From assembly GCF_003259615.1 (NCBI RefSeq), contig NZ_QLLR01000012.1, positions 62,001 to 126,000 of the forward strand: a DNA stretch of 64,000 nucleotides, read 5' to 3'. The position numbers and the translations under genes were made by a program. Below the pieces are notes generated by a model, which did not search any database, was not told the DNA's origin, and worked only from the letters and a program-made list of their open reading frames with translations. Source of the stretch: Pedobacter cryoconitis (GTDB lineage: Bacteria > Bacteroidota > Bacteroidia > Sphingobacteriales > Sphingobacteriaceae). Positions 1 through 64,000 of the stretch are shown in pieces (the stretch's first letter is position 1; each line of letters opens with the position of its first letter).

Positions 1-178
1 GAATATTATCAGCCTCATTACGGGCAGCAACGATAATAGAAACTGAAGTAGTACCCGTAGTTTGTTTATACTTGAAAGGGATCAATTGATGCCAGCCCCG
101 GATAAATCCGGCAACAACAAGAAGATAAATGAGGGTTAAAAATGCGGATAGGTAACTAACGACGATTAAGACTTCCAA
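1..178 (-). CDS. Glycosyltransferase family 2, N-terminal part only (runs off the window)
   Basis: Reading leftward from a TTG at 178, the frame stays open to the window edge. It encodes a single hydrophobic membrane segment (about residues 4-24), a short linker, and then a strand ending in Val-Ala-Ala-Arg-Asn-Glu. That last motif is the typical opening of a family 2 GT-A glycosyltransferase, where the nucleotide-sugar is bound. The start overlaps the end of the upstream flippase-like gene by about 20 bp, so the two are translationally coupled. TTG is the only plausible start I see, and no ATG lies nearby in frame. The sugar substrate cannot be told from this fragment. Confidence 0.7.
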   Translation of the reverse strand, partial: MEVLIVVSYLSAFLTLIYLLVVAGFIRGWHQLIPFKYKQTTGTTSVSIIVAARNEADNI

Positions 179-1133
179 AAAAATTTAATTTAAAAACAAA
201 ATATGAACCTAATATAGCAGGAATAATAATATTTATCAGCCAGATGCTTGCGGTACATGCAATCACGGCGACATCCTGTTTGGTTACAAAGCTAAAAAAA
301 TAAGACGCAGTTGCGCTTCTTATCCCAATATCAAATAAATCGAGGGATGGTAGTGTGGATTGTACAAAAAACAGGATACAAACCATCATCAGGATGTCCA
401 GGTAATGAATATCGGCAATCAGCCAGTAAAACATAATGAAGTATTGCGTACTGAAAACTACGTAACGTGCAAGGCAGAACATCAGGATCTGGAAAAGTTC
501 TTTTTTATGGTAACGTCCAAGGATACTGTAGAATTTTTTATATTTCCTGGTAAAACGCATGGAGAGCAATAAGCCATTTAACCAGCGGATGTTAAAGAAA
601 AACGTTAAGAAAAACAGGCAGAACATAGCTGCAAGTACGATAATCGCATAATTGAGCCGGTAATCCAGGTGCAGAAAACGAAGCAGAAAAATACTCAGCG
701 CAATTGCGCCGAAAATATTGGTCAGTACCATCTGGCCTATATTCCCTACGGCCATGGCCACAACGCCTATAATTCTGCGTTTAGGAGAAAGAAAAAACAC
801 CCTTCCACCATATTCACCCAGCCTGTTTGGTGTAAAGATAGCCAGTGTTAAACCGCAAAATACAGACTCAATAGATTGCCATAAACTCAGCTTCTCTATC
901 TTTCGCAACAGCCTTTTCCATTTGAGGGCTTCCAGTCCCCAGTTTACCAGCATCAGCACCAGTACTAAAGAAATTACCGCAATGATTTCTGTACGCGGGA
1001 TGGTAGATATGATGTTCCTGAAACTTTCAAGGTTCGCGTTTGAAGTGAGTTTATGATAGATGAACCAGAATGCAAAAGCAACTATAGTTACTTTTATAGC
1101 ATAGGAAAATATACGTTTATAGTCGGATCTCAA
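156..1133 (-). CDS. Lysylphosphatidylglycerol synthase TM-region / flippase-like membrane protein
   Basis: This is a polytopic inner-membrane protein of about 325 residues with repeated hydrophobic segments. A Pro-Asn-Arg-Leu-Gly-Glu-Tyr-Gly-Gly-Arg stretch after the third segment is a hallmark of the LPG_synthase_TM (UPF0104) family. These proteins lack the catalytic aminoacyl-transfer domain and often sit beside glycosyltransferases, which fits a role in moving or modifying lipid-linked envelope molecules. I place the start at the TTG at 1133. The frame stays open to an ATG at 1322, but that would run antisense through ruvC, and the shorter form gives the usual family length. It is divergent from ruvC across a 45-bp gap. 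Confidence 0.75.
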   Translation of the reverse strand: MRSDYKRIFSYAIKVTIVAFAFWFIYHKLTSNANLESFRNIISTIPRTEIIAVISLVLVLMLVNWGLEALKWKRLLRKIEKLSLWQSIESVFCGLTLAIFTPNRLGEYGGRVFFLSPKRRIIGVVAMAVGNIGQMVLTNIFGAIALSIFLLRFLHLDYRLNYAIIVLAAMFCLFFLTFFFNIRWLNGLLLSMRFTRKYKKFYSILGRYHKKELFQILMFCLARYVVFSTQYFIMFYWLIADIHYLDILMMVCILFFVQSTLPSLDLFDIGIRSATASYFFSFVTKQDVAVIACTASIWLINIIIPAILGSYFVFKLNFFGSLNRR

Positions 1134-1166
1134 ATTATCGTTTCTTTTATATTGTGCAAATATGCT

Positions 1167-1174
1167 TAATATTG
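1167..1174 (+). promoter_or_regulatory. Possible -7 promoter element of ruvC
   Basis: TAATATTG matches the Bacteroidota -7 consensus TAnnTTTG at all but one position. It lies exactly four bases before the ruvC ATG, the same spacing as at hemW and the DUF4286 gene in this window. The -33 element is weak (a T run near 1145). If used, the transcript would begin at or next to the start codon. Confidence 0.3.
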
Positions 1175-1178
1175 TTCT

Positions 1179-1742
1179 ATGTTGGCTGAAAAAAAGGAGC
1201 GGGTAATCATGGGTATCGACCCTGGAACCGCAGTGATGGGTTACGGTGTAATCCTGGAGAAAGGGAGTAAAATAGAATTGATAGCGATGGGCATCGTGAA
1301 GATGAATCATCTGGATGATCATTTTCTGAAGTTACAACGTATTTTCGCCAAAACAGTAGGTTTGGTAGAGCAATATAAACCAGATGTTATGGCACTGGAG
1401 GCTCCGTTTTATGGAAAGAATATACAGGTGATGCTTAAACTGGGCAGAGCACAGGGAATTTGTATGGCAGCAGCATTATCCAGAGACGTACCAATTACAG
1501 AGTATGCGCCAAGAAAAATCAAACAAGCAATTACAGGGAACGGAAGCGCCGGAAAAGAGCAGGTAGCGGCGATGTTGCAGCAGTTGTTGAAATTCAAAGA
1601 GACTCCTGAATTTCTGGATGCAACTGATGGATTAGCTGTTGCTGTGTGTCATTCTTTCCAGCGGGTATCCACCGGTGGCAGTGGCAAATCTTATTCCGGG
1701 TGGGATGCTTTTGCCAAAGACAATCAGAAAAGAGTGAAATAG
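1179..1742 (+). CDS. ruvC: Holliday junction resolvase RuvC
   Basis: RuvC cuts four-way DNA junctions symmetrically as the last step of RuvABC recombination repair. The 187-residue protein has the full acidic active site of the RNase H fold: Asp14 in Gly-Ile-Asp-Pro-Gly-Thr, Glu74 in Ala-Leu-Glu-Ala-Pro-Phe-Tyr-Gly, and the Asp147/Asp150 pair before Gly-Leu-Ala-Val-Ala. An internal ATG at residue 11, preceded by an AGGAG-like run, is an alternative start. I keep the upstream ATG because the ten extra residues are commonly present in this phylum (recollection, not checked). A glycosyltransferase-like or methyltransferase gene follows 30 bp downstream on the same strand. Confidence 0.95.
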   Translation: MLAEKKERVIMGIDPGTAVMGYGVILEKGSKIELIAMGIVKMNHLDDHFLKLQRIFAKTVGLVEQYKPDVMALEAPFYGKNIQVMLKLGRAQGICMAAALSRDVPITEYAPRKIKQAITGNGSAGKEQVAAMLQQLLKFKETPEFLDATDGLAVAVCHSFQRVSTGGSGKSYSGWDAFAKDNQKRVK

Positions 1743-1772
1743 TAGTACATTTGAATTTAATCAATTTCAATT

Positions 1773-2417
1773 TTGGATAATAACATATCAAAACTAACCT
1801 TATTTAATCCCAGCAAATTACGTACGTTATTGTCATTGGGGTTTAAGGGATATTTAGCAGATCAGGGCTGGTTTAAGGCCCGTGAAACGAAATCAGCAGT
1901 AGATCAGAATGGAGAAGCAATCCCCTGGGTAACTTATGCTTTTATTGATTTTATTAAAGACAGGATTACCAGACAGCATGACATTTTTGAATTCGGCTGC
2001 GGAAACTCTACGATCTTTTACGCAAAAAATGCCAATTCTGTCACTGCCGTGGAACATGATAAAGCATGGTATGAAAGAAATGCAGCGATCAAAATCCCGA
2101 ATGTAGAAATGATTTATTGCGAGCTGGTTCGTGGAGGTGCTTATTCTAAAAGCGCGGTAACGACTGGTAAAAAGTTCAACATTATTATTGTAGATGGCAG
2201 AGATCGCGTCAACTGCTGCAAAGAATCGGTATTATCTTTAACGGAGGATGGAGTCATTGTACTGGACAATTCAGAACGTCCGGATTATGCAGAAGCCTTT
2301 ACTTTTTTCAAAGCAAAAGGATTTAAACACCTTCCTTTTACAGGCATGAGCCCTGGAGTAACCACCTCAAACTGTACTTCGGTATTTTATAAGAGCAATA
2401 ACTGTTTAGGGATTTAA
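1773..2417 (+). CDS. Class I SAM-dependent methyltransferase-like protein
   Basis: The 214-residue product carries a Rossmann methyltransferase core. Motif I, Glu-Phe-Gly-Cys-Gly-Asn-Ser-Thr at residues 73-80, binds S-adenosylmethionine. It is followed by an acidic Val-Glu-His-Asp strand end and by Ile-Val-Asp-Gly-Arg-Asp near residue 140, with Val-Leu-Asp-Asn-Ser afterwards. The overall layout resembles FkbM-like or O-methyltransferases, but I cannot name the substrate. The start is a TTG at 1773; no in-frame ATG gives a complete domain. It follows ruvC closely and ends before a strong bidirectional hairpin, so both genes may share a transcript. Confidence 0.7.
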   Translation: MDNNISKLTLFNPSKLRTLLSLGFKGYLADQGWFKARETKSAVDQNGEAIPWVTYAFIDFIKDRITRQHDIFEFGCGNSTIFYAKNANSVTAVEHDKAWYERNAAIKIPNVEMIYCELVRGGAYSKSAVTTGKKFNIIIVDGRDRVNCCKESVLSLTEDGVIVLDNSERPDYAEAFTFFKAKGFKHLPFTGMSPGVTTSNCTSVFYKSNNCLGI

Positions 2418-2433
2418 GCAAAAAACCTTAAGT

Positions 2434-2476
2434 ATGAAAAAGCCTTCTGTAAATAACTTACAGAAGGCTTTTTCAT
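2434..2476. terminator. Bidirectional terminator hairpin
   Basis: A perfect 19-bp stem (2434-2452 pairing with 2458-2476) with a 5-base loop. An A run at the left and a T run at the right let it end transcription on both strands, between the convergent methyltransferase and small membrane protein genes. Confidence 0.85.
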
Positions 2477-2490
2477 TTATATTTTCCGGA

Positions 2491-2706
2491 TTATGAACCT
2501 AGTATTTTGAATACTGCTTTACAGCAAATAAATGCACCAAGGAATAATACGATCCATGATACCAGAGATAAAGTAGTTGAGTCAAATGCGAAACGCAGAT
2601 AAACTCCTAACATGCTCACAACGATACCCGCAACCAATAATTTATATATTGATGTTTGATTTGCATTTTGCATGCTTTTAGTATTGTGTTTTGGCGTTTG
2701 CTCCAT
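2491..2706 (-). CDS. Small two-helix membrane protein, function unknown
   Basis: A 71-residue protein with a polar, Asn/Gln/Lys-rich first 20 residues and then two hydrophobic helices (about 23-41 and 46-67). A single Cys-Cys pair lies in the second helix. I do not recognise the family. It is transcribed leftward toward a strong shared terminator and stands alone, with an AT-rich upstream region. The clean open frame, ATG start and terminator placement support it being real. Confidence 0.6.
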   Translation of the reverse strand: MEQTPKHNTKSMQNANQTSIYKLLVAGIVVSMLGVYLRFAFDSTTLSLVSWIVLFLGAFICCKAVFKILGS

Positions 2707-2791
2707 TTTTTTATTTTTTAATTCTGCTGCAAAATTAATATTATTCCAACAAAAAAGGCATGTTCAACTAAGAATTTATTGAATAATGTTT

Positions 2792-3577
2792 CTAATAGCT
2801 TTTTAAGCCCTCAATTCTTTGCTTTGACCTTTCAGTTTCGCTCAAATGACCACCTTTATACAATAGTTTTTCCCAGTCGCCATACATTGGATTAGGCAAT
2901 ACAATGAAGTGATTCCCAAATTCTTGCTGCGCTTTATCTACTTCTTCTTTCGTATTCTTTCCTTCTCTGTAAAAGACATTCGAAAAGTCACTTAAGTTAT
3001 CTCCGCAAAGCAGTAATATATTGTATTTTCCCAATACCTGCCGTCTGCGTGCTTCCTTATCAGAAGTGCCCTGTTTAACCATCAAATGCGCCTCGTCAGC
3101 GTAAGGAAATCCTAAACGCTGTAAGTTAGTCAGAGTAGCTTTATAATCTGCCTGATCGCGGTTGGTGATGTAAAATGTTTCTACTTTTTGAGTCTGTGCA
3201 TATTTTAAAAACCCCAATGCTCCAGGTACTGTATCAGCCGCTGCCTTAGTTGTCCATTCTGACCAGTCTTTAGCTGCGTAACTTAAACCTTTTTGAATTT
3301 CATGTCCCTGAAAAGGAGAATTGTCTAAAACAGTTTCATCAATATCGACCACTACACAACTTGGTTTGGTTGTATCCGCACCTTTTAAGCGCTCCTGTAA
3401 AGAAAACTTAGCAAAGTTATAAGCCTGAAAAGACAGTGCCCTGTACTCCCCTGAATGTTGTTGCCACGCTACAGCAATAGTATAATCTTTGGCTGCCTCA
3501 GCAGCCGGGTTGGTTTGCGCCATTAAACCTAACGGAAGCAATAAAGCTAAAGCAACCGGAAAAGAGATCTTGATCAT
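2792..3577 (-). CDS. Acid phosphatase / 5'-nucleotidase of the e(P4) family (HAD class IIIB)
   Basis: This is an exported phosphatase of 261 residues. The HAD nucleophile motif Val-Asp-Ile-Asp-Glu-Thr (Asp78 and Asp80) and the distal Cys-Gly-Asp-Asn-Leu-Ser-Asp motif near residue 190 bind Mg2+ and the phosphate. Family members remove phosphate from nucleotides such as NMN or AMP in the periplasm or at the outer membrane. The signal peptide ends near Ala-Gln at residues 20-21 and has no lipobox cysteine, so unlike the Haemophilus lipoprotein this one is probably soluble. It lies just beyond the ATP synthase terminator and appears to be transcribed separately. Confidence 0.88.
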   Translation of the reverse strand: MIKISFPVALALLLPLGLMAQTNPAAEAAKDYTIAVAWQQHSGEYRALSFQAYNFAKFSLQERLKGADTTKPSCVVVDIDETVLDNSPFQGHEIQKGLSYAAKDWSEWTTKAAADTVPGALGFLKYAQTQKVETFYITNRDQADYKATLTNLQRLGFPYADEAHLMVKQGTSDKEARRRQVLGKYNILLLCGDNLSDFSNVFYREGKNTKEEVDKAQQEFGNHFIVLPNPMYGDWEKLLYKGGHLSETERSKQRIEGLKSY

Positions 3578-3635
3578 GATAGAAATGTTTCTGCAAAACT
3601 AATTATTCAGAACCCGCAAAAAGTTATTTATATGT

Positions 3636-3669
3636 AAAAAGGCCGTTATCTAATGATAACGACCTTTTT
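3636..3669 (-). terminator. Terminator of the ATP synthase operon
   Basis: A stem of about 15 bp with one C-A mismatch (3636-3650 with 3655-3669) and a TAAT loop, flanked by A and T runs. It lies 24 bp beyond the atpG stop. The apex is the same as that of the hairpin at 16856-16888. Confidence 0.8.
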
Positions 3670-3692
3670 ATTATAGTTTTAACGACGGCTTA

Positions 3693-4574
3693 TTATCCAT
3701 TCAATGCTGCAGCACCACTTACAATCTCTGTAAGCTCTGTGGTAATTGCAGCCTGACGTGCCTGGTTGTATGAAAGTTTTAAAGCTTTCAACAGGTCACC
3801 CGCGTTTTCTGTTGCTTTATCCATTGAAGTCATCCTTGCTCCGTGTTCAGAAGCATGAGAATCCAATACCGCTTTGAATAACTGAATCTTAATCGACTTA
3901 GGAATTAATTCTTTAACGATTTCCTCTTTTGAAGGCTCAAGAATATAATCTACCTGGTGCTGATGCGTTTCTTCTGCTTTTGCGTTTTGTGGTAAAGGCA
4001 ATAACTGTTCAGTAGTCAAAATCTGTACAGCAGCATTTTTGAAGCGGTTATAAACCAACTCTACTTTATCATAATCACCGTTTTTAAAGCCGGCCATAAT
4101 TGAATCAGTAATTTTAGTTACGTTTTCAAACGTTAATGCAGTATAAACTTCGTTATTGTTTCCAATTACGTTGTAGTTTCTCTTTTCGTAGAAATCCTGA
4201 GATTTCTTACCAATGGCTACAATGCTTACATTCCCATTTTTGTACTGCTCACTGTATTTCTCAGCGATCAGGTTGTTAGTAGCCTTGATTACATTCATGT
4301 TGAATGCACCAGCTAAACCACGGTTTGAAGAAACCACTACGATTAATACTTTATTAGGCTCGCGTTCCTCAGTATATGGTGATGAAGATCCTTCCAGGTT
4401 GGCAGAAAGATTCCCTAAGATCTCTTTTAGCTTCGTAGCATACGGACGTAACTGTATAATAGCATTAGTTGCACGCTTCAGCTTAGCTGCCGAAACCATT
4501 TTCATGGCTTTGGTGATCTGCTGCGTAGACTGCACTGATGATATACGAATTCTTACTTCTTTTAAATTAGCCAT
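3693..4574 (-). CDS. atpG: ATP synthase gamma subunit
   Basis: The gamma subunit is the rotating central shaft of F1. The 293-residue protein begins with the conserved N-terminal helix (Ile-Arg-Ile-Ser-Ser-Val, then Gln-Gln-Ile-Thr-Lys-Ala-Met-Lys-Met-Val-Ser-Ala-Ala-Lys). It ends with the matching C-terminal helix (Asn-Gln-Ala-Arg-Gln-Ala-Ala-Ile-Thr-Thr-Glu-Leu-Glu/Thr-Glu-Ile). These two helices form the coiled coil inside the alpha3beta3 ring. It is the last gene of the operon. atpD and atpC do not follow, and in Bacteroidota they are usually encoded at a separate locus. Confidence 0.97.
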   Translation of the reverse strand: MANLKEVRIRISSVQSTQQITKAMKMVSAAKLKRATNAIIQLRPYATKLKEILGNLSANLEGSSSPYTEEREPNKVLIVVVSSNRGLAGAFNMNVIKATNNLIAEKYSEQYKNGNVSIVAIGKKSQDFYEKRNYNVIGNNNEVYTALTFENVTKITDSIMAGFKNGDYDKVELVYNRFKNAAVQILTTEQLLPLPQNAKAEETHQHQVDYILEPSKEEIVKELIPKSIKIQLFKAVLDSHASEHGARMTSMDKATENAGDLLKALKLSYNQARQAAITTELTEIVSGAAALNG

Positions 4575-4593
4575 TCTTTTTTAATCTTCTTTA

Positions 4594-4618
4594 AGCCTGT
4601 TTAAAAATTAAACAGGCT
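4594..4618 (-). other. Intercistronic stem-loop after atpA
   Basis: An 11-bp perfect stem (4594-4604 with 4608-4618) in the 56-bp gap between atpA and atpG. On the operon strand no T run follows it, so it is unlikely to be a full terminator. It may instead protect the atpA 3' end or attenuate transcription. Confidence 0.6.
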
Positions 4619-4630
4619 CTTTTATTTTAT

Positions 4631-6205
4631 TTAGTATTTACCTGCTAATTCTTTAGCTACAGTTTCCAATACAGATGTAATTGCATCATCCAGTTTACCA
4701 GCTTTTAAAGCAGCTAATGTTTGTGGGTGACGTAATTCCAATTGTTGTAAATATTCAGCTTCAAATGCTCTGATTTTATTTACAGGAACTGAACGCATCA
4801 GGTTTTTAGTACCAATATAAATGATCGCAACTTGTTTCTCAACAGTCATTGGAGAGAACTGACCTTGCTTTAATATCTCAACGTTTCTTGAACCTTTATC
4901 CAGTACAGATTTTGTTGCTGCATCTAAATCAGATCCGAATTTAGAGAAGGCCTCTAATTCACGGTATTGAGCCTGGTCTAATTTCAAAGTACCAGCTACC
5001 TTTTTCATTGATTTGATTTGTGCGTTACCACCAACACGTGATACCGAGATACCTACGTTGATCGCCGGACGTACACCTGCGTTAAATAAGTTAGATTCTA
5101 AGAAGATCTGTCCGTCAGTAATCGAAATTACGTTCGTTGGGATATAAGCAGAAACGTCACCAGCCTGAGTTTCGATAATAGGTAAAGCAGTTAATGAACC
5201 ACCACCTTTAACGATACCTTTCAGAGATTCAGGTAAATCATTCATCGCTTGTGCGATGTCATCGTTAGAGTTGATTTTAGCCGCACGTTCTAATAAACGA
5301 CTGTGCAGGTAAAACACGTCTCCAGGATAAGCCTCACGTCCCGGTGGACGACGAAGCAATAAAGATACCTCACGGTAAGCTACTGCCTGTTTAGATAAAT
5401 CATCATAAACGATCAGTGCAGGACGACCTGTATCACGGAAGTACTCACCAATTGCTGCACCAGAGAATGGAGCATAAAACTGCAACGGAGCAGGATCTGC
5501 AGCTGAAGCAGAAACAACAACTGTATAAGCCATTGCACCGTTCTCTTCAAGCGTACGCACAACGTTTGCTACAGTACTTGCTTTCTGACCACAAGCAACA
5601 TATATACATAAAACAGGGTTACCTGCTTCATAAAATTCTTTTTGATTGATGATAGTATCAATACAAACCGCACTCTTACCAGTCTGACGGTCACCAATAA
5701 CCAGCTCACGCTGACCACGGCCGATAGGAATCATTGCATCAATAGCTTTGATACCTGTTTGAAGAGGCTCATTAACTGGCTGACGGTAGATTACACCTGG
5801 AGCTTTACGTTCGATTGGCATTTCGTAAGTCTGACCAATGATTGGTCCCTTACCGTCGATAGGTTCACCTAATGTATTTACTACACGGCCTAACATACCT
5901 TCACCAACTTTAATAGAGGCAATTTTTTTAGTACGTTTAATTGTATCGCCTTCTTTGATCGTGCTCGATGGGCCTAATAAAACCACACCAACATTATCTT
6001 CTTCAAGGTTCAAAACAATACCCTGCAAGCCTGTTTCAAATTCAACTAGCTCACCTGATTGAACTTTAGTCAAACCATAAACACGGGCAATACCATCACC
6101 CACTTGTAATACGGTACCAACTTCTTCAAGTTCGGCTTCTGATTTAAAGCCCGACAATTGTTGCCTGATAATTGCCGATACTTCGTCTGGTCTTACCTCT
6201 ACCAT
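4631..6205 (-). CDS. atpA: ATP synthase alpha subunit
   Basis: The alpha subunit forms the F1 hexamer with beta and holds the non-catalytic nucleotide sites. The 524-residue protein has the P-loop Gly-Asp-Arg-Gln-Thr-Gly-Lys-Ser near residue 175. It also has the alpha-specific signature [13 protein letters not shown] near residue 370, which contains the arginine finger that reaches into the beta active site. Length and domain order are normal. It sits between atpH and atpG, each separated by 45-56 bp, and a stem-loop follows its stop codon. Confidence 0.98.
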
Positions 6206-6249
6206 AATTTTATATTATTTCTTTTGTAATTCTGTATATTGTTATCGGA

Positions 6250-6798
6250 CTAAACCACGCCGTGGGCCAATTCCTTTTTTAATTTGTTTAGACTACCAGC
6301 AATACTGGCATCAAATTGTTTGTCGCCAACTTTAAGAATAAAACCACCGATTAGTTTATCGCTGATCTTTTCTTCGATGATAACTTCATTTGCGCCAATC
6401 TCTCTTTTAACAACGCTGATAATCTCTGCTTTATTCGCATCAGTCAATGCTATAGCTGATAATACTTCTGCAGTTACAATACCTTTGATAGTATTATATT
6501 GTCTTACAAATGCTTTAGTAGTATCAAATAAAATAGCAGCACGACCTTTACTGACAAGCAATTTCAGATAAGAAACAGTAATGGCGTGAACGCTCTTACT
6601 GAAGATCCCTTCCAAAATAGAATATTTTTTATCCAGAGGAATCACAGGATTCTGAAGAATAGCCTCTAGCTCACTGTTTTGATCAATAACCTGCTCAATA
6701 AGAACCATATCATTTTTCATCTCTTCCAAAGCATTTTGCTCTGTAGAAAGATCAATTAATGATTTGGCGTATCTTGATGCTGCTTTATTTTCTGACAT
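6250..6798 (-). CDS. atpH: ATP synthase delta subunit
   Basis: The delta subunit (OSCP homologue) joins the peripheral stalk to the top of F1. The 182-residue protein starts with the typical Ala-Ser-Arg-Tyr-Ala-Lys-Ser-Leu helix. It ends with the family's C-terminal Lys-Ile-Ser-Asp-Lys-Leu-Ile-Gly-Gly-Phe-Ile-Leu-Lys-Val-Gly-Asp block, followed by Ser-Leu-Asn-Lys-Leu. It lies 25 bp after atpF and 44 bp before atpA in the usual F-H-A order. Confidence 0.96.
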   Translation of the reverse strand: MSENKAASRYAKSLIDLSTEQNALEEMKNDMVLIEQVIDQNSELEAILQNPVIPLDKKYSILEGIFSKSVHAITVSYLKLLVSKGRAAILFDTTKAFVRQYNTIKGIVTAEVLSAIALTDANKAEIISVVKREIGANEVIIEEKISDKLIGGFILKVGDKQFDASIAGSLNKLKKELAHGVV

Positions 6799-6823
6799 GT
6801 TATTTTAATTTGTTGGCAAGGAA

Positions 6824-7318
6824 TTAGTTCAATTCAATATCTTTCAATAAATCAGCAACGAAGTCCTGTTGCTTAGCTTTATCAGCTAACTGATTGCGCA
6901 ATACGCGTTCAGCAATATCAATTGATAATGATGAAACCTGATCTTTCAATTCAGCTAAAGCAGCTTTCTTTTGATTTTCAATTTCAATTCTTGCTTTTTC
7001 AATTAATTTAGCGCCTTCAGTCTGTGCTGAATGTTTCGCTTCGTTAACGATTGAATCTTTTAACGTTTTCGCTTCTTTCAGCATCAAGTCTCTTTCTGCA
7101 CGGGCTTCTTTCATCAATTCCTCGTTCTGTGCAGCTAAGCGTACCATTTCCTGTTTCGCTAATTCAGCTTTATTTAAAGCCTCATCAATATTATGCTCAC
7201 GTTCTTTGATAGCCGCTAATACAGGTTTCCATGCAAACTTGGCCAAAACAAACATCAACAATAGAAATGCTATTGTCTGAAAAACAACTAAACCAATTTC
7301 CGGTACTAATAATTCCAT
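6824..7318 (-). CDS. atpF: ATP synthase b subunit
   Basis: The b subunit forms the dimeric peripheral stalk. The 164 residues comprise an N-terminal membrane helix (about 6-27) followed by Ala-Lys-Phe-Ala-Trp-Lys-Pro-Val and a long charged, Ala/Glu/Lys-rich coiled coil to the C-terminus. This is the normal size and architecture. It follows atpE across an 82-bp gap that contains a strong stem-loop, and it precedes atpH. Confidence 0.96.
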   Translation of the reverse strand: MELLVPEIGLVVFQTIAFLLLMFVLAKFAWKPVLAAIKEREHNIDEALNKAELAKQEMVRLAAQNEELMKEARAERDLMLKEAKTLKDSIVNEAKHSAQTEGAKLIEKARIEIENQKKAALAELKDQVSSLSIDIAERVLRNQLADKAKQQDFVADLLKDIELN

Positions 7319-7358
7319 CTAAGTATATATATTAAATCTTTATTTCTTAAATCATAGT

Positions 7359-7389
7359 ATGTACTTTGCAGCAATCCTGCAAAGTACAT
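7359..7389 (-). other. Intercistronic stem-loop after atpE
   Basis: A perfect 13-bp GC-containing stem (7359-7371 with 7377-7389) and a 5-base loop, starting 11 bases beyond the atpE stop on the operon strand. No T run follows on that strand, so it looks like an mRNA 3'-end stabiliser or partial terminator, not a full stop. Confidence 0.65.
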
Positions 7390-7400
7390 GACCATTTTTT

Positions 7401-7631
<231 letters not shown>

Positions 7632-7645
7632 TTAAAAAATTCTAA

Positions 7646-8776
7646 TTAATGGTGTTCTTCTATCGCCATTCCAATGAATAACGCAGATAACATAGTAAAA
7701 ATAAACGCTTGTATAAAAGCAACAAGCAATTCGATTGCTCCGATAAACAATGCAAATGGAACCGATACCAAGGAAACATAAACAGAGTTGAATACGAAGA
7801 TCAAACCAATCAGTGATAACATTAAAATGTGACCCGCAGTGATGTTTGCAAATAAACGAATGGCAAGTGCAATAGGTTTAGTGAATACACCAATGATCTC
7901 AACTGGTACCAATACGATATATAACCACCATGGTACATCAGGTGTAAAAATGTGTTTCCAGTAATATTTATTACCGTTGGTTACCACAATGATTAAAGTG
8001 ATTACTGACAATACCGCAGTAACTGCAATATTTCCTGTTAAGTTAGCTCCTCCCGGAAGGAATGGAACCAGCCCCAGCATGTTGTTGATCCAGATAAAGA
8101 AAAACACCGTTAACAGGTATGGCATGAAACGCTCATACTTGTGTCCTAAGTTTGGTCTTGCGATGTCATCACGTACAAACAGGATCAGGGGCTCAACCCA
8201 GGATTGTAATCCTTTTGGAGATTTTCCGACTCTCTTTTTGTAACCGTTAGCTACATTAAGAAATATTGCAAGCATGACAACTACCGAAAGGATCAAAGTA
8301 CATACGTTCTTGGTGATAGAGAAATCAAGAGGACGTGCATTTGTTGCGTGGTGATCTGCACCAAGTTCTACATATTCTCCTTCTGCGTTTGCAGTTTCAG
8401 AAGCATAATAAATCTTTTCGTGCAATTTCACAAAACGCTGACCGGCACGCTCGATTACTAATTTCGCTTCATCGTCTCCGTGGAACTCATTAGAATTAAA
8501 CATGACCAATCCACCTTGCGAATACAAAATGACAGGCAGGCCAATAAAGGTATCCCCGATTACATGCCAGCTATGCGAATCTGCAATGTGGTGTAAGGCG
8601 AACTTACCTAAATTGAACTTTTTCTCAGCCTCTGGTTCGGCGTGAGCGGTTACGGTTGCTTTCGATGTGTCTTCCTGTGCATATAACAGGGGTGTTACAA
8701 AGAATAACGCTAAAAAAAGCGTAAAAACAAGGGTTAACCTATTAACTTTAAAATCAAAAACGTGGCTACAATCCAT
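7646..8776 (-). CDS. atpB: ATP synthase a subunit with a long N-terminal extension
   Basis: The a subunit forms the proton half-channels beside the c-ring. The essential arginine is in Ile-Ala-Leu-Ala-Ile-Arg-Leu-Phe-Ala-Asn in the penultimate helix, followed by Thr-Ala-Gly-His and a C-terminal helix ending Glu-Glu-His-His. At 376 residues it is about 100 longer than the E. coli protein. The extra N-terminal part has a signal-like helix (residues 14-33, ending Tyr-Ala-Gln) and a charged periplasmic stretch, an arrangement seen in Bacteroidota. It lies 35 bp upstream of atpE. Confidence 0.95.
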   Translation of the reverse strand: MDCSHVFDFKVNRLTLVFTLFLALFFVTPLLYAQEDTSKATVTAHAEPEAEKKFNLGKFALHHIADSHSWHVIGDTFIGLPVILYSQGGLVMFNSNEFHGDDEAKLVIERAGQRFVKLHEKIYYASETANAEGEYVELGADHHATNARPLDFSITKNVCTLILSVVVMLAIFLNVANGYKKRVGKSPKGLQSWVEPLILFVRDDIARPNLGHKYERFMPYLLTVFFFIWINNMLGLVPFLPGGANLTGNIAVTAVLSVITLIIVVTNGNKYYWKHIFTPDVPWWLYIVLVPVEIIGVFTKPIALAIRLFANITAGHILMLSLIGLIFVFNSVYVSLVSVPFALFIGAIELLVAFIQAFIFTMLSALFIGMAIEEHH

Positions 8777-8790
8777 TTACTGGCAGATTT

Positions 8791-9198
8791 TTACTTATTA
8801 TTTTGGTGGCGCAAGTTACATAACAGCGAGTATATTTCAAAGAAGCTGAACAATAAATATAAAGAAAAAAAGTTGAGGGCGAAAACCAACCCCTTTTCTT
8901 TAGTGTTCAGGCTGTAAATCAGTACAAAAGCCATAGAAAATATCATTTTCAAAACTATTGACCCCATAATCGCTATAATACCTGTCTCCGGGTCCATTTT
9001 TATCCCCAGATAAGCCATTATATAAGCTATATAGGTAAGTCCGCCTATAAAACCAAACAGTAACCAGAACTTATTAGCTAACAATGGAACATTTGGAAAT
9101 AATACAGGTAAGGCAAAAGCGACCCCGACAAGGAGCAGCGAATAAATCAGATAGTACAACGTAAACTTTAAAACACTCAAAATACTTTTTTTTGACAA
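8791..9198 (-). CDS. Small four-helix membrane protein in the ATP synthase operon
   Basis: A 135-residue protein that is almost entirely hydrophobic, with four predicted membrane helices (about 8-30, 40-62, 75-95 and 103-125). It sits at the place where AtpI-like assembly proteins are found, between atpZ and atpB, and ends 14 bp before atpB. A role in F0 assembly is an inference from position alone. The start is a TTG at 9198 with no better ATG in frame, only 12 bp from the edge of the large palindrome at 9211-9362, so its original leader may have been replaced. Confidence 0.65.
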   Translation of the reverse strand: MSKKSILSVLKFTLYYLIYSLLLVGVAFALPVLFPNVPLLANKFWLLFGFIGGLTYIAYIMAYLGIKMDPETGIIAIMGSIVLKMIFSMAFVLIYSLNTKEKGLVFALNFFSLYLLFSFFEIYSLLCNLRHQNNK

Positions 9199-9210
9199 AA
9201 GTATGAGAAT

Positions 9211-9362
9211 CTGTTTGAATTAAGATGATAAAATTATTTATTAGTTCATTTTAAGCGAAACAAGTCAAAACTATTTCTGGTAGCCTTCTACCAGAAATGG
9301 TTTTGGCGACGTTGCAGCTAAAAGGAACTAATAAATAATTTTATCATCTTAATTTTAAACAG
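9211..9362. repeat. 152-bp near-perfect palindromic element inside the ATP synthase operon
   Basis: The outer arms (9218-9247 and 9325-9354) are 30-bp perfect inverted repeats, extended outward to CTGTTT / AAACAG with one indel. Inside is a second hairpin (9266-9283 with 9288-9305, one G-T mismatch) with a 4-base loop, and the sequence between the two also pairs in part. The whole block can fold into one long hairpin. It has no reading frame and no clear target-site duplication. It looks like a MITE-type or other dispersed palindromic element. Confidence 0.75.
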
Positions 9363-9390
9363 TTTCTGCAATTAACAGAGATTACCAGTG

Positions 9391-9609
9391 TTAGTCTTTA
9401 CTATTCAGTTGTCTGATAACCTGATATAAGGAAATGATCACGCCTAAAAGGCCGAGCAGTGCAGTAAAAATCATTTTACCATTATTTCTATACTGATCAA
9501 TTTTATAGCCCGCGAAAGCAAATATGCCGATGGTAGCCAGCATCTGGAAACCCATGCCGGTATACTTTACAAAATTCGCTGATTTTTTCTCTTCTGGCTC
9601 GTCATTCAT
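9391..9609 (-). CDS. atpZ: AtpZ/AtpI-family ATP synthase accessory protein
   Basis: A 72-residue protein with a charged N-terminus and two membrane helices (about 19-36 and 45-66). The first contains Gly-Met-Gly-Phe-Gln-Met and ends Gly-Tyr-Lys-Ile-Asp, the typical AtpZ pattern. Relatives help assemble the c-ring or carry Mg2+/Ca2+ for the enzyme. It is the first gene of the operon; a 181-bp stretch with the palindromic element separates it from the next gene. It is divergent from the sprE-like gene. Confidence 0.8.
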   Translation of the reverse strand: MNDEPEEKKSANFVKYTGMGFQMLATIGIFAFAGYKIDQYRNNGKMIFTALLGLLGVIISLYQVIRQLNSKD

Positions 9610-9698
9610 GAGGTTAATGTATTTAGCGGCTATAAAAACAGATGGCAGTAATAAAATTATAACAGCTTATTAAACTTGCTCTTATAAAAAATTAATAA

Positions 9699-9733
9699 TT
9701 TGCATTGAAATACTGATGAATAAAATATTTTTG
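9699..9733 (+). promoter_or_regulatory. Promoter of the sprE-like gene
   Basis: A TTTG at 9699-9702 (or TTG at 9705-9707, spacing 18) precedes TATTTTTG at 9726-9733, a perfect match to the Bacteroidota -7 box TAnnTTTG. The predicted start of transcription is about 15-20 bases before the ATG at 9756. The rest of the 146-bp divergent gap is AT-rich and must also hold the atpZ promoter, which I could not place with confidence. Confidence 0.5.
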
Positions 9734-9755
9734 CATACATTCTAGTCTATTTTAA

Positions 9756-12700
9756 ATGTTGACTCAAACTACTTATTTGAAGAATCTCCGACGCTCCAGT
9801 TTGAAATTATTATTATTTTACCTGGGAAGCTCTTTATTAGTGGCTTGTAGTACGCCTAAAGATACGGCAACAAGCAGGGCTATGCAAAATTTAACTGCAC
9901 GTTATAATTATATTTATAACGCGAATGTTATTCTCAACAATTACGAGGAAGAATCGTATAACAACTATATAGACAATTACAGTGACGTTTTACCTGTTTA
10001 TACAGATCCTGAAAAGTTCAGTTCAGAAAGTGTTCTTCATGCCCCTGCCAATGACAGAGCGCTGGATGCCATCGTCAAAAAATCAAGAGCTATTATTGCG
10101 GATAAAGCTTTCAGTAATTATATCGATGATGCTTACCTGTTATTGGGTAAAGCCTATTATCTGAAAACTAATTATTTCGTAGCCGAAGAATACTTCGATT
10201 ATACGGCTAAAACCTATACTAAAGATATGAATGTGCTGATTACGGCACAAAACTGGAAAGCAAGAAGTTTGATGCAGCTCAATAATATGGACGATGCAGC
10301 GATTATTCTGGATACTGTTTATGATAACCTGGAACTGGTCAAAAAGAAAAGATCTGAGCCTTATGCAACCATTGCACAGTCGTACATTTATCAGAACAGG
10401 TATACCGATGCGATCCCTATTCTGGAGAAAGCAGTCAAAGAAAGTCAACTGCACCGAAACCGTATCCGCTGGACTTACATTCTTGCGCAGTTGTATGAAC
10501 GTCAAAAAAAGTACAAAGAAGCTTTAGCGCTTTATACTAAAGTACAAAAAAGTAATGCTGGTTTTGAGTTGTACTTCAATGCAAACCTGAACAGAATCAA
10601 AGTGACGGGCATCCTCAATGGAGAACACCTGAACCGGAAGAAGGAATTACTGGCACTGCTCAAAGATGATAAGAACCTGGACTATCATGATCAGATTTAT
10701 TATCAGATTGCAGAAGACTATGCCGAAGAAAATAATATCACGGAAGCAGAAAATTTTTATAGGCTATCTATCAAAAACAGTACGCGGAACAACTATCAGA
10801 AAGGGTTATCTTATTTGAGGATGGCCGACCTGAATTTCAATAAACATAAAGATTTCCTGAAAGCAAAAGCATACTATGACAGCACAGTCAGTGTATTGCC
10901 TAAAAACTATCCGGGATATGCACAGATCTTAAAAAAGAGTCAGAACCTGGAATATATCACCGACAGGTATGAGGTTATTGCTTACCAGGATACCCTGCAA
11001 ATGCTAGCCAAACTCCCTGAAGCGGAGCGTATTGCCAAAATCAAAAAACTAACGAAGATTAAAGTAGTGCCTGTAGCTGCGAATAACGGAACTTTCAGAA
11101 ACAATCTTTTCCCTGATGCAGGGCGGCGCAACAATGCGGGCGCACCACAGACAAGCTCGTTTTACTTTAGTAATCCTGCGGCATTAAGCAGAGGATACAC
11201 AGACTTTCTGACTAAATGGGGCAACAGGAAACAAGAAGATAACTGGAGACAGAGTATTAAATCATCTTCACAATCTACTTCCGAAAGCATTGCTAAAGTA
11301 GAGAATGATGGCTATCCGACAGACAAAATCGGGATGGAGAAAACGATAGCTGACAAAGATACGACCGGTAAAAAGTATATGGCTGCTGTTCCGCTAACCC
11401 CAGAAGCGGTTAAAACTTCGACCGGGAAGATCATTGATGCTTATTATGAAATCGCAAGTTTCTATCAGCAGGAACTGGATGACCAGCCTGAAGCAATCCG
11501 TATCTATCAATTGATATTAAGCAAATTTCCTGACAATGATCATCTGGGTTCTGTTTATTATAGTTTATACTTATGTTATCAAAAAACAGATCCTGCGAAT
11601 GCAGCAAAATATAAGGCATTGGTACTGAATAAATTTCCGGCAAGTATTTATGCAAAAACTATCCTTGATCCCGACTATTCGATCAAACAGTCTGACCTGG
11701 AAGCTGCAGGAATTAAAAGATACAACCAGGTATTCGAACTGTATGAAGGAAAAGCATTTCCGTCAGTGATCACTGAAGTGAATTCTACGATTCAGCAATA
11801 TCCTGCTGGTTTAATCAATCCGCAATTGAGTTACCTGAAAGCTATAGCGATTGGAAGAACACAGAAAATTGATAGTTTGACAGCAGCATTTAAGGCGATT
11901 ACCATTGCTTATCCGGATGATAAATTAATCGTTCCGCTGGTTAAAGAGCACCTGGCTTATATTGCTGCCCATCAGGGTGAATTCCGGAACAGAAGGGTTG
12001 CTTTACCAGACTTCGATCCGGCAGAGCCTCGTTTCTTTACTTCAGCTCCTGTAGCGGAAAAAGTTGTTCAACCAGTTACCGGACCTGATCTTCAGCCAAT
12101 CGTAAAAACAGCAAAAGAGAAAGCGACAGCAGCCGTTAAACCTGCGGTTGTTCCACCAGCAGTGATTGTGCCACAGACAGCGGCCGCTACCCCACCAGCA
12201 GTTGTTCCGCCAGCCATTGTGAAAGAAACATCTGCGATTACTAAAAACATTCCGGTTGTTGCGCCAATAGATCCAAAAGAAGTTCCGGTTGTGCCCCAGA
12301 TAGCAGTAAACACCCCTGCTAATCCGCCAGTTACCCCACCAGTACCTGTTGCAGAAACTCCGGTCGCACCTGTTGCTACGCCGGAAATTACAATCCCTGC
12401 TCCGGTAAAAACAGCAGAAGTTCCAGCTCCGCGTCCGGTGATTAAAGACAAAACATTCAGTACAGAAATATCTAAAGTCTATTATTTTGTGGTTGATGTG
12501 GCAGATGCCAGCCTGACCTTAAGCTCTTCACGATTTGGAATCGGTCAATTTAACCGTGGAAACTTCCCGGGAGCAGGTTTGAAACATCAATTAACAGAAT
12601 TTGACAATGACCAACTAATATATGTTGGGAACTTTCTTAGTTTTGCAGAAGCAAAAAGTTACGCTGACGGAATAACTCCTCAATTGAAACAGATCATGAA

Positions 12701-12812
12701 AGTCCCTGCTGGTGTGTACAGCAGCTTTATTATCAGTAAGGAGAATTTCGAAAAGCTCCGGAGCAAGGATCTGGTAACTAAATATTTAGATTTCTACAAA
12801 AACAATTACTAA
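9756..12812 (+). CDS. sprE: Type IX secretion lipoprotein, SprE/PorW-like TPR protein
   Basis: SprE/PorW is an outer-membrane-associated lipoprotein needed for type IX secretion and gliding. This 1018-residue protein has a signal peptide with lipobox Leu-Val-Ala-Cys (Cys31). A conserved segment with Ala-Arg-Tyr-Asn-Tyr-Ile-Tyr-Asn-Ala-Asn follows, then an extended array of TPR helices (about 110-400 and 560-740). After these come a Pro/Val/Ala-rich linker (about 770-910) and a C-terminal SPOR-like globular domain. The assignment rests on this architecture and on the gldKLMN genes 4 kb downstream. It could instead be a general TPR cell-envelope lipoprotein. A class A PBP gene begins 2 bp after its stop. 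Confidence 0.7.
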   Translation: MLTQTTYLKNLRRSSLKLLLFYLGSSLLVACSTPKDTATSRAMQNLTARYNYIYNANVILNNYEEESYNNYIDNYSDVLPVYTDPEKFSSESVLHAPANDRALDAIVKKSRAIIADKAFSNYIDDAYLLLGKAYYLKTNYFVAEEYFDYTAKTYTKDMNVLITAQNWKARSLMQLNNMDDAAIILDTVYDNLELVKKKRSEPYATIAQSYIYQNRYTDAIPILEKAVKESQLHRNRIRWTYILAQLYERQKKYKEALALYTKVQKSNAGFELYFNANLNRIKVTGILNGEHLNRKKELLALLKDDKNLDYHDQIYYQIAEDYAEENNITEAENFYRLSIKNSTRNNYQKGLSYLRMADLNFNKHKDFLKAKAYYDSTVSVLPKNYPGYAQILKKSQNLEYITDRYEVIAYQDTLQMLAKLPEAERIAKIKKLTKIKVVPVAANNGTFRNNLFPDAGRRNNAGAPQTSSFYFSNPAALSRGYTDFLTKWGNRKQEDNWRQSIKSSSQSTSESIAKVENDGYPTDKIGMEKTIADKDTTGKKYMAAVPLTPEAVKTSTGKIIDAYYEIASFYQQELDDQPEAIRIYQLILSKFPDNDHLGSVYYSLYLCYQKTDPANAAKYKALVLNKFPASIYAKTILDPDYSIKQSDLEAAGIKRYNQVFELYEGKAFPSVITEVNSTIQQYPAGLINPQLSYLKAIAIGRTQKIDSLTAAFKAITIAYPDDKLIVPLVKEHLAYIAAHQGEFRNRRVALPDFDPAEPRFFTSAPVAEKVVQPVTGPDLQPIVKTAKEKATAAVKPAVVPPAVIVPQTAAATPPAVVPPAIVKETSAITKNIPVVAPIDPKEVPVVPQIAVNTPANPPVTPPVPVAETPVAPVATPEITIPAPVKTAEVPAPRPVIKDKTFSTEISKVYYFVVDVADASLTLSSSRFGIGQFNRGNFPGAGLKHQLTEFDNDQLIYVGNFLSFAEAKSYADGITPQLKQIMKVPAGVYSSFIISKENFEKLRSKDLVTKYLDFYKNNY

Positions 12813-12814
12813 AA

Positions 12815-15040
12815 ATGACCAAAAATATTTCGGCTGCAGAGATAAAAAGCTATAACCTTACGCTCTGGAAGTTACTGATAGGTGCGATGATCCTGTTTGC
12901 CATCTTTATTGTTGCAATCGGTTTTGGGCTATTTGGAACCCTGCCATCTTTCAGAGATATTGAACACCCTAAAAGTAATCAGGCTACTGAAATATTAACA
13001 GAAGACAAAAGAGTACTGGGTACCTATTTTGTACAAAACCGCTCTAATGTTACCTATCCTGAAATTTCTCAGAACGTAATTAACGCCCTGATCTCTACAG
13101 AAGACACGAGGTTTAAAGAACACTCAGGAATTGATTTCAAACGGACCTTCACAATTATCTTCTACAATTTAGTAGGTAAAAAACAAGGTGCAAGTACGAT
13201 TACACAGCAATTAGCACTGAACCTTTTCTCAGAAGAAGGCCGTCAAAAGAACTTCTTCAAGCGTTTAATGCAGAAATTCCAGGAATGGATTGTGGCTGTA
13301 AAACTGGAACGTAACTTTACCAAAGAAGAAATTATTACCATGTACCTGAATACCGTAGATTTTGGTAACCAGGCTTACGGAATTAAATCTGCAGCAAGAG
13401 TTTATTTTAATACCACACCAGATCAGCTTACTGTAGCACAAGCAGCTACATTGGTCGGACTGCAAAAAGGAATTACCCGCTACTCTCCTACCCGTAACCC
13501 GGAGCGGTCATTAGCCAGACGGAATACTGTGATGTCCAATATGGTCAAAGAAGACCTGCTGACACAACAACAGTATGACGAAGAAAAAGCAAAACCACTA
13601 GCCCTTAAATTCAGTGCAGCAACTGTAAATGATGGAATTGCTCCATATTTCAGGGCCGTATTGAAAAATGATATTAAAAAAATCTTCCAGGAACGCTCTA
13701 TCTTAAAAGCAGATGGTACGCCTTATGATCTGGACAGAGACGGACTGAAGATTGTAACGACCATCAATTACGACATGCAGGTGTATGCTGAAGAAGCGCA
13801 AAAAGATGCGATGAAAGTTCTGCAGGCACAATTTACCAAAGGCTGGAAAGGCAGAAATCCTTTCAAAGGAAAAGAAATGCAGATTGAACAGGGAATTAAA
13901 AGATCTGACCGTTATAAAGCCTTACAGCTGGAAGGAAAATCTGAAGAAGAGATCAAAACTGACTTCAATACGCCGACAGAAATGAGTATTTTCACGTGGA
14001 AAGGGAATCTGGATACCCTGATGAAGCCTGTCGATTCTGTAAAATATTATAAATTGCTGTTAAGAAATGCGATGATGGCGATGGACCCGAAAACCGGCTA
14101 TGTTAAAGCATGGGTTGGCGGGATCAATTATGAGCATTTCAAATACGATCAGGTTAAAATGGGGACCAGGCAGGTAGGTTCAACAGCCAAACCTTTCACG
14201 TATTCAGTAGCGATAGAAAACGGTTATTCTCCATGTTACCAGGTCTTGAATGAACCAGTAACGATTGAAGTTCCGGGCAGCGCGCCATGGACTCCAAAAT
14301 CCGGAGGTACTTTACCCGGTTATATTACCTTACAGAAAGCCCTTGCCTTCTCTCAGAATTATATTGCCGCTTACCTGATGAAACAAGTGGGCCCTACTGC
14401 GGTCGCTACATTAGCGAAAAGAATGGGAATCACTTCAAATGTACCTGCTTATCCATCGATTGCACTGGGCTCTTTTGATGCCTCTGTATTTGATATGGTA
14501 GGTGCTTACAGTGTATTTGCAAATAAAGGGGTCTGGACACAGCCAACTTATATTTTAAGAATTGAAGATAAAAACGGAGTGGTACTTTTCTCTCAAACCC
14601 CACAAAAACACCCAGCAATGAACGAAGATGTCGCTTATGTGATGACACGTATGTTAGAGGGTGTGGTAAAAACAGGTTATGGTTATGGCCTGATTGGTAA
14701 ATATGGGCTGAAGAATCCTATTGGGGGTAAAACCGGAACAACACAGAATAACTCTGATGGCTGGTTCGTAGGAATTACGCCTGACCTGGTTGCCGGAGTA
14801 TGGACAGGGTGTGAAGACCGTGCATTCCACTTTATCAGTACCAGGGAAGGTGAAGGTTCTAAAACAGCTATGCCTATTTTTGGTGGTTTCTTAAAGAAAG
14901 TATATGCTAATCCTAAATTAAAAGTAGGCAGAGGCGACTTTGAAGCACCTAAAAACGGTGTTTCTATCACTTACGATTGTAACCAATATCAACAGCAACA
15001 AACTGATACAACAGAACTGGACAAGAAGCTGGGTTTTTAA
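12815..15040 (+). CDS. Class A penicillin-binding protein (peptidoglycan glycosyltransferase/transpeptidase)
   Basis: A bifunctional cell-wall polymerase of PBP1A type, 741 residues. An N-terminal membrane anchor (about 17-40) is followed by the GT51 glycosyltransferase domain with Glu-Asp-Thr-Arg-Phe near residue 95 and Ser-Thr-Ile-Thr-Gln-Gln. The transpeptidase domain has the active-site Ser-Thr-Ala-Lys near residue 455, Ser-Gln-Asn near 512 and Lys-Thr-Gly near 638, so all three penicillin-binding motifs are intact. It forms a tight unit with the sprE-like gene upstream (2 bp) and uvrC downstream (0 bp). Confidence 0.93.
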   Translation: MTKNISAAEIKSYNLTLWKLLIGAMILFAIFIVAIGFGLFGTLPSFRDIEHPKSNQATEILTEDKRVLGTYFVQNRSNVTYPEISQNVINALISTEDTRFKEHSGIDFKRTFTIIFYNLVGKKQGASTITQQLALNLFSEEGRQKNFFKRLMQKFQEWIVAVKLERNFTKEEIITMYLNTVDFGNQAYGIKSAARVYFNTTPDQLTVAQAATLVGLQKGITRYSPTRNPERSLARRNTVMSNMVKEDLLTQQQYDEEKAKPLALKFSAATVNDGIAPYFRAVLKNDIKKIFQERSILKADGTPYDLDRDGLKIVTTINYDMQVYAEEAQKDAMKVLQAQFTKGWKGRNPFKGKEMQIEQGIKRSDRYKALQLEGKSEEEIKTDFNTPTEMSIFTWKGNLDTLMKPVDSVKYYKLLLRNAMMAMDPKTGYVKAWVGGINYEHFKYDQVKMGTRQVGSTAKPFTYSVAIENGYSPCYQVLNEPVTIEVPGSAPWTPKSGGTLPGYITLQKALAFSQNYIAAYLMKQVGPTAVATLAKRMGITSNVPAYPSIALGSFDASVFDMVGAYSVFANKGVWTQPTYILRIEDKNGVVLFSQTPQKHPAMNEDVAYVMTRMLEGVVKTGYGYGLIGKYGLKNPIGGKTGTTQNNSDGWFVGITPDLVAGVWTGCEDRAFHFISTREGEGSKTAMPIFGGFLKKVYANPKLKVGRGDFEAPKNGVSITYDCNQYQQQQTDTTELDKKLGF

Positions 15041-16846
15041 ATGAGCATTTTTGACTACAAGAAGGCATTAGCCGATATTCCGCACAAACCCGGTGTTTAT
15101 CAATACTGGGACCAGGAAGATACGCTCATTTATATTGGCAAGGCCAAAGATTTAAGAAACCGCGTCGGCTCTTATTTCAACCAGGACAACCAGATGAATG
15201 GGAAAACGCGGGTATTGGTTTCCAAGATCCGCAAGATTACTTTTACCATTGTTGATACCGAAATTGATGCCTGGCTGCTGGAAAACAGCTTGATTAAAAA
15301 GCATCAGCCAAGGTATAATATCATGCTGAAGGATGATAAGACCTATCCATGGATTATTATCAAAAAAGAACCCTTTCCGCGTTTGTACTGGACGCGGAAA
15401 ATGATCAAAGACGGTTCTACCTATTTTGGCCCTTATGCCTCTGTAGGGATGATGCACACGATTCTCGATCTGATCAAAGAAACCTATCCCTTACGTACCT
15501 GTAACCTCCCGCTGACGGAGGAAAACATCCATGCCGGCAAATTCAAGGTCTGCCTGGAATACCAGATTGGCAACTGTAAAGGTCCTTGTCAGGCTTATCA
15601 ATCGGATGAAGATTATGATCAGAGTATAGCCGAAATCAAAGATATTCTGAACGGAAAGATAGGTAACGTAATCAAAGACGTTAAACAGGTCATTAAAAAA
15701 GCAGTCGATGAACTGAATTTTGAATATGCCCATCAGTATCAGAAAAAATTACTGGTCTTAGAAAAGTATCAAAGTAAGTCAACTGTAGTCAACAGCTCTA
15801 TTACCAATGTAGATGTGGTGAGTATTGCTTCTGATGAGCGTTACGCTTTTGTCAATTACTTAAAAATCATGAATGGAAGTATCATTCAGACGCAAACTAT
15901 AGAGATCAAAAAACGGCTGGATGAATCTGATGAAGAACTGCTTACCCTGGCGATTACTGAATTCAGGACGAAGTTCAGCAGTACTTCCAGAGAGATTATC
16001 GTCCCTTTTGATATTAAACTGAAGGATGAAAATTTAAAGTTTACTGTTCCTAAACTGGGTGAAAAGAAAAACCTGCTGGAACTTTCCCATAAAAATGTAT
16101 TGTTCTTCAGACGTGAAAAGCTGAATCAGTATGAAAAGTTAAACCCGGATTTGAGGTCTGAACGTATTTTAACACAAATGCAGAAAGATCTGATGCTGAC
16201 ACAGCTGCCTGTTCACATTGAATGTTTTGATAACTCGAACTTCCAGGGAGCTTATCCTGTTTCCGCAATTGTTGTCTTTAAAGATGCCAAACCGTCTAAA
16301 AAAGATTACCGGCATTTTAACGTGAAAACGGTAGAAGGACCGAATGATTTTGCGACGATGGAAGAAGCTGTTTACAGGCGATATAAGCGCATGTTAGAAG
16401 AAGAGGAGTCATTGCCCCAATTGATCATCATTGATGGAGGTAAGGGTCAGCTATCGTCTGCAGTAAGCAGTTTAAAGAAATTAGGAATAGAACATAAGGT
16501 TACCGTCATCGGTATTGCCAAAAGACTGGAAGAGTTATATTATCCGGGAGACAGCTATCCGCTTCATCTGGACAAAAAATCCGAGACGCTGAAGGTTATT
16601 CAGCAACTCCGGGATGAGGCGCACCGCTTTGGGATTACCTTTCACAGAAAGAAAAGAGATCAGGGCACTTTAAAGACCGAACTGGAGGATATTCCCGGTA
16701 TTGGCAAAACCACTGCCGATAAGCTGTTACGCCAGTTTAAATCCGTTAAAAAGATCAGAGAGGCTACAGAGGCTGAATTGGAAAACGTATTGAACAAAGC
16801 ACAGGTTAAAACTTTACTGGCACATTTCGCCCCGAAGACTACTTAA
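15041..16846 (+). CDS. uvrC: Excinuclease ABC subunit C
   Basis: UvrC makes both incisions in nucleotide excision repair. The 601-residue protein has an N-terminal GIY-YIG nuclease (Gly-Val-Tyr-Gln-Tyr near residue 18, Ile-Tyr-Ile-Gly-Lys-Ala near 30). A UVR motif, which contacts UvrB, lies near 200-235. The RNase H-like nuclease begins Glu-Cys-Phe-Asp-Asn-Ser, and a helix-hairpin-helix end contains Ile-Pro-Gly-Ile-Gly-Lys. All are in normal order. Its ATG directly follows the stop of the PBP gene, which implies coupled translation, although the functions are unrelated. A strong hairpin follows. Confidence 0.97.
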   Translation: MSIFDYKKALADIPHKPGVYQYWDQEDTLIYIGKAKDLRNRVGSYFNQDNQMNGKTRVLVSKIRKITFTIVDTEIDAWLLENSLIKKHQPRYNIMLKDDKTYPWIIIKKEPFPRLYWTRKMIKDGSTYFGPYASVGMMHTILDLIKETYPLRTCNLPLTEENIHAGKFKVCLEYQIGNCKGPCQAYQSDEDYDQSIAEIKDILNGKIGNVIKDVKQVIKKAVDELNFEYAHQYQKKLLVLEKYQSKSTVVNSSITNVDVVSIASDERYAFVNYLKIMNGSIIQTQTIEIKKRLDESDEELLTLAITEFRTKFSSTSREIIVPFDIKLKDENLKFTVPKLGEKKNLLELSHKNVLFFRREKLNQYEKLNPDLRSERILTQMQKDLMLTQLPVHIECFDNSNFQGAYPVSAIVVFKDAKPSKKDYRHFNVKTVEGPNDFATMEEAVYRRYKRMLEEEESLPQLIIIDGGKGQLSSAVSSLKKLGIEHKVTVIGIAKRLEELYYPGDSYPLHLDKKSETLKVIQQLRDEAHRFGITFHRKKRDQGTLKTELEDIPGIGKTTADKLLRQFKSVKKIREATEAELENVLNKAQVKTLLAHFAPKTT

Positions 16847-16855
16847 GCCCAAAGA

Positions 16856-16888
16856 AAAAGCGCCGCTATCTAATGATAACGGCGCTTT
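16856..16888. terminator. Bidirectional terminator between uvrC and gldN
   Basis: A GC-rich stem (about 14 bp with one C-A mismatch) with a TAAT loop, flanked by A and T runs, lying between the convergent uvrC and gldN genes. The TATC-TAAT-GATA apex is identical to that of the terminator at 3636-3669. Confidence 0.85.
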
Positions 16889-16911
16889 TATATTTTTATT
16901 TGATCAGGATC

Positions 16912-18012
16912 TTAGTATTCCCACAAACTTTGTTCGTAGTCTGCCATTCCTTTTTTGATCCTTTCAGATTCATATAACTTTCTCGGATCTTTAGGATCGG
17001 TCTGATTCAGAATCTCCACGATTGTTTTATTGGCCGGGTTCGTTTCTTTCACGATATTACTCGAAAACAAACGTCTGACAAAGAAATCATCGAAAGTTAA
17101 TACCGACGCATCATTGGACGGGTCCTGCAATTTTTTCTTGCTTAATATCGTCCGGGCTTCATCGTAATAGATCCAGAACACAGGCTGCCAGTTCCCTTCT
17201 ACCATTTTCATCGGTGCAAGACCAACAATACGCGGTTCAAAGATTGAGCGCTTCACGTCCAGAATCCAGTCTTCTTTAATTCTGTATTTTAAGAACTCAT
17301 CTGCTCTTAAGCGTTTCAATATCGGATCTCCTATTTTACCTTTCTCATCTGCTTCTCCTTCAGAAGTTCCTCTTGCATTTCTCAATGCCTCGGCCGAAGT
17401 TAAAGCAATCTTGAAAGAGTCATTGTCTTCCAGTACTTTTCCAGCAGTCGTATCTTTAGGTGAATAAGCAGTTAATTCTTCGTTTCCTATTGCTTCCAGC
17501 AGAATTTCAATCAGCTTAGAGTTTTCTGTATTTAAGACAGAATTGATCGTATCACGTAAGTCAAGTTCTCTCCAGATACGTTTAGAATAAAACACATCTT
17601 CTTCTCTGACATCTGCATAAGGAACCATTACACTGCTATCTACATCTTTTCTGGCAAAGAAACCATCTTTCGGCGGAGTCTTAATCTTAGATTTTTTAAG
17701 CAAAGGCGTACTGACCGCTGCAGCTGTAGTTGCTACCGGTGCATTCACCGATGGTGTATTTACAGCAGGAGTATTTACTGAAGGGGTATTCACCACCGGA
17801 GCAGGAATTGACGTAACCGTTTCAGGCACTGGCTTAGTTACTTCTGTAGCCGGTACTGTAACCGCATCCGGAACTGGCGTAACCTCTGCAGGAGTTGATT
17901 TTGTCGGTTTCACCTTCGGACGCTGACTAACAATTGGTTTTACAGATTTGCTCTGAGCGAACGCTTCGGTTCCCACGAACAACAGGATAATCAGATATAA
18001 AAATTGTTTCAT
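16912..18012 (-). CDS. gldN: Type IX secretion / gliding protein GldN
   Basis: GldN (PorN) is a periplasmic protein that forms a ring with the lipoprotein GldK at the outer membrane in the type IX secretion machine. I start it at the ATG at 18012, giving a signal peptide (hydrophobic core, then Ala-Phe-Ala-Gln) and about 366 residues. The longer frame to 18045 would overlap gldM. Residues about 55-105 form a low-complexity Pro/Val/Thr linker with three Asn-Thr-Pro-(Ser/Ala)-Val repeats. The conserved GldN domain follows (Phe-Phe-Ala-Arg-Lys-Asp-Val, then Tyr-Ser-Lys-Arg-Ile-Trp-Arg-Glu-Leu-Asp-Leu-Arg-Asp). It is the last gene of gldKLMN. Confidence 0.92.
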   Translation of the reverse strand: MKQFLYLIILLFVGTEAFAQSKSVKPIVSQRPKVKPTKSTPAEVTPVPDAVTVPATEVTKPVPETVTSIPAPVVNTPSVNTPAVNTPSVNAPVATTAAAVSTPLLKKSKIKTPPKDGFFARKDVDSSVMVPYADVREEDVFYSKRIWRELDLRDTINSVLNTENSKLIEILLEAIGNEELTAYSPKDTTAGKVLEDNDSFKIALTSAEALRNARGTSEGEADEKGKIGDPILKRLRADEFLKYRIKEDWILDVKRSIFEPRIVGLAPMKMVEGNWQPVFWIYYDEARTILSKKKLQDPSNDASVLTFDDFFVRRLFSSNIVKETNPANKTIVEILNQTDPKDPRKLYESERIKKGMADYEQSLWEY

Positions 18013-18019
18013 CTTGACT

Positions 18020-19558
18020 CTATTTAGCTGTAAATGTGATACCATCTAAATTCTTTTGTCTGCCGTCAGGTCCTTCAGCAATAATATCTTTAAAAATTAC
18101 AGTCGCTCCTGGTTTAATCGAATTTAATGCCCCTTTGACCTGACTGCTAAATGAACCGCCGCTGTTAGGCATATTCACCGCATCCGATCTTGGATTAATA
18201 AAGGTAGCGTTAAACCTGATCACTTTATATTTAATATCAAACACAAAATCATCCAGTTGTGTCTCAATTGCCCCAGATCTTGCTAACCACTCTAAGTCAA
18301 CACTCCCACCAGATTTACCTTTAACAAAGGCTTTTGGTGTAGGTAATGCTTTTACTCTGAATTCTTGTGAGCCCAGGTTCACAGTTTTACCGGCATTGTT
18401 TGCAGTCACATTGATGTGAAGCGTTTTACCGATCTGATCACCGCCTACGCTCACTGAATATTTACCATTCGAGCCACTCATTGAGCCACCTGAAATGCTT
18501 GCTTTTACGCTTTCCAAAGGAAAACCTGCCGCTGAAACAGAGAACGGATTCGGGATACCTGCATAAATTACGTTCATCTTATCAGGTGAAACCGTAGCCG
18601 ATGGCTTGGCAACCTGGTAAGTTTGTTCCGGAGTTCTGTATTCTTTAACCTGTCCGTCAGTTTGTTTCACGCGGATGGTACCCACCCATTTAAACACACC
18701 TACTGAACCAGTTCCTCCTGTATAGGTTCCTTTTCCGTCTTTAATGGCTAATTTGCCACCGCCAACACTAATTTCAGGACTTGATTTAGAATCACTCGCT
18801 GTTAAAAATACTTGTGCACTGTAAGGCTGTCCCTGAATTACATAAGAAGTCGGCGCAACCGCTACAGCGGCAAACTGATCCAGATTAACCAGTGACTTGT
18901 CCATGTTTCCGAACAATTTCTTAACAATTTCTGCTTCTGCATTTCTTGTATCTGACTGAATTTTGGTCAATACTGTATTTGCAGCAGTTAAAGGTGTACC
19001 TTCTCCGAAGTTAATATCTTCCCACTTCTTTTTACCTTCTATACTTTTTTCCGCATCCTTCGCTTCTAAAGAGAAAGAGACATGTTTACGGTCTTCAGCC
19101 TCTAAAAGGGCAATTAATTTTTCGCGTGTCTCATTGATCTTTGCTTTCAGCTTCTCGCCTTCTTTCGCATTGATCATGATTCCCTGGGCAATATCCTGGT
19201 TTCCTCTTTCTTTCAGGTCACCTGTTTCAGGGTCTATACCACCACCGGCAGTATTGAATTGTTGTTTCAATTGTTGGATATAACCGTTCAGGTCATCCGC
19301 ATATTTTTTCGCCTGATTGGCTTTATCCCAAATCGGCTGTGCCCTTCCAGGCTCCTCTTTAAGTTTAGTATTCTGAAATGCAGTGAACAACTGGTCAATG
19401 CTTGTGCTTACATTCGTACGTGACGAATCCAGACTATCATTGATATTCTTAAAGGCATTCAGTATAGTATCAGATACGTTTAGCGCAAGCATAGCTAACA
19501 ATACCAAATACATGATATTGATCATCTTCTGCCTCGTTGTTTCTTTTCCTCCGGCCAT
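18020..19558 (-). CDS. gldM: Type IX secretion / gliding motor protein GldM
   Basis: GldM (PorM) spans the periplasm and, with GldL, forms the proton-driven motor of type IX secretion. The 512-residue protein opens with the family signature Gly-Gly-Lys-Glu-Thr-Thr-Arg-Gln-Lys-Met-Ile-Asn. One membrane helix follows (about 13-31, Met-Tyr-Leu-Val-Leu-Leu-Ala-Met-Leu-Ala-Leu-Asn-Val). The rest is periplasmic: helical domain D1 and then beta-rich domains D2-D4. Length is normal. It lies 43 bp after gldL and 7 bp before gldN. Confidence 0.96.
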   Translation of the reverse strand: MAGGKETTRQKMINIMYLVLLAMLALNVSDTILNAFKNINDSLDSSRTNVSTSIDQLFTAFQNTKLKEEPGRAQPIWDKANQAKKYADDLNGYIQQLKQQFNTAGGGIDPETGDLKERGNQDIAQGIMINAKEGEKLKAKINETREKLIALLEAEDRKHVSFSLEAKDAEKSIEGKKKWEDINFGEGTPLTAANTVLTKIQSDTRNAEAEIVKKLFGNMDKSLVNLDQFAAVAVAPTSYVIQGQPYSAQVFLTASDSKSSPEISVGGGKLAIKDGKGTYTGGTGSVGVFKWVGTIRVKQTDGQVKEYRTPEQTYQVAKPSATVSPDKMNVIYAGIPNPFSVSAAGFPLESVKASISGGSMSGSNGKYSVSVGGDQIGKTLHINVTANNAGKTVNLGSQEFRVKALPTPKAFVKGKSGGSVDLEWLARSGAIETQLDDFVFDIKYKVIRFNATFINPRSDAVNMPNSGGSFSSQVKGALNSIKPGATVIFKDIIAEGPDGRQKNLDGITFTAK

Positions 19559-19601
19559 TAGTTATGGTTCTCTGTGGTGATTAAATAAATTGATTACCTG
19601 A

Positions 19602-20408
19602 TTATGGACGTGGCTGGTTCATCGCTGTTAACATGTTGCCATAAATAGCATTCAGCGAAGAAAGGTTTTTAGCCAGTTTACCTACTTCTTCCTTAAATTG
19701 TTTCGAATCATCCATCGACTCATTGAAATTAGTCATCGTCGCAGAAAGATTCTGATAGAATTTATTCATTGATTTAAGGTGTGTAGCAGAATCTTGTAAC
19801 TCTAATTCATAAACCGCGTTTAAAGCAGAAAGATTTTTAGAAAGGTTATTCACCTGCTCATGGTAAGCTTTTGAAGCATTACCACTTTCACCCAGTTCTA
19901 CCAGTTGAGAAGTTGCTTTACCAAATGCACCATTCAGCTGATCGAAACCTGCAGAAGCTTGTTTTACTTTTCCGGTGAAATCATTGGTCGCTACTGCTGC
20001 ATCAGCAACGGTAGAAATGGTTGCTACTTTGTCTCCAAAGTTACGTAAGCCAGTACCCAGGCTTTCAATTAATTCAGGGCCGATTTTAGCATCACCCAGC
20101 ATTTTATCCAATGCTGCTGTAGAAGAAGGTCCTGCCACAGCAACCGGTCTTGCAGTAGCTACAGGCAATTCGCCTTTAAAATCGTCTCTTAATTCAGGAT
20201 ATACTTTTTCCCAGGCCAATTCTGGTTCTGGTGGAAAAAATCCGGTGATAAAGAACAAAGCCGCCTCAACACCCAGGCCTATACCAATGGCATAACTTCC
20301 CCAAATACCTCCAATGTGAAGGATTTTACATAATGCCCCCAAAATTACAATACTCGCTCCCCATGAGATTGCCGAGTGTAACCAATTAGAATTCTTTTTA
20401 GCTGCCAT
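19602..20408 (-). CDS. gldL: Type IX secretion / gliding motor protein GldL
   Basis: GldL (PorL) is the cytoplasmic-membrane stator/rotor partner of GldM. The 268-residue protein has two membrane helices (about 13-28 and 34-55) ending in Phe-Phe-Pro-Pro-Glu-Pro-Glu, which keeps the acidic residue proposed to carry protons. A long cytoplasmic coiled-coil tail follows, containing two related Leu-Ala/Ser-Lys-Asn-Leu-Ser-(Ala/Ser)-Leu-Asn-Ala segments (about 190 and 245). That internal duplication is visible in the sequence. It lies between gldK and gldM in the normal order. Confidence 0.96.
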   Translation of the reverse strand: MAAKKNSNWLHSAISWGASIVILGALCKILHIGGIWGSYAIGIGLGVEAALFFITGFFPPEPELAWEKVYPELRDDFKGELPVATARPVAVAGPSSTAALDKMLGDAKIGPELIESLGTGLRNFGDKVATISTVADAAVATNDFTGKVKQASAGFDQLNGAFGKATSQLVELGESGNASKAYHEQVNNLSKNLSALNAVYELELQDSATHLKSMNKFYQNLSATMTNFNESMDDSKQFKEEVGKLAKNLSSLNAIYGNMLTAMNQPRP

Positions 20409-20462
20409 ATTACTACTAGATAGATGTTATTTTTAAAATTTTATAATTGAGATTGAATCAAC

Positions 20463-21833
20463 TTAATTTTTGAAGTGAATGTCAGTACCCGCGTAAGAAG
20501 CAACACATCTGAAGCCGATGTATGATCTCGCCTGATCCTGATATTCGTAAGTACCCACTGCGTTTTGAAGGAAGAAACCAATGTCTTTCCATGACCCGCC
20601 TCTAACTACTTTACGTTTAAGATATTTACTGTCTGTAGTTTTAGCTACATAAGTGAAATTCGGATTGAAATCCAGCAATTGAGGTGCTGCTGAATTGTTG
20701 TACGCTGTGACTGTCCATTCCGCAACGTTACCAGCCATGTTGTACAGCCCGTAATCATTAGGGAAATAAGATTTCACATTGACGGTATATAAACCACCAT
20801 CATCGGAGTAATTTCCTCTGCCTACTTTGAAGTTGGCTTGCATACACCCTTTTGTATTCCTTACATAAGGCCCGCCCCATGGATATTTAGTTTTCACATT
20901 ACCACCTCTTGCTGCATATTCAAATTCAGCATCAGTAGGTAATCTGTACTCCGGGCGTGAGCTTAAAGGAATTTTTCTGGAAGCAGCAACCGGCTCATAT
21001 AAGCGGGTACGCCAGAAGCAAAATGCGTTGGCTTGTTCCCAGGTTACCCCTACTACAGGATAATTATCATAAGAAGGGTGATTGAAGTAAGATTTCACCA
21101 TCGGATCATTCTGAGAATAAGAATAATCTATTTTCCAAACCATGGTATCCGGGTAAACATTCACCGAAGGAAACTGGTTTGGGTTATTCGGATCTGGTGA
21201 ATCCACATAACTTTCAATAAAGTCTTTACGCTTTTTTGTCGGATCTTTTCTTCCGGCTTCTGCCAGGTCAAGATTCACGAAACTATAAGAATATCTTAAT
21301 TTTCTGATGTCTAAATCATTGCGCCCAGGTAATGCGTCATCACCTGCATAATACATGTCCTTGAATTTATTGCTCAGGCCGCCCTTTTTATCGTTCCACA
21401 TGGCAGAACCATTACCAACTTTTTTCCAGTCAATGTTCTTCTGTCCTGAGGTGAGGCTCGCTCCCCCTGCAGTCTGGCCTTTGGGGGTGATGAAATAGCC
21501 TGGAGCTCCGCCCGGGCCAACACTTGTCAAAGCCACAGAGTCTCTTACCCAATTCACAAACTGTCTGTATTTTGCGTTGGTGATCTCAGTTTCGTCCATA
21601 TAGAACGCACTGAATGAGGTCATCTTACTGGGAGAAGTCTGCGAGTTGTTAATATCTTCGTCAGACATACCAATAAGTGTTTTGCCCTGAGGGATGTAGA
21701 CCATTCCTCTTGGCATTTTCTTGTTGTTGAATTTTTTATTGTATACACCAACCAGCTCCCCTTGTCCACCTTTTCCGCAGCTAGAAAACAATGCTGTAAT
21801 TATTAAAAAACCCAGTGTGTAAATTTTCCTCAT
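20463..21833 (-). CDS. gldK: Type IX secretion / gliding lipoprotein GldK
   Basis: GldK (PorK) is an outer-membrane lipoprotein that forms a ring with GldN. The 456-residue protein has a lipobox ending Phe-Ser-Ser-Cys (Cys19). A formylglycine-generating-enzyme (SUMF1) fold follows, with Met-Asp-Glu-Thr-Glu-Ile-Thr-Asn near residue 78, Arg-Leu-Pro-Thr-Asp-Ala-Glu-Phe-Glu-Tyr-Ala-Ala-Arg-Gly near 298 and a closing Gly-Phe-Arg-Cys. In this family the fold is structural, not enzymatic. A hairpin terminator lies upstream at 21923-21957, so the gld operon probably has its own promoter in 21834-21922. Confidence 0.95.
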   Translation of the reverse strand: MRKIYTLGFLIITALFSSCGKGGQGELVGVYNKKFNNKKMPRGMVYIPQGKTLIGMSDEDINNSQTSPSKMTSFSAFYMDETEITNAKYRQFVNWVRDSVALTSVGPGGAPGYFITPKGQTAGGASLTSGQKNIDWKKVGNGSAMWNDKKGGLSNKFKDMYYAGDDALPGRNDLDIRKLRYSYSFVNLDLAEAGRKDPTKKRKDFIESYVDSPDPNNPNQFPSVNVYPDTMVWKIDYSYSQNDPMVKSYFNHPSYDNYPVVGVTWEQANAFCFWRTRLYEPVAASRKIPLSSRPEYRLPTDAEFEYAARGGNVKTKYPWGGPYVRNTKGCMQANFKVGRGNYSDDGGLYTVNVKSYFPNDYGLYNMAGNVAEWTVTAYNNSAAPQLLDFNPNFTYVAKTTDSKYLKRKVVRGGSWKDIGFFLQNAVGTYEYQDQARSYIGFRCVASYAGTDIHFKN

Positions 21834-21922
21834 AAGCCCTGGAGCAATTTTACAACAATTTTATCAAATATGATTGATATAAACAATTATTATCAGATAA
21901 ATATAAGTCTTAAACACAAAAA

Positions 21923-21957
21923 AAGCAAGATGTTAATAATTATATAACATCTTGCTT
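21923..21957 (-). terminator. Terminator downstream of hemD
   Basis: A 13-bp stem (21923-21935 with 21945-21957) followed, on the minus strand, by a run of T. It separates the hemD unit from the gldK operon. Confidence 0.8.
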
Positions 21958-22027
21958 AATAGATTTAAAAGAATTTAGCAGGCTATTTCATTCCCCAATT
22001 TGGGAAAATTTATCAACACAACTTTTA

Positions 22028-22798
22028 TTACTTATTGGATTTCTTAATATAATTTTCAATTGCCATGATCATCGAAGGTGATTCTGGTGAAGGTGCAGCA
22101 ATATCAACGATCAGGTTGTTATCCATAATTGCCTTGTGGGTATTTACGCCAAACGCTGCAATCCTTGTATTATTTTGCTGAAATGTAGGGAAATTTGTAT
22201 AAAGCGATTGAATACTTGACGGGCTGAAAAAGGAGATCATGTCATAAGTCACTTCAGCAAGATCTGAAAGATCACTTACTACGGTCTTAAACAATACTGC
22301 CGGGGTCAGATCGTATCCATTTTTCAACAGGAAATTCATCGTATCTTCCGTCGCTACGTCAGAACACGGGTAAAGGAATTTCTCCCCTGCATGTTTCTTC
22401 AGTACTTCCGATAAATCGGCAGCGGTCTGCTTACCGAAGAAGATCTTCCGTTTCCGGTACTGGATATATTTCTGAAGATATAGGGCGGTTGATTCCGAAA
22501 TACAAAAGTACTTCAGATCTGCAGGCACTTCGTACCGCATTTCCTCACTAATTCTAAAAAAATGATCTACCGCATTCCTGCTTGTAAAAACTACAGCAGT
22601 AAAATCAGCTAATGTGATCTTGTCTTTTCTGAAGTCCCTTGCTGGAATACCTTCCACATGAATGAAGGATCTGAAATCAATTTTTAAATTGTATTTCTTA
22701 GCCAAATCAAAGTATGGGGACTTCTCTGTTTCGGGCTTTGGCAAAGTTATCAGTATACTTTTTACTTTACGCAACCTATCTTCTGTTTTTTCTTGCAT
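22028..22798 (-). CDS. hemD: Uroporphyrinogen-III synthase
   Basis: HemD closes and inverts ring D of hydroxymethylbilane to give uroporphyrinogen III for heme. The 256-residue protein has the two-domain HemD pattern. It includes Val-Val-Phe-Thr-Ser-Arg-Asn-Ala-Val near residue 88, the Ala-Ala-Asp-Leu block near 150, Tyr-Pro-Cys-Ser-Asp in the hinge, and Phe-Phe-Ser-Pro-Ser-Ser-Ile in the second domain. The family is poorly conserved, but these anchors are typical. It follows the DUF4271 gene by 9 bp, so the two are co-transcribed. Demand for heme is high given the oxidase genes in this window. Confidence 0.88.
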   Translation of the reverse strand: MQEKTEDRLRKVKSILITLPKPETEKSPYFDLAKKYNLKIDFRSFIHVEGIPARDFRKDKITLADFTAVVFTSRNAVDHFFRISEEMRYEVPADLKYFCISESTALYLQKYIQYRKRKIFFGKQTAADLSEVLKKHAGEKFLYPCSDVATEDTMNFLLKNGYDLTPAVLFKTVVSDLSDLAEVTYDMISFFSPSSIQSLYTNFPTFQQNNTRIAAFGVNTHKAIMDNNLIVDIAAPSPESPSMIMAIENYIKKSNK

Positions 22799-22807
22799 TT
22801 TACCTAA

Positions 22808-23794
22808 TTACAGCTCCAATCCTATGGCCTTGATTAATATCAAAATAGGACATATTTCGAGGGCACAAAAGTACATAAATAAATAGAACTTCGAAAACCG
22901 ATAATGAGATAAAATATTTATTCCTGCTCTTATAAATTGAAACGTGAAGATAATCCCCAACAAAATAAATGAGATAACTATGTAGTATATACCATATTTC
23001 ATTGGCGATAAGGCAAAAGCGACAACCAGTGGAATGAAGATTAAGGAGATATTAAAATAACTCAAATATAATATAGAAACGTACTCGTGGACTGCTTTTT
23101 GGATGTTAAACAGATGTCCGAGCACACGCAATAAAAGAATTTTCGTCGCATATAGTACGACAATAAGAATAGAAACACTGACGAAAAAACGGAAGCCCTG
23201 GTGCACGTAAGCGAGCTGATAATATTGCGCCACGAGATAAAAAAACATTCCGATTGTGAAGCCAAATTGTATAAATAAAAATAAAAACGGCCATGAACTG
23301 AACACATTATCTTCTTTATTCAGGTTATTTAGTCCGCGATTACTGTAAAAAGATTGCACAATACTCTGTAATTGTTTGGCAAAAGAGATCCTGAGGATGG
23401 CAAAAACAACTAGTAACAAGACTATAAAACCGAGTACCCAGGTCTGCCCTTTATGCAGTGGATTACCTGTCCTGAACTTGCTCACTTTTTTCAGTTTACT
23501 GTATTTTTTAAACCAGGCATCGAGATCAAGTTTCTCAAAAACATTGACCTTCATGATACTGTCCATCAAAATGTGTTTGTTGATCAAAGAGTCCGGAAGA
23601 ATCCAGGTATGCGTCATGATGGAGTCAGTAACGAACTTTTGCCGCGCCAAAAATGCAGAGTCTCTGACCACGCGAGGTTTATAAACCCTGCGCTGTACGG
23701 TAGAATCTCTGACAACAGCCAAATTCTGCGCATTCGCCTTTCCAAAGCCCGCTATGCACAGCAGGAAAAAAGTCATCAAAAAGTATTTATACAT
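22808..23794 (-). CDS. DUF4271 membrane protein
   Basis: A 328-residue protein with a signal peptide (ending Ala-Asn-Ala-Gln), a charged Arg/Val-rich periplasmic segment with two Val-Arg-Asp-Ser motifs, and then about seven membrane helices from residue 115 onward. This fits the Bacteroidota-specific DUF4271 family, which commonly precedes hemD. Function is unknown. The pairing suggests a link to tetrapyrrole metabolism or envelope stress, which is inference only. The structured RNA candidate at 23889-23997 lies about 95 bp upstream on the same strand. Confidence 0.75.
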   Translation of the reverse strand: MYKYFLMTFFLLCIAGFGKANAQNLAVVRDSTVQRRVYKPRVVRDSAFLARQKFVTDSIMTHTWILPDSLINKHILMDSIMKVNVFEKLDLDAWFKKYSKLKKVSKFRTGNPLHKGQTWVLGFIVLLLVVFAILRISFAKQLQSIVQSFYSNRGLNNLNKEDNVFSSWPFLFLFIQFGFTIGMFFYLVAQYYQLAYVHQGFRFFVSVSILIVVLYATKILLLRVLGHLFNIQKAVHEYVSILYLSYFNISLIFIPLVVAFALSPMKYGIYYIVISFILLGIIFTFQFIRAGINILSHYRFSKFYLFMYFCALEICPILILIKAIGLEL

Positions 23795-23888
23795 CGACCT
23801 ATTAAAGTAACGGGATTATTCCTTTGTGCAAATCTAAGATATTATTATTTCACATTCATGCTTTGCTACAGATTAGCAAGGCCGCGAT

Positions 23889-23997
23889 GAGCAGGGACAC
23901 AGTTATGTATGTATCCACATCATGTCTGGCTCAGCTCCACAGTGGACTCACTGAGGATTCATACCCTGGTTAACCAGACGCAAACTACTCCCTGCTC
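23889..23997 (-). ncRNA. Structured RNA candidate, 6S-like
   Basis: A 109-nt segment is closed by a perfect 9-bp stem (23889-23897 with 23989-23997). Moving inward there is a large asymmetric bubble, a 6-bp stem (23924-23929 with 23974-23979), and a terminal hairpin with CTCAG/CTGAG and TCCA/TGGA pairings. A long, mostly double-stranded rod with an open central bubble is the plan of 6S RNA, which binds the housekeeping RNA polymerase. The size matches the short 6S forms known in Bacteroidota. The minus-strand 5' half also resembles the start of E. coli 6S by eye. The strand is uncertain because the fold is nearly symmetric. A leader element of the DUF4271-hemD operon is the alternative. Confidence 0.45.
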
Positions 23998-24038
23998 TTT
24001 ACAAAAGCAGGTAGAAATTCAAGAACTAATAAGAGTTT

Positions 24039-24587
24039 TTAGAAGATTGGACAGGCAGCACCAGGCAAAATTCCTTCCTGGTCTGTTTTCAGCACTTTAT
24101 CTTTGCCACTGCCGGTAATGATCCAGATGGAGTCGAAATCGTTCGGGTTCCAGCTTAGTTTCTGGTGCTTGATTCCGAGCGCTTTAGCCAGTGCAGGAAT
24201 ATTACCATGGTTCCAGACTAATAACACTGTTCCTTTTTTATGTTTGATTTCTTTAGCAATACTGGCATAATCTGCTCCATTAAAGCTGCTGTTGATACTT
24301 AAATTATATTTAATGGCAAAAGGGCTTATGGTCTGAAACATGCGCGAATGGCTGGTCTGGTTCCCGTTACCTAAAGAGGGCACATAGATTGCAGTTGGAA
24401 CTCCAATCTTTTTAGACAGGATGCTGGTAAGCTTTAAAGACCTGTTAAGTCCTTTACAGTTGAGATTTTCATTCTGTTCTTGTTTTTCTCCATGACGGAT
24501 AATGACAATTTTGGCTTGCGATTTTACGATCAGGGGTAAAATCAGGGCAGATAACAAGCATAGAATAGTCAGGGCAGTTTTTTTCAT
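24039..24587 (-). CDS. Histidine phosphatase family protein (SixA-like), exported
   Basis: The 182-residue protein has a signal peptide (about 1-24) and the phosphohistidine motif Ile-Ile-Arg-His-Gly-Glu-Lys at residues 29-35. A second catalytic histidine is in Trp-Asn-His-Gly-Asn near residue 130. This is the short branch of the histidine phosphatase (phosphoglycerate mutase-like) superfamily. Because it is exported, a periplasmic phosphomonoesterase role is more likely than a phosphorelay role. The substrate is unknown. It has its own upstream promoter signal and stands alone. Confidence 0.8.
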   Translation of the reverse strand: MKKTALTILCLLSALILPLIVKSQAKIVIIRHGEKQEQNENLNCKGLNRSLKLTSILSKKIGVPTAIYVPSLGNGNQTSHSRMFQTISPFAIKYNLSINSSFNGADYASIAKEIKHKKGTVLLVWNHGNIPALAKALGIKHQKLSWNPNDFDSIWIITGSGKDKVLKTDQEGILPGAACPIF

Positions 24588-24632
24588 GAGGTTTAAATAT
24601 AACGCATGAGTTGGTTAAATAATTATCCGGCT

Positions 24633-24662
24633 CAAATATAAAGAACAGGTAAGCTGATTAAA
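24633..24662 (-). promoter_or_regulatory. Promoter of the histidine phosphatase gene
   Basis: On the minus strand TTTA (24662-24659), an 18-base spacer and TATATTTG (24640-24633, a perfect TAnnTTTG) precede the ATG at 24587 by about 45 bases. This is a standard Bacteroidota layout. Confidence 0.45.
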
Positions 24663-24688
24663 TAGCTGAAGAAACACATAATTGCGCT

Positions 24689-24696
24689 TACCTTTG
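24689..24696 (+). promoter_or_regulatory. -7 element of hemW, four bases before its ATG
   Basis: TACCTTTG is a perfect TAnnTTTG match lying four bases upstream of the hemW start codon. Transcription should begin at or within a few bases of the ATG, giving a leaderless mRNA. The -33 element is not convincing. Confidence 0.45.
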
Positions 24697-24700
24697 CCCC

Positions 24701-25846
24701 ATGGCAGGAATTTATATCCATATCCCCTTTTGTAAACAAGCTTGTAATTATTGTGATTTTCATTTCAGCACTTCTCTGCAGCATGTAGATGAAATGACGG
24801 ATGCGATTTGCAAAGAGATCCTTTTAAAAAAGAGCAGAATAGCTGATGAGCATATTGGGAGCATTTATTTTGGTGGCGGCACACCTTCTCTTTTACCGGA
24901 GAAATCACTGGCTAAAATCTTTGATACTTTAACCTCCAATTTCTCTATAGCGGCCGATGCGGAAATCACCATTGAAACCAATCCTGATGATTTAGACGCA
25001 AAGAAAATCGCACAATTGCGTCAGCTTCCTGTGAACCGCTTCAGCATTGGTATACAGTCCTTTTTTAATGACGACCTGCTCTGGATGAACAGGGCACATA
25101 CTTCCAACGAAGCAGAAACCTGTATTAAACGTAGTCAGGATGCAGGATTTGAGAATCTGAGTATTGATCTTATTTACGGGTTCCCTTTGCTGACCGATGA
25201 AAAGTGGCTGAGCAATATCAATAAAGCAATCAGCCTGCAAACTCCGCATATTTCTGCCTATTCATTAACCGTTGAGCCTAAAACAGCTTTAGCAGCAGCC
25301 ATAAAAAAGGGTAAACAAATCCCTGTAAATGACGAGCAGAGCGCTGCACAGTTTATCACGCTGACAGAAAAGTTAGCTATAGCAGGCTTTGATCATTATG
25401 AAATATCAAATTATAGTTTACCTGGCCGTCATGCGGTGCACAATACCAATTACTGGAGAGGCATTCCCTATTTAGGAATTGGCCCTTCTGCACACGGCTT
25501 TAACGGAAATGTCAGGTATTTGAACATCGCAAACAATGCTAAATATATGCAGCAGTTAGCGCTGGGTAAATTAGCAGAGACGATCGAAGAACTGGATATT
25601 TATGACCGGTTTAACGAGTATATAATGACTTCGCTTCGCACGATGTGGGGTACAGATTTACAAAAAATAGGCAATGAATTTGGTAAGCTCTTCCTGGAAG
25701 ATACGCTGAAAAACATTGTTCCTTTTTTACAGCGCGATTGGCTGAAAAACGAGAATAACAGGTTAATATTGACCCCTGACGGCAAGTTATTTGCCGATTA
25801 TATCGCTTCAGAATTATTCCTTTTAGACGAGCACCCGGAAGATTAA
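24701..25846 (+). CDS. hemW: Radical SAM heme chaperone HemW
   Basis: HemW is a radical SAM protein related to the oxygen-independent coproporphyrinogen oxidase HemN. It is thought to insert heme into respiratory enzymes. The 381-residue protein begins almost directly with the cluster motif Cys-x3-Cys-x2-Cys (Cys11, Cys15 and Cys18), as HemW does; true HemN has a longer N-terminus and an extra Cys. Gly-Gly-Gly-Thr-Pro-Ser and Gly-Pro-Ser-Ala-His-Gly motifs are present. It is often annotated as coproporphyrinogen oxidase, but HemW fits better. Confidence 0.9.
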   Translation: MAGIYIHIPFCKQACNYCDFHFSTSLQHVDEMTDAICKEILLKKSRIADEHIGSIYFGGGTPSLLPEKSLAKIFDTLTSNFSIAADAEITIETNPDDLDAKKIAQLRQLPVNRFSIGIQSFFNDDLLWMNRAHTSNEAETCIKRSQDAGFENLSIDLIYGFPLLTDEKWLSNINKAISLQTPHISAYSLTVEPKTALAAAIKKGKQIPVNDEQSAAQFITLTEKLAIAGFDHYEISNYSLPGRHAVHNTNYWRGIPYLGIGPSAHGFNGNVRYLNIANNAKYMQQLALGKLAETIEELDIYDRFNEYIMTSLRTMWGTDLQKIGNEFGKLFLEDTLKNIVPFLQRDWLKNENNRLILTPDGKLFADYIASELFLLDEHPED

Positions 25847-25872
25847 TCCTGAATAATTAATAAAAAACTACA

Positions 25873-26676
25873 ATGAAGACTAAAGTAATCTGGATCACGG
25901 GAGCTTCTTCGGGTATCGGCGAAGCACTCGTTTATGCTTATAATAATTCAGGGGCAAACCTTATTATTTCTGCCCGCAACAGGGATGAACTTTTCAGGGT
26001 AAAAGGGAACTGTAAAAATCAGATCAATGTACATGTACTTTCTTTTGACCTGGAAGATACTGCCCATTTAGCGGATAAGGCCAGGGATGCACAGAAAATA
26101 TTCGGACATATTGATCTGCTGATCAACAGTGGAGGATTGAGCCAGCGGTCATTAGCACTGGAAACGGCATTGAATGTAGAACAAAAGTTGATGAATGTTA
26201 ACTTTTGGGGTACGGTTGCTTTGAGTAAAGCTGTATTGCCGCAGATGATTGCGAATGGCGGTGGTAAAATTGTCTGCATCAGTAGCCTGACAGGTAAATT
26301 TGGTACCGCATACCGCTCTGCTTATGCGGCTTCCAAACATGCTTTACATGGGTACTTCGATTCTTTACGCTCAGAAGTAGCTGACAAAAATATTCAGATT
26401 ACCCTGGTTTGTCCAGGTTATATTAAAACTAATATTTCGCTGAACGCGATGACTGCTGATGGCCAGCTGCATAACAAAATGGATGAGAACCAGGAGTCTG
26501 GTCTTGCACCGGCCGAGTGTGCGGCCCTAATCGTTAAAGCTATTCAGCAGAACAAGGAAGAAGTTTATATGGGCGGTAAAGAAGTGAAGGGAATTTTGTT
26601 CAAACGTTTTTTCCCTTTAAGGTTCTCCAAATACATGAGAACAAAAAATTTGGCTATTCAGAAAACCAAGCACTAA
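25873..26676 (+). CDS. Short-chain dehydrogenase/reductase
   Basis: The 267-residue SDR has the NAD(P) motif Thr-Gly-Ala-Ser-Ser-Gly-Ile-Gly (residues 9-16). Further features are Asp-Leu-Leu-Ile-Asn-Ser-Gly-Gly, a catalytic Ser in Ile-Ser-Ser-Leu-Thr-Gly, and Tyr-Ala-Ala-Ser-Lys near residue 153. The second glycine-rich motif reads Asn-Ser-Gly-Gly where Asn-Asn-Ala-Gly is usual. The C-terminal half resembles the DHRS7B/acyl-reductase-like class, with a basic hydrophobic tail. The substrate is unknown. It follows hemW by 26 bp and may share its transcript. Confidence 0.85.
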   Translation: MKTKVIWITGASSGIGEALVYAYNNSGANLIISARNRDELFRVKGNCKNQINVHVLSFDLEDTAHLADKARDAQKIFGHIDLLINSGGLSQRSLALETALNVEQKLMNVNFWGTVALSKAVLPQMIANGGGKIVCISSLTGKFGTAYRSAYAASKHALHGYFDSLRSEVADKNIQITLVCPGYIKTNISLNAMTADGQLHNKMDENQESGLAPAECAALIVKAIQQNKEEVYMGGKEVKGILFKRFFPLRFSKYMRTKNLAIQKTKH

Positions 26677-26709
26677 AATTCGCCGTATCTCCTGCTATAA
26701 AACAAAATC

Positions 26710-27261
26710 ATGAAAAGATTCATCTTACCTGTATTTGTCATAGTAGCTATGGCATTTTCAACTTCAGTTTACGCTCAAAAAAATCCAATGGTTGGTGGTG
26801 CAGCAATGTATGCCAATAAAGATATTGTTGACAATGCGGTAAACTCTAAAGACCACACCACATTGGTTGCTGCTGTTAAAGCTGCTGGCCTTGTAGAAAC
26901 TTTAAAAAGTGCCGGACCTTTCACTGTATTCGCTCCAACGAACGAAGCTTTTGACAAATTGCCTGCTGGAACTGTGGAAACAGTTTTAAAACCAGAAAAC
27001 AAAGCAATGTTAACTAAAATCCTTACTTACCACGTCGTTGCTGGAAAAATGGATTCAAAAGCAATCGCCAAAGCAATTAAAATGGGTAATGGTAAAGCTG
27101 AGCTGACTACTGTTTCAGGAGGAAAACTATGGGCTTCTATGGATGGAGACAAATTAATTTTAACAGACGAAAAAGGCGGAACTGCTACAGTGACTATCGC
27201 CAATGTAATGCAGAAAAATGGTGTAATCCATGTTATTGACAGCGTTTTAATGCCTAACTAA
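26710..27261 (+). CDS. Secreted fasciclin (FAS1) domain protein
   Basis: The 183-residue protein has a signal peptide (ending Val-Tyr-Ala-Gln near residue 23) and one complete FAS1 domain. The H1 motif is Gly-Pro-Phe-Thr-Val-Phe-Ala-Pro-Thr-Asn-Glu-Ala-Phe near residue 75. Tyr-His-Val-Val (about 113) and the closing Asn-Gly-Val-Ile-His-Val-Ile-Asp are also present. FAS1 proteins mediate adhesion at the cell surface or in the matrix. It has no T9SS C-terminal sorting domain. A terminator hairpin follows. Confidence 0.9.
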   Translation: MKRFILPVFVIVAMAFSTSVYAQKNPMVGGAAMYANKDIVDNAVNSKDHTTLVAAVKAAGLVETLKSAGPFTVFAPTNEAFDKLPAGTVETVLKPENKAMLTKILTYHVVAGKMDSKAIAKAIKMGNGKAELTTVSGGKLWASMDGDKLILTDEKGGTATVTIANVMQKNGVIHVIDSVLMPN

Positions 27262-27288
27262 TTTTTTTTAATTATTTCTTATAATATT

Positions 27289-27319
27289 AAAAACACAGCA
27301 CGATATGCTGTGTTTTTTT
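27289..27319 (+). terminator. Terminator of the fasciclin gene
   Basis: An 11- to 12-bp stem with ACACAGCA / TGCTGTGT core, a 5-base loop and a run of seven T. Confidence 0.85.
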
Positions 27320-27351
27320 ATTGTCAGAATTTTTTATTTTCCATTGACCTA

Positions 27352-27382
27352 TTGATAAGAAAAGTCAAATTCTATAATTTTA
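27352..27382 (+). promoter_or_regulatory. Possible promoter of the first cupin gene
   Basis: A TTG at 27352-27354, a 20-base spacer and TAATTTTA at 27375-27382 (seven of eight matches to TAnnTTTG) lie about 22 bases before the ATG at 27405. Confidence 0.3.
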
Positions 27383-27404
27383 CATGAATTAACATTATTT
27401 TAAC

Positions 27405-28286
27405 ATGAAGTTTGATTTAACTCAGATTGATTGCGTTGATGATATTTCCAAAGAAGATTTTGAGAAAAACTATCTCAATGCACGCAGGCCATTAGTCATC
27501 AAAAACATGGCTAAAAGCTGGCCGGCATATGAGAAGTGGTCTATGGATTACATGAAAACTGTAGTTGGAGACAAACTAGTACCGCTCTATGACAGCTCTA
27601 AAGCTGATCCTTCCAAGCCAATTAATGCTGCAGCAACAGAAATGAAATTCGCAGATTATATTGACCTGATTAAAACTACGCCTACTGATCTCCGGATCTT
27701 CCTGTTTGATCCTATTAAACAAGCGCCTAAGTTGCTGAATGATTATATCGCTCCTAAAGAGCTGATGGGCGGCTTTCTGGATAGTTACCCTAACATGTTT
27801 TTTGGCGGAAAAGGCTCTGTTACTTTCCTGCATTACGATATAGATATGGCACACATCTTCCATACCCATTTTAATGGCCGCAAGCATGTGATCTTATTTG
27901 AGAATAAATGGAAGGAACGTCTTTATCAAATTCCTTATGCAACCTATGCTTTAGAGGATTATGATATTGAAAATCCTGATTTTGATAAGTTCCCGGCATT
28001 AAAAGGAGTAAAAGGTATAGAGGCATATCTGGAGCATGGAGATACCTTGTTTATGCCTACAGGTTACTGGCACTGGATGAAATACCTGGACGGCTCCTTT
28101 TCTATTAGTTTACGGGCATGGGATAAGTCGTGGGCAGTCAAAGCGAAGAGTTTATATAACCTGACGATCCAACGTAAATTTGATGATTTCATGAAAGCCA
28201 ATTTCAGAGAGAAATACATGGCATGGAAAGAGCGGTTAGCTATAAAAAGGGCGAATAAAGCATTGGCGGAACACGTCCCATTCTAA
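27405..28286 (+). CDS. Cupin-like (JmjC-type) Fe(II)/2-oxoglutarate oxygenase family protein, copy 1
   Basis: The 293-residue protein has the JmjC/FIH-like cupin core. An N-terminal Pro-Leu-Val-Ile-Lys region is followed by the iron ligands His-x-Asp in Leu-His-Tyr-Asp-Ile-Asp near residue 145. The distal His is in Gly-Tyr-Trp-His-Trp-Met near residue 222, and Gly-Arg-Lys-His lies between. Ligands are intact, so it is probably an active hydroxylase. Targets of bacterial members (proteins, ribosomal sites, tRNA or small molecules) vary and cannot be inferred here. The gene at 28397 is a close paralogue in the same orientation. Confidence 0.82.
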   Translation: MKFDLTQIDCVDDISKEDFEKNYLNARRPLVIKNMAKSWPAYEKWSMDYMKTVVGDKLVPLYDSSKADPSKPINAAATEMKFADYIDLIKTTPTDLRIFLFDPIKQAPKLLNDYIAPKELMGGFLDSYPNMFFGGKGSVTFLHYDIDMAHIFHTHFNGRKHVILFENKWKERLYQIPYATYALEDYDIENPDFDKFPALKGVKGIEAYLEHGDTLFMPTGYWHWMKYLDGSFSISLRAWDKSWAVKAKSLYNLTIQRKFDDFMKANFREKYMAWKERLAIKRANKALAEHVPF

Positions 28287-28396
28287 TTAAGAATCAGTTT
28301 AAATTCAGATAGTATATTTTTTCTGCGTCATACCTTGCCTTTTTATATAAATAAATAGATTTAAATTTACACTTTTGTTCTCAAACAAGATCTTTT

Positions 28397-29287
28397 TTGA
28401 TTATGAGCTTTATATTAAAGCCGGTAGATACCGTTGAGAATATCAGTCCCGCAGACTTTAAAAAAAACTATTTAGACCCTAGAAAACCTCTAATCATTAA
28501 AGGTTTAACCAAGAGCTGGCCTGCAAGAGAAAAGTGGACAACTGAGTACCTGAAAGAAATTGCCGGTGACCTGGAGGTCCCTTTATATGACAATGCAAAA
28601 GTAGACCCTTCCAAGCCTATCAATTCGGCGGCAGCGCATATGCGTTTCGGCGATTATCTTGATTTGATTAAATCTGAGCCTACAGAACTGCGTATATTTT
28701 TCTTTAATTTATTTAAACACGTACCGAGTCTGATCAAGGACATCGTTTTGCCTAAAGATTTAATGGGTGGTTTTATTGAGAGTATGCCTGCGATGTTTTT
28801 CGGAGGTTCAAACTCGGTGACCTTTCTACATTACGACATCGACCTTCCGCATCTTTTTCATACGCACTTCGGTGGCAGAAAACATATCATCTTATTTGAT
28901 AACAAGTGGAAGGACCGTCTTTATTGTATTCCAAATGCTACTTATGCGCTGGAAGATTATGATGTAGCCAATCCTGATTTTGATAAATTCCCTGCACTCA
29001 GAGGTGTAGAGGGTTATGAAGTTTTTCTGGAACATGGTGATACACTTTTCATGCCTACAGGAATGTGGCACTGGATGAAATATCTGGATGGTTCTTTTTC
29101 TTTAAGTTTAAGAGCATGGGATGCTTCCCCGATCAGAAAAGCGCAAAGCTTGTTCAACCTTGCTATTAAAGGTGGCGTAGACAGTGTTTTGAAAATGGCA
29201 TTAAAAGCTCCTTACGCAGAATTCAGAGAAAAACTGGCTATTAAAAGAGCAGAAAAGGCATTAGCCAGGGGCTTGCCAAAAAAATAA
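28397..29287 (+). CDS. Cupin-like (JmjC-type) oxygenase family protein, copy 2
   Basis: At 296 residues it is closely similar to copy 1 along its whole length. It has the same Lys-Ser-Trp-Pro-Ala opening, His-Tyr-Asp-Ile-Asp iron site, Gly-Arg-Lys-His, Glu-His-Gly-Asp-Thr-Leu-Phe-Met-Pro-Thr-Gly and Trp-His-Trp-Met-Lys-Tyr. The most divergent parts are the segment around residues 100-115 and the last 60 residues. An ATG two codons downstream is an alternative start. The 110-bp gap to copy 1 is AT-rich and may hold a separate promoter. A tandem duplication is the simplest explanation. Confidence 0.82.
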   Translation: MIMSFILKPVDTVENISPADFKKNYLDPRKPLIIKGLTKSWPAREKWTTEYLKEIAGDLEVPLYDNAKVDPSKPINSAAAHMRFGDYLDLIKSEPTELRIFFFNLFKHVPSLIKDIVLPKDLMGGFIESMPAMFFGGSNSVTFLHYDIDLPHLFHTHFGGRKHIILFDNKWKDRLYCIPNATYALEDYDVANPDFDKFPALRGVEGYEVFLEHGDTLFMPTGMWHWMKYLDGSFSLSLRAWDASPIRKAQSLFNLAIKGGVDSVLKMALKAPYAEFREKLAIKRAEKALARGLPKK

Positions 29288-29340
29288 GGGCACACGTTTG
29301 TGTCATAATTCCTTTCAGATGAAGGCCTGTTCACAGCCCT

Positions 29341-29384
29341 GAACGCAAAAAACCAGTATTAACCATACTGGTTTTTTTGCGTTC
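29341..29384 (+). terminator. Terminator after the cupin pair
   Basis: A long stem (GAACGC outer arms, AAAAAACCAGTAT / ATACTGGTTTTTT inner arms) with a short AACC-type loop. Its A/T-rich arms allow termination on either strand. Confidence 0.8.
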
Positions 29385-29467
29385 AGGCCCTAAGGCTATT
29401 TTTACAAGCAGGTAACATTAGTTCTCTGGCAAACTTTTACCTTCGATATTCCGTTATATACTCACAT

Positions 29468-30565
29468 ATGAAAGGTTTCCATTTTTCTAATTTTCAAGCA
29501 GATGACAAGCCTAAGGGCGGGTTTGATGAAATGCTGAAGTTATTTACCCAGCTATTGAATTATACTGCGGGTGACGCAGGTGAAACACTGGCATGGATGA
29601 ATGAACTGGATAAGCAATATAAGTTTACCACAGGCGATTACGGTATGGGTGATTTTATTGATGAGCTGAAAGATAAGGGCTATATCAAAGAAGATCCTAA
29701 GGACGGCGGTATGGACATCACAGCAAAAACTGAACAGGTGATCCGGAAGTCTGCGCTGGAAGAAATCTTCGGCAAGCTGAAGAAAGCCGGAAAGGGTAAT
29801 CACAATAGCAATATCTCTGGTATTGGCGAAGAAAAGAATGCAGATCGCCGCGAATACACCTTTGGAGACAGTCTGGATCAGATTGATATGACTGCGTCGA
29901 TACAAAATGCACAAATCAATCATGGTATCGGCAACTTCACTTTGACTGAGGGTGACCTGGAGGTCGAGGAAAAAGATTATAAGACGCTGACTTCAACGGT
30001 GCTGATGATTGATATTTCCCATTCTATGATTTTATATGGAGAAGATAGAATTACACCGGCTAAAAAGGTAGCGATGGCGCTTGCCGAACTGATCAAAACC
30101 CGTTATCCCAAAGATACACTCGACATTGTGGTATTTGGAAATGATGCCTGGCCGATTACTGTGAAGGATCTTCCCTACCTGCAAGTTGGGCCTTACCATA
30201 CCAATACCCTTGCGGGTTTGGAGCTGGCTGCAGATTTACTGCGTCGCCGCAAAACACATAACAAACAGATTTTCATGATTACTGACGGTAAACCGACCTG
30301 TCTGAAAGAGAACGGCCGTTACTATAAAAACAGTATGGGACTGGATAGAAAGGTGATTAATAAAACCTTGAATATGGCTGCACAGTGCAAACGGCTGAAT
30401 ATCCCGATTACTACTTTTATGATTGCCCAGGACCCCTATTTACAACAATTTGTAAGGGAGTTTACAGAAATAAACGGGGGAAGGGCTTTTTACAGTTCCC
30501 TAACTGGTTTAGGCGAGTACATTTTTGAAGATTATATTAAAAACCGAAGAAAAATAGTCCGTTAA
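29468..30565 (+). CDS. VWA-domain protein partnered with an AAA+ ATPase
   Basis: The 365-residue cytoplasmic protein has an N-terminal helical part (about 1-170) and a C-terminal von Willebrand A domain. The metal-ion site is Asp-Ile-Ser-His-Ser near residue 181, with the later Thr and Asp of the site in Thr-Leu-Ala-Gly and Met-Ile-Thr-Asp-Gly-Lys. VWA proteins next to MoxR/magnesium-chelatase-type ATPases act together to remodel or insert metals into target proteins. No tetrapyrrole-chelatase gene is nearby, so a protein-remodelling role is more likely than Mg chelation. The ATPase gene starts 17 bp downstream. Confidence 0.82.
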   Translation: MKGFHFSNFQADDKPKGGFDEMLKLFTQLLNYTAGDAGETLAWMNELDKQYKFTTGDYGMGDFIDELKDKGYIKEDPKDGGMDITAKTEQVIRKSALEEIFGKLKKAGKGNHNSNISGIGEEKNADRREYTFGDSLDQIDMTASIQNAQINHGIGNFTLTEGDLEVEEKDYKTLTSTVLMIDISHSMILYGEDRITPAKKVAMALAELIKTRYPKDTLDIVVFGNDAWPITVKDLPYLQVGPYHTNTLAGLELAADLLRRRKTHNKQIFMITDGKPTCLKENGRYYKNSMGLDRKVINKTLNMAAQCKRLNIPITTFMIAQDPYLQQFVREFTEINGGRAFYSSLTGLGEYIFEDYIKNRRKIVR

Positions 30566-30582
30566 TCCGGGCAAATACACCT

Positions 30583-32082
30583 ATGGAGCAAACCTCAATT
30601 AAAACTCTTGGCGAATTAAAAGCCTCAAATTACATTTCCTTAACAGTAAAAGACGAATTGCGCAAGAACCTTATTCAGCAGCTTCAAAATAAAGATGCTG
30701 GGTTTGAGGGTATCGTGGGTTATGATGAAACTGTTATTCCTGAACTTCAGACTGCGATTTTATCCAGACATAATATTCTGCTATTGGGTTTAAGGGGGCA
30801 GGCTAAAACACGTATTGCACGTTTAATGGTCAACCTGCTCGATGAATATATCCCTTATATTACGGGAAGTGAAATCTTTGATGATCCTTTGAATCCGATT
30901 TCCTGGTTCGGGAAACAAGAAGTTGCTGCCCATGGTGATGCAACGCCGATCAGCTGGCAGCACCGTTCGGATCGCTATACAGAGAAATTAGCTACGCCGG
31001 ATGTTACTGTAGCCGATTTAATTGGTGATATGGACCCGATTAAAGCCGCTACACTGAAATTAACCTACAACGATGAACGTGTGATCCACTTTGGATTAAT
31101 CCCAAGAGCACACCGAAGCATTTTCGTAATCAATGAGCTCCCCGATTTACAGGCAAGGATACAGGTGGCATTATTTAACATGCTTCAGGAAAAAGACATT
31201 CAGATCAGAGGCTTTAAACTACGTCTTCCATTGGATGTACAATTCGTATTTACAGCAAACCCTGAGGATTATACCAACAGGGGATCAATTGTAACGCCGT
31301 TGAAAGACAGGATAGAAAGTCAGATCCTTACCCACTATCCTAAAACTATTGCAATCTCCCGCAAAATTACTTTTCAGGAGGCAAAAATCACTGAAGCACA
31401 AAAACTGATCGAAGCCGATGGTTTAGTAAAAGATTTGATTGAGCAGGTTGCTTTCGAAGCCCGTAAGAGTGAATTCATCGATCAAAAATCCGGTGTATCT
31501 GCGCGTTTAACGATTTCTGCTTACGAAAACCTGATCAGTACTGCCGAGAGAAGGATGCTGATTAACGGCGAGAAGAAAACTTTCGTGAGACTTGCTGACC
31601 TGACTGGAATTATACCAGCAGTAACCGGTAAAATAGAATTGGTTTATGAGGGTGAGCTTGAAGGCCCTGCTAAAGTGGCCAATATCCTGATTGGTAAAGC
31701 TATCAAAAGCCTGTTCAACCGCTACTTCCCAGATCCGGAGAAAGCAAAGAAAAGCAAAACGGCGAATCCTTATCAATTGATAACAGATTGGTTCACAGAC
31801 GGCAATACGCTGGACATTGCTGATAACCTGACTGAATCTCAATATAAGAAAGAGCTGATGCAAGTTGGCGGCCTGAACGAACTCGTTAAACAGTTCCATC
31901 CTAAGCTAAGTGCTAATCAAACCCTTTTATTAATGGAGTTTGCCTTACATGGCCTTGCGGAATACTCTCAGTTGAACAAAAAATATTTGAGTGGTGGTTT
32001 TGGTTTCTCTGATATGTTTGACAGCTTATTTAATACTGATCCTGAAGAGGATGAAGACGACGATATTGATTTCAATGCCTAG
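30583..32082 (+). CDS. AAA+ ATPase, magnesium-chelatase/MoxR-like
   Basis: The 499-residue protein has a P-loop Gly-Leu-Arg-Gly-Gln-Ala-Lys-Thr near residue 63. The Walker B region reads Phe-Val-Ile-Asn-Glu-Leu-Pro-Asp; Asn for the first Asp appears to be usual in this subfamily. Sensor 1 is in Thr-Ala-Asn-Pro-Glu-Asp-Tyr-Thr-Asn-Arg-Gly near residue 225. It ends in an acidic tail (Glu-Glu-Asp-Glu-Asp-Asp-Asp). It lies directly after the VWA gene, and the two likely form a chaperone-like complex. The substrate is unknown. Confidence 0.85.
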   Translation: MEQTSIKTLGELKASNYISLTVKDELRKNLIQQLQNKDAGFEGIVGYDETVIPELQTAILSRHNILLLGLRGQAKTRIARLMVNLLDEYIPYITGSEIFDDPLNPISWFGKQEVAAHGDATPISWQHRSDRYTEKLATPDVTVADLIGDMDPIKAATLKLTYNDERVIHFGLIPRAHRSIFVINELPDLQARIQVALFNMLQEKDIQIRGFKLRLPLDVQFVFTANPEDYTNRGSIVTPLKDRIESQILTHYPKTIAISRKITFQEAKITEAQKLIEADGLVKDLIEQVAFEARKSEFIDQKSGVSARLTISAYENLISTAERRMLINGEKKTFVRLADLTGIIPAVTGKIELVYEGELEGPAKVANILIGKAIKSLFNRYFPDPEKAKKSKTANPYQLITDWFTDGNTLDIADNLTESQYKKELMQVGGLNELVKQFHPKLSANQTLLLMEFALHGLAEYSQLNKKYLSGGFGFSDMFDSLFNTDPEEDEDDDIDFNA

Positions 32083-32119
32083 TCTGTTTTAAATTATCTT
32101 TTAATATTAAACATAAATA

Positions 32120-33409
32120 ATGGGCCGATTACCCTTTCTTATTGCAGGATGCCTTTTAATCATCGCATTCGATTTTTACTTCGTCAAGGCGATTTTATCT
32201 GCTTTCAAAAACTGGAGTGAAAAAGCAAAAATCAGGTTTACCCGCATCTACTGGGGTATAACCATAGTCTTGGTGATTGGCGTTTTTGCTGGCATCTTCT
32301 CCAATCTCTTTCTATCTCTGCGCGCAATCATCCTGGTCACTTTTTTCCTGACCACGGCCTGCAAAATCGTGATGCTGCCCTTTCTGCTGGTTGATGACCT
32401 GCGCAGACTAGCTATTGCTATATTCAGACGTATCAAAAGATCAGGGAATGACAACACAACTGGCTCAGCTCATCAAACATCCATTAGCAATAAAACTGGT
32501 TTAGCCATTGAAGAGCCAATCAGCCGCTCCTCGTTTATTGTCAAAGCCGGACTCGTTGCGGCAGCAATCCCACTGACTTCATTATCCTGGGGTATTATAT
32601 CAGGTGCTTATGATTACCAGGTCCGTAGAAAAACATTGATCCTCCCTAACTTACCTGCTGCCTTTGACGGGATCACGATGGGACAAATCTCGGACATCCA
32701 TTCCGGAAGTTTTTACAATAAAACTGCCGTAAAAGGCGGTGTGGAAATGCTGCTTGGTGAAAAACCAGACTTCATCTTCTTCACCGGGGACATCGTCAAT
32801 GACATGGCCACTGAAATGCGCGATTATCAGGACATCTTCAGTAAAATAAAGGCTCCTCTTGGTGTCTTTTCATCCCTCGGAAATCATGACTACGGCGACT
32901 ATCATTTTGGTAAAGAGTCATCCCCTGCCAAAGTCAAAAACCTGAAGGACGTAATCAAAACCCACGAACTCATGGGCTGGGATCTCTTAATGAATGAAAA
33001 CCGCCGATTAAAAATTGATGGTGAGGAAATCGGAATCCTCGGTATCGAGAACTGGGGTATGGGACGTTTCCCAAAATACGGCCGCATGGATCTCGCAGTT
33101 CAGAACACCGATGACCTTCCCGTAAAGCTTTTACTCTCACACGACCCTTCACACTGGCGTGCCGAAGTCCTGCCTAAATATCCTCAGATAGATGCCATGT
33201 TTAGTGGTCACACCCACGGTATGCAATTTGGCGTACGTACCGAAAAATATCAGTGGAGCCCTATAGAGTATATCTATAAAGAATGGGCAGGATTATATCA
33301 GGAACAGAAACAACAACTCTACGTTAACGTGGGCTACGGCTTCCTGGGCTATCCCGGAAGAGTAGGTATCTTACCGGAGATCACCATCTTCACACTGAAA
33401 AGAGCCTAA
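32120..33409 (+). CDS. Membrane-anchored metallophosphoesterase
   Basis: The 429-residue protein has three to four N-terminal membrane helices (about 5-27, 43-65, 68-92, then 140-160). A calcineurin-like phosphoesterase domain follows, with all metal motifs: Ser-Asp-Ile-His-Ser-Gly (about 193), Gly-Asp-Ile-Val-Asn-Asp (about 225), Gly-Asn-His-Asp (about 255), Leu-Ser-His-Asp (about 341) and Gly-His-Thr-His-Gly (about 363). This layout matches YkuE/YaeI-type phosphodiesterases acting on envelope lipids such as UDP-diacylglucosamine-like substrates. The exact substrate is an inference. It lies 38 bp after the AAA+ gene. Confidence 0.88.
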   Translation: MGRLPFLIAGCLLIIAFDFYFVKAILSAFKNWSEKAKIRFTRIYWGITIVLVIGVFAGIFSNLFLSLRAIILVTFFLTTACKIVMLPFLLVDDLRRLAIAIFRRIKRSGNDNTTGSAHQTSISNKTGLAIEEPISRSSFIVKAGLVAAAIPLTSLSWGIISGAYDYQVRRKTLILPNLPAAFDGITMGQISDIHSGSFYNKTAVKGGVEMLLGEKPDFIFFTGDIVNDMATEMRDYQDIFSKIKAPLGVFSSLGNHDYGDYHFGKESSPAKVKNLKDVIKTHELMGWDLLMNENRRLKIDGEEIGILGIENWGMGRFPKYGRMDLAVQNTDDLPVKLLLSHDPSHWRAEVLPKYPQIDAMFSGHTHGMQFGVRTEKYQWSPIEYIYKEWAGLYQEQKQQLYVNVGYGFLGYPGRVGILPEITIFTLKRA

Positions 33410-33759
33410 AAAAACAGGCACAAAGAAAACCTGGATCTAATCACTCCTTTCAGGTATGGATGTCGAAAAAAAACAAATACACTAATGTGAGGACATGCGT
33501 TCCGAGCCCCTTCAGGCGAAGGCAATGTCGGCCGAACATAGTGTCCTTGTTTTTTTGCGAAGCCAGGAAAACCCTACCCCTGACCCTGATCCGCCTCAAT
33601 CCAACTCGCATCAGCTCCTCCAACTAAGCTCCCTGCAATCACCTCCCTGCAATTACTTCTCCTCCAATCACCATCCCCCTCCACACTGTTAATAACTCAC
33701 TAACAACTTAACCCAACCCGTTAAACTTAATTTATTACATTATAAATAAATTAAACGCT
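33410..33759. other. 350-bp gap with a large stem-loop and a C-rich, G-poor tract
   Basis: The first part (33474-33559) folds into a long imperfect hairpin. An A-rich left arm pairs with a right arm ending in a run of seven T, and a smaller CCTTC/GAAGG hairpin lies inside; it probably terminates the metallophosphoesterase transcript. From about 33565 to 33720 the plus strand is strikingly rich in C and poor in G, with a direct repeat of CTCCCTGCAAT near 33629 and 33643. I see no convincing gene in it. The last 40 bases are AT-rich and probably hold the promoter of the next gene. Confidence 0.5.
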
Positions 33760-34479
33760 ATGAAAACTCACTTTATAACCTACGGAGACGATAAATACAG
33801 AGAGCAGAGAAAATTCCTCAAACAAACAGCCGTAGATTCCACCTTTTTCGACGAAGTAAAAGCCTATAGCCCATCCACCATAGACCCCATCTTCGCCAAA
33901 CACTTCAAATCAATACTTGAACAGGGAAAAGGCGGAGGATACTGGATCTGGAAACCCTACCTCATTAAGAGAATATTCGACACCCTTCCGGAAAACGACG
34001 TTTTAATCTATGCTGACGCAGGATGTGTCATTAACAAAAGAGGAGCCCAGCGCTACCACGAATACCTGAACCTGCTCACAGCAACCGACACCGGTATACT
34101 CGCCTTCGAACTCCCCCACAAAGAAAATGAATATACCAAACAAGAAGTATTTGATTACCTCAAAACACCAGCAGAAATTATCAATTCTAATCAATTGATG
34201 GCAACTGTTATCATGCTGAGAAAATGCCACCACACCACACAACTCATAGACAAATGGTACGACACACTATATGAAGCCCCATCCCTGTTTACAGACCAGA
34301 AAAACCCCGCCATTCAGCAAAAAACCTTTATAGACCACCGCCATGATCAAAGTATATTCAGTGTACTCAGAAAAACACATGGAGCCCTGATTATACCAGA
34401 CGAAACACACTTCCTCAATTTTATAGAAGATGGAACAAAGTACCCCTTCTGGGCTGCCAGGTTGCGTGATGACATTTAA
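33760..34479 (+). CDS. Putative GT-A glycosyltransferase-like protein
   Basis: The 239-residue soluble protein has a Gly-Tyr-Trp-Ile-Trp-Lys-Pro-Tyr motif near residue 60. An acidic Ile-Tyr-Ala-Asp-Ala-Gly near residue 84 resembles the metal-binding DxD region of GT-A sugar transferases. A late Asp-His-Arg-His-Asp-Gln-Ser stretch lies near 190. I recognise this pattern from uncharacterised polysaccharide-associated proteins but cannot name a family with certainty. It stands alone after the C-rich gap. Its codons favour C at the third position more than most genes here. Confidence 0.5.
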   Translation: MKTHFITYGDDKYREQRKFLKQTAVDSTFFDEVKAYSPSTIDPIFAKHFKSILEQGKGGGYWIWKPYLIKRIFDTLPENDVLIYADAGCVINKRGAQRYHEYLNLLTATDTGILAFELPHKENEYTKQEVFDYLKTPAEIINSNQLMATVIMLRKCHHTTQLIDKWYDTLYEAPSLFTDQKNPAIQQKTFIDHRHDQSIFSVLRKTHGALIIPDETHFLNFIEDGTKYPFWAARLRDDI

Positions 34480-34485
34480 ACAAAA

Positions 34486-34517
34486 ATAGCGCAGCCCTGT
34501 AAACAAGACTGCGCTAT
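34486..34517 (-). terminator. Terminator of the response-regulator unit
   Basis: A 9-bp perfect ATAGCGCAG / CTGCGCTAT stem with a 14-base loop. On the minus strand it is followed by a T run. It lies between convergent genes. Confidence 0.75.
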
Positions 34518-34536
34518 CACAAATAACTATTAAAAA

Positions 34537-35226
34537 TTATCCCGCATTAAAACGGTATCCAATACCCCTCACAGTTTGCAACAACTGAGGATTATCAGGA
34601 TTTAACTCAATCTTCTTTCTTAAACGAACAATATGCATATCAAGCGTACGCGTATTTACATCAGAATTATAACCCCAGACAACCAGCATCAACTCATCAC
34701 GGTTAATTACCTTATTCGGATTTCTCAGGAAATATAATAAAATCCTGTTCTCTAATATCGTTAACTCGATCTTTCTTCCGCTTCTGTAAAGCGTATGAAT
34801 ATTAGGATGATGCTCCATATCCCCGAAACGGTGGATCTCTGACTTATCATTGTTCAGCAAAAACTTCACCTTACTCTCCAGCATCGCCACCAAAACATCC
34901 ATATTAAACGGCTTGGTCACATAATCAGACACCCCAAAAGTATAAGCATCGATCTTGTCCACATCCTGCGCCTTAGCAGTCATCATAATAATCAAATTCT
35001 CAAAACCCTGCTTACGCACCTCCTGACAAACATCTGATCCCTGCTTACCCGGTAACATCCAGTCCAGCAAAACAATATCAGGCTTTTCATCCATGATAGT
35101 TTTTACTGCCAGCTCACCATCACCAGTTTCCAGTACATCATAACCCTCAGACTTTAGTCTGTGTACCACTAAAAACCTTAAATTTTCATCATCCTCAACT
35201 ATCAGTATTTTAATTCCTTTAGACAT
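34537..35226 (-). CDS. OmpR-family response regulator
   Basis: The 229-residue protein has a receiver domain with Val-Glu-Asp-Asp-Glu (residues 10-14), a phospho-acceptor Asp in Leu-Leu-Asp-Trp-Met near residue 55 and Thr-Lys-Pro-Phe near 105. It ends in a winged-helix DNA-binding domain with Arg-Thr-Leu-Asp-Met-His-Ile-Val-Arg-Leu-Arg-Lys-Lys-Ile. All phosphorylation residues are present. It lies 4 bp after the histidine kinase and is its obvious partner. Confidence 0.95.
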   Translation of the reverse strand: MSKGIKILIVEDDENLRFLVVHRLKSEGYDVLETGDGELAVKTIMDEKPDIVLLDWMLPGKQGSDVCQEVRKQGFENLIIMMTAKAQDVDKIDAYTFGVSDYVTKPFNMDVLVAMLESKVKFLLNNDKSEIHRFGDMEHHPNIHTLYRSGRKIELTILENRILLYFLRNPNKVINRDELMLVVWGYNSDVNTRTLDMHIVRLRKKIELNPDNPQLLQTVRGIGYRFNAG

Positions 35227-35230
35227 ATCT

Positions 35231-36898
35231 TTAATTATTATAAGGCAGTACTATTTTAAACTCTGTTCCTTTATTTACTTTACTCTTTACCGTAATCTCA
35301 CCCTTCATGAAATTCACCAGTTCCTTACAAAAAGCCAACCCCAAACCAACACTACCATTCTGATTATATTGGTTCTGTATCCGGTAAAACTTCTTAAAGA
35401 TATTATTAATTTCTGGTGTAGGAATACCTATCCCCTGATCCACAAATCTGAATACAACTTTTCCTTTAATCATTCTCGCTACAATATGCAGCCGCTTATG
35501 CTCAGGACGAGAATACTTATACGCATTCTCCGCTAAGTTGTCAAAAAGACTGCCAAGCAACACCGGATCGGTAATAAATGTCCCAAAACCAGTAACCTCG
35601 TAAGTGACCACAAAATCAGGATGCTTCAACGTATGTGACTCGATTGTACTCTCAATAAAGTCTACAATATTGATTTCATCATGATTCAACTGAATAGCCC
35701 GATTTTCAATTTGCGTGAAAGCCAGTAACTTGTTCATCAGTCCATTTAACTTGTCGGCTTCCTCATCCAGGATCTTACCATACAACTTAAGCTCCCTTTC
35801 AGTCAGCGCACTCGCACTTTTAATATTATTACCTGCTATCTTGATCACACTCACAGGTGTTTTAAACTCATGCGTCAGATTATTCACAAAATCGTACTGC
35901 AATTTAAACATCTTATGATTAATATTCAGATTTCTGTAAATCAAAACAGTTACCAGAACCAAAATTCCATAGAAAAGTAACATGACCAAAGCAATAGGCA
36001 TAAAATAACTCAGGATCTCCTGAGCTACAAACGACTTTGCCGAAATAAAATAAAGCTTATAATCTGAAAATGGCCCCGGTAAAGTAATCTCTGTGGCCAC
36101 ATAATCTGTAGACGTATTTAAAGGATCATAAGTAAGCGGCTCAATTCTTATGTTTTGATATAACAGCGGACGCGTATTGATAATCCTGATCTTATAAGGA
36201 TCAAGATGAAAAGATAACATATCCTGCTGATAAACCGGAGACGGGCTCAGCTGCTGCCTTAACATCTGCTTATAGACCTTTAAATCTTCAAACCCCGGAA
36301 TATTCAGGTAAGTGATCTTGTTGGAACGGATAATGCTGAAATTCGTAAAAAGCTCTTCCTGACTAGGCACACTCGTGGTATCCAGACTCTCAATGTAAGA
36401 AATCAGCTTAATTCCTAAAGCATTAAAATCGTCTCCCCTGCTGAACTTTTTCGTATCATCCCTGGAAAACAATTTGACTGAATCCAAAGGCACTAAATCA
36501 CCAAACTGATAAATATTTTTAGGGCCAAAAGAGAAATGCCCGGTATTCAGTCCATCCCTGACCGGCGAATTGCCAATCTCAGAATCATAAAAAACCACCT
36601 TTGAAACGAAAGGATAGGCGTTAATAATCGTATCGACAAACTTCGATGCCGTCGCAGAATCAAGATAACCATTGTAATAAGAGATTTCAGGGACTTTGTT
36701 CTGAAAAAACTCATTGTAAGGCTTAATACTTTCTTCCAGTACCTTTACCTTTTCAGAGACAAACTCATTCTCTATAAATTTCTTACTGAAATTATACGCC
36801 AGAAACAGCGACAAGATAAACAGTACAGAGATCAGCACAATGAAGGTGACGATCAGTGAAAAGTTCTTACGATAGCCACTAGTTTTTTCCGGAGCCAT
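35231..36898 (-). CDS. Membrane sensor histidine kinase with a large periplasmic domain
   Basis: About 555 residues. A first membrane helix (about 12-34) is followed by a roughly 250-residue periplasmic sensor region of no family I recognise and a second helix near 295-320. The HisKA domain has the phospho-His in Leu-Thr-His-Glu-Phe-Lys-Thr-Pro near residue 344. The ATPase domain has Asn-Leu-Ala-Glu-Asn-Ala-Tyr-Lys-Tyr-Ser, Asp-Gln-Gly-Ile-Gly-Ile and Gly-Leu-Gly-Leu-Ala. I use the ATG at 36898; a GTG at 36907 directly abuts the stop of the upstream S9-like gene. It forms one unit with that gene and the regulator. Confidence 0.9.
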   Translation of the reverse strand: MAPEKTSGYRKNFSLIVTFIVLISVLFILSLFLAYNFSKKFIENEFVSEKVKVLEESIKPYNEFFQNKVPEISYYNGYLDSATASKFVDTIINAYPFVSKVVFYDSEIGNSPVRDGLNTGHFSFGPKNIYQFGDLVPLDSVKLFSRDDTKKFSRGDDFNALGIKLISYIESLDTTSVPSQEELFTNFSIIRSNKITYLNIPGFEDLKVYKQMLRQQLSPSPVYQQDMLSFHLDPYKIRIINTRPLLYQNIRIEPLTYDPLNTSTDYVATEITLPGPFSDYKLYFISAKSFVAQEILSYFMPIALVMLLFYGILVLVTVLIYRNLNINHKMFKLQYDFVNNLTHEFKTPVSVIKIAGNNIKSASALTERELKLYGKILDEEADKLNGLMNKLLAFTQIENRAIQLNHDEINIVDFIESTIESHTLKHPDFVVTYEVTGFGTFITDPVLLGSLFDNLAENAYKYSRPEHKRLHIVARMIKGKVVFRFVDQGIGIPTPEINNIFKKFYRIQNQYNQNGSVGLGLAFCKELVNFMKGEITVKSKVNKGTEFKIVLPYNN

Positions 36899-36907
36899 AT
36901 TATTCAC

Positions 36908-38800
36908 CTATTTCCTGGATAAATTTACAGACAAAAATTGCTCCAATGAAGCATATAGCTTCTGACGCATATCCTCACCCTGCGGAGAAAATTCATTATA
37001 TTCTTTTTCCAGATAAGTCACATTCACATTTCTTTTTTTAAGCTCTTTTACAAACTGAACAGCCTCACCGGAATTGCTCCTTGGATCTTTCGGACTCTGC
37101 GCAAGAAACACGGGAACCCTGAATTTATCTGCGTGAAACACCGGAGAAACCTGTCTCATCCGGTCACCCTCTGTTACAGGATTACCGATCACCTCATAGT
37201 ACATCTGCAAATTGGTCTTCAAAAATGGGGGAATGGACTTCAGGTAACTAAATAAATTTATCACTCCAGAATTAGAGCCGCCGCAAACATACATCCCCGG
37301 ACTCGAATATAAACTATTTAACGCGATATAACCACCAAATCCAGAACCATAAATAGCGATTTTCCTTGGATTCGCAATTTTATTCTCAATGAGCCATCTT
37401 ACGCCATCATTAATATCATCTTTGATTTTACCACCCCATTGACCAGATCCTGCAGCCGCAAAAGACTTCCCGTAACCGGATGAGCCTCTATAGTTCACCT
37501 GAAACACTGCGTACCCTCTATTTGCAAGGAACTGCACCTCTGCTTTGTAACCCCAGGAGTCTCTGCGTCCCGGGCCATCATGCGGCAAAACAACCACAGG
37601 AAGGTTTGAAGACGGTTTATTAATCGGTAAAGTAAGGTACCCCTGTATTTTTAATCCGTCACGTGCGGTATAAGAAACAGGTTTCATTTCGCACATTTCA
37701 GCTTCTTTAACGTAAGGATTAAAATCACTTAGTTTTCTGATCGTACCTTTATTGGCGATATATAAGTAATAAGAACCCGGATTCCTATCTGTAAATGTTC
37801 TTACAATAAATGTATTCTCTGCTTTATCTCTGTCAATAATTCTGGATTCAGTACCTGGTAATAATTTATCAAGCTTTTCATATAACTTTTTGACAGAAGG
37901 GTCCAGATAGTGCTTCTCCTTTTTCCAGGTTTCACAGATTACAAAAGCTATTGTTTTCTTGGATTCTGAATATTGAGCATCCACTACATTCAGCGTATCG
38001 TTACTGAAAAGTACTTTGCTTTCTTTCCCCGTCAGACAATTTAATTCTATTAGTGCATTTTTATCTCTGTTGACGTTAGAAATCGCGTAAACAATATTTG
38101 GCCTCACGTCCGAAATCGCAATAGGCGTGAAAGTAGTTTTAAAATTATTGGTCACTACAGCTCTGAAGGCCTGGTTTTCAGTTTCCCTGTAGAGTAAAGT
38201 CTGGTTTACCCCATCACTGGTAGTGGCCAGGCGTATCTGCCCTTTCGAATCTGTAACCCAGTTGGTAATGTTTCCGGGATTCCTGGCAGCCATGTCCATC
38301 TGACCGTCCCTTACATTTAAGCGGTAAACATCAAATACTGTGGAATCTCTTTTATTAGACGAAACCAATAAGAATTTACCATCTATCAGCTGATCTTTGA
38401 GAACGTGCATCCTGCTTTTCCCATTGTCACTCAGCTGACGTTCATTTTCTCCGTTTTTATTGATAATAAAAATATCAGATAACCGGTCTGCACCAGCTTT
38501 TTCTTTATAATAAACGATTTCATCATTACTCACCCAGAAATAATAATTGATATTCTTTTCGTTCAATTGTGTGATCTGTGAGGATCTGCCAGTAGTCAGA
38601 TCTTCTACAAATAAGTTTTGCTTTTTACCCTGCAATTTCAAATAAGACATAGTTTTACCGTCCAGAGAAATTGCATAAGAACCCTTATCCTGTGCCTTAA
38701 AGAAGTCGGCTACAGGAATAACCCTTACCTGCCTGCTTTGCCGGCAAGCACTAAAAAGGGCTAGAAGAACAATTAATAAATATCTTTTCTTTAGGGTCAT
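36908..38800 (-). CDS. S9-family (prolyl oligopeptidase-like) lipoprotein with degenerate active site
   Basis: The 630-residue protein has a signal peptide with lipobox Phe-Ser-Ala-Cys (Cys19), a beta-propeller-like middle region, and a C-terminal alpha/beta-hydrolase domain. The hydrolase elbow reads Gly-Ser-Gly-Phe-Gly-Gly, so the nucleophile position (about 487) is Gly instead of Ser. The Asp is kept in Pro-Lys-Asp-Pro-Arg (572), but the catalytic His position (about 602) is Asn in Tyr-Asn-Glu-Phe. It is therefore predicted to lack peptidase activity. I start at the ATG at 38800 because it gives the lipoprotein signal; the frame extends to 38938. The histidine kinase follows at once. Confidence 0.85.
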   Translation of the reverse strand: MTLKKRYLLIVLLALFSACRQSRQVRVIPVADFFKAQDKGSYAISLDGKTMSYLKLQGKKQNLFVEDLTTGRSSQITQLNEKNINYYFWVSNDEIVYYKEKAGADRLSDIFIINKNGENERQLSDNGKSRMHVLKDQLIDGKFLLVSSNKRDSTVFDVYRLNVRDGQMDMAARNPGNITNWVTDSKGQIRLATTSDGVNQTLLYRETENQAFRAVVTNNFKTTFTPIAISDVRPNIVYAISNVNRDKNALIELNCLTGKESKVLFSNDTLNVVDAQYSESKKTIAFVICETWKKEKHYLDPSVKKLYEKLDKLLPGTESRIIDRDKAENTFIVRTFTDRNPGSYYLYIANKGTIRKLSDFNPYVKEAEMCEMKPVSYTARDGLKIQGYLTLPINKPSSNLPVVVLPHDGPGRRDSWGYKAEVQFLANRGYAVFQVNYRGSSGYGKSFAAAGSGQWGGKIKDDINDGVRWLIENKIANPRKIAIYGSGFGGYIALNSLYSSPGMYVCGGSNSGVINLFSYLKSIPPFLKTNLQMYYEVIGNPVTEGDRMRQVSPVFHADKFRVPVFLAQSPKDPRSNSGEAVQFVKELKKRNVNVTYLEKEYNEFSPQGEDMRQKLYASLEQFLSVNLSRK

Positions 38801-38817
38801 AGCATTGTGGTAGCCTG

Positions 38818-38845
38818 CAAAAATACGCAACGCCATCTGTCTAAA
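38818..38845 (-). promoter_or_regulatory. Promoter of the S9-like/kinase/regulator unit
   Basis: On the minus strand TTTA (38845-38842), a 16-base spacer and TATTTTTG (38825-38818, perfect TAnnTTTG) lie about 18 bases before the ATG at 38800. The spacer is slightly short. Confidence 0.45.
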
Positions 38846-39034
38846 CAGGCAATACACTAATATTGTTACCTGAACAGCAATGGAGAGCGACTCAAAATAG
38901 GAATATTTTATCGCTGATAAAGAAATGTCCGGTAACATTTAAAATACGGGTAATCCTGGGTGATGGGAAACCACAATTTATTATCTTTATTTTTGATAAC
39001 AATTTCTTTGCTGTTCAGGTTGATTCAGAACATT

Positions 39035-40846
39035 ATGATCAAAACAATATTGGCAATTATACTTTGCTTTACAGGTTCACTATCATTATTGGCACAAACT
39101 AATAATGATAATGAAATGGCGATGCTATATTATCAAAATGGAGATTATCAAAAAGCTTCCATATTACTGGAGAAAATAGCCATCAAAACAAAGAACGAAG
39201 CTTATTTAGACCTTTACTTCAATGCCCTTATCAAATCAAAACAATATGAGGTAGCTGATAAAGCGATTAAAAAGCTGATCAAACAAAACCCCGGATCGTC
39301 AAAATATCTGACTATACAGGGCCGGATTTATAAGGAAAAAGGAGAACTGGATAATGCGGCAAAGACTTTTGATCAGCTTTTGCATTCCCTTCCTGAAGAT
39401 GAATCTAAAATAAGAACGCTGGCAAATGATTTATACCAGATAGGCGAATATGATCTGGCTGCGGATGTATTTCTGCAAGCGCGGAAAAATCAGAAGAACA
39501 ATCAGCTCTTCACTTTTGAACTGTTAAGCATTTATCGTTTCAAAAAGGACAAAAACAAGCTGGGGGAAGAATATTTAAATGCTTTGTCTACCATGCCGCA
39601 AATGTTACAGCAGGCTGAGACGGTATTACCATCGGTCTTTGAAACGAATGCCGATTACCAGACACTTCAGAATTCTCTATTCAAAAGGATACAGAAAGAT
39701 CCGCAAAATGAATCTTACTCAAAGCTGCTGATCTGGCAATTTTTGCAGCAAAAAGAATATGATATGGCACTGCGCCAATTAATTGCACAGGATAAAAGAA
39801 TTAAGGATGACGGAACTATCTTATTTGAACATGCGCAGATATTTGCCTCTAATAAAGCTTATGATACGGCTATCAAAGCATATACTTATCTAGCATTGAA
39901 GGGCAAGGATAGCCCCTATTATCTATCTTCCAAGTTAGCATTGATCGATGCCAGTTATCAAGCGCTTTTATTGGGGAAAAATGAGCAGAAAGATGTGGTA
40001 GCACTTGCGGCTCAATATCAGGAGATCCTGGATGAATACGGCAGGAATGCTAAAACACTTTTTGCACTCAGAAAATGGGCAAATCTACAGGCTTATTATC
40101 TGAAGGATCTTAAAAAGGCAGAATCCGCATTGGAAGAAGCTATAAAAATTCCGGGTATCGCCAGTGCTGAACTGGCTGAAATGAAACTCGAGCTTGGAGA
40201 TATTTACAGACTTACACAACAACCTTGGGAGGCCATTTTGATGTATGAGCAGGTCGCTAAGGAGTTTGAAAATCAAAACATAGGAACAGAAGCAAAATAC
40301 AGATCTGCAAGGTTATCATTTGAACAGGGAAATTTCAGTTATGCTAAATCGCAGGCAGATGTATTAAAGGCTTCAACAGAACAATTGATAGCGAATGATG
40401 CGCTAAATCTCAGCCTTTTGATCTCCGACCACCTGGAAACCAAAACGGATACACTGGCGCTTAAAATGTATGCCGCTGCTGAATCATTACAATTCAGAAA
40501 CCTCCATAAGGAAGCTATAGCCAAAGTGGACAGCATTGCCTTGTTATATCCTAAAAACAGTCTTACTGATGATATTTTGATGTTTAAATCAAACATATAT
40601 ATCAAAAACAGGGATTTCGCTCTTGCTGTGCCTTTGCTTAAAGAATTGATCGGACATCAGCAAAAAGGAAACTGGGCAGATGAAGCGTTGTTTATCCTTG
40701 CCGGAATCTATGAAGACCAATTGAACGATCCTGAGCAAGCTAAGACATTATATCAAAAATTGATTGTGGACTTTCCGGGAAGTATGTTTGTAACTGAGGC
40801 ACGCAAGCATTTCAGGAAATTGAGAGGTGATCCTATGGAATCCTGA
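39035..40846 (+). CDS. Periplasmic TPR-repeat protein
   Basis: About 603 residues: a signal peptide (ending Leu-Leu-Ala-Gln near residue 20), then tetratricopeptide helices along most of the length. Recognisable TPR units (Gly-Asp-Tyr-x-Lys-Ala, Gly-Glu-Leu-Asp-Asn-Ala-Ala) lie near the N-terminus, and a C-terminal unit ends Asp-Pro-Glu-Gln-Ala-Lys-x-Leu-Tyr-Gln-Lys-Leu. TPR proteins are scaffolds, often in outer-membrane or type IX assembly, but nothing identifies a partner here. The ATG at 39035 is chosen because it begins a clean signal peptide. It is divergent from the S9-like gene. Confidence 0.8.
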   Translation: MIKTILAIILCFTGSLSLLAQTNNDNEMAMLYYQNGDYQKASILLEKIAIKTKNEAYLDLYFNALIKSKQYEVADKAIKKLIKQNPGSSKYLTIQGRIYKEKGELDNAAKTFDQLLHSLPEDESKIRTLANDLYQIGEYDLAADVFLQARKNQKNNQLFTFELLSIYRFKKDKNKLGEEYLNALSTMPQMLQQAETVLPSVFETNADYQTLQNSLFKRIQKDPQNESYSKLLIWQFLQQKEYDMALRQLIAQDKRIKDDGTILFEHAQIFASNKAYDTAIKAYTYLALKGKDSPYYLSSKLALIDASYQALLLGKNEQKDVVALAAQYQEILDEYGRNAKTLFALRKWANLQAYYLKDLKKAESALEEAIKIPGIASAELAEMKLELGDIYRLTQQPWEAILMYEQVAKEFENQNIGTEAKYRSARLSFEQGNFSYAKSQADVLKASTEQLIANDALNLSLLISDHLETKTDTLALKMYAAAESLQFRNLHKEAIAKVDSIALLYPKNSLTDDILMFKSNIYIKNRDFALAVPLLKELIGHQQKGNWADEALFILAGIYEDQLNDPEQAKTLYQKLIVDFPGSMFVTEARKHFRKLRGDPMES

Positions 40847-40888
40847 ATTTATTCCTGTAATTTATAAAATTACACAAACTCTTAATTA

Positions 40889-40896
40889 TATCTTTG
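40889..40896 (+). promoter_or_regulatory. -7 element of the DUF4286 gene, four bases before its ATG
   Basis: TATCTTTG, a perfect TAnnTTTG match, ends four bases before the ATG at 40901. It predicts a leaderless or nearly leaderless transcript covering this gene and rfbC. No good -33 box is visible. Confidence 0.45.
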
Positions 40897-40900
40897 TGCC

Positions 40901-41203
40901 ATGTTATTATACAATGTAACCCTGATTATTGAAGAAGCTTCTGCTGCGGCATGGCTGCAATGGATGCAAGAAGAACATATTCCTGAAGTAATGGCTACTG
41001 GATTATTCGTTTCCAACAGATTATTAAAAGTAGTCGATTCACCAAATGAAGGTGTAACTTATTGCGCACAATACGTTGTACAGTCAATTGAAGATTATGA
41101 TGCTTATCAGTTAACGCATGCAAATGCGCTGGCAGCAGAATTAAATAGTCGTTTTAAGGATAAATTCGTTTCTTTCACTACCGTAATGGAATATATAGCC
41201 TAA
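40901..41203 (+). CDS. DUF4286 family protein
   Basis: A 100-residue soluble protein that starts Met-Leu-Leu-Tyr-Asn-Val-Thr. It has Trp-Leu-Gln-Trp-Met near residue 22, His-Ile-Pro-Glu-Val in the first helix and Tyr-Cys-Ala-Gln-Tyr in a later strand. These fit DUF4286, a small ferredoxin-like fold family widespread in Bacteroidota and of unknown function. It lies 2 bp before rfbC, so the two are translated from one message. Confidence 0.8.
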   Translation: MLLYNVTLIIEEASAAAWLQWMQEEHIPEVMATGLFVSNRLLKVVDSPNEGVTYCAQYVVQSIEDYDAYQLTHANALAAELNSRFKDKFVSFTTVMEYIA

Positions 41204-41205
41204 TT

Positions 41206-41760
41206 ATGAATATGATACAAACACCTATAGCTGATCTTTTTGTTATCGAACCTAAAGTATGGAAAGATAACCGTGGCTATTTTTACGAGAGTTTTAGTGC
41301 GCGCGCATTTGCCGGAGCCGGCATTGAGGCCGACTTTGTACAAGACAATCAATCTTTCTCACAAAAAGGTACTTTGCGTGGTTTACATGCTCAGAAAGCT
41401 CCTTTTGCACAAGGAAAACTGGTAAGGGTTATACAGGGTAAGGTACTTGATGTTGCTGTTGATGTCAGGAAAGGATCTGCTACTTATGGTCAGCATTTCA
41501 GCATCGTCCTGAGTGGTGAAAACCATAAGCAATTATGGGTTCCGCCAGGGTTCCTTCATGGTTTCTTAACACTTGAAGATGATACTATTTTCACCTACAA
41601 AGTGACTAATTATTACGATAAAGAGTCCGAATGTGGTGTAATCTGGAATGATGCAGATCTGAATATCAACTGGAGCGAAGAGCTAACCAAAGAAGAGCTT
41701 TTACTTTCTGATAAGGATTTGGTACTTTCTTCTTTTAAAGATTTCGTGAGCCCTTTTTAA
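41206..41760 (+). CDS. rfbC: dTDP-4-dehydrorhamnose 3,5-epimerase
   Basis: RfbC epimerises dTDP-4-keto-6-deoxyglucose at C3 and C5 on the way to dTDP-L-rhamnose. The 184-residue cupin has Asp-Asn-Arg-Gly-Tyr-Phe-Tyr-Glu-Ser-Phe near residue 21 and Gly-Thr-Leu-Arg-Gly-Leu-His near 60 with the catalytic His. Pro-Pro-Gly-Phe-Leu-His-Gly-Phe near 114 and a Tyr-Lys-Val-Thr-Asn-Tyr-Tyr stretch complete the site. The other rhamnose genes (rfbA, B and D) are not next to it. Confidence 0.93.
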   Translation: MNMIQTPIADLFVIEPKVWKDNRGYFYESFSARAFAGAGIEADFVQDNQSFSQKGTLRGLHAQKAPFAQGKLVRVIQGKVLDVAVDVRKGSATYGQHFSIVLSGENHKQLWVPPGFLHGFLTLEDDTIFTYKVTNYYDKESECGVIWNDADLNINWSEELTKEELLLSDKDLVLSSFKDFVSPF

Positions 41761-41771
41761 TTCACGAGTTA

Positions 41772-41833
41772 ATATCATTCTATAAAAAATGGGCATCCGG
41801 ATAATCCGGATGCCCATTTTTTATAGAATGATA
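41772..41833. terminator. Bidirectional terminator between rfbC and the OmpA gene
   Basis: A nearly perfect stem of about 29 bp (41772-41801 with 41805-41833) whose apex is GGGCATCCGGA / TCCGGATGCCC with a 3-base loop. A and T runs flank the GC core on both sides. Confidence 0.9.
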
Positions 41834-41834
41834 A

Positions 41835-42677
41835 TTATTTTTTGATCAGGTTATACAGTTCATCCAATTTAGGCGACAGTACAATTTCAATCCTGCGGTT
41901 CTTGCTTCTTCCTTCCGGAGTAGTATTCAGCTCTAATGGCTGGAATTCACCTTTTCCTGTTGCAGTTAACCTTACACCCGGAACTTTTTCAGTTTCTGTC
42001 AGGTAACGCACTACAGAAGTAGAGCGTAATACACTTAAGTCCCAGTTATCCTTAATCTGACCCAGGTTAGTGATTTTCTGTGAATCTGTATGTCCTTCTA
42101 CTGCAATGATGATCTCCGGCTGCTCTTTTAATACTTTGGCCAGCTGAGCCAATGCCTGTTTTCCTTTTTCATCAATAATAATACTTGCTGAAGGGAATAA
42201 GAGTTTATCAGTCAGAGAGACATAAACTTTACCGTTTTTCATTTCTACGGTTAATCCGTTCTTAGAGAATCCAAGCAGTGCCTGTTCTAATTTTTCTTTT
42301 AATTGATTAGAGGCTTCGTCACGTTTACGCAACACATCTTCTACTTCTTTAAGGCGTTGTTCACGCTTTTTAAGGTCGTCTGAGAGCTTACTGATCGCCG
42401 AGGAACTATTATCCTTTAACTTGGCATAACTGCCGTTTATCGCTTTATATTTACCTTGAAGCTCATTGAGCTGACCATTCAGGTTGGCAGTGTCACGTTG
42501 TAATTTAGAAATGGCGCTCTGCAGGTGATCAATGGATTCCTGTGCTCCGCTCCATCCGGTACCTAATGAGTCTTGTTTAGCCAATAAGGCTTTGTACTTT
42601 TTTGGCGACAGGACTACACATGAACTGAATGCACTGGCTAATAAACCGATGCTTAAAAACAAAATAACTCTCTTCAT
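41835..42677 (-). CDS. OmpA-family peptidoglycan-binding lipoprotein
   Basis: The 280-residue protein has a lipobox ending Phe-Ser-Ser-Cys (Cys20), then a coiled-coil stalk (about 30-130). An OmpA C-terminal domain follows, with Glu-Gly-His-Thr-Asp-Ser near residue 197, Ser-Val-Leu-Arg-Ser-Thr-Ser-Val-Val-Arg-Tyr-Leu and Ser-Lys-Asn-Arg-Arg-Ile-Glu-Ile. The domain binds diaminopimelate in peptidoglycan, linking the outer membrane to the wall. It follows the DUF2461 gene by 2 bp and ends just before a shared terminator. Confidence 0.9.
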   Translation of the reverse strand: MKRVILFLSIGLLASAFSSCVVLSPKKYKALLAKQDSLGTGWSGAQESIDHLQSAISKLQRDTANLNGQLNELQGKYKAINGSYAKLKDNSSSAISKLSDDLKKREQRLKEVEDVLRKRDEASNQLKEKLEQALLGFSKNGLTVEMKNGKVYVSLTDKLLFPSASIIIDEKGKQALAQLAKVLKEQPEIIIAVEGHTDSQKITNLGQIKDNWDLSVLRSTSVVRYLTETEKVPGVRLTATGKGEFQPLELNTTPEGRSKNRRIEIVLSPKLDELYNLIKK

Positions 42678-42679
42678 AA

Positions 42680-43342
42680 TTATGGTGCTATGGCTCCCCT
42701 CAGGAAGCGGACGAATGGGTATATACCTGTAAATGCTTTTTTTAAGTGATTAACCAAGGCAGGTTTTACTAGTTCTGCATCGGTGAGTGGTAAAACAGCA
42801 ATGAAGCTTTTGAGTTTTAACAGCTCAATATGAGGATGCTCCGGATCATATCCTTTAGGGGCTTTCTTCAGCGTATCATTTTTACTCAGCTCAAACTGGT
42901 CTGTAAAACCTTTAGCTTCTATAATTTCAAGAAACTCTGAGGTATTATAATCTATTTCTTCTCTTATTTTTTTAAGCAGCGGAGCCTCTGGCATCCAGTA
43001 ACCGCCGGCAAAAAAGGAGTTGCCTGGCTGAAGGTGTAAATAGAATTCCGGTCCGTTCCCATTCGAGTTTTTCACAGAGAAGGAAACTCCAAAGTTGTTC
43101 TTATAGGGGTCTTTATTTTTACTGAACCGCACATCCCTGTAAATACGCATCACGCATTTCTTAGCTTGTGTTTCGAGTGGAAATTGCGGATCAACGGTCG
43201 CAAGAATAGGAATAAGTTCCTCAACAAGGTGAATCACATCAGCCTTTGCTGTTTCATAGACTTCCTTGTTCAGGGCAAACCATTCCCTGTTATTATTTGC
43301 TGCTACTGCGCTTAAAAAAGCTAGTGTTTCTGGCTTAATCAT
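42680..43342 (-). CDS. DUF2461 family protein
   Basis: The 220-residue protein has the family opening Leu-Ala-Ala/Asn-Asn-Asn-Arg-Glu-Trp-Phe near residue 16. Later it has Arg-Ile-Tyr-Arg-Asp-Val-Arg-Phe-Ser-Lys-Asn-Lys-Asp-Pro-Tyr-Lys near 70 and Phe-Ala-Gly-Gly-Tyr-Trp. These are clear marks of DUF2461 (TIGR02453-like), whose function is unknown. Its ATG overlaps the stop of the DUF983 gene by four bases. Confidence 0.88.
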   Translation of the reverse strand: MIKPETLAFLSAVAANNNREWFALNKEVYETAKADVIHLVEELIPILATVDPQFPLETQAKKCVMRIYRDVRFSKNKDPYKNNFGVSFSVKNSNGNGPEFYLHLQPGNSFFAGGYWMPEAPLLKKIREEIDYNTSEFLEIIEAKGFTDQFELSKNDTLKKAPKGYDPEHPHIELLKLKSFIAVLPLTDAELVKPALVNHLKKAFTGIYPFVRFLRGAIAP

Positions 43343-43737
43343 GGTCTGTCGTAATAGGCGTTATAACTAATTTTAGGAGAGAGCCAATGTAATAAAATCA
43401 CGCGGGAATAACGATAGTTAAAGGGTGCAAGAACTAAGCATCCACTAAAAATCACCCCTACATACATCCATAAGGAATCAAATTCCAGGTTACCCCCGGA
43501 AAAGACATAGGTTGCAATGCCCACGGCAATCATTTCCATTACATTCATTGCATAGCTTACGTACATAGAGGCATAAAAATAACCTGGCTCTATTTCGTAG
43601 CGCTGTCCGCAATGACTGCAAATATCATTTGTACGTTGTAAATCGAAACCATATAAAGTACCGGTAAAGATATCTCCTCTGCGGCAATGCGGACATTTAC
43701 CGTTTACCAGTGCATATAGCTTGGTCGTTTTCTCCAT
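43339..43737 (-). CDS. DUF983 membrane protein
   Basis: The 132-residue protein has two zinc-finger-like pairs near the N-terminus (Cys-Pro-His-Cys at 15-18 and Cys-Ser-His-Cys at 40-43), then two to three membrane helices. This is the DUF983 pattern. Relatives often occur near cytochrome oxidase genes, as here, but a role in oxidase assembly is only an inference. It overlaps the DUF2461 gene downstream. Confidence 0.85.
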   Translation of the reverse strand: MEKTTKLYALVNGKCPHCRRGDIFTGTLYGFDLQRTNDICSHCGQRYEIEPGYFYASMYVSYAMNVMEMIAVGIATYVFSGGNLEFDSLWMYVGVIFSGCLVLAPFNYRYSRVILLHWLSPKISYNAYYDRP

Positions 43738-43752
43738 CTAAGCTGAAAGAGA

Positions 43753-44004
43753 TCAGGAACGCAGCGAGGCTTGTGAACGACGGTATCTTTTATACCACAG
43801 GAAGCCTATTGCAGCAATCATCAGGTAAGGAATTGCCATCAGGTATAAAACACCTGTATTCAAGCCTACAGCCTGTGTATTCCCGTTTTGAGTTCCCTGC
43901 TCTGCACTAATTGTACACATGGCACATTGTGCAGCAGCTTTCTGCAGACCAGCTCCTGCTGTTACAGCAACCAAAAGAATAAAGAAGATAATAGCTCTTT
44001 TCAT
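43753..44004 (-). CDS. Small exported membrane protein with a Cys-Ala-Met-Cys motif
   Basis: An 83-residue protein: a signal-like helix (1-25), then Gln-Cys-Ala-Met-Cys-Thr (residues 26-31), a short polar loop, a membrane helix (about 50-70) and a basic tail with Lys-Arg-Tyr-Arg-Arg. A CxxC next to the membrane could bind copper or form a disulfide. That is attractive because it lies between DUF983 and the oxidase cluster, but it remains inference. I do not recognise a named family. Confidence 0.65.
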   Translation of the reverse strand: MKRAIIFFILLVAVTAGAGLQKAAAQCAMCTISAEQGTQNGNTQAVGLNTGVLYLMAIPYLMIAAIGFLWYKRYRRSQASLRS

Positions 44005-44135
44005 TGGATTCTATTGTTTACGAAACTTGCAAAAAACAAGTTTCATCAGGTGAATTACTAACTATAGCAAATATAAGATTAAACGAACAATTAAGCCTGA
44101 CATTACATAAGTCTAATGTAAAAATGCCGGGTTGT

Positions 44136-44708
44136 TTAAAAATTATAATATGGTGAAATCATCAGGTAGACAATTACCCCGGTAACAGCAACGTATAACC
44201 ATACCGGGTAAGCCCATCTAACGATCTTACGGTGTCTTTCAATCTGCATGCTGAATCCTCTGAGGAAACTAATCAGGATCAATGGCAATACTATAACGGC
44301 CAGCATAATATGGGTAATCAGAATGAAGAAATAAATCATTCTTGTTCCGCTCACTGCTGCCAGTTCAGCTACAGAAAGGACTCCGTTATGATCAATATCT
44401 CCATATTTAGTATCCTTTTCATAAAGGTGAAAAAGGATATAAAAGACAAGAAAAATAGCCGACAGCATAAAAGTAATCACATTCGTTACTTTATGTGCCT
44501 GTATATTTTTCTTCTTGATAAAGATTAAAGACAGAATCAGTAATACTGCACAGGTCGCATTTATGCCACCAATTAAATGTGGTAATAAGTAAATGAATGA
44601 TGGTTTTGTTGTTGGTGGAGGTACAATCTTCAAAGCAATAACTACAGCAAGTACTACTGCAGAAACGATCCAGATCAGGCGTAAAAAGAATTTATCGTTA
44701 ATATTCAT
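44136..44708 (-). CDS. DUF420 membrane protein
   Basis: The 190-residue protein has five membrane helices with His residues in the membrane region (His-Leu-Ile-Gly-Gly, His-Lys-Val-Thr, His-Leu-Tyr-Glu, Thr-His-Ile-Met, Arg-His-Arg-Lys). This fits DUF420, a CtaM/YozB-like family tied to cytochrome oxidase maturation in other bacteria. It is the distal end of the oxidase cluster, 43 bp after the SCO-like gene. Confidence 0.82.
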   Translation of the reverse strand: MNINDKFFLRLIWIVSAVVLAVVIALKIVPPPTTKPSFIYLLPHLIGGINATCAVLLILSLIFIKKKNIQAHKVTNVITFMLSAIFLVFYILFHLYEKDTKYGDIDHNGVLSVAELAAVSGTRMIYFFILITHIMLAVIVLPLILISFLRGFSMQIERHRKIVRWAYPVWLYVAVTGVIVYLMISPYYNF

Positions 44709-44751
44709 GGTGTATATCTTTATTAAGCATCAGATAGCTTACAGGGCAAGC

Positions 44752-45459
44752 CTACCTTCCGTCTCTTACATTTCTAAGTTCTTCGGCAACGAGAACTTTT
44801 ATTTCATCATTCAGCTTGGAGAGCGCTTCCTGATTCGTCGCATCATAATAGCCTCTGATACGGTGCTGAGGGTCCAGAAGGACAAATAAATTACTATAAA
44901 TGAATTTACGTTCTCCTTTTTCAAAATGCTGCTGTGCATCAATATAAAGCCCTTTATTAATCCAGTTATAAACTGCAGTACTATCTCCGGTCAATATATC
45001 CCATTTACCGGCTTTTGCTTTTAGTTTCTCCGCATAAGGAAGCAATTTAGCCGGGGCATCTGTTGTCGGATCTATACTCAACCCTATAAAATGAATCAAC
45101 GGGTTTTTGATATAGGTATTCATATACACGTTCATTGCTTTGTTGGCAAATTCTACGGCATAATTATTCCCGGATGTATAAATCAGGTTCAGCACAATAA
45201 TCTTTCCTTCGTAATTCTTCCAGCTCACCGTATCTGCCTGCTGGTTAATAAACCGGAAGTCAGGTAATTGATGATAAATGGTATCAGGAATCTGTTTCCC
45301 TCTTTTGGAATGGAAAGTAGCGGCTACTTTTTTGGGGCCGAAAAAGGGTAACGGTTTATACCTGTTCTTCCCTTGTTCAACCAGTTCATAATATAAAAAT
45401 CCCGGTACCGCTAAAATCGATACCAGGATTATTATTTTTTTTATTGAAGAAAACTTCAT
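44752..45459 (-). CDS. SCO-family thioredoxin-fold protein without the copper ligands
   Basis: SCO proteins deliver copper to the CuA site of oxidase subunit II. The 235-residue protein has an N-terminal membrane anchor (about 8-25) and the SCO thioredoxin fold with Gly-Lys-Ile-Ile-Val-Leu-Asn-Leu-Ile-Tyr-Thr and Gly-Leu-Ser-Ile-Asp-Pro-Thr-Thr-Asp. The CxxxC positions are Gly97 and Ala101, and the metal-binding His region (about 188-190) reads Tyr-Ser-Asn. All three ligands are therefore missing. It may be a structural or redox-silent paralogue. It lies 3 bp after the subunit IV gene. Confidence 0.82.
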   Translation of the reverse strand: MKFSSIKKIIILVSILAVPGFLYYELVEQGKNRYKPLPFFGPKKVAATFHSKRGKQIPDTIYHQLPDFRFINQQADTVSWKNYEGKIIVLNLIYTSGNNYAVEFANKAMNVYMNTYIKNPLIHFIGLSIDPTTDAPAKLLPYAEKLKAKAGKWDILTGDSTAVYNWINKGLYIDAQQHFEKGERKFIYSNLFVLLDPQHRIRGYYDATNQEALSKLNDEIKVLVAEELRNVRDGR

Positions 45460-45462
45460 GAA

Positions 45463-45816
45463 TTAAATAGTCATATGTATATGCAAATAACCACCTTCAA
45501 TGAGCATTAAAGTTATAAAGTACGCAATAAATATAAATGCGAGCCCAAGTGACAACTGCAGCCCGGTTTTCTCAAACTTAAGGTGCATAAAGTAGGCAAC
45601 AATATAATATGCTTTTAAAAGGGTTAATAAGATATAAGCAATATTACCAGCCGTATGAGGAATCAAATGTTTTGGTAAAATTACCAATGCAATGATAAAT
45701 TCTACTACAGTAATTCCTAATAAGATAAAGAATACCTGCCAGATTTTTGATTTGCTTAGGCCAGCATGCTCATCGTGTGCATGCTCTCCTGTATTTTGTA
45801 AGTTATGTTCAGACAT
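45463..45816 (-). CDS. Cytochrome c oxidase subunit IV
   Basis: The 117-residue protein has a His-rich N-terminus (five His in the first 20 residues) and three membrane helices. Val-Glu-Phe-Ile in the first helix and Tyr-Phe-Met-His-Leu-Lys-Phe-Glu in the second are typical of the bacterial COX4/CyoD-like family. It stabilises the catalytic core. It sits between subunit III and the SCO-like gene. Confidence 0.85.
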   Translation of the reverse strand: MSEHNLQNTGEHAHDEHAGLSKSKIWQVFFILLGITVVEFIIALVILPKHLIPHTAGNIAYILLTLLKAYYIVAYFMHLKFEKTGLQLSLGLAFIFIAYFITLMLIEGGYLHIHMTI

Positions 45817-45834
45817 AATATATTTTTTGAGGAA

Positions 45835-46542
45835 TTAAACTAAATAGAAGAAGGTAAATACGAATACCCAAACCAGGTCAACAAAGTGCCAGTATAAACC
45901 TACTTTTTCTACCATCAGGTAATGACCACGTTTCTCGAAAGTACCGTTAATAGTCATACATAAGATGATAATATTCAGGAGTACACCTGTGAATACGTGA
46001 AATCCGTGGAATCCGGTAATGGTAAAGAACAAGTTAGCAAATTGTTGTGCCGCAACGTTAGACACTGGCCCAACAAAGAATTCTTGTAATTTCTCTGGTT
46101 TTGGAATAGATGCCCACCAGAAACCTTCATGGTGAAGGTGAGTCCACTCTAATGCCTGGCAACCCAGGAACATGAAACCACCGATAATAGTCGCAACCAT
46201 CCACCAGATCACTTCTTTCTTAGCACGTCTGTGACCAGCTTCAACAGCTAATACCATAGTTACCGAACTCATGATCAGGATAAAAGTCATAATACCTACG
46301 AACACTAATGGTGCTCCTGAATCCATTACACCTGGAATAGACTGGAATACCAAATCCGGATCAGGCCATGTAAACTTTGTGAAACGTTGTGCTCCGTAGT
46401 ATACCAATAATGAAGAGAATGTAAATGCATCTGATAGCAAGAAAAACCACATCATTATTTTTCCGTATTCTACCGACCACGGTGAACGGCCGCCACTCCA
46501 TGGAGTAGTTTTTACCTGATCTAATTGTGATAATGAATTCAT
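45835..46542 (-). CDS. ctaE: Cytochrome c oxidase subunit III (first of two COX3 genes)
   Basis: The 235-residue protein has five to six membrane helices. Typical subunit III features are Met-Trp-Phe-Phe-Leu-Leu-Ser-Asp near residue 32, Glu-Ala-Gly-His-Arg-Arg-Ala-Lys, Gly-Phe-His-Gly-Phe-His-Val near 178 and the C-terminal Tyr-Trp-His-Phe-Val-Asp-Leu-Val-Trp-Val. It lies 30 bp after a second, shorter COX3-like gene. Paired COX3 genes are common in Bacteroidota. Confidence 0.92.
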   Translation of the reverse strand: MNSLSQLDQVKTTPWSGGRSPWSVEYGKIMMWFFLLSDAFTFSSLLVYYGAQRFTKFTWPDPDLVFQSIPGVMDSGAPLVFVGIMTFILIMSSVTMVLAVEAGHRRAKKEVIWWMVATIIGGFMFLGCQALEWTHLHHEGFWWASIPKPEKLQEFFVGPVSNVAAQQFANLFFTITGFHGFHVFTGVLLNIIILCMTINGTFEKRGHYLMVEKVGLYWHFVDLVWVFVFTFFYLV

Positions 46543-46572
46543 TTTAAAAATTGTAATAGTTTGTTAAAAAGT

Positions 46573-47166
46573 CTAACTGTTCAAAAGTAAAAAAACATAG
46601 AGATATATCCATAATATATCTATAAAATGCCAAAATATAGAGGCTATTTCTATGCGATACACCGCATTTTCTTTAGGAATTTTGCTATATGCACCCCAAA
46701 GACTGTTCAGGATGAAACAAAGTCCTGCAAAAATGTGCAGTAAGTGCATGCCGGAAACAATATAAATCGTAGAAATTGCTGCGTTATTGTTAACCAGTGT
46801 TGCACCACTTTGGTATAGTGCCGACCAGGCATCAACCTGAAGATAGCCAAAAGCAATCCCCAATACCAGGGTCGACCATAGAAATATTTTTTGTGTCTGT
46901 ATATTCTGCTGACGGACTGCCTTTGCTGCAAAGAATAAGCAGATGCTGCTCAATACAAGTACTGCTGTGCTGTACATAAAGACATCCGGAAGAACCAATC
47001 CATGTCCTTTACCCTTAGATGCTGCAAATACAATATAATAACTTGTGAACCCTCCGAACATAATAGTTGAAGAAACCACAAATAGCCAAAGAACGAATTT
47101 CTTAGCTTTAAAAGAGGTAGCTAATCTATCCTGCGCTACGTCTTCCGGTTTTAATGTGTGTACCAT
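46573..47166 (-). CDS. Cytochrome c oxidase subunit III-like protein (second COX3 gene)
   Basis: The 197-residue protein has five membrane helices. It has Lys-Lys-Phe-Val-Leu-Trp-Leu-Phe-Val-Val-Ser near residue 22, Gly-Met-His-Leu-Leu-His-Ile-Phe-Ala-Gly near 138 and the closing Phe-Trp-His-Phe-Ile-Asp-Ile-Leu-Trp-Ile-Tyr-Leu. These match the COX3 family in shortened form. It lies 10 bp after ctaB. Confidence 0.88.
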   Translation of the reverse strand: MVHTLKPEDVAQDRLATSFKAKKFVLWLFVVSSTIMFGGFTSYYIVFAASKGKGHGLVLPDVFMYSTAVLVLSSICLFFAAKAVRQQNIQTQKIFLWSTLVLGIAFGYLQVDAWSALYQSGATLVNNNAAISTIYIVSGMHLLHIFAGLCFILNSLWGAYSKIPKENAVYRIEIASIFWHFIDILWIYLYVFLLLNS

Positions 47167-47176
47167 ATATAAAAAA

Positions 47177-48079
47177 CTATTTACCTATAAAATCAAACAA
47201 TAAAATCAATTGTACCAGTGGTATATAAAAGAACGAACAGAACATCACTTTACGTGCGCTGTCTATATCCAGTTTTACCAGTAGTTTAAAGGCCAGCAGT
47301 GCAAAAATCACTCCGGCTATGATAGAAACTCCTGCGATGTAATAACCGCCAAATCCAAAGAATGTAGGCAGCAAACTCACAGGTATTAATATTAACGTGC
47401 TTAAGAAAACAAGAAATGCGGTGGTCTTGTCTCTTTTCTTAGTAGGCAGCAATCTGAAGCCTGCTTTTTTATAATCATCATCCAAAACCCATGCAATTGC
47501 CCAGAAATGTGGAAACTGCCATACGAACTGTATCAGGAAAAGAATTCCTGCCACTTCGTAATCTACATGTGTAAAGTTTGTTGTATGGCCCAGTGCAGCT
47601 AAATAACCGATTAGCGGTGGTAAAGCACCTGGTATTGCGCCAACAAAAACAGCAATCGGAGATTTACGTTTTAAAGGGGTATAAACGAATGCGTACAGCA
47701 AGATAGAAAATACTGATAAAAGCCCTGTTTCCAGATTCAGCTTCCCTAATAACCAGGTACCAAGCATTCCCATGATCAAACCCAGTACTAATCCCTGGCC
47801 TGTTGTCATTCTTCCTGCTGGCATCGGACGATCCATTGTACGGGTCATCAGTTTATCCAGATCCTTTTCTATAATCTCATTGAAGCAGTTTGCTGCAGCA
47901 GTTACTAAAAACCCACCTGCTACCAGAATCAGCCAGTTTCCCCAGTCAATAGACGGAACCTCACCTCTGGCAACCTGCATCCTTGAACCAATTAAAAAAG
48001 TAACTGACGCAGAAAACACAACCAGAAAAGTAAGTCTGAATTTGATGAGTTTAGATAAATCTGAGAAAAATAATTTCAA
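47177..48079 (-). CDS. ctaB: Heme o synthase (protoheme IX farnesyltransferase)
   Basis: CtaB adds the farnesyl chain to heme b, the first step to heme a. The 300-residue UbiA-family protein has about nine membrane helices and both prenyl-diphosphate sites. The first is Asn-Cys-Phe-Asn-Glu-Ile-x3-Asp near residue 66 with Arg-Thr-Met-Asp-Arg-Pro-Met-Pro. The second is Asp-Asp-Asp-Tyr-Lys-Lys-Ala-Gly near 200. It directly follows ctaA, its partner in the same pathway. Confidence 0.95.
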   Translation of the reverse strand: MKLFFSDLSKLIKFRLTFLVVFSASVTFLIGSRMQVARGEVPSIDWGNWLILVAGGFLVTAAANCFNEIIEKDLDKLMTRTMDRPMPAGRMTTGQGLVLGLIMGMLGTWLLGKLNLETGLLSVFSILLYAFVYTPLKRKSPIAVFVGAIPGALPPLIGYLAALGHTTNFTHVDYEVAGILFLIQFVWQFPHFWAIAWVLDDDYKKAGFRLLPTKKRDKTTAFLVFLSTLILIPVSLLPTFFGFGGYYIAGVSIIAGVIFALLAFKLLVKLDIDSARKVMFCSFFYIPLVQLILLFDFIGK

Positions 48080-48096
48080 TTCTATGTGTTTTAATA

Positions 48097-49155
48097 TTAT
48101 TGATTATAAGTACTTGTTCTGTATACCAGCAGATAAAGATAAAACTGGAGCGTAAACAGAACTGTTGAGAACACTAAATGTATCACCTGAGCTGCAGGTG
48201 GCAGTGCAAAGTTAGATAATAATAACCCACTCGCAATTTGTACCATCAGTACGAGTACGATTGAATTTCCCAGTTTCAATTCTGTTGCCTTACCACCAAA
48301 TTTATTCATTACAAACTGGTAGATGAATGCGTTCAGCACCACTACAAAAATTGCCAGATCACGGTGATAAGAGAAGATGTCCCCTATTTTCCCAATCCAT
48401 GTATGTCTCTCCTGGTATAACAGGTTCTTTGAAATCTCATCAATAGCTTCCCGGACTTCTGTTCCCAAAACAATCTGCAGAACGCTCAGCACTAAAGAAA
48501 CCAGGATCAGTACTTTTAACCAGAACACTGTAGAAATGACAACAGTCGCTTCTTTATGCAGTGATTGTGCGTAGTAATGGGTATAAACCAATATAGCCAG
48601 CATGACCAGGGCCAGCAGCATATGAAGGGTGACTACCCAGGCCAGCAAATTGGTGGAAACCACAATTGATCCCAGCCAGGCCTGAAAAACTACCATAAAA
48701 AGATTCAGTATACTTAAAACTATAATCCTTTTAGCTTTACTCTTATACGTAAATGAAAGAACGGTAACTGCAATTAACAGAAAACCTGTAGCTGCTCCGG
48801 TAAGGCGGTTAATGTATTCAGTCCAGGTCTTTGCTGCATTAAATGATTCCGGAACTGTTATACTTTGATCGTGACGGATACTATCTGCCACGTCCTTTTT
48901 ACCCATTTTATCAAGCATCAGCGCAAAACGCTCATTCTTTTTAACCCTGCCAGCTACATATTTCTCTTTATAGTCTTTCGGAAGCTGATCTACCGAGGTT
49001 GGCGGAACATATTGGTCAAAACATTTTGGCCAGTCCGGACAACCCATACCTGATCCCGTACTCCGTACTACTGCACCTGCTAAGATGAGTACTAACGTCA
49101 CTATTAAAGTAATCAGGTTTAACCGGATAAATCTCTTTTCAGATTTAGGAACCAT
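48097..49155 (-). CDS. ctaA: Heme A synthase (COX15/CtaA)
   Basis: CtaA oxidises the C8 methyl of heme o to a formyl group, giving heme a. The 352-residue protein has eight membrane helices and Gly-Ala-Val-Val-Arg-Ser-Thr-Gly-Ser-Gly-Met-Gly-Cys-Pro-Asp-Trp-Pro near residue 28, a firm CtaA signature with the loop Cys pair. Heme-ligand His residues lie in later helices (His-Met-Leu-Leu-Ala, His-Thr-Trp, His-Leu-Val-Phe). A terminator-like hairpin separates it from ctaD upstream. Confidence 0.95.
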   Translation of the reverse strand: MVPKSEKRFIRLNLITLIVTLVLILAGAVVRSTGSGMGCPDWPKCFDQYVPPTSVDQLPKDYKEKYVAGRVKKNERFALMLDKMGKKDVADSIRHDQSITVPESFNAAKTWTEYINRLTGAATGFLLIAVTVLSFTYKSKAKRIIVLSILNLFMVVFQAWLGSIVVSTNLLAWVVTLHMLLALVMLAILVYTHYYAQSLHKEATVVISTVFWLKVLILVSLVLSVLQIVLGTEVREAIDEISKNLLYQERHTWIGKIGDIFSYHRDLAIFVVVLNAFIYQFVMNKFGGKATELKLGNSIVLVLMVQIASGLLLSNFALPPAAQVIHLVFSTVLFTLQFYLYLLVYRTSTYNQ

Positions 49156-49173
49156 TGGTTTGATTTTAAAAAA

Positions 49174-49219
49174 AATGAGGTTATCGTTCTAAGTAGATAC
49201 TCAAGCAGATAACCTCATT
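49174..49219 (-). terminator. Hairpin after ctaD
   Basis: A 12-bp stem (49174-49185 with 49208-49219) with a 22-base loop; on the minus strand it is followed by a run of eight T. It probably reduces read-through from ctaD into ctaA, splitting the cluster into two expression levels. Confidence 0.65.
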
Positions 49220-49240
49220 GTATAATTTTAATAAAGGAGA

Positions 49241-51133
49241 TTAATCCAGTATTGCTTTTTCTTTTGCTTGTTTTTCTTCCCACTCTCTCTGGATGCGCTC
49301 AGATTCTGCATTTCCTTCGAAGTCATGCGGCATGTTAGAGCTCATTGTCTGAGAATAAGGAACAGTCTGAGGAATGAAATCTGCTTCAGAACCTGGCTTA
49401 CTGTAATCATATGGCCAACGGTATACTGTAGGGATTTCTCCTGGCCAGTTACCATGGATATGCTCAACTGGTGTAGTCCATTCTAAAGTATTAGATTCCC
49501 AAGGGTTCTGTGTTGCTTTTTTACCTTTGAAAATTGAGTAGAAGAAGTTGAAAAGGAAAGCAACCTGTGCTAATGCTGCAACGATAGCTGCCCATGTTAC
49601 AAAGATGTTTACAGTAACCCATTTCTGCATGAATTCAAATTCAGTGAAAGCATAGTAACGACGTGGTACACCATCTAAACCTAAGAAGTGTAATGGGAAG
49701 AATACTAAGTAAGCACAGATAAATGTAATCCAGAAGTGAAGGTATCCTAATTTCTCGTTTAACATTCTTCCGAACATTTTTGGATACCAGTGATAAACAC
49801 CGGCAAGCATACCAAAGATCGCCGCAGAACCCATTACCAGGTGAAAGTGAGCCACTACGAAGTAAGTATCGTGAAGGTTAATATCTAAAGAGGCATTACC
49901 TAAGAAGATACCAGTTAAACCACCTGAGATAAAGAATGAAACCATACCAATAGCACATAACATTGCAGGTGTGAACCTGATATTACCGCGCCATAGTGTA
50001 GCCAGGTAGTTGAAAGTTTTTACTGCTGAAGGAACAGCGATAATCAGGGTCGTGATCATAAACACACCACCCAGTAATGGGTTCATCCCAGTTACAAACA
50101 TATGGTGACCCCATACGATGAAGGAAAGGATAGTAATACCGATTAACGAGTAAACCATCGCATGGTAACCAAAGATTGGTTTTCTTGAATTTACCGAGAT
50201 AACCTCTGAAGAGATACCTAAAGCCGGCATAATTACAATATATACCTCAGGGTGACCAAGGAACCAGAATAAATGCTGCCATAAGATTGGAGAACCACCT
50301 TCGTTAGGTAATACCTGAGTACCCATAACAATATCAGATAAATAGAAACTTGTACCGAAACTACGGTCAAAGATCAATAACACAACACCTGCTACTAAAA
50401 CAGGGAATGATAAGATACCTAAGATAGCTGTTAATAAGAAAGCCCAGATTGTTAAAGGCATTTTCCAAAGGTCCATACCTTTAGTACGCATGTTTAATAC
50501 AGTACTTACATAGTTGATACCACCCATTAACTGAGAAGCTACAAAAAGAACCATACTGATTAACCATAATGTCATACCCAGTGCTGATCCGGCGATAGCC
50601 TTAGGAAGCGCTGATAATGGCGGATATACTGTCCAGCCTGCACTCGCTGGTCCCGTTTCAATAAAGAATGAGCTCATCATCACTACGCAGGCGATAAAGA
50701 ATAACCAGTATGAAAGCATGTTCATAAATGGTGATGCCATATCCCGTACCCCGAGCTGAAGAGGAATCAGTAAATTACTAAACGTACCGCTCAATCCTGC
50801 GGTCAGTACAAAGAATACCATGATGGTACCGTGTATAGTTACCAGAGCAAGGTAAAAATCAGGTTTGATCCTTCCTCCTTCTGCCCATCTTCCTAAAAAT
50901 GTTTCAAGAATAGGGAAACTTTTATCTGGCCAGGCCAGCTGCATACGAAATAAGATAGACAATCCCATTGCAATAACAGCCATAACAATACCAGTTATTA
51001 AAAACTGCTTAGCGATCATCTTGTGATCCTGGCTAAAGATGTATTTCGTTATGAAAGATTGTTCGTGATGCCCATGATCGTGACCGTCATGGTGATCGTT
51101 GTTATGTGTATCGTGTAATGTTATAGTTGACAT
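49241..51133 (-). CDS. ctaD: Cytochrome c oxidase subunit I
   Basis: The catalytic subunit holds heme a and the heme a3-CuB centre where O2 is reduced. The 630-residue protein has 12-13 membrane helices. Key sites are Trp-Phe-Leu-Gly-His-Pro-Glu-Val-Tyr near residue 290 (His-Tyr cross-link), His-His-Met near 342 for CuB, and His-Asp-Thr-Tyr-Phe-Val-Val-Ala-His-Phe-His near 423 for the hemes. The first 25 residues are unusually His-rich, with nine His between residues 7 and 24. It lies 20 bp after ctaC. Confidence 0.96.
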   Translation of the reverse strand: MSTITLHDTHNNDHHDGHDHGHHEQSFITKYIFSQDHKMIAKQFLITGIVMAVIAMGLSILFRMQLAWPDKSFPILETFLGRWAEGGRIKPDFYLALVTIHGTIMVFFVLTAGLSGTFSNLLIPLQLGVRDMASPFMNMLSYWLFFIACVVMMSSFFIETGPASAGWTVYPPLSALPKAIAGSALGMTLWLISMVLFVASQLMGGINYVSTVLNMRTKGMDLWKMPLTIWAFLLTAILGILSFPVLVAGVVLLIFDRSFGTSFYLSDIVMGTQVLPNEGGSPILWQHLFWFLGHPEVYIVIMPALGISSEVISVNSRKPIFGYHAMVYSLIGITILSFIVWGHHMFVTGMNPLLGGVFMITTLIIAVPSAVKTFNYLATLWRGNIRFTPAMLCAIGMVSFFISGGLTGIFLGNASLDINLHDTYFVVAHFHLVMGSAAIFGMLAGVYHWYPKMFGRMLNEKLGYLHFWITFICAYLVFFPLHFLGLDGVPRRYYAFTEFEFMQKWVTVNIFVTWAAIVAALAQVAFLFNFFYSIFKGKKATQNPWESNTLEWTTPVEHIHGNWPGEIPTVYRWPYDYSKPGSEADFIPQTVPYSQTMSSNMPHDFEGNAESERIQREWEEKQAKEKAILD

Positions 51134-51153
51134 AATGCGCTATTCCAGTATAA

Positions 51154-52419
51154 TTATTTTTTTAAAGCCGGTTTATTCATTGCTACAGCAGGAGCACTTG
51201 TCGCAGCTTTAGCTGTACTATCAGCTGGTGCTGCCGCCGCTGGTGCAGCTGCTGGTTCTGGTACGATTGGCAAGTTAAATTGCTTTCTCAAATCGTTATT
51301 GATAAACTTAGGTTGTTTAACTATCCAGGCATCATATTCAGCCTGAGAAACAACTCTAACAACCTTTTGCATGTTATAGTGACCAGATCCACAGATTTTC
51401 GAGCAATAGAACAAGAATTTAAATGCTGGATCATTTACTTTAGTCTGCATATCAGCAGTAGTAATTGTTGGTGTGAATTCAAAATAAGAAGTCATACCCG
51501 GAACAGTGTTTAACTGTATCCTGAAATGCGGCATGTAAAAACTGTGCAATACATCTTTACTGGTCAGAATCAATCTTACTGGTTTGTTGACAGGAATAAC
51601 CATTTCCTCTGCCATCTGATCATCAAGATTGTCCTTATCATTAAAGTCCATACCCAAACTATTTGTTCCGGTAATCAGTTTATAGTTTTTCTTACCTACA
51701 ATTTTATCAGCTCCCGGATAACGGATAGTCCATGCGAACTGCTGAGAAGTAATCTCAATGCTCAATGGCTTATTATTAGGATCTTCGATTTTGTAGAAAA
51801 TTGATCTCCAGGTAAGGAATCCCATTAATACCAATACAGTAAGCACTAACGCAGGAACAATTGTCCAGATACGCTCCAGTGCATTATTGTGTGGGTAGTA
51901 ATAAGCTTTTCTTTTACCAGTATTCTTGTAAAAGTACGAGAACAGGAATAATACAAGGTGTGTTCCGATGAATACGATAGTAGTCAGGATCAGCGTGATG
52001 TTAAACATCTGGTCAATCTTCTTACCGTGTTCTGAAGCAGCATCAGGAAGAATCATGTTTCCGTGAACCGTATATTCAAAGTAAACTCCGTATAATCCGA
52101 CGATTAAGAAAATCACAAAAAGAACACCATTTACTGTATTCCAATTGATACCGGCAGGTTTATCCTGTGCTTCACGTGTCAATTCATATACCCGCATTGC
52201 TTTACCAACTATCGCTATGAATAAGCAAAGCAGTAAAAATAACAGGGTATAAAATGCTGCCGACTTATAGATCGGGAACATATCAATAGGTTTTTTCGCA
52301 GCCGTAGCGGCAGCACCGGCGGCAGCTTCTTGTGCAAATGCGCTCGTATTTGCAAACACAGTAAGAATTACTGCCAGGGCCGCTATTGTCTTATTGCTTA
52401 TATATTTTCTTAAACTCAT
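51154..52419 (-). CDS. ctaC: Cytochrome c oxidase subunit II (CuA)
   Basis: Subunit II takes electrons from cytochrome c through the CuA centre. The 421-residue protein has a signal peptide, four membrane helices instead of the usual two (about 54-72, 98-113, 140-163 and 187-205), and a cupredoxin domain. The CuA ligands are intact: the early His in Val-Leu-His-Ser-Phe near residue 280, then Cys-Ser-Lys-Ile-Cys-Gly-Ser-Gly-His-Tyr-Asn-Met near 337. The residue between the cysteines that is often Glu is Lys. The C-terminus is an Ala/Pro-rich tail of about 35 residues. It follows actF. Confidence 0.95.
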   Translation of the reverse strand: MSLRKYISNKTIAALAVILTVFANTSAFAQEAAAGAAATAAKKPIDMFPIYKSAAFYTLLFLLLCLFIAIVGKAMRVYELTREAQDKPAGINWNTVNGVLFVIFLIVGLYGVYFEYTVHGNMILPDAASEHGKKIDQMFNITLILTTIVFIGTHLVLFLFSYFYKNTGKRKAYYYPHNNALERIWTIVPALVLTVLVLMGFLTWRSIFYKIEDPNNKPLSIEITSQQFAWTIRYPGADKIVGKKNYKLITGTNSLGMDFNDKDNLDDQMAEEMVIPVNKPVRLILTSKDVLHSFYMPHFRIQLNTVPGMTSYFEFTPTITTADMQTKVNDPAFKFLFYCSKICGSGHYNMQKVVRVVSQAEYDAWIVKQPKFINNDLRKQFNLPIVPEPAAAPAAAAPADSTAKAATSAPAVAMNKPALKK

Positions 52420-52482
52420 TTTCTTAAAAGTAGTACGATGTACTTCTACTATAAATTAATGTATATACTCTCTAACCAGTTA

Positions 52483-53697
52483 CTACAAATGGTGATTCAG
52501 ACTCTCTTGTAAGAAAGGGTGATTCTTTGCAATTAAAGGTTTCTTACTTAATGAAGATAATACTGTAAAGGTAAACAAGCCTACAAAACCGATTGCTGTA
52601 CCTATTTCAATAATACCAAAGCCATTATGTGATTCTACAGTTCCAGGCATAATCATCTGGTAGTAATCTACCCAGTGACCGCATAATACAATTATACAAA
52701 CACCCAGCATGATATTTTCCTGTCTTTTATTATCGCGGTCCATTAACAACAGAACCGGAGCAAGGAAGTTCATCACTAAATTCAAAAAGAACCAGAACTT
52801 GTAAAACTCAAATCGTTTGTAAAAATACACAGTTTCTTCCGGCATGTTGGCATAATAGATCAACATAAATTGTGCAAACCATACATAAGTCCAGAAAATT
52901 GAGAACCCGAAGATGAATTGACCTAAGTTATGAAGGTGACTATTGTTAACCCATTGCATATAACCTGCTTTTCTCAACAGGATGATAATTACAGCTATAG
53001 TAGCTAAACTGCTCACCCACATTGCTGCGAAGTTGTACCATCCAAACATAGTAGAGAACCAGTGTGCCTCTAATGACATTACTGTATCAAATGCAAAGAT
53101 TGGCGTAGTAAAGCCGTAGATAACTAAAAATATACAAGAGTATTTAAAACTTTTCGTGTATGAATTTAAACCACCTTCTAAATCCTCGTTAGTTGATAAC
53201 TTAGAAAGTAAAAGAGCGAAGAAAGAATAGATACTTAAAAATACAACCTGACGTCCTAAGAAGAAAGGTACATTTAAGAAAGCTGATTTTCCATCGATTA
53301 ATTTATCATAGTTGGCAGAAGACGGATCAGTTAAGCCCGGTGCGTTCCAGTGATGATAAAGATTATGTGTATATAGTCCCAGACCAATAACAGCGATCAG
53401 GATTACTACAGCGATAGGCAATGTTCTTGCCATAGCCTGAGGCACACGTAAGATTGATGCAGACCATCCTGCCTGCGCTACAAACTGAACAGCTAAAAAG
53501 AATGCACCCGACATACATACACAGGCGAAGTAATAGGCCATAAGTAACAGGTTGGCAAAAGTCCGCTCATGAAGTCCATGATCAGAAAAACCATAAGCAA
53601 TACTTGCGATACCAATAACGATCGCCGCTATGCTTAAAGTTTTAGCTTTTCCTGTAAACTCAAACTGCTCATTGAAATTATAATTGTGAGTTCCCAT
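52483..53697 (-). CDS. actF: Alternative complex III subunit ActF
   Basis: ActF is an NrfD-like membrane subunit of alternative complex III, which oxidises menaquinol and passes electrons to cytochrome c. The 404-residue protein has ten membrane helices, with Phe-Ala-Cys-Val-Cys-Met-Ser-Gly-Ala-Phe near residue 56 and a Trp/Tyr-rich central loop. It is related to ActC at 54831 and forms the second half of the membrane arm. It is the last act gene before the oxidase. Confidence 0.9.
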   Translation of the reverse strand: MGTHNYNFNEQFEFTGKAKTLSIAAIVIGIASIAYGFSDHGLHERTFANLLLMAYYFACVCMSGAFFLAVQFVAQAGWSASILRVPQAMARTLPIAVVILIAVIGLGLYTHNLYHHWNAPGLTDPSSANYDKLIDGKSAFLNVPFFLGRQVVFLSIYSFFALLLSKLSTNEDLEGGLNSYTKSFKYSCIFLVIYGFTTPIFAFDTVMSLEAHWFSTMFGWYNFAAMWVSSLATIAVIIILLRKAGYMQWVNNSHLHNLGQFIFGFSIFWTYVWFAQFMLIYYANMPEETVYFYKRFEFYKFWFFLNLVMNFLAPVLLLMDRDNKRQENIMLGVCIIVLCGHWVDYYQMIMPGTVESHNGFGIIEIGTAIGFVGLFTFTVLSSLSKKPLIAKNHPFLQESLNHHL

Positions 53698-53711
53698 TTA
53701 TATCTGCTTTT

Positions 53712-54299
53712 CTATTGTATTTTTTGTAATTGTTGAACATACATCACAACTTTCCATCTTTGATCTGGAGTAAGCTGAGAGGCATGTGACCCCATGTTAT
53801 TTAATCCGTACATGATAGTATGATAGATTTTACCTTCCGATAAGTCTTTCATCAAGCCACCACGTGATGACGCTGCATCACCATGATAAGCTGGTACACC
53901 TGTAAATTTCTCAATTTGGACAAGGTGTCCTTTACCATCACCTTTTTCACCGTGACAAGGTCCGCAGAATACAGTAAAGTAATGTTTACCTGACAATAAG
54001 TTCTGTGGTGTCTTAGCTAAAGGGTTGTGCAGATTTAAACCTGCCGCTTCGTAACCTTCTTTGGTGTTTGCGTATTCATACTTCACAAATCCTACAGGGC
54101 TTGTATTCGCAGGAGGTGTTTGTGCAGTTTGTCCGTTCGCAAAGTTTTTGTTCGGCTGGTCAGGATCGTAAGCAATATGATCATACATATTCCTTGCATA
54201 TTCCAAACCTGGATTATTCTTATTCCTGCAAGACGAAAGTGTTGTAACAGCCAGGGCAAGAACAACAAATGAGGCTGCAACTATTTTATTCTTATTCAT
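53712..54299 (-). CDS. actE: Alternative complex III subunit ActE (monoheme cytochrome c lipoprotein)
   Basis: About 195 residues from the ATG at 54299. A signal peptide with lipobox Leu-Ser-Ser-Cys (Cys24) is followed by a cytochrome c domain with one heme site, Cys-Gly-Pro-Cys-His, and an axial Met (Tyr-Gly-Leu-Asn-Asn-Met). ActE passes electrons toward the terminal oxidase. The frame opens seven codons earlier, but this start makes a clean lipoprotein signal. It overlaps the end of actD by eight bases. Confidence 0.93.
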   Translation of the reverse strand: MNKNKIVAASFVVLALAVTTLSSCRNKNNPGLEYARNMYDHIAYDPDQPNKNFANGQTAQTPPANTSPVGFVKYEYANTKEGYEAAGLNLHNPLAKTPQNLLSGKHYFTVFCGPCHGEKGDGKGHLVQIEKFTGVPAYHGDAASSRGGLMKDLSEGKIYHTIMYGLNNMGSHASQLTPDQRWKVVMYVQQLQKIQ

Positions 54300-54828
54300 A
54301 GCTAATATACTTCCTTTCATTGTGCTTAACTTCTATAGCACCAGCTTCTTTTAATAGTCCGTCAATTTTACTGTGATCTCCATTTTCCTGAGCATCAACA
54401 GCTATAATAAATCTATCATCTGTGGCTCTTAAGTCCATTACTCTTGGTGCTCTTCCTGGGAAAAGGTGAGTAGATGCATAATAAGATCCTACTAATCCAA
54501 ATGCACAGAATAAAATAGTTACCTCAAACATAATCGGAATAAAATCCGGTAATGCGAAAGCTGGTTTACCACCAATATTATGTCTCCAGTCTACTACCGA
54601 GGTAAGATAGATCAGGGCAAATGCTGAAACCGTTCCTGTTATCCCGCAGAAAAATGCAAGGATATCCAATCTTGATCTTTTAATTCCTAGTTTGGCTTCG
54701 ATGCCGTGGATAGGCATAGGCGTATAAACATCATGGATCTTAATGTTGTTCTCCTGTAACTTTTCGATGCCATGCATCATTTCGTCAGGATCGCCAAAAC
54801 TGCCTAAAATATATTTGATATTACTCAT
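54292..54828 (-). CDS. actD: Alternative complex III subunit ActD (DUF3341)
   Basis: The 178-residue protein begins with Lys-Tyr-Ile-Leu-Gly-Ser-Phe and Asp-Val-Tyr-Thr-Pro-Met-Pro-Ile-His-Gly, the DUF3341 signature. Two membrane helices follow (about 58-80 and 95-117). ActD is a small membrane subunit of the complex. It lies 2 bp after actC and overlaps actE by eight bases. Confidence 0.93.
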   Translation of the reverse strand: MSNIKYILGSFGDPDEMMHGIEKLQENNIKIHDVYTPMPIHGIEAKLGIKRSRLDILAFFCGITGTVSAFALIYLTSVVDWRHNIGGKPAFALPDFIPIMFEVTILFCAFGLVGSYYASTHLFPGRAPRVMDLRATDDRFIIAVDAQENGDHSKIDGLLKEAGAIEVKHNERKYISYE

Positions 54829-54830
54829 TG

Positions 54831-56303
54831 TTATATTTTTGCGTATTCTTCTTGTTTAACACTATCAAATTTCTCTAAAGACTCTACATATTCCTTAACG
54901 TGAGCTTTGTCCAAATGACCTTCTTTAATCTGTGCAAGTTTAGCTTGCTCACTTGATGTTTTAAGTAATAGTTTTACCTCAGCAATTGCAATTGAAGGCA
55001 GAACTCTTAAGAACAACAGGAATAAAGTAAAGAATACCCCGATTGAACCTACAAAGACACTTACATCTACCCATGTAGGATAGAACATCGCCCAACTTGA
55101 TGGAAGGTAATCACGGTGTAATGAGGTTACGATAATTACGAAACGCTCAAACCACATACCGATGTTTACCACGATAGATAAGATCCATGTTGCAGGAATA
55201 CTCAAACGGATTTTCTTGAACCACAGTAACTGCGGAGAAATTACGTTACAAGTCATCATCATCCAGTATGCCCACCAGTACGGACCAGTTGAACGGTTGA
55301 TGAATGCGTATGCTTCATATTCTGAACCTGAATACCAGGCAATAAAAAACTCAGTGATGTAAGCCACACCTACGATTGATCCTGTAAGAATGATGATTTT
55401 GTTCATCGATTCAATGTGGAACATGGTGATGTAGTTTTCAAGACCCAATACTTTACGGGCAACCAGTAATAAGGTTAACACCATGGCGAAACCAGAGAAG
55501 ATCGCACCAGCCACAAAGTATGGAGGGAAGATTGTAGTGTGCCATCCCGGAATAACCGAGGTTGCAAAGTCCATCGATACAATTGTGTGTACCGAAAGTA
55601 CCAGTGGTGTAGAGATACCGGCAAGGATCAGAGACACAGTCTCAAAACGCTGCCATGTTTTAACGTTACCGCTCCATCCGAAAGAGAAGATAGAATAAAT
55701 TCTGCGGCGTACACCTGTTGCACGGTCACGGATAGTAGCAATATCTGGTAATAAACCTGTATACCAGAATAATAAGGATACAGAGAAGTAAGTAGAGATC
55801 GCAAACATATCCCACACCAGCGGTGAGTTAAAGTTTACCCAGAGTGAACCGAACTGATTCGGTAAAGGTAATACCCAGTAAGCTAACCAAGGTCTTCCCA
55901 TGTGGGATACAACATACGTTGCGGCACAGATAACGGCGAAAATCGTCATCGCCTCTGCCGACCTGTTAATGGAGTTACGCCAGTTTTGACGGAAGAGTAA
56001 TAATACCGCTGAAATCAATGTTCCTGCGTGACCAATACCTACCCACCATACGAAACCGGTGATATCCCATGCCCATCCTACAGTTTTGTTCAGACCCCAT
56101 GATCCGATACCGTTCCAGAAAGTATAACTTACTGCAACTAACCATAAGGTCGCTCCCATCAGGGAAACTATAAAACCTATCCACCAGGCCCTGTTGGGCT
56201 TATTCTCAACTGGCATTAAGATATCATCCGTAATTTTTGCATACGTGATATCATTGCCGGTGATTAGTGGTTCTCTTAATATTGATTCGTTATGTCCTGA
56301 CAT
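54831..56303 (-). CDS. actC: Alternative complex III subunit ActC (NrfD-like quinol-binding)
   Basis: The 490-residue polysulfide-reductase NrfD-type protein has ten membrane helices. Features are Arg-Glu-Pro-Leu-Ile at the N-terminus, Trp-Trp-Val-Gly-Ile-Gly-His-Ala-Gly-Thr near residue 90, and conserved His and Asp residues in the bundle that line the menaquinol site and a proposed proton path. It follows actB by 23 bp and precedes actD. Confidence 0.95.
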   Translation of the reverse strand: MSGHNESILREPLITGNDITYAKITDDILMPVENKPNRAWWIGFIVSLMGATLWLVAVSYTFWNGIGSWGLNKTVGWAWDITGFVWWVGIGHAGTLISAVLLLFRQNWRNSINRSAEAMTIFAVICAATYVVSHMGRPWLAYWVLPLPNQFGSLWVNFNSPLVWDMFAISTYFSVSLLFWYTGLLPDIATIRDRATGVRRRIYSIFSFGWSGNVKTWQRFETVSLILAGISTPLVLSVHTIVSMDFATSVIPGWHTTIFPPYFVAGAIFSGFAMVLTLLLVARKVLGLENYITMFHIESMNKIIILTGSIVGVAYITEFFIAWYSGSEYEAYAFINRSTGPYWWAYWMMMTCNVISPQLLWFKKIRLSIPATWILSIVVNIGMWFERFVIIVTSLHRDYLPSSWAMFYPTWVDVSVFVGSIGVFFTLFLLFLRVLPSIAIAEVKLLLKTSSEQAKLAQIKEGHLDKAHVKEYVESLEKFDSVKQEEYAKI

Positions 56304-56326
56304 AATGTGTTTTCTTTAATATCAGC

Positions 56327-59300
56327 TTACGCTTGTACTGTTGGTAATGAATCTGTGTTTCTAATTTTTGTCATGTAACCTATTCCTGGTTGAGTGTTTA
56401 CCTCTTCCAATACATAGTAAATACGCTCACTGCGTAATGCTTTCGATACTTCTGATTCAGGATCGTTTCCATCACCAAATATAATTGCATTTGCTGAACA
56501 AGCTTCCTGACATGCCATTTTGATATCTCCATCTTTCAATGGACGTTTCGCAATTTTAGCTGACAATTTACCAGCCTGAATACGTTGGATACACATTGAG
56601 CATTTTTCCATAACCCCTCTTGAACGGGTAGTCACGTCTGGGTTAAGAACCAGCTGAGTGAACTCATTGTTCAGGTAGTTATCGAAACGTGAATCATTCC
56701 AGTAGTTAAACCAGTTGAAACGGCGTACTTTGTACGGGCAGTTATTTGCACAGTAACGTGTACCTACACAACGGTTATAAGCCATGTGGTTCAGACCATC
56801 CGAAGAGTGGGTCGTTGCCAATACAGGACAAACAGTTTCACAAGGAGCGTGATCACAGTGCTGACATAACATCGGCTGATGAACAACTGACACGCGGTCA
56901 AGATTCTCCATGTGCGCGATTTCTTTCTCCTCAGATACGCTCTTATCGCCTTCTTCAAAGCTATAGTAACGGTCAATACGGATCCAGTGCATTTCTCTGC
57001 GTCTGCGAACCTCATCGCGTCCAACAACAGGGATGTTATTTTCTACGTTACAAGCAACAATACAAGAACCACAACCAGTACAAGCATTCAAGTCGATTGC
57101 CATTACCCAGTTGTTACCTGGTTTTTCGTATTTATCCCATAAATCGTAAGTTTTATGTTCACTGTCATGCTTACCAGTACCTGCCGAAGGATTTTTCACA
57201 TATTCCTTGAAAGTTGCTTCGCGGATAATGTTTCTTCCTTCAAAAGAGTGGTGAGTCTGCGTTTGTGCAAGCTCGTTGGTTGCACCAGTTTTGGTGATCG
57301 TGATCGTATTTGCATACTGTAACGTTCCATTGCTGAAAGTTACGAATGGATAAGCATTCTGACCTACGTTATCACCAGCTTTACCCACTTTAGTACGTCC
57401 ATAACCTAAAGCTATAGAAGCAGTGCCCTGTGCTTGTCCTGGCTGAACCAGAACTGGTAAAGTAATTTTATATCCGTTGCTTCCTTTAACGTCAACAACA
57501 TCGAATTCTTTAATTCCCAATGACTCAGCGAACTTAGGCGCAAGAGCAATGTAGTTATCCCAGGTTACTTTAGAAACCGGATCAGGTAACTCCTGTAAAA
57601 ATGCGTTGTTAGCATGTTTACCATCACGCATTGCTACACTTTCATAAACCTGAAGCTCAATATCCTTAGCTAAAGCAGCACTGCTTTTCACTACTGAAGG
57701 CGCAACAGCTGCTAATGAAAGATTGAAGCTGTAAGAACCTGCTGTTTTAGGTGCTGCAGCAAAAACTCCAGTCTCTAATACATCGTTCCATGACTTACCG
57801 AAAGCTGGAAGTATATTTTTCTCCCAGTTGTTACGTACATACTGGTAGTATTCCTTAACAGGAGCGTTAGACCAGATCAGTAAACTTTCTTCCGCCTGAC
57901 GTGAATTGAATACCGGGTTGATGGTTGGCTGAACGATAGAATAATATCCTTCGTAGCTATTTGCATCACCCCATGCTTCTAAGTAATTCTGATTAGTTGC
58001 AATCACATCACATAAAGTAGAAGTCTCATCCTTACGGTCTGAGAAAGAAACTTTCAATGGAACCTTTCCTAATCCATCAGTGAATGACTTAGTATTGACC
58101 ACATCATAAGCAGGGTTGTTATCCAGGAAGAATACAGCAGCAACTTCGCCTCTGTTCATTTCATTTAAGAATTCCGCGAATTCAGCATCATTACCAGCAT
58201 AACGTTTGTTAGGATTATCCAAATCGATAGTTGTACCATAACTGCCGATAGCAGAGTTGATCGCATTAACCAGGATTTGAGTAGAAACATCGTTAGAACC
58301 ACATACTACTAAAGCTTTTCCTTTTTGCTGAACTAATTCTTTAGCAATCAGTTTAAGTGCTTTTTCAGCAGTACCATTCTTAGGTAAAGAACCACCAGCT
58401 AAATTGCCACCAGTGATTTCATTATATAAGGTTATCAGAGCAGGACCCTGTTCTGATAATTTAACCGGGATACGTGTATCAGCATTAGTACCTGTCAAAC
58501 TCATACCAGCTTCGAACTGGAAGTGACGTGACATTTTACCTTTTGCCAATGACTTGTGATTTCTGTTAGCCACATACTGAGAAGTGAATTCTTCTCCGCT
58601 AATCCATGTTCCTAAAAAGTCAGCAGCAAAACTCACGATTAAGTCAGCTTTGTCGAAGTTATATTTAGGAATTACAGCTTTACCAAAGCTATTCTCATTT
58701 GCTTTGATGATACCAGTATAAGATACTGCATCGTACTGTACATGTTTAGTTGCAGGATAAGCAGCTATAAAGTCTGCAACTACTGCTTTAGTAGAAGGAC
58801 TGTTTACAGATGAAGAAACGATGCGGATTTTCTTGCCCGAAGCTTTTGCTTTTGCCAGCTCTGCAGCTACAAACGCATCAACCTTCGCCCAGGTAGTCTC
58901 ATCATTCTTTAATACAGGTGCTTTAAGTTTCGAAACATCGTACAAATCCAATACAGAAGCCTGAGCCTGCGCATCAGTACCGCAATTGAACTCACCCGCA
59001 TTTGGGTTTGGCTCAATCTTGATCGGTCTGCCCTCTCTGGTTTTCACCAGGATACTCTGACCATTATAACTTGATACATAGTAATTCGGGATACCCGGGA
59101 TTACTTCTTCAGGTTTAATCAGGTAAGGTATTGATTTGTGAATCGGAGCAGGCTGACAAGCGGCAAGTGTCACCGCACCAAGACCAAAGCCTAAGGCTTT
59201 TAAAAAGTCACGGCGAGGAGTTACTGTACTTAATCCTGCTTCATTTAAAACATCTTCTATTGGAAGCGGCTCCGCAAATTCGTTTTTGTTGTTTTCAACA

Positions 59301-59359
59301 AAATCGGAGGTCTTGTTAAATTCCTCTAAGCCTTTCCAGTATTTTTTATTGCTTTCCAT
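56327..59359 (-). CDS. actB: Alternative complex III subunit ActB (molybdopterin-fold plus four Fe-S clusters)
   Basis: The 1010-residue peripheral subunit has a twin-arginine signal (Arg-Arg-Asp-Phe-Leu-Lys near residue 50) followed by Leu-Ala-Ala-Cys, which may be lipidated. A molybdopterin-oxidoreductase-like B1 domain comes next, without a recognisable cofactor. The C-terminal B2 ferredoxin-like domain has four cysteine groups, including Cys-Thr-Gly-Cys-Gly-Ser-Cys, Cys-Gln-His-Cys-Asp-His-Ala-Pro-Cys and Cys-Ser-Met-Cys-Ile. It relays electrons from the quinol site to the hemes. It lies between actA and actC. Confidence 0.95.
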   Translation of the reverse strand: MESNKKYWKGLEEFNKTSDFVENNKNEFAEPLPIEDVLNEAGLSTVTPRRDFLKALGFGLGAVTLAACQPAPIHKSIPYLIKPEEVIPGIPNYYVSSYNGQSILVKTREGRPIKIEPNPNAGEFNCGTDAQAQASVLDLYDVSKLKAPVLKNDETTWAKVDAFVAAELAKAKASGKKIRIVSSSVNSPSTKAVVADFIAAYPATKHVQYDAVSYTGIIKANENSFGKAVIPKYNFDKADLIVSFAADFLGTWISGEEFTSQYVANRNHKSLAKGKMSRHFQFEAGMSLTGTNADTRIPVKLSEQGPALITLYNEITGGNLAGGSLPKNGTAEKALKLIAKELVQQKGKALVVCGSNDVSTQILVNAINSAIGSYGTTIDLDNPNKRYAGNDAEFAEFLNEMNRGEVAAVFFLDNNPAYDVVNTKSFTDGLGKVPLKVSFSDRKDETSTLCDVIATNQNYLEAWGDANSYEGYYSIVQPTINPVFNSRQAEESLLIWSNAPVKEYYQYVRNNWEKNILPAFGKSWNDVLETGVFAAAPKTAGSYSFNLSLAAVAPSVVKSSAALAKDIELQVYESVAMRDGKHANNAFLQELPDPVSKVTWDNYIALAPKFAESLGIKEFDVVDVKGSNGYKITLPVLVQPGQAQGTASIALGYGRTKVGKAGDNVGQNAYPFVTFSNGTLQYANTITITKTGATNELAQTQTHHSFEGRNIIREATFKEYVKNPSAGTGKHDSEHKTYDLWDKYEKPGNNWVMAIDLNACTGCGSCIVACNVENNIPVVGRDEVRRRREMHWIRIDRYYSFEEGDKSVSEEKEIAHMENLDRVSVVHQPMLCQHCDHAPCETVCPVLATTHSSDGLNHMAYNRCVGTRYCANNCPYKVRRFNWFNYWNDSRFDNYLNNEFTQLVLNPDVTTRSRGVMEKCSMCIQRIQAGKLSAKIAKRPLKDGDIKMACQEACSANAIIFGDGNDPESEVSKALRSERIYYVLEEVNTQPGIGYMTKIRNTDSLPTVQA

Positions 59360-59405
59360 TTAAGCTATATTACTGTTTATCGAACGTTCTTTTTACTAAA
59401 CTCTA

Positions 59406-60701
59406 TTAATAGTGACATTTACCACACTCAATTCCACCTAATGCTGCAGGTGTAATTTTCTCACCTTTTTTGATTTTCTCATGAGCCTCAATAATTTTGG
59501 TGTAGAATGCGTTGTCTTTAACTTCTAACTTGGTGTCTTTATGACAGTTGATACACCATTTCATGGTTAGAGGAGAATACTGATAGATCTCTTCCATTGT
59601 ATTAACCGGTCCGTGACAAGCAAAACAAACTGGCTCGTTTGGTTTCAATCCTTTTTCTTTACGGATAGCTTCTTCAGCTACAACAACGTGTTGTGAGTGA
59701 TTGAAGTAAGCGAAATCAGGAAGGTTGTGAACACGTACCCACTCAATTGGTTTTTCTTTAGACTTGTCATAAGTCATTTTATCTGCATCGTAACCTAATG
59801 CGTTGTAGATTTTCTGAATCTCAGGAGAGATATTTCCATCATGGCTGTCTCTGGCCTGAACCTGTTTGTGACAGTTCATACAAACGTTAAGCGAAGGTAT
59901 GGTTGCGTTTTTAGATTCGAATGCACCAGCGTGACAGTACTGACAATCAATCTGGTTTACACCAGCGTGTAACTCGTGAGAGAATTTAATTGGCTGTGTT
60001 GGCTGGTAACCTGTAGAAACACCAGTGTTCCACATGCCCATCCATCCAAATGAACCTAAGCTTATCACTAAGCACAGGATCACGAAGAAAACAAACTTCT
60101 TGTTTTTGAATAACTGACCAATGCCAGCTAACATCGACGTTTTCTCTTCGTCTTCTTCGATTTCTACACCTTGTTTTTTCAGGATCAGGCGCTCAAGCAT
60201 TTTGATTGCTCTTGCCAGGATCACTAATACAATGATAGAGATCAGGATTACAGCAATTACTCCTACGATAGAGAAGTTTGAAACTTCATCAGAACCAGTA
60301 GCTGCACCAGCAGCTTCTACTTTCTTAGGCTCACCTACTTTTACGTAAGCAAGGATGCTTTTAATCTGCTCAGGCGTTAAAGATGGAAACGCTGTCATGT
60401 CGGCATTCGGATTGAACTTCGAAGCCTCTACAGCCTCTTTGTCTCCCGACGCGATAAATGCCGGAGCATTGTTGATCCATTTTAACAAAAACGCTTCGCT
60501 CTTTGTAGGTACAATCGTTTGTAATGCCGGGCCGATCAGATCGCGGTCCAGTGCATGACATGAAGTACATTTTTCCTTGAAGATTTTTCTACCTTCTACT
60601 GCGTCTTGTGCTTGCGTACCAGAAACGATTAAAACAGATAGAGCCGTAAACATAAATGCCGACTTCCAAACTCTTCTAATGATCAATGAGATATTCCTCA
60701 T
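59406..60701 (-). CDS. actA: Alternative complex III subunit ActA, with a fused monoheme cytochrome
   Basis: The 431-residue protein has a signal peptide and then a class I cytochrome domain with Cys-Thr-Ser-Cys-His near residue 48. Two membrane helices follow (about 142-165 and 200-222), and then a pentaheme domain with Cys-Gln-Tyr-Cys-His, Cys-Met-Asn-Cys-His, Cys-Phe-Ala-Cys-His, Cys-Ile-Asn-Cys-His and Cys-Gly-Lys-Cys-His. That makes six heme sites. The N-terminal monoheme fusion is a variation on the basic pentaheme ActA. It is the first gene of the respiratory cluster and has a good promoter upstream. Confidence 0.95.
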   Translation of the reverse strand: MRNISLIIRRVWKSAFMFTALSVLIVSGTQAQDAVEGRKIFKEKCTSCHALDRDLIGPALQTIVPTKSEAFLLKWINNAPAFIASGDKEAVEASKFNPNADMTAFPSLTPEQIKSILAYVKVGEPKKVEAAGAATGSDEVSNFSIVGVIAVILISIIVLVILARAIKMLERLILKKQGVEIEEDEEKTSMLAGIGQLFKNKKFVFFVILCLVISLGSFGWMGMWNTGVSTGYQPTQPIKFSHELHAGVNQIDCQYCHAGAFESKNATIPSLNVCMNCHKQVQARDSHDGNISPEIQKIYNALGYDADKMTYDKSKEKPIEWVRVHNLPDFAYFNHSQHVVVAEEAIRKEKGLKPNEPVCFACHGPVNTMEEIYQYSPLTMKWCINCHKDTKLEVKDNAFYTKIIEAHEKIKKGEKITPAALGGIECGKCHY

Positions 60702-60782
60702 AATGAGTATTTTATGCTTTATTTTAAAAAACTGTAATGAACGTATTGATGTTTAAACTCTTGTTCTTCACCAAAACGTCCA

Positions 60783-60816
60783 CAAAAGTAAAATTTATTA
60801 AGTTACCAATGACAAA
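60783..60816 (-). promoter_or_regulatory. Promoter of the act-cox respiratory cluster
   Basis: On the minus strand TTTG (60816-60813), a 22-base spacer and TACTTTTG (60790-60783, a perfect TAnnTTTG) lie about 80 bases upstream of the actA ATG. Both boxes match the Bacteroidota housekeeping consensus, making this one of the best promoters in the window. Confidence 0.6.
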
Positions 60817-60878
60817 GAAATGACAGTAAATACAATTTATAATCATTCTAAACTTTTCCATTTTATGGCTTTAAACGA

Positions 60879-60914
60879 AGAAAATCAGCAAATTTTTCTA
60901 TTTGCTGATTTTCT
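60879..60914 (-). terminator. Terminator of the deoxyhypusine-synthase-like gene
   Basis: A perfect 15-bp stem (60879-60893 with 60900-60914) and a 6-base loop, 38 bp beyond the stop codon on the minus strand. It separates this gene from the act-cox promoter. Confidence 0.75.
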
Positions 60915-60952
60915 ATACGACAAAAATCCAGATAAGGATTTGGAATTATAAT

Positions 60953-61933
60953 TTACATTTTTAATATCCAGGCAAAAATCAATGGTGCTACGATAGTTGC
61001 ATCAGACTCCACGATAAACTTAGGCGTATGGATGTCCAGCTTGCCCCAGGTGATCTTTTCGTTCGGTACAGCGCCAGAATACGATCCGTAAGAAGTCGTA
61101 GAATCAGAGATCTGGCAGAAATAAGTCCAGAAAGGAATATTCTCCATTTCCATATCCTGATATAACATAGGCACTACACAAATCGGGAAATCTCCGGCGA
61201 TACCACCACCAATCTGGAAGAATCCGATTCCTTTTCCGCCACTGTTTTTAATATACCAGTCTGCAAGGTAACCCATATACTCAATTCCGCTCTTCACTGT
61301 AGAAGCCTGTAATTCTTTTTTCATTACATAAGAAGCGAAGATATTCCCCATCGTTGAATCTTCCCATCCCGGAACTACAATCGGCAGATTTTTTTCCGCA
61401 GCTGCAAGCATCCATGAATTTTTAGGGTCGATTTCATAATATTGCTCAAGCACACCGCTCAATAACATTTTGTACATATACTCATGCGGGAAATAACGCT
61501 CACCAGCTTTCTCCGCATTTGTCCAGATCTCCTGAATATGTTTCTGTAAACGTCTGAAAGCTTCTTCCTCAGGAATACAAGTATCAGTTACACGGTTATA
61601 ATGGTTTTCTAATAAATCCCACTCGTCCTGAGGAGTTAAATCACGGTAATTAGGTACACGTTTATAATGTGAATGGGCAACAAGGTTCATAATATCCTCT
61701 TCCAGATTCGCACCTGTACACGAGATTATAGAAACTTTATCCTGACGGATCATTTCTGCCAATGAAATTCCCAGCTCAGCAGTACTCATTGCACCAGCAA
61801 GGGTAATCATCATTTTACCACCTTCATCTAAATGCGTTTCATAGCCTTTAGCCGCATCCATCATTGCTGCTGCATTGAAATGGAGGTAATGCCCTTCCAT
61901 GAATTTTGATATTGGTCCTCTTGTTACGCTCAT
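60953..61933 (-). CDS. Deoxyhypusine-synthase-like protein
   Basis: About 326 residues from the ATG at 61933; the open frame to 62029 has no domain support. The NAD-binding deoxyhypusine synthase fold is clear: Ala-Gly-Ala-Met-Ser, Ser-Cys-Thr-Gly-Ala-Asn-Leu-Glu-Glu-Asp, Pro-Gly-Trp-Glu-Asp-Ser and the catalytic-lysine motif Trp-Gly-Lys (Lys298). The usual Gly-Gly-Gly-x-x-Lys-His/Asn segment reads Gly-Gly-Gly-Ile-Ala-Gly-Asp-Phe instead. Bacteria lack eIF5A, so family members act in polyamine chemistry, such as homospermidine-type synthesis, or on unknown substrates. It is monocistronic. Confidence 0.85.
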   Translation of the reverse strand: MSVTRGPISKFMEGHYLHFNAAAMMDAAKGYETHLDEGGKMMITLAGAMSTAELGISLAEMIRQDKVSIISCTGANLEEDIMNLVAHSHYKRVPNYRDLTPQDEWDLLENHYNRVTDTCIPEEEAFRRLQKHIQEIWTNAEKAGERYFPHEYMYKMLLSGVLEQYYEIDPKNSWMLAAAEKNLPIVVPGWEDSTMGNIFASYVMKKELQASTVKSGIEYMGYLADWYIKNSGGKGIGFFQIGGGIAGDFPICVVPMLYQDMEMENIPFWTYFCQISDSTTSYGSYSGAVPNEKITWGKLDIHTPKFIVESDATIVAPLIFAWILKM

Positions 61934-61969
61934 TTTAATTAAGATTATTCTGTTTTGTATAAACCGCCG

Positions 61970-61977
61970 CAAAAATA
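61970..61977 (-). promoter_or_regulatory. -7 element of the deoxyhypusine-synthase-like gene
   Basis: TATTTTTG on the minus strand (61977-61970) is a perfect TAnnTTTG match, about 37 bases upstream of the ATG at 61933. It supports that start. The -33 box is only a T run. Confidence 0.4.
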
Positions 61978-62071
61978 AGGAAATATTCGTTAAAAACGAC
62001 TCCCCGCTCAACACCATATTATTAATCAATCAGTGCTTTTATTTAGAACCTCAGACAAATATTCTTTTTTA

Positions 62072-62104
62072 TTTAGAATAATTATAAATAATGTATTATG
62101 TTTG
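62072..62104 (+). promoter_or_regulatory. Promoter of the small cysteine-containing protein gene
   Basis: TTTA at 62072-62075, a 21-base spacer and TATGTTTG at 62097-62104 (perfect TAnnTTTG). The transcript would have a leader of about 55 bases before the ATG at 62167. Confidence 0.5.
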
Positions 62105-62166
62105 AACTATTCCAACAAAGCCGCTCTCATTTTATGCTTAATTGTTAAACTCAAAAATGCAATCCT

Positions 62167-62505
62167 ATGTGCAAAACAATAGTTTTAAGTTCAGGAAAAG
62201 ACACTGCAATATCACATTGCCCATGCTGCAATGTATTTTACATCTGGCATAACAATCTCTTGTTAAACTTTACCCACAATGACTTTTTAAACTTTAAAGA
62301 TATTATTCAAAACTTCGCTTTCTCAGAAACCAGCCTGCCCTTTCCAGATAAAAAGGAGAGAATATTATTACGTACCCCAAATGAAGACATCAGCTTTGCC
62401 TTTACGCACGATGAGCTGGATTCTTTCCGCTCTATGCTCAACGAAGCTGTGTTTATGAAAGAAGTTTATACCCTGATGGGAACAGAGCCCGGAACAAATC
62501 ATTAG
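62167..62505 (+). CDS. Small protein with a CPCC motif, function unknown
   Basis: A 112-residue soluble protein. It has Cys2 and then His-Cys-Pro-Cys-Cys near residues 17-21, which with a nearby His (Trp-His-Asn) could bind zinc. A Phe/Asn-rich middle region and a helical C-terminal half with Phe-Thr-His-Asp-Glu-Leu follow. The pattern of paired short domains containing Leu-x-Phe-x-Asn/Asp resembles small conserved Bacteroidota proteins, possibly DUF6686, but I am not certain. It has a good promoter and stands 90 bp before the Omp85-like gene. Confidence 0.6.
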   Translation: MCKTIVLSSGKDTAISHCPCCNVFYIWHNNLLLNFTHNDFLNFKDIIQNFAFSETSLPFPDKKERILLRTPNEDISFAFTHDELDSFRSMLNEAVFMKEVYTLMGTEPGTNH

Positions 62506-62595
62506 CGATAAATAAAGCTGCACCAGATTTTACTCATAAATTGCTTACTTTAGCGCCTTTATTTTACGTATTATAACTACGCGCAGCCCCCTCTA

Positions 62596-63726
62596 ATGAG
62601 AAAATTTTTGCTTTCCACCACCCTATTGCTCTCAACGCTTCATGGATTTGGACAAATGAAACTGATCAAACGTATGTTGTCAGAAGATGTAGATACAACC
62701 CGCAAAGCGAGTTTTATGCCACTTCCTCTGCTAAGATACTCTCAGGAGATAGGTATGGAATTTGGTATCGGCGGTCTTTACTCTACCTATCTTGATAAAA
62801 AAGACACCTTGAACCGTAGTTCTAATTTTTCAACAGTGCTCTCACTCTCTACAAAAAGCACTTATAATGTAAGTCTGAAAGGCGACGTGTGGACAAAACA
62901 TAATGCTTATCACCTGATTAGTGAACTCAGGTTCAGAAGTATGCCATTTGACTTTTTCGGCATCGGCAACCAAACACTGGAAGCCAATAAAGACAGGTTA
63001 GTACAACGCCAGATCAGGGCATTCTTCGACGTAGAGAAAAATATCCTTCCCTTCTTTTATACAGGCGTATCCTTAGGTTATGAAAACTATAGTTTCAAAG
63101 ACAAAGTACCAGGTGGAATTTATGATACTGACCCGGCCGTTCTTGGTCAGAATGGAGGATCAGTTCTTTTTCTGGGTGTCTCTCAAACCTACGATACCAG
63201 GAATTCAAATAACTACCCGACCAAAGGATTTTTCGGCAGGGTATCCTATCAATATGCCCCGAATGTTTTCGGCGGAAATGATTTTTCAGGCAGCCAGATT
63301 AAAGTCGTTGTCCGTAACTTCTGGCCATTATCTAAAAAATTCGTCTTAGGCGTAAACGGAATTTATTATACCATACAAAGCAGCAGTACCCCATTCTATC
63401 TATTACCGCAACTCGGTAATGACGAAATGATGCGTGGCTATTATTCAGGCCGTTACAGAGACGAAAACCTGATTGCTGCACAAACAGAATTGCGTTACCG
63501 TTACAATAACCGCTTTGGCTTAGTTGCATTTGGTGGCGGCGGGCGCGTTTTTGCGAACGGAGATTTCTCCCTTAAACAATTTAAACCCTCTTACGGCGCA
63601 GGAGTAAGATACTTCTACGATCCTGCTAAAGGACTGAGCGTAAGAGCAGACTATGCAGTTGGAGAGAAAAGACCGAATGAAGCCAGACAATCAGGATTTT
63701 ACCTGAGCCTGGCAGAAGCATTTTAG
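62596..63726 (+). CDS. Omp85/BamA-type outer membrane barrel protein without POTRA domains
   Basis: The 376-residue protein has a signal peptide (ending Gly-Phe-Gly-Gln near residue 20) and then alternating beta strands typical of the C-terminal D15 / Omp85 barrel. It includes Asp-Thr-Arg-Asn-Ser-Asn-Asn-Tyr-Pro-Thr-Lys-Gly near residue 200, a hallmark of the family. It ends in Phe, the usual outer-membrane insertion signal. There is no room for POTRA repeats, so it is a short surface-antigen-like relative, not BamA itself. Its last bases overlap the convergent methyltransferase gene by four. Confidence 0.85.
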   Translation: MRKFLLSTTLLLSTLHGFGQMKLIKRMLSEDVDTTRKASFMPLPLLRYSQEIGMEFGIGGLYSTYLDKKDTLNRSSNFSTVLSLSTKSTYNVSLKGDVWTKHNAYHLISELRFRSMPFDFFGIGNQTLEANKDRLVQRQIRAFFDVEKNILPFFYTGVSLGYENYSFKDKVPGGIYDTDPAVLGQNGGSVLFLGVSQTYDTRNSNNYPTKGFFGRVSYQYAPNVFGGNDFSGSQIKVVVRNFWPLSKKFVLGVNGIYYTIQSSSTPFYLLPQLGNDEMMRGYYSGRYRDENLIAAQTELRYRYNNRFGLVAFGGGGRVFANGDFSLKQFKPSYGAGVRYFYDPAKGLSVRADYAVGEKRPNEARQSGFYLSLAEAF

Positions 63727-64000
63727 AACTTAATCTTAAAATGTTCCTTTTTCTGGCCTTTTTTGAAGTAAACCAGACCGATCCAGAATAAATCTACCGT
63801 TACCGTTACATCCGGGTGGTTCTTGATTTCTTCCCAGGCTTCCTTCATTCCTTTGCTCCAGTAAATATCATCAAAGATCAGTAATGAATCCTCATGCACC
63901 TTTGGCAAGCACCATTTGAAGTAATTTATCGTAGCATCTTTACGGTGGTTACCATCGATATAAACAAAATCCAGCTTTGCAGCCTGATCAATTACAACTG
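63723..64000 (-). CDS. Class I SAM-dependent methyltransferase, C-terminal part only
   Basis: The frame is open from the window edge to the TAA at 63723, giving the last 92 or so residues. Asp-Phe-Val-Tyr-Ile-Asp-Gly-Asn-His is the conserved post-motif of the methyltransferase fold (end of strand 4), followed by Leu-Leu-Ile-Phe-Asp-Asp-Ile-Tyr-Trp-Ser. This combination is typical of O-methyltransferase-like (Methyltransf_24) proteins. The N-terminus with the SAM loop lies outside the window. Its stop overlaps the stop of the convergent Omp85-like gene. Confidence 0.75.
   Translation of the reverse strand, partial: VVIDQAAKLDFVYIDGNHRKDATINYFKWCLPKVHEDSLLIFDDIYWSKGMKEAWEEIKNHPDVTVTVDLFWIGLVYFKKGQKKEHFKIKF

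Follow-up and report, generated by a model that had tools for sequence, protein, structure and literature searches.

Genetic Organization of the Locus

The window, meaning the whole stretch of 64,000 nucleotides of Pedobacter cryoconitis DNA analyzed here, carries on its reverse strand three adjacent genes encoding an S9-like lipoprotein, a sensor histidine kinase and a response regulator. The first of these occupies positions 36908–38800 and was assigned to an S9-type pseudo-peptidase lipoprotein of 630 amino acids on the basis of its signal peptide, its Pfam match and a structure model. Its frame was read directly from the sequence, from an ATG at 38800 to a TAG stop codon at 36908–36910. 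A start at 38938 was also considered and rejected, since it merely yields the longest frame and the signal peptide and lipobox fit the start at 38800. The kinase gene (35231–36907, reverse strand) begins with a GTG at 36907, directly after this stop codon and without any gap, as the initial annotation had described it. It encodes 558 amino acids with two transmembrane helices as well as HisKA and HATPase_c domains, and is followed downstream by the gene of an OmpR/PhoB-type response regulator (34537–35226, reverse strand). HisKA, HATPase_c, Response_reg and Trans_reg_C were all found above the Pfam cut-off, identifying the pair as a two-component system, and the motifs NLTHEFKTP and LLDWMLPG, which we take to be the H-box and the acceptor-Asp motif, respectively, can be read in it. 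No account of this two-component system was found in the open-access literature searched.

Fold and Catalytic Motifs of the S9-Like Lipoprotein

The lipoprotein comprises a lipobox with Cys19, a beta-propeller (residues ~25–375) and an alpha/beta-hydrolase domain (residues ~376–630). It matches PF00326 with an E-value of 7.2e-33, and phmmer aligned its residues 30–623 with the acylaminoacyl peptidase 5l8s (E 5.1e-33). The AlphaFold2 model reached a mean pLDDT of 88.7, with low values at residues 102–106 and 603–606, and its comparison with 5l8s by VIA gave a Z-score of 34.1 (rmsd 4.4, 582 aligned residues). Together with 1ve6 and 4hxe, likewise S9 acylaminoacyl peptidases, 5l8s represents the best match in both sequence and fold. 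These three enzymes are active, and the roles of the Ser-Asp-His triad and of the HGGP motif are established for them; to our knowledge, no kinase partner is known for S9 acylaminoacyl peptidases.

It had been claimed from the sequence of the window that Gly takes the position of the catalytic nucleophile at about residue 487, that Asn takes that of the catalytic His at about residue 602, that Asp572 is all that remains of the triad and that propeller and hydrolase shell are otherwise intact, the gene not having simply decayed. Direct reading and alignment bear out the Gly at codon 487 (37340–37342, reverse strand) in the GSGFGG elbow, which in its wider context reads YGSGFGGY and has Ser486 at the −1 position. 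The alignment also agrees with Asp572 (37085–37087, reverse strand) being the sole triad residue left. The claim regarding the catalytic His holds in part: codons 602–604 (Asn-Glu-Phe; 36989–36997, reverse strand) form the site at which it is expected, and no His is present anywhere in residues 557–630, but Asn602 fills the respective column in the phmmer alignment to 5l8s, whereas the family alignment places Phe604 there. Furthermore, the HGGP loop has changed to HDGP (residues 407–410). The window protein thus possesses the fold, the PF00326 domain and the Asp of an active S9 peptidase and lacks its Ser and its His; with the fold kept, the nucleophile lost and the gene under selection (see below), it qualifies as an S9 pseudo-peptidase. 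The Pfam match, the pLDDT and the VIA score show the shell to be intact. Chance or decay is ruled out by the presence of Gly at this position in all 42 Pedobacter-type loci added below, together with dN/dS values far below 1 where these could be measured.

The Periplasmic Sensor Domain of the Kinase

Residues ~38–300 of the kinase, located between its two transmembrane helices, form a periplasmic domain for which the initial annotation had named no family. This stands as far as Pfam is concerned, since none of 42 orthologues matched a Pfam Cache family at an E-value of 0.1; the fold, however, models as dCache-like (pLDDT 86.8). In Foldseek, the best E-value was 1.9e-3, with none at or below 0.001, and several of the leading matches were titled as dCACHE or sensor domains. 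VIA gave a best Z-score of 10.1 (rmsd 5.1, 207 aligned residues), the leading matches being ligand-binding domains of chemoreceptors, presumably of the dCache type. Taken together, the models are suggestive, rather than proof, of a dCache-like fold. In a draw of genomes from the order, the sensor domain was present as a single copy in 200 of 201 genomes, all of its own family, and when up to five candidates per genome were scored in a sample of 395 genomes from the class, it was found solely in the 15 genomes of that same family.

Distribution and Conservation of the Operon

The sample of the family comprised 151 genomes, 141 of which contained a match to the S9 protein at a threshold of E 1e-30. 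For the analysis of gene order, the linked copies of all 141 genomes were combined with 42 added loci (40 titled Pedobacter and two from other MAGs), resulting in 183 loci. In 182 of these, the frames for the S9 protein and the kinase lie on the same strand and at most 200 nt apart, the sole exception being G142 with its split S9 gene, and wherever both kinase and regulator could be located, i.e., at 161 loci, the two genes are neighbors without exception. A single frame covers the complete S9 protein in 136 of the 141 linked copies. Two further copies (G138, G079) are cut by contig ends. In G142 (L127) and G113 (L130) the gene is split into two overlapping frames upstream of the kinase, apparently by a frameshift or a sequencing error, and in G123 (L261) it is shortened to ~511 amino acids, with part of the propeller apparently missing, and still precedes the kinase. 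These five copies were left out of the conservation list, the all-homologue tree and the divergence test.

The assumption that the S9 gene stays beside the same kinase is therefore supported by 182 of 183 loci, but it fails in the genus g11, where none of the six sampled genomes contained an S9 match (E 1e-30) and five kept the kinase. Genomes of g11 are small, and at L142–L146, where kinase and regulator are retained, the kinase directly faces the TPR-like gene which elsewhere flanks the S9 gene. In the sixth g11 genome (G080, 83% complete), neither S9 gene nor kinase was seen. The same applies to G008, G009 and G043, whose genomes are 71–76% complete, and to G067, which is 100% complete.

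In the window, the divergently oriented gene for this TPR-like protein (named by eye) lies at 38960–40846 on the forward strand. It is regarded as context of the operon, not as an established part, and is a frequent neighbor, occurring in 74 of the 93 loci having at least 2500 nt upstream, and a small gene at 40901–41203 is kept in 88 of these 93. Other neighbors vary, with the gene at 33760–34479 being present in one and that at 32120–33409 in 54 of the 93 loci. Because the TPR-like and the small gene are conserved as well, gene order alone is weak evidence for a functional link between the S9 protein and the kinase.

Catalytic Residues in Linked and Unlinked Copies

Of the 141 linked copies, 90 have Gly at the nucleophile position and 41 have Ser; Arg (six copies), Glu (two) and Asn (one) are rarer and one copy is unread, meaning that the nucleophile is lost in 99 of 140 readable copies; all 42 added loci have Gly. 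Of the other triad residues, the Asp is present in 138 and the His in 52 of 140 copies, and the HGGP motif is kept in 49 of 141. There are 13 copies which have lost the Ser and kept the His, and two with Ser and without His. The full Ser-Asp-His triad is found in 39 of 141 linked copies, all in the same operon, and 21 of these 39 also keep HGGP. Loss in all orthologues, one of the points raised by the initial annotation, is thereby ruled out, and the reading of the protein as a former peptidase has to be amended to this extent: fold, operon and lipobox are conserved and catalysis has been lost, but not in every orthologue. The 39 copies retaining the triad may still be enzymes. All Ser codons at the nucleophile position are of the AGY type, one step away from Gly, which might explain the prevalence of Gly; the strained geometry of the elbow favors this residue too.

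The picture differs outside the operon. The unlinked set consisted of 11 paralogues among those listed and 51 homologues from the class outside the family, the latter being drawn from 59 listed non-family matches, of which the eight weakest or partial ones were left out. Ser is kept in 61 of these 62 proteins. All 11 paralogues examined have the whole triad and HGGP, and the class homologues have Ser in 50 and His in 49 of 51 cases, one of the two without His being cut off. The one protein lacking Ser is a lipoprotein of G388 (L322:7453–11728) with a GAFFGGF elbow and EGRG at the His site. Its gene is arranged head-to-head with those of another kinase and regulator. This kinase has a different sensor domain and aligns with that of the window solely over the kinase part and the last membrane helix, and the relatives of G388 from the same order that were read (G357, G321) have the triad. 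G388 is therefore a possible second and independent case of a dead S9 protein beside a kinase. A BLAST search with two kinase domains, covering flanks of mostly ~1.5 kb, revealed no kinase directly beside any of the 11 paralogues or of the remaining 50 homologues from the class; L276 has a regulator and L124 a kinase-like frame at a greater distance.

Repeated Loss of the Nucleophile

A tree of S9 protein and kinase, calculated without the S9 motif columns and rooted on the active paralogues, required at least 15 changes of the Ser and nine of the His by parsimony. The kinase-only tree with 140 rows gave 15 and nine changes, respectively, and IQ-TREE, applied to 114 of 152 rows, gave 14 and nine. 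G115 and G062 (L010, L218) contain Ser and no His and are placed inside Gly clades; their Ser residues are probably reversions, and disregarding them reduces the number of Ser changes to 13 in both the combined and the kinase-only tree. Counting losses without allowing any regain would raise the number to 29; the minimum-change count, which was used instead, does not separate loss from gain, the direction resting on the active outgroups. By parsimony, loss of the nucleophile thus occurred repeatedly, about 13 times, and not universally. Since intact triads are found in the same operon and the outgroups are active, the order of events was linkage to the kinase first and repeated loss later. The intact triads accordingly date the change and do not disprove an accessory role of the protein.

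In a tree of all homologues, with 16 Ser and 11 His changes, the linked copies account for a branch length of 41.9 substitutions per site versus 18.9 for the unlinked ones. The chance of all losses falling on the linked side would be 0.024 for 10 and 0.008 for 13 losses, a rough estimate given that the support at the base of the linked clade was 0.0 and that the outlier L303 (G388) fell inside this clade.

Selection and Membrane Anchoring

Values for dN/dS were read solely from pairs of operons with dS below 1, which applied to five of 15 pairs, all with Gly487, and ranged from 0.009 to 0.029 for the S9 gene. The measured Gly487 copies are under strong purifying selection, implying that the dead copies in these pairs are functional genes.

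The lipobox reported by the initial annotation was confirmed, and its Cys is common to all 136 full-length linked copies, whereas it is absent from all 11 paralogues. The idea that lipid anchoring arose newly in the operon was dropped, as the Cys is also found in 11 of 20 class homologues, and anchoring may therefore be older than the operon. No acidic surplus was present just after the Cys in 113 of the 136 full-length copies, and by the general rules for surface lipoproteins of Bacteroidota the S9 lipoproteins are predicted to be periplasmic and not surface-located.

A Putative Accessory Subunit of the Histidine Kinase

It is likely that the S9-like protein acts on the kinase. The initial annotation had proposed that a former peptidase binds a peptide or wall fragment in the periplasm and signals to the kinase, both ligand and signaling being putative. 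The more specific assumption that the lipoprotein is anchored in the membrane as an accessory subunit of its neighboring histidine kinase and has no catalytic function there is, in our estimation, evenly balanced between being right and wrong. According to this model, an active S9 peptidase entered the kinase-regulator operon in an ancestor of the family, as shown by distribution and tree, and the propeller and hydrolase shell would then have taken over a binding role. With binding as the job of the protein, catalysis would have become dispensable. Ser, His and HGGP loop were lost over and over while the fold has been under strong selection. The present-day lipoprotein might bind a ligand in the periplasm, which could be a peptide or another former substrate, and might contact the dCache-like sensor domain, thereby altering the kinase or phosphatase activity and, in consequence, the OmpR-type regulator. 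That the kinase uses the pseudo-peptidase specifically as its receptor subunit for ligand binding, the active site having been reduced to binding alone on about a dozen separate occasions, is a more tentative proposal, which we put forward as the less probable part of the model.

As a possible alternative, and one that has a real though smaller chance of being correct, the lipoprotein might have a non-catalytic role of its own, e.g., as envelope scaffold, chaperone or binding protein, and not signal to the kinase at all; its place in the operon would then reflect control by the two-component system or conserved gene order. The g11 genomes, in which kinase and regulator persist without the S9 protein, count against the accessory subunit and are readily explained by such a role, as is the conservation of neighbors outside the operon. 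The two copies split by apparent frameshifts, the 39 copies with a full triad and the lipobox shared with class homologues likewise count against the accessory subunit. Coevolution does not decide the matter either. A first mirror-tree run yielded partial correlations with the sensor domain of 0.56 for the propeller and 0.44 for the hydrolase domain, but when a control was included, the values for the S9 protein (0.31–0.41) were no better than those for the TPR-like protein (0.25–0.38), and this signal, not being specific, was dropped as evidence. On the other hand, the concentration of catalytic loss in kinase-linked copies speaks against an independent role, given that 61 of 62 homologues elsewhere keep the Ser and that the one without it, in G388, adjoins another kinase. 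The complete genome G067, which is without S9 protein and kinase together, likewise speaks for the accessory subunit.

It is rather improbable that the lipoprotein functions as a negative-feedback partner, which in its free form would hold the kinase off and release it upon binding of a misfolded or wall-derived ligand, making the system a sensor of stress and not of nutrients. That the S9 protein shares an operon with the kinase to be controlled would suit this arrangement, and accessory envelope proteins acting on kinases are a general type; activation and inhibition, though, are not separated by the present data.

That the protein is still an enzyme employing another nucleophile or mechanism appears very unlikely. 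Of 140 copies, 138 retain the Asp, the fold is modeled confidently and the triad persists in 39 of 141 copies, all of which would fit an enzyme. A takeover by a nearby serine had been raised as an objection in the initial annotation; the residue at −1, the place of Ser486 in the window protein, is Ser in just 20 of 140 linked copies and elsewhere T, N, Y, F, A, G, R, E or M, ruling out a replacement nucleophile at this position. The His position varies as well, and HGGP is kept in just 49 of 141 copies.

Simple degeneration of the gene hardly deserves consideration, as two split copies (G142, G113), the shortened one (G123) and the one clade without the gene are set against 136 of 141 copies in one frame, two more cut merely by contig ends, and dN/dS values of 0.009–0.029 in the measurable Pedobacter-type pairs, the latter ruling out decay for the genus of the window.

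Comparison With Known Systems

Regulation of signaling proteins by pseudo-enzymes is well documented for both animals and plants. The plant receptors GID1, DWARF14 and KAI2 lack a propeller and are not known to involve a histidine kinase, and in GID1 the catalytic His is lost. These proteins reuse an alpha/beta-hydrolase fold as hormone receptor, as proposed for the S9-like protein. In LuxPQ and other kinases having a partner in the periplasm, this partner passes its signal on to a kinase whose domain is of the tandem-PAS or dCache type. The ligand of LuxP, a periplasmic binding protein, is known, whereas contact of the S9 lipoprotein with its kinase is a proposal.

A close parallel within the S9 family is offered by the mammalian proteins DPP10 and DPP6. 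DPP10 has undergone a Ser to Gly replacement (GKGYGG elbow) and serves Kv4 channels, DPP6 carries Asp instead of the catalytic Ser and is a Kv4 channel partner, and the fly orthologue of DPP10 is ancillary to a channel while still being an active peptidase (PMC4350108, PMC4873792). As in the case of the window protein, both are described there as membrane-anchored and as having kept the S9 fold with the catalytic Ser replaced, and the fly orthologue suggests the same order of events as that assumed for the S9-kinase operon. In contrast to the bacterial lipoprotein, DPP10 and DPP6 are eukaryotic members of S9B with an eight-bladed propeller, an ion channel as partner and a proven complex, and DPP10 keeps the His that the window copy lacks. 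By analogy, the receptor-subunit reading would provide a bacterial counterpart to DPP10-Kv4 with living intermediates at many stages, a parallel that we offer with reserve.

The repeated loss within one kinase operon provides a natural series, ranging from copies with an intact triad to copies in which hardly any catalytic residue is left. With operons that are otherwise equivalent, this series makes a general question testable, namely whether enzymes turn into regulators before they lose their chemistry. The lipoprotein also offers a starting point for finding the input of the two-component system, which nearly all members of the family possess.

Two further observations concern the surroundings of the operon. 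The TPR-like and the small gene (38960–41203) constitute a conserved block beside it and are a possible functional neighbor. On the other side, positions 29468–32082 contain a pair of genes whose products, judged by eye, resemble a VWA-type protein and a MoxR-like AAA+ ATPase.
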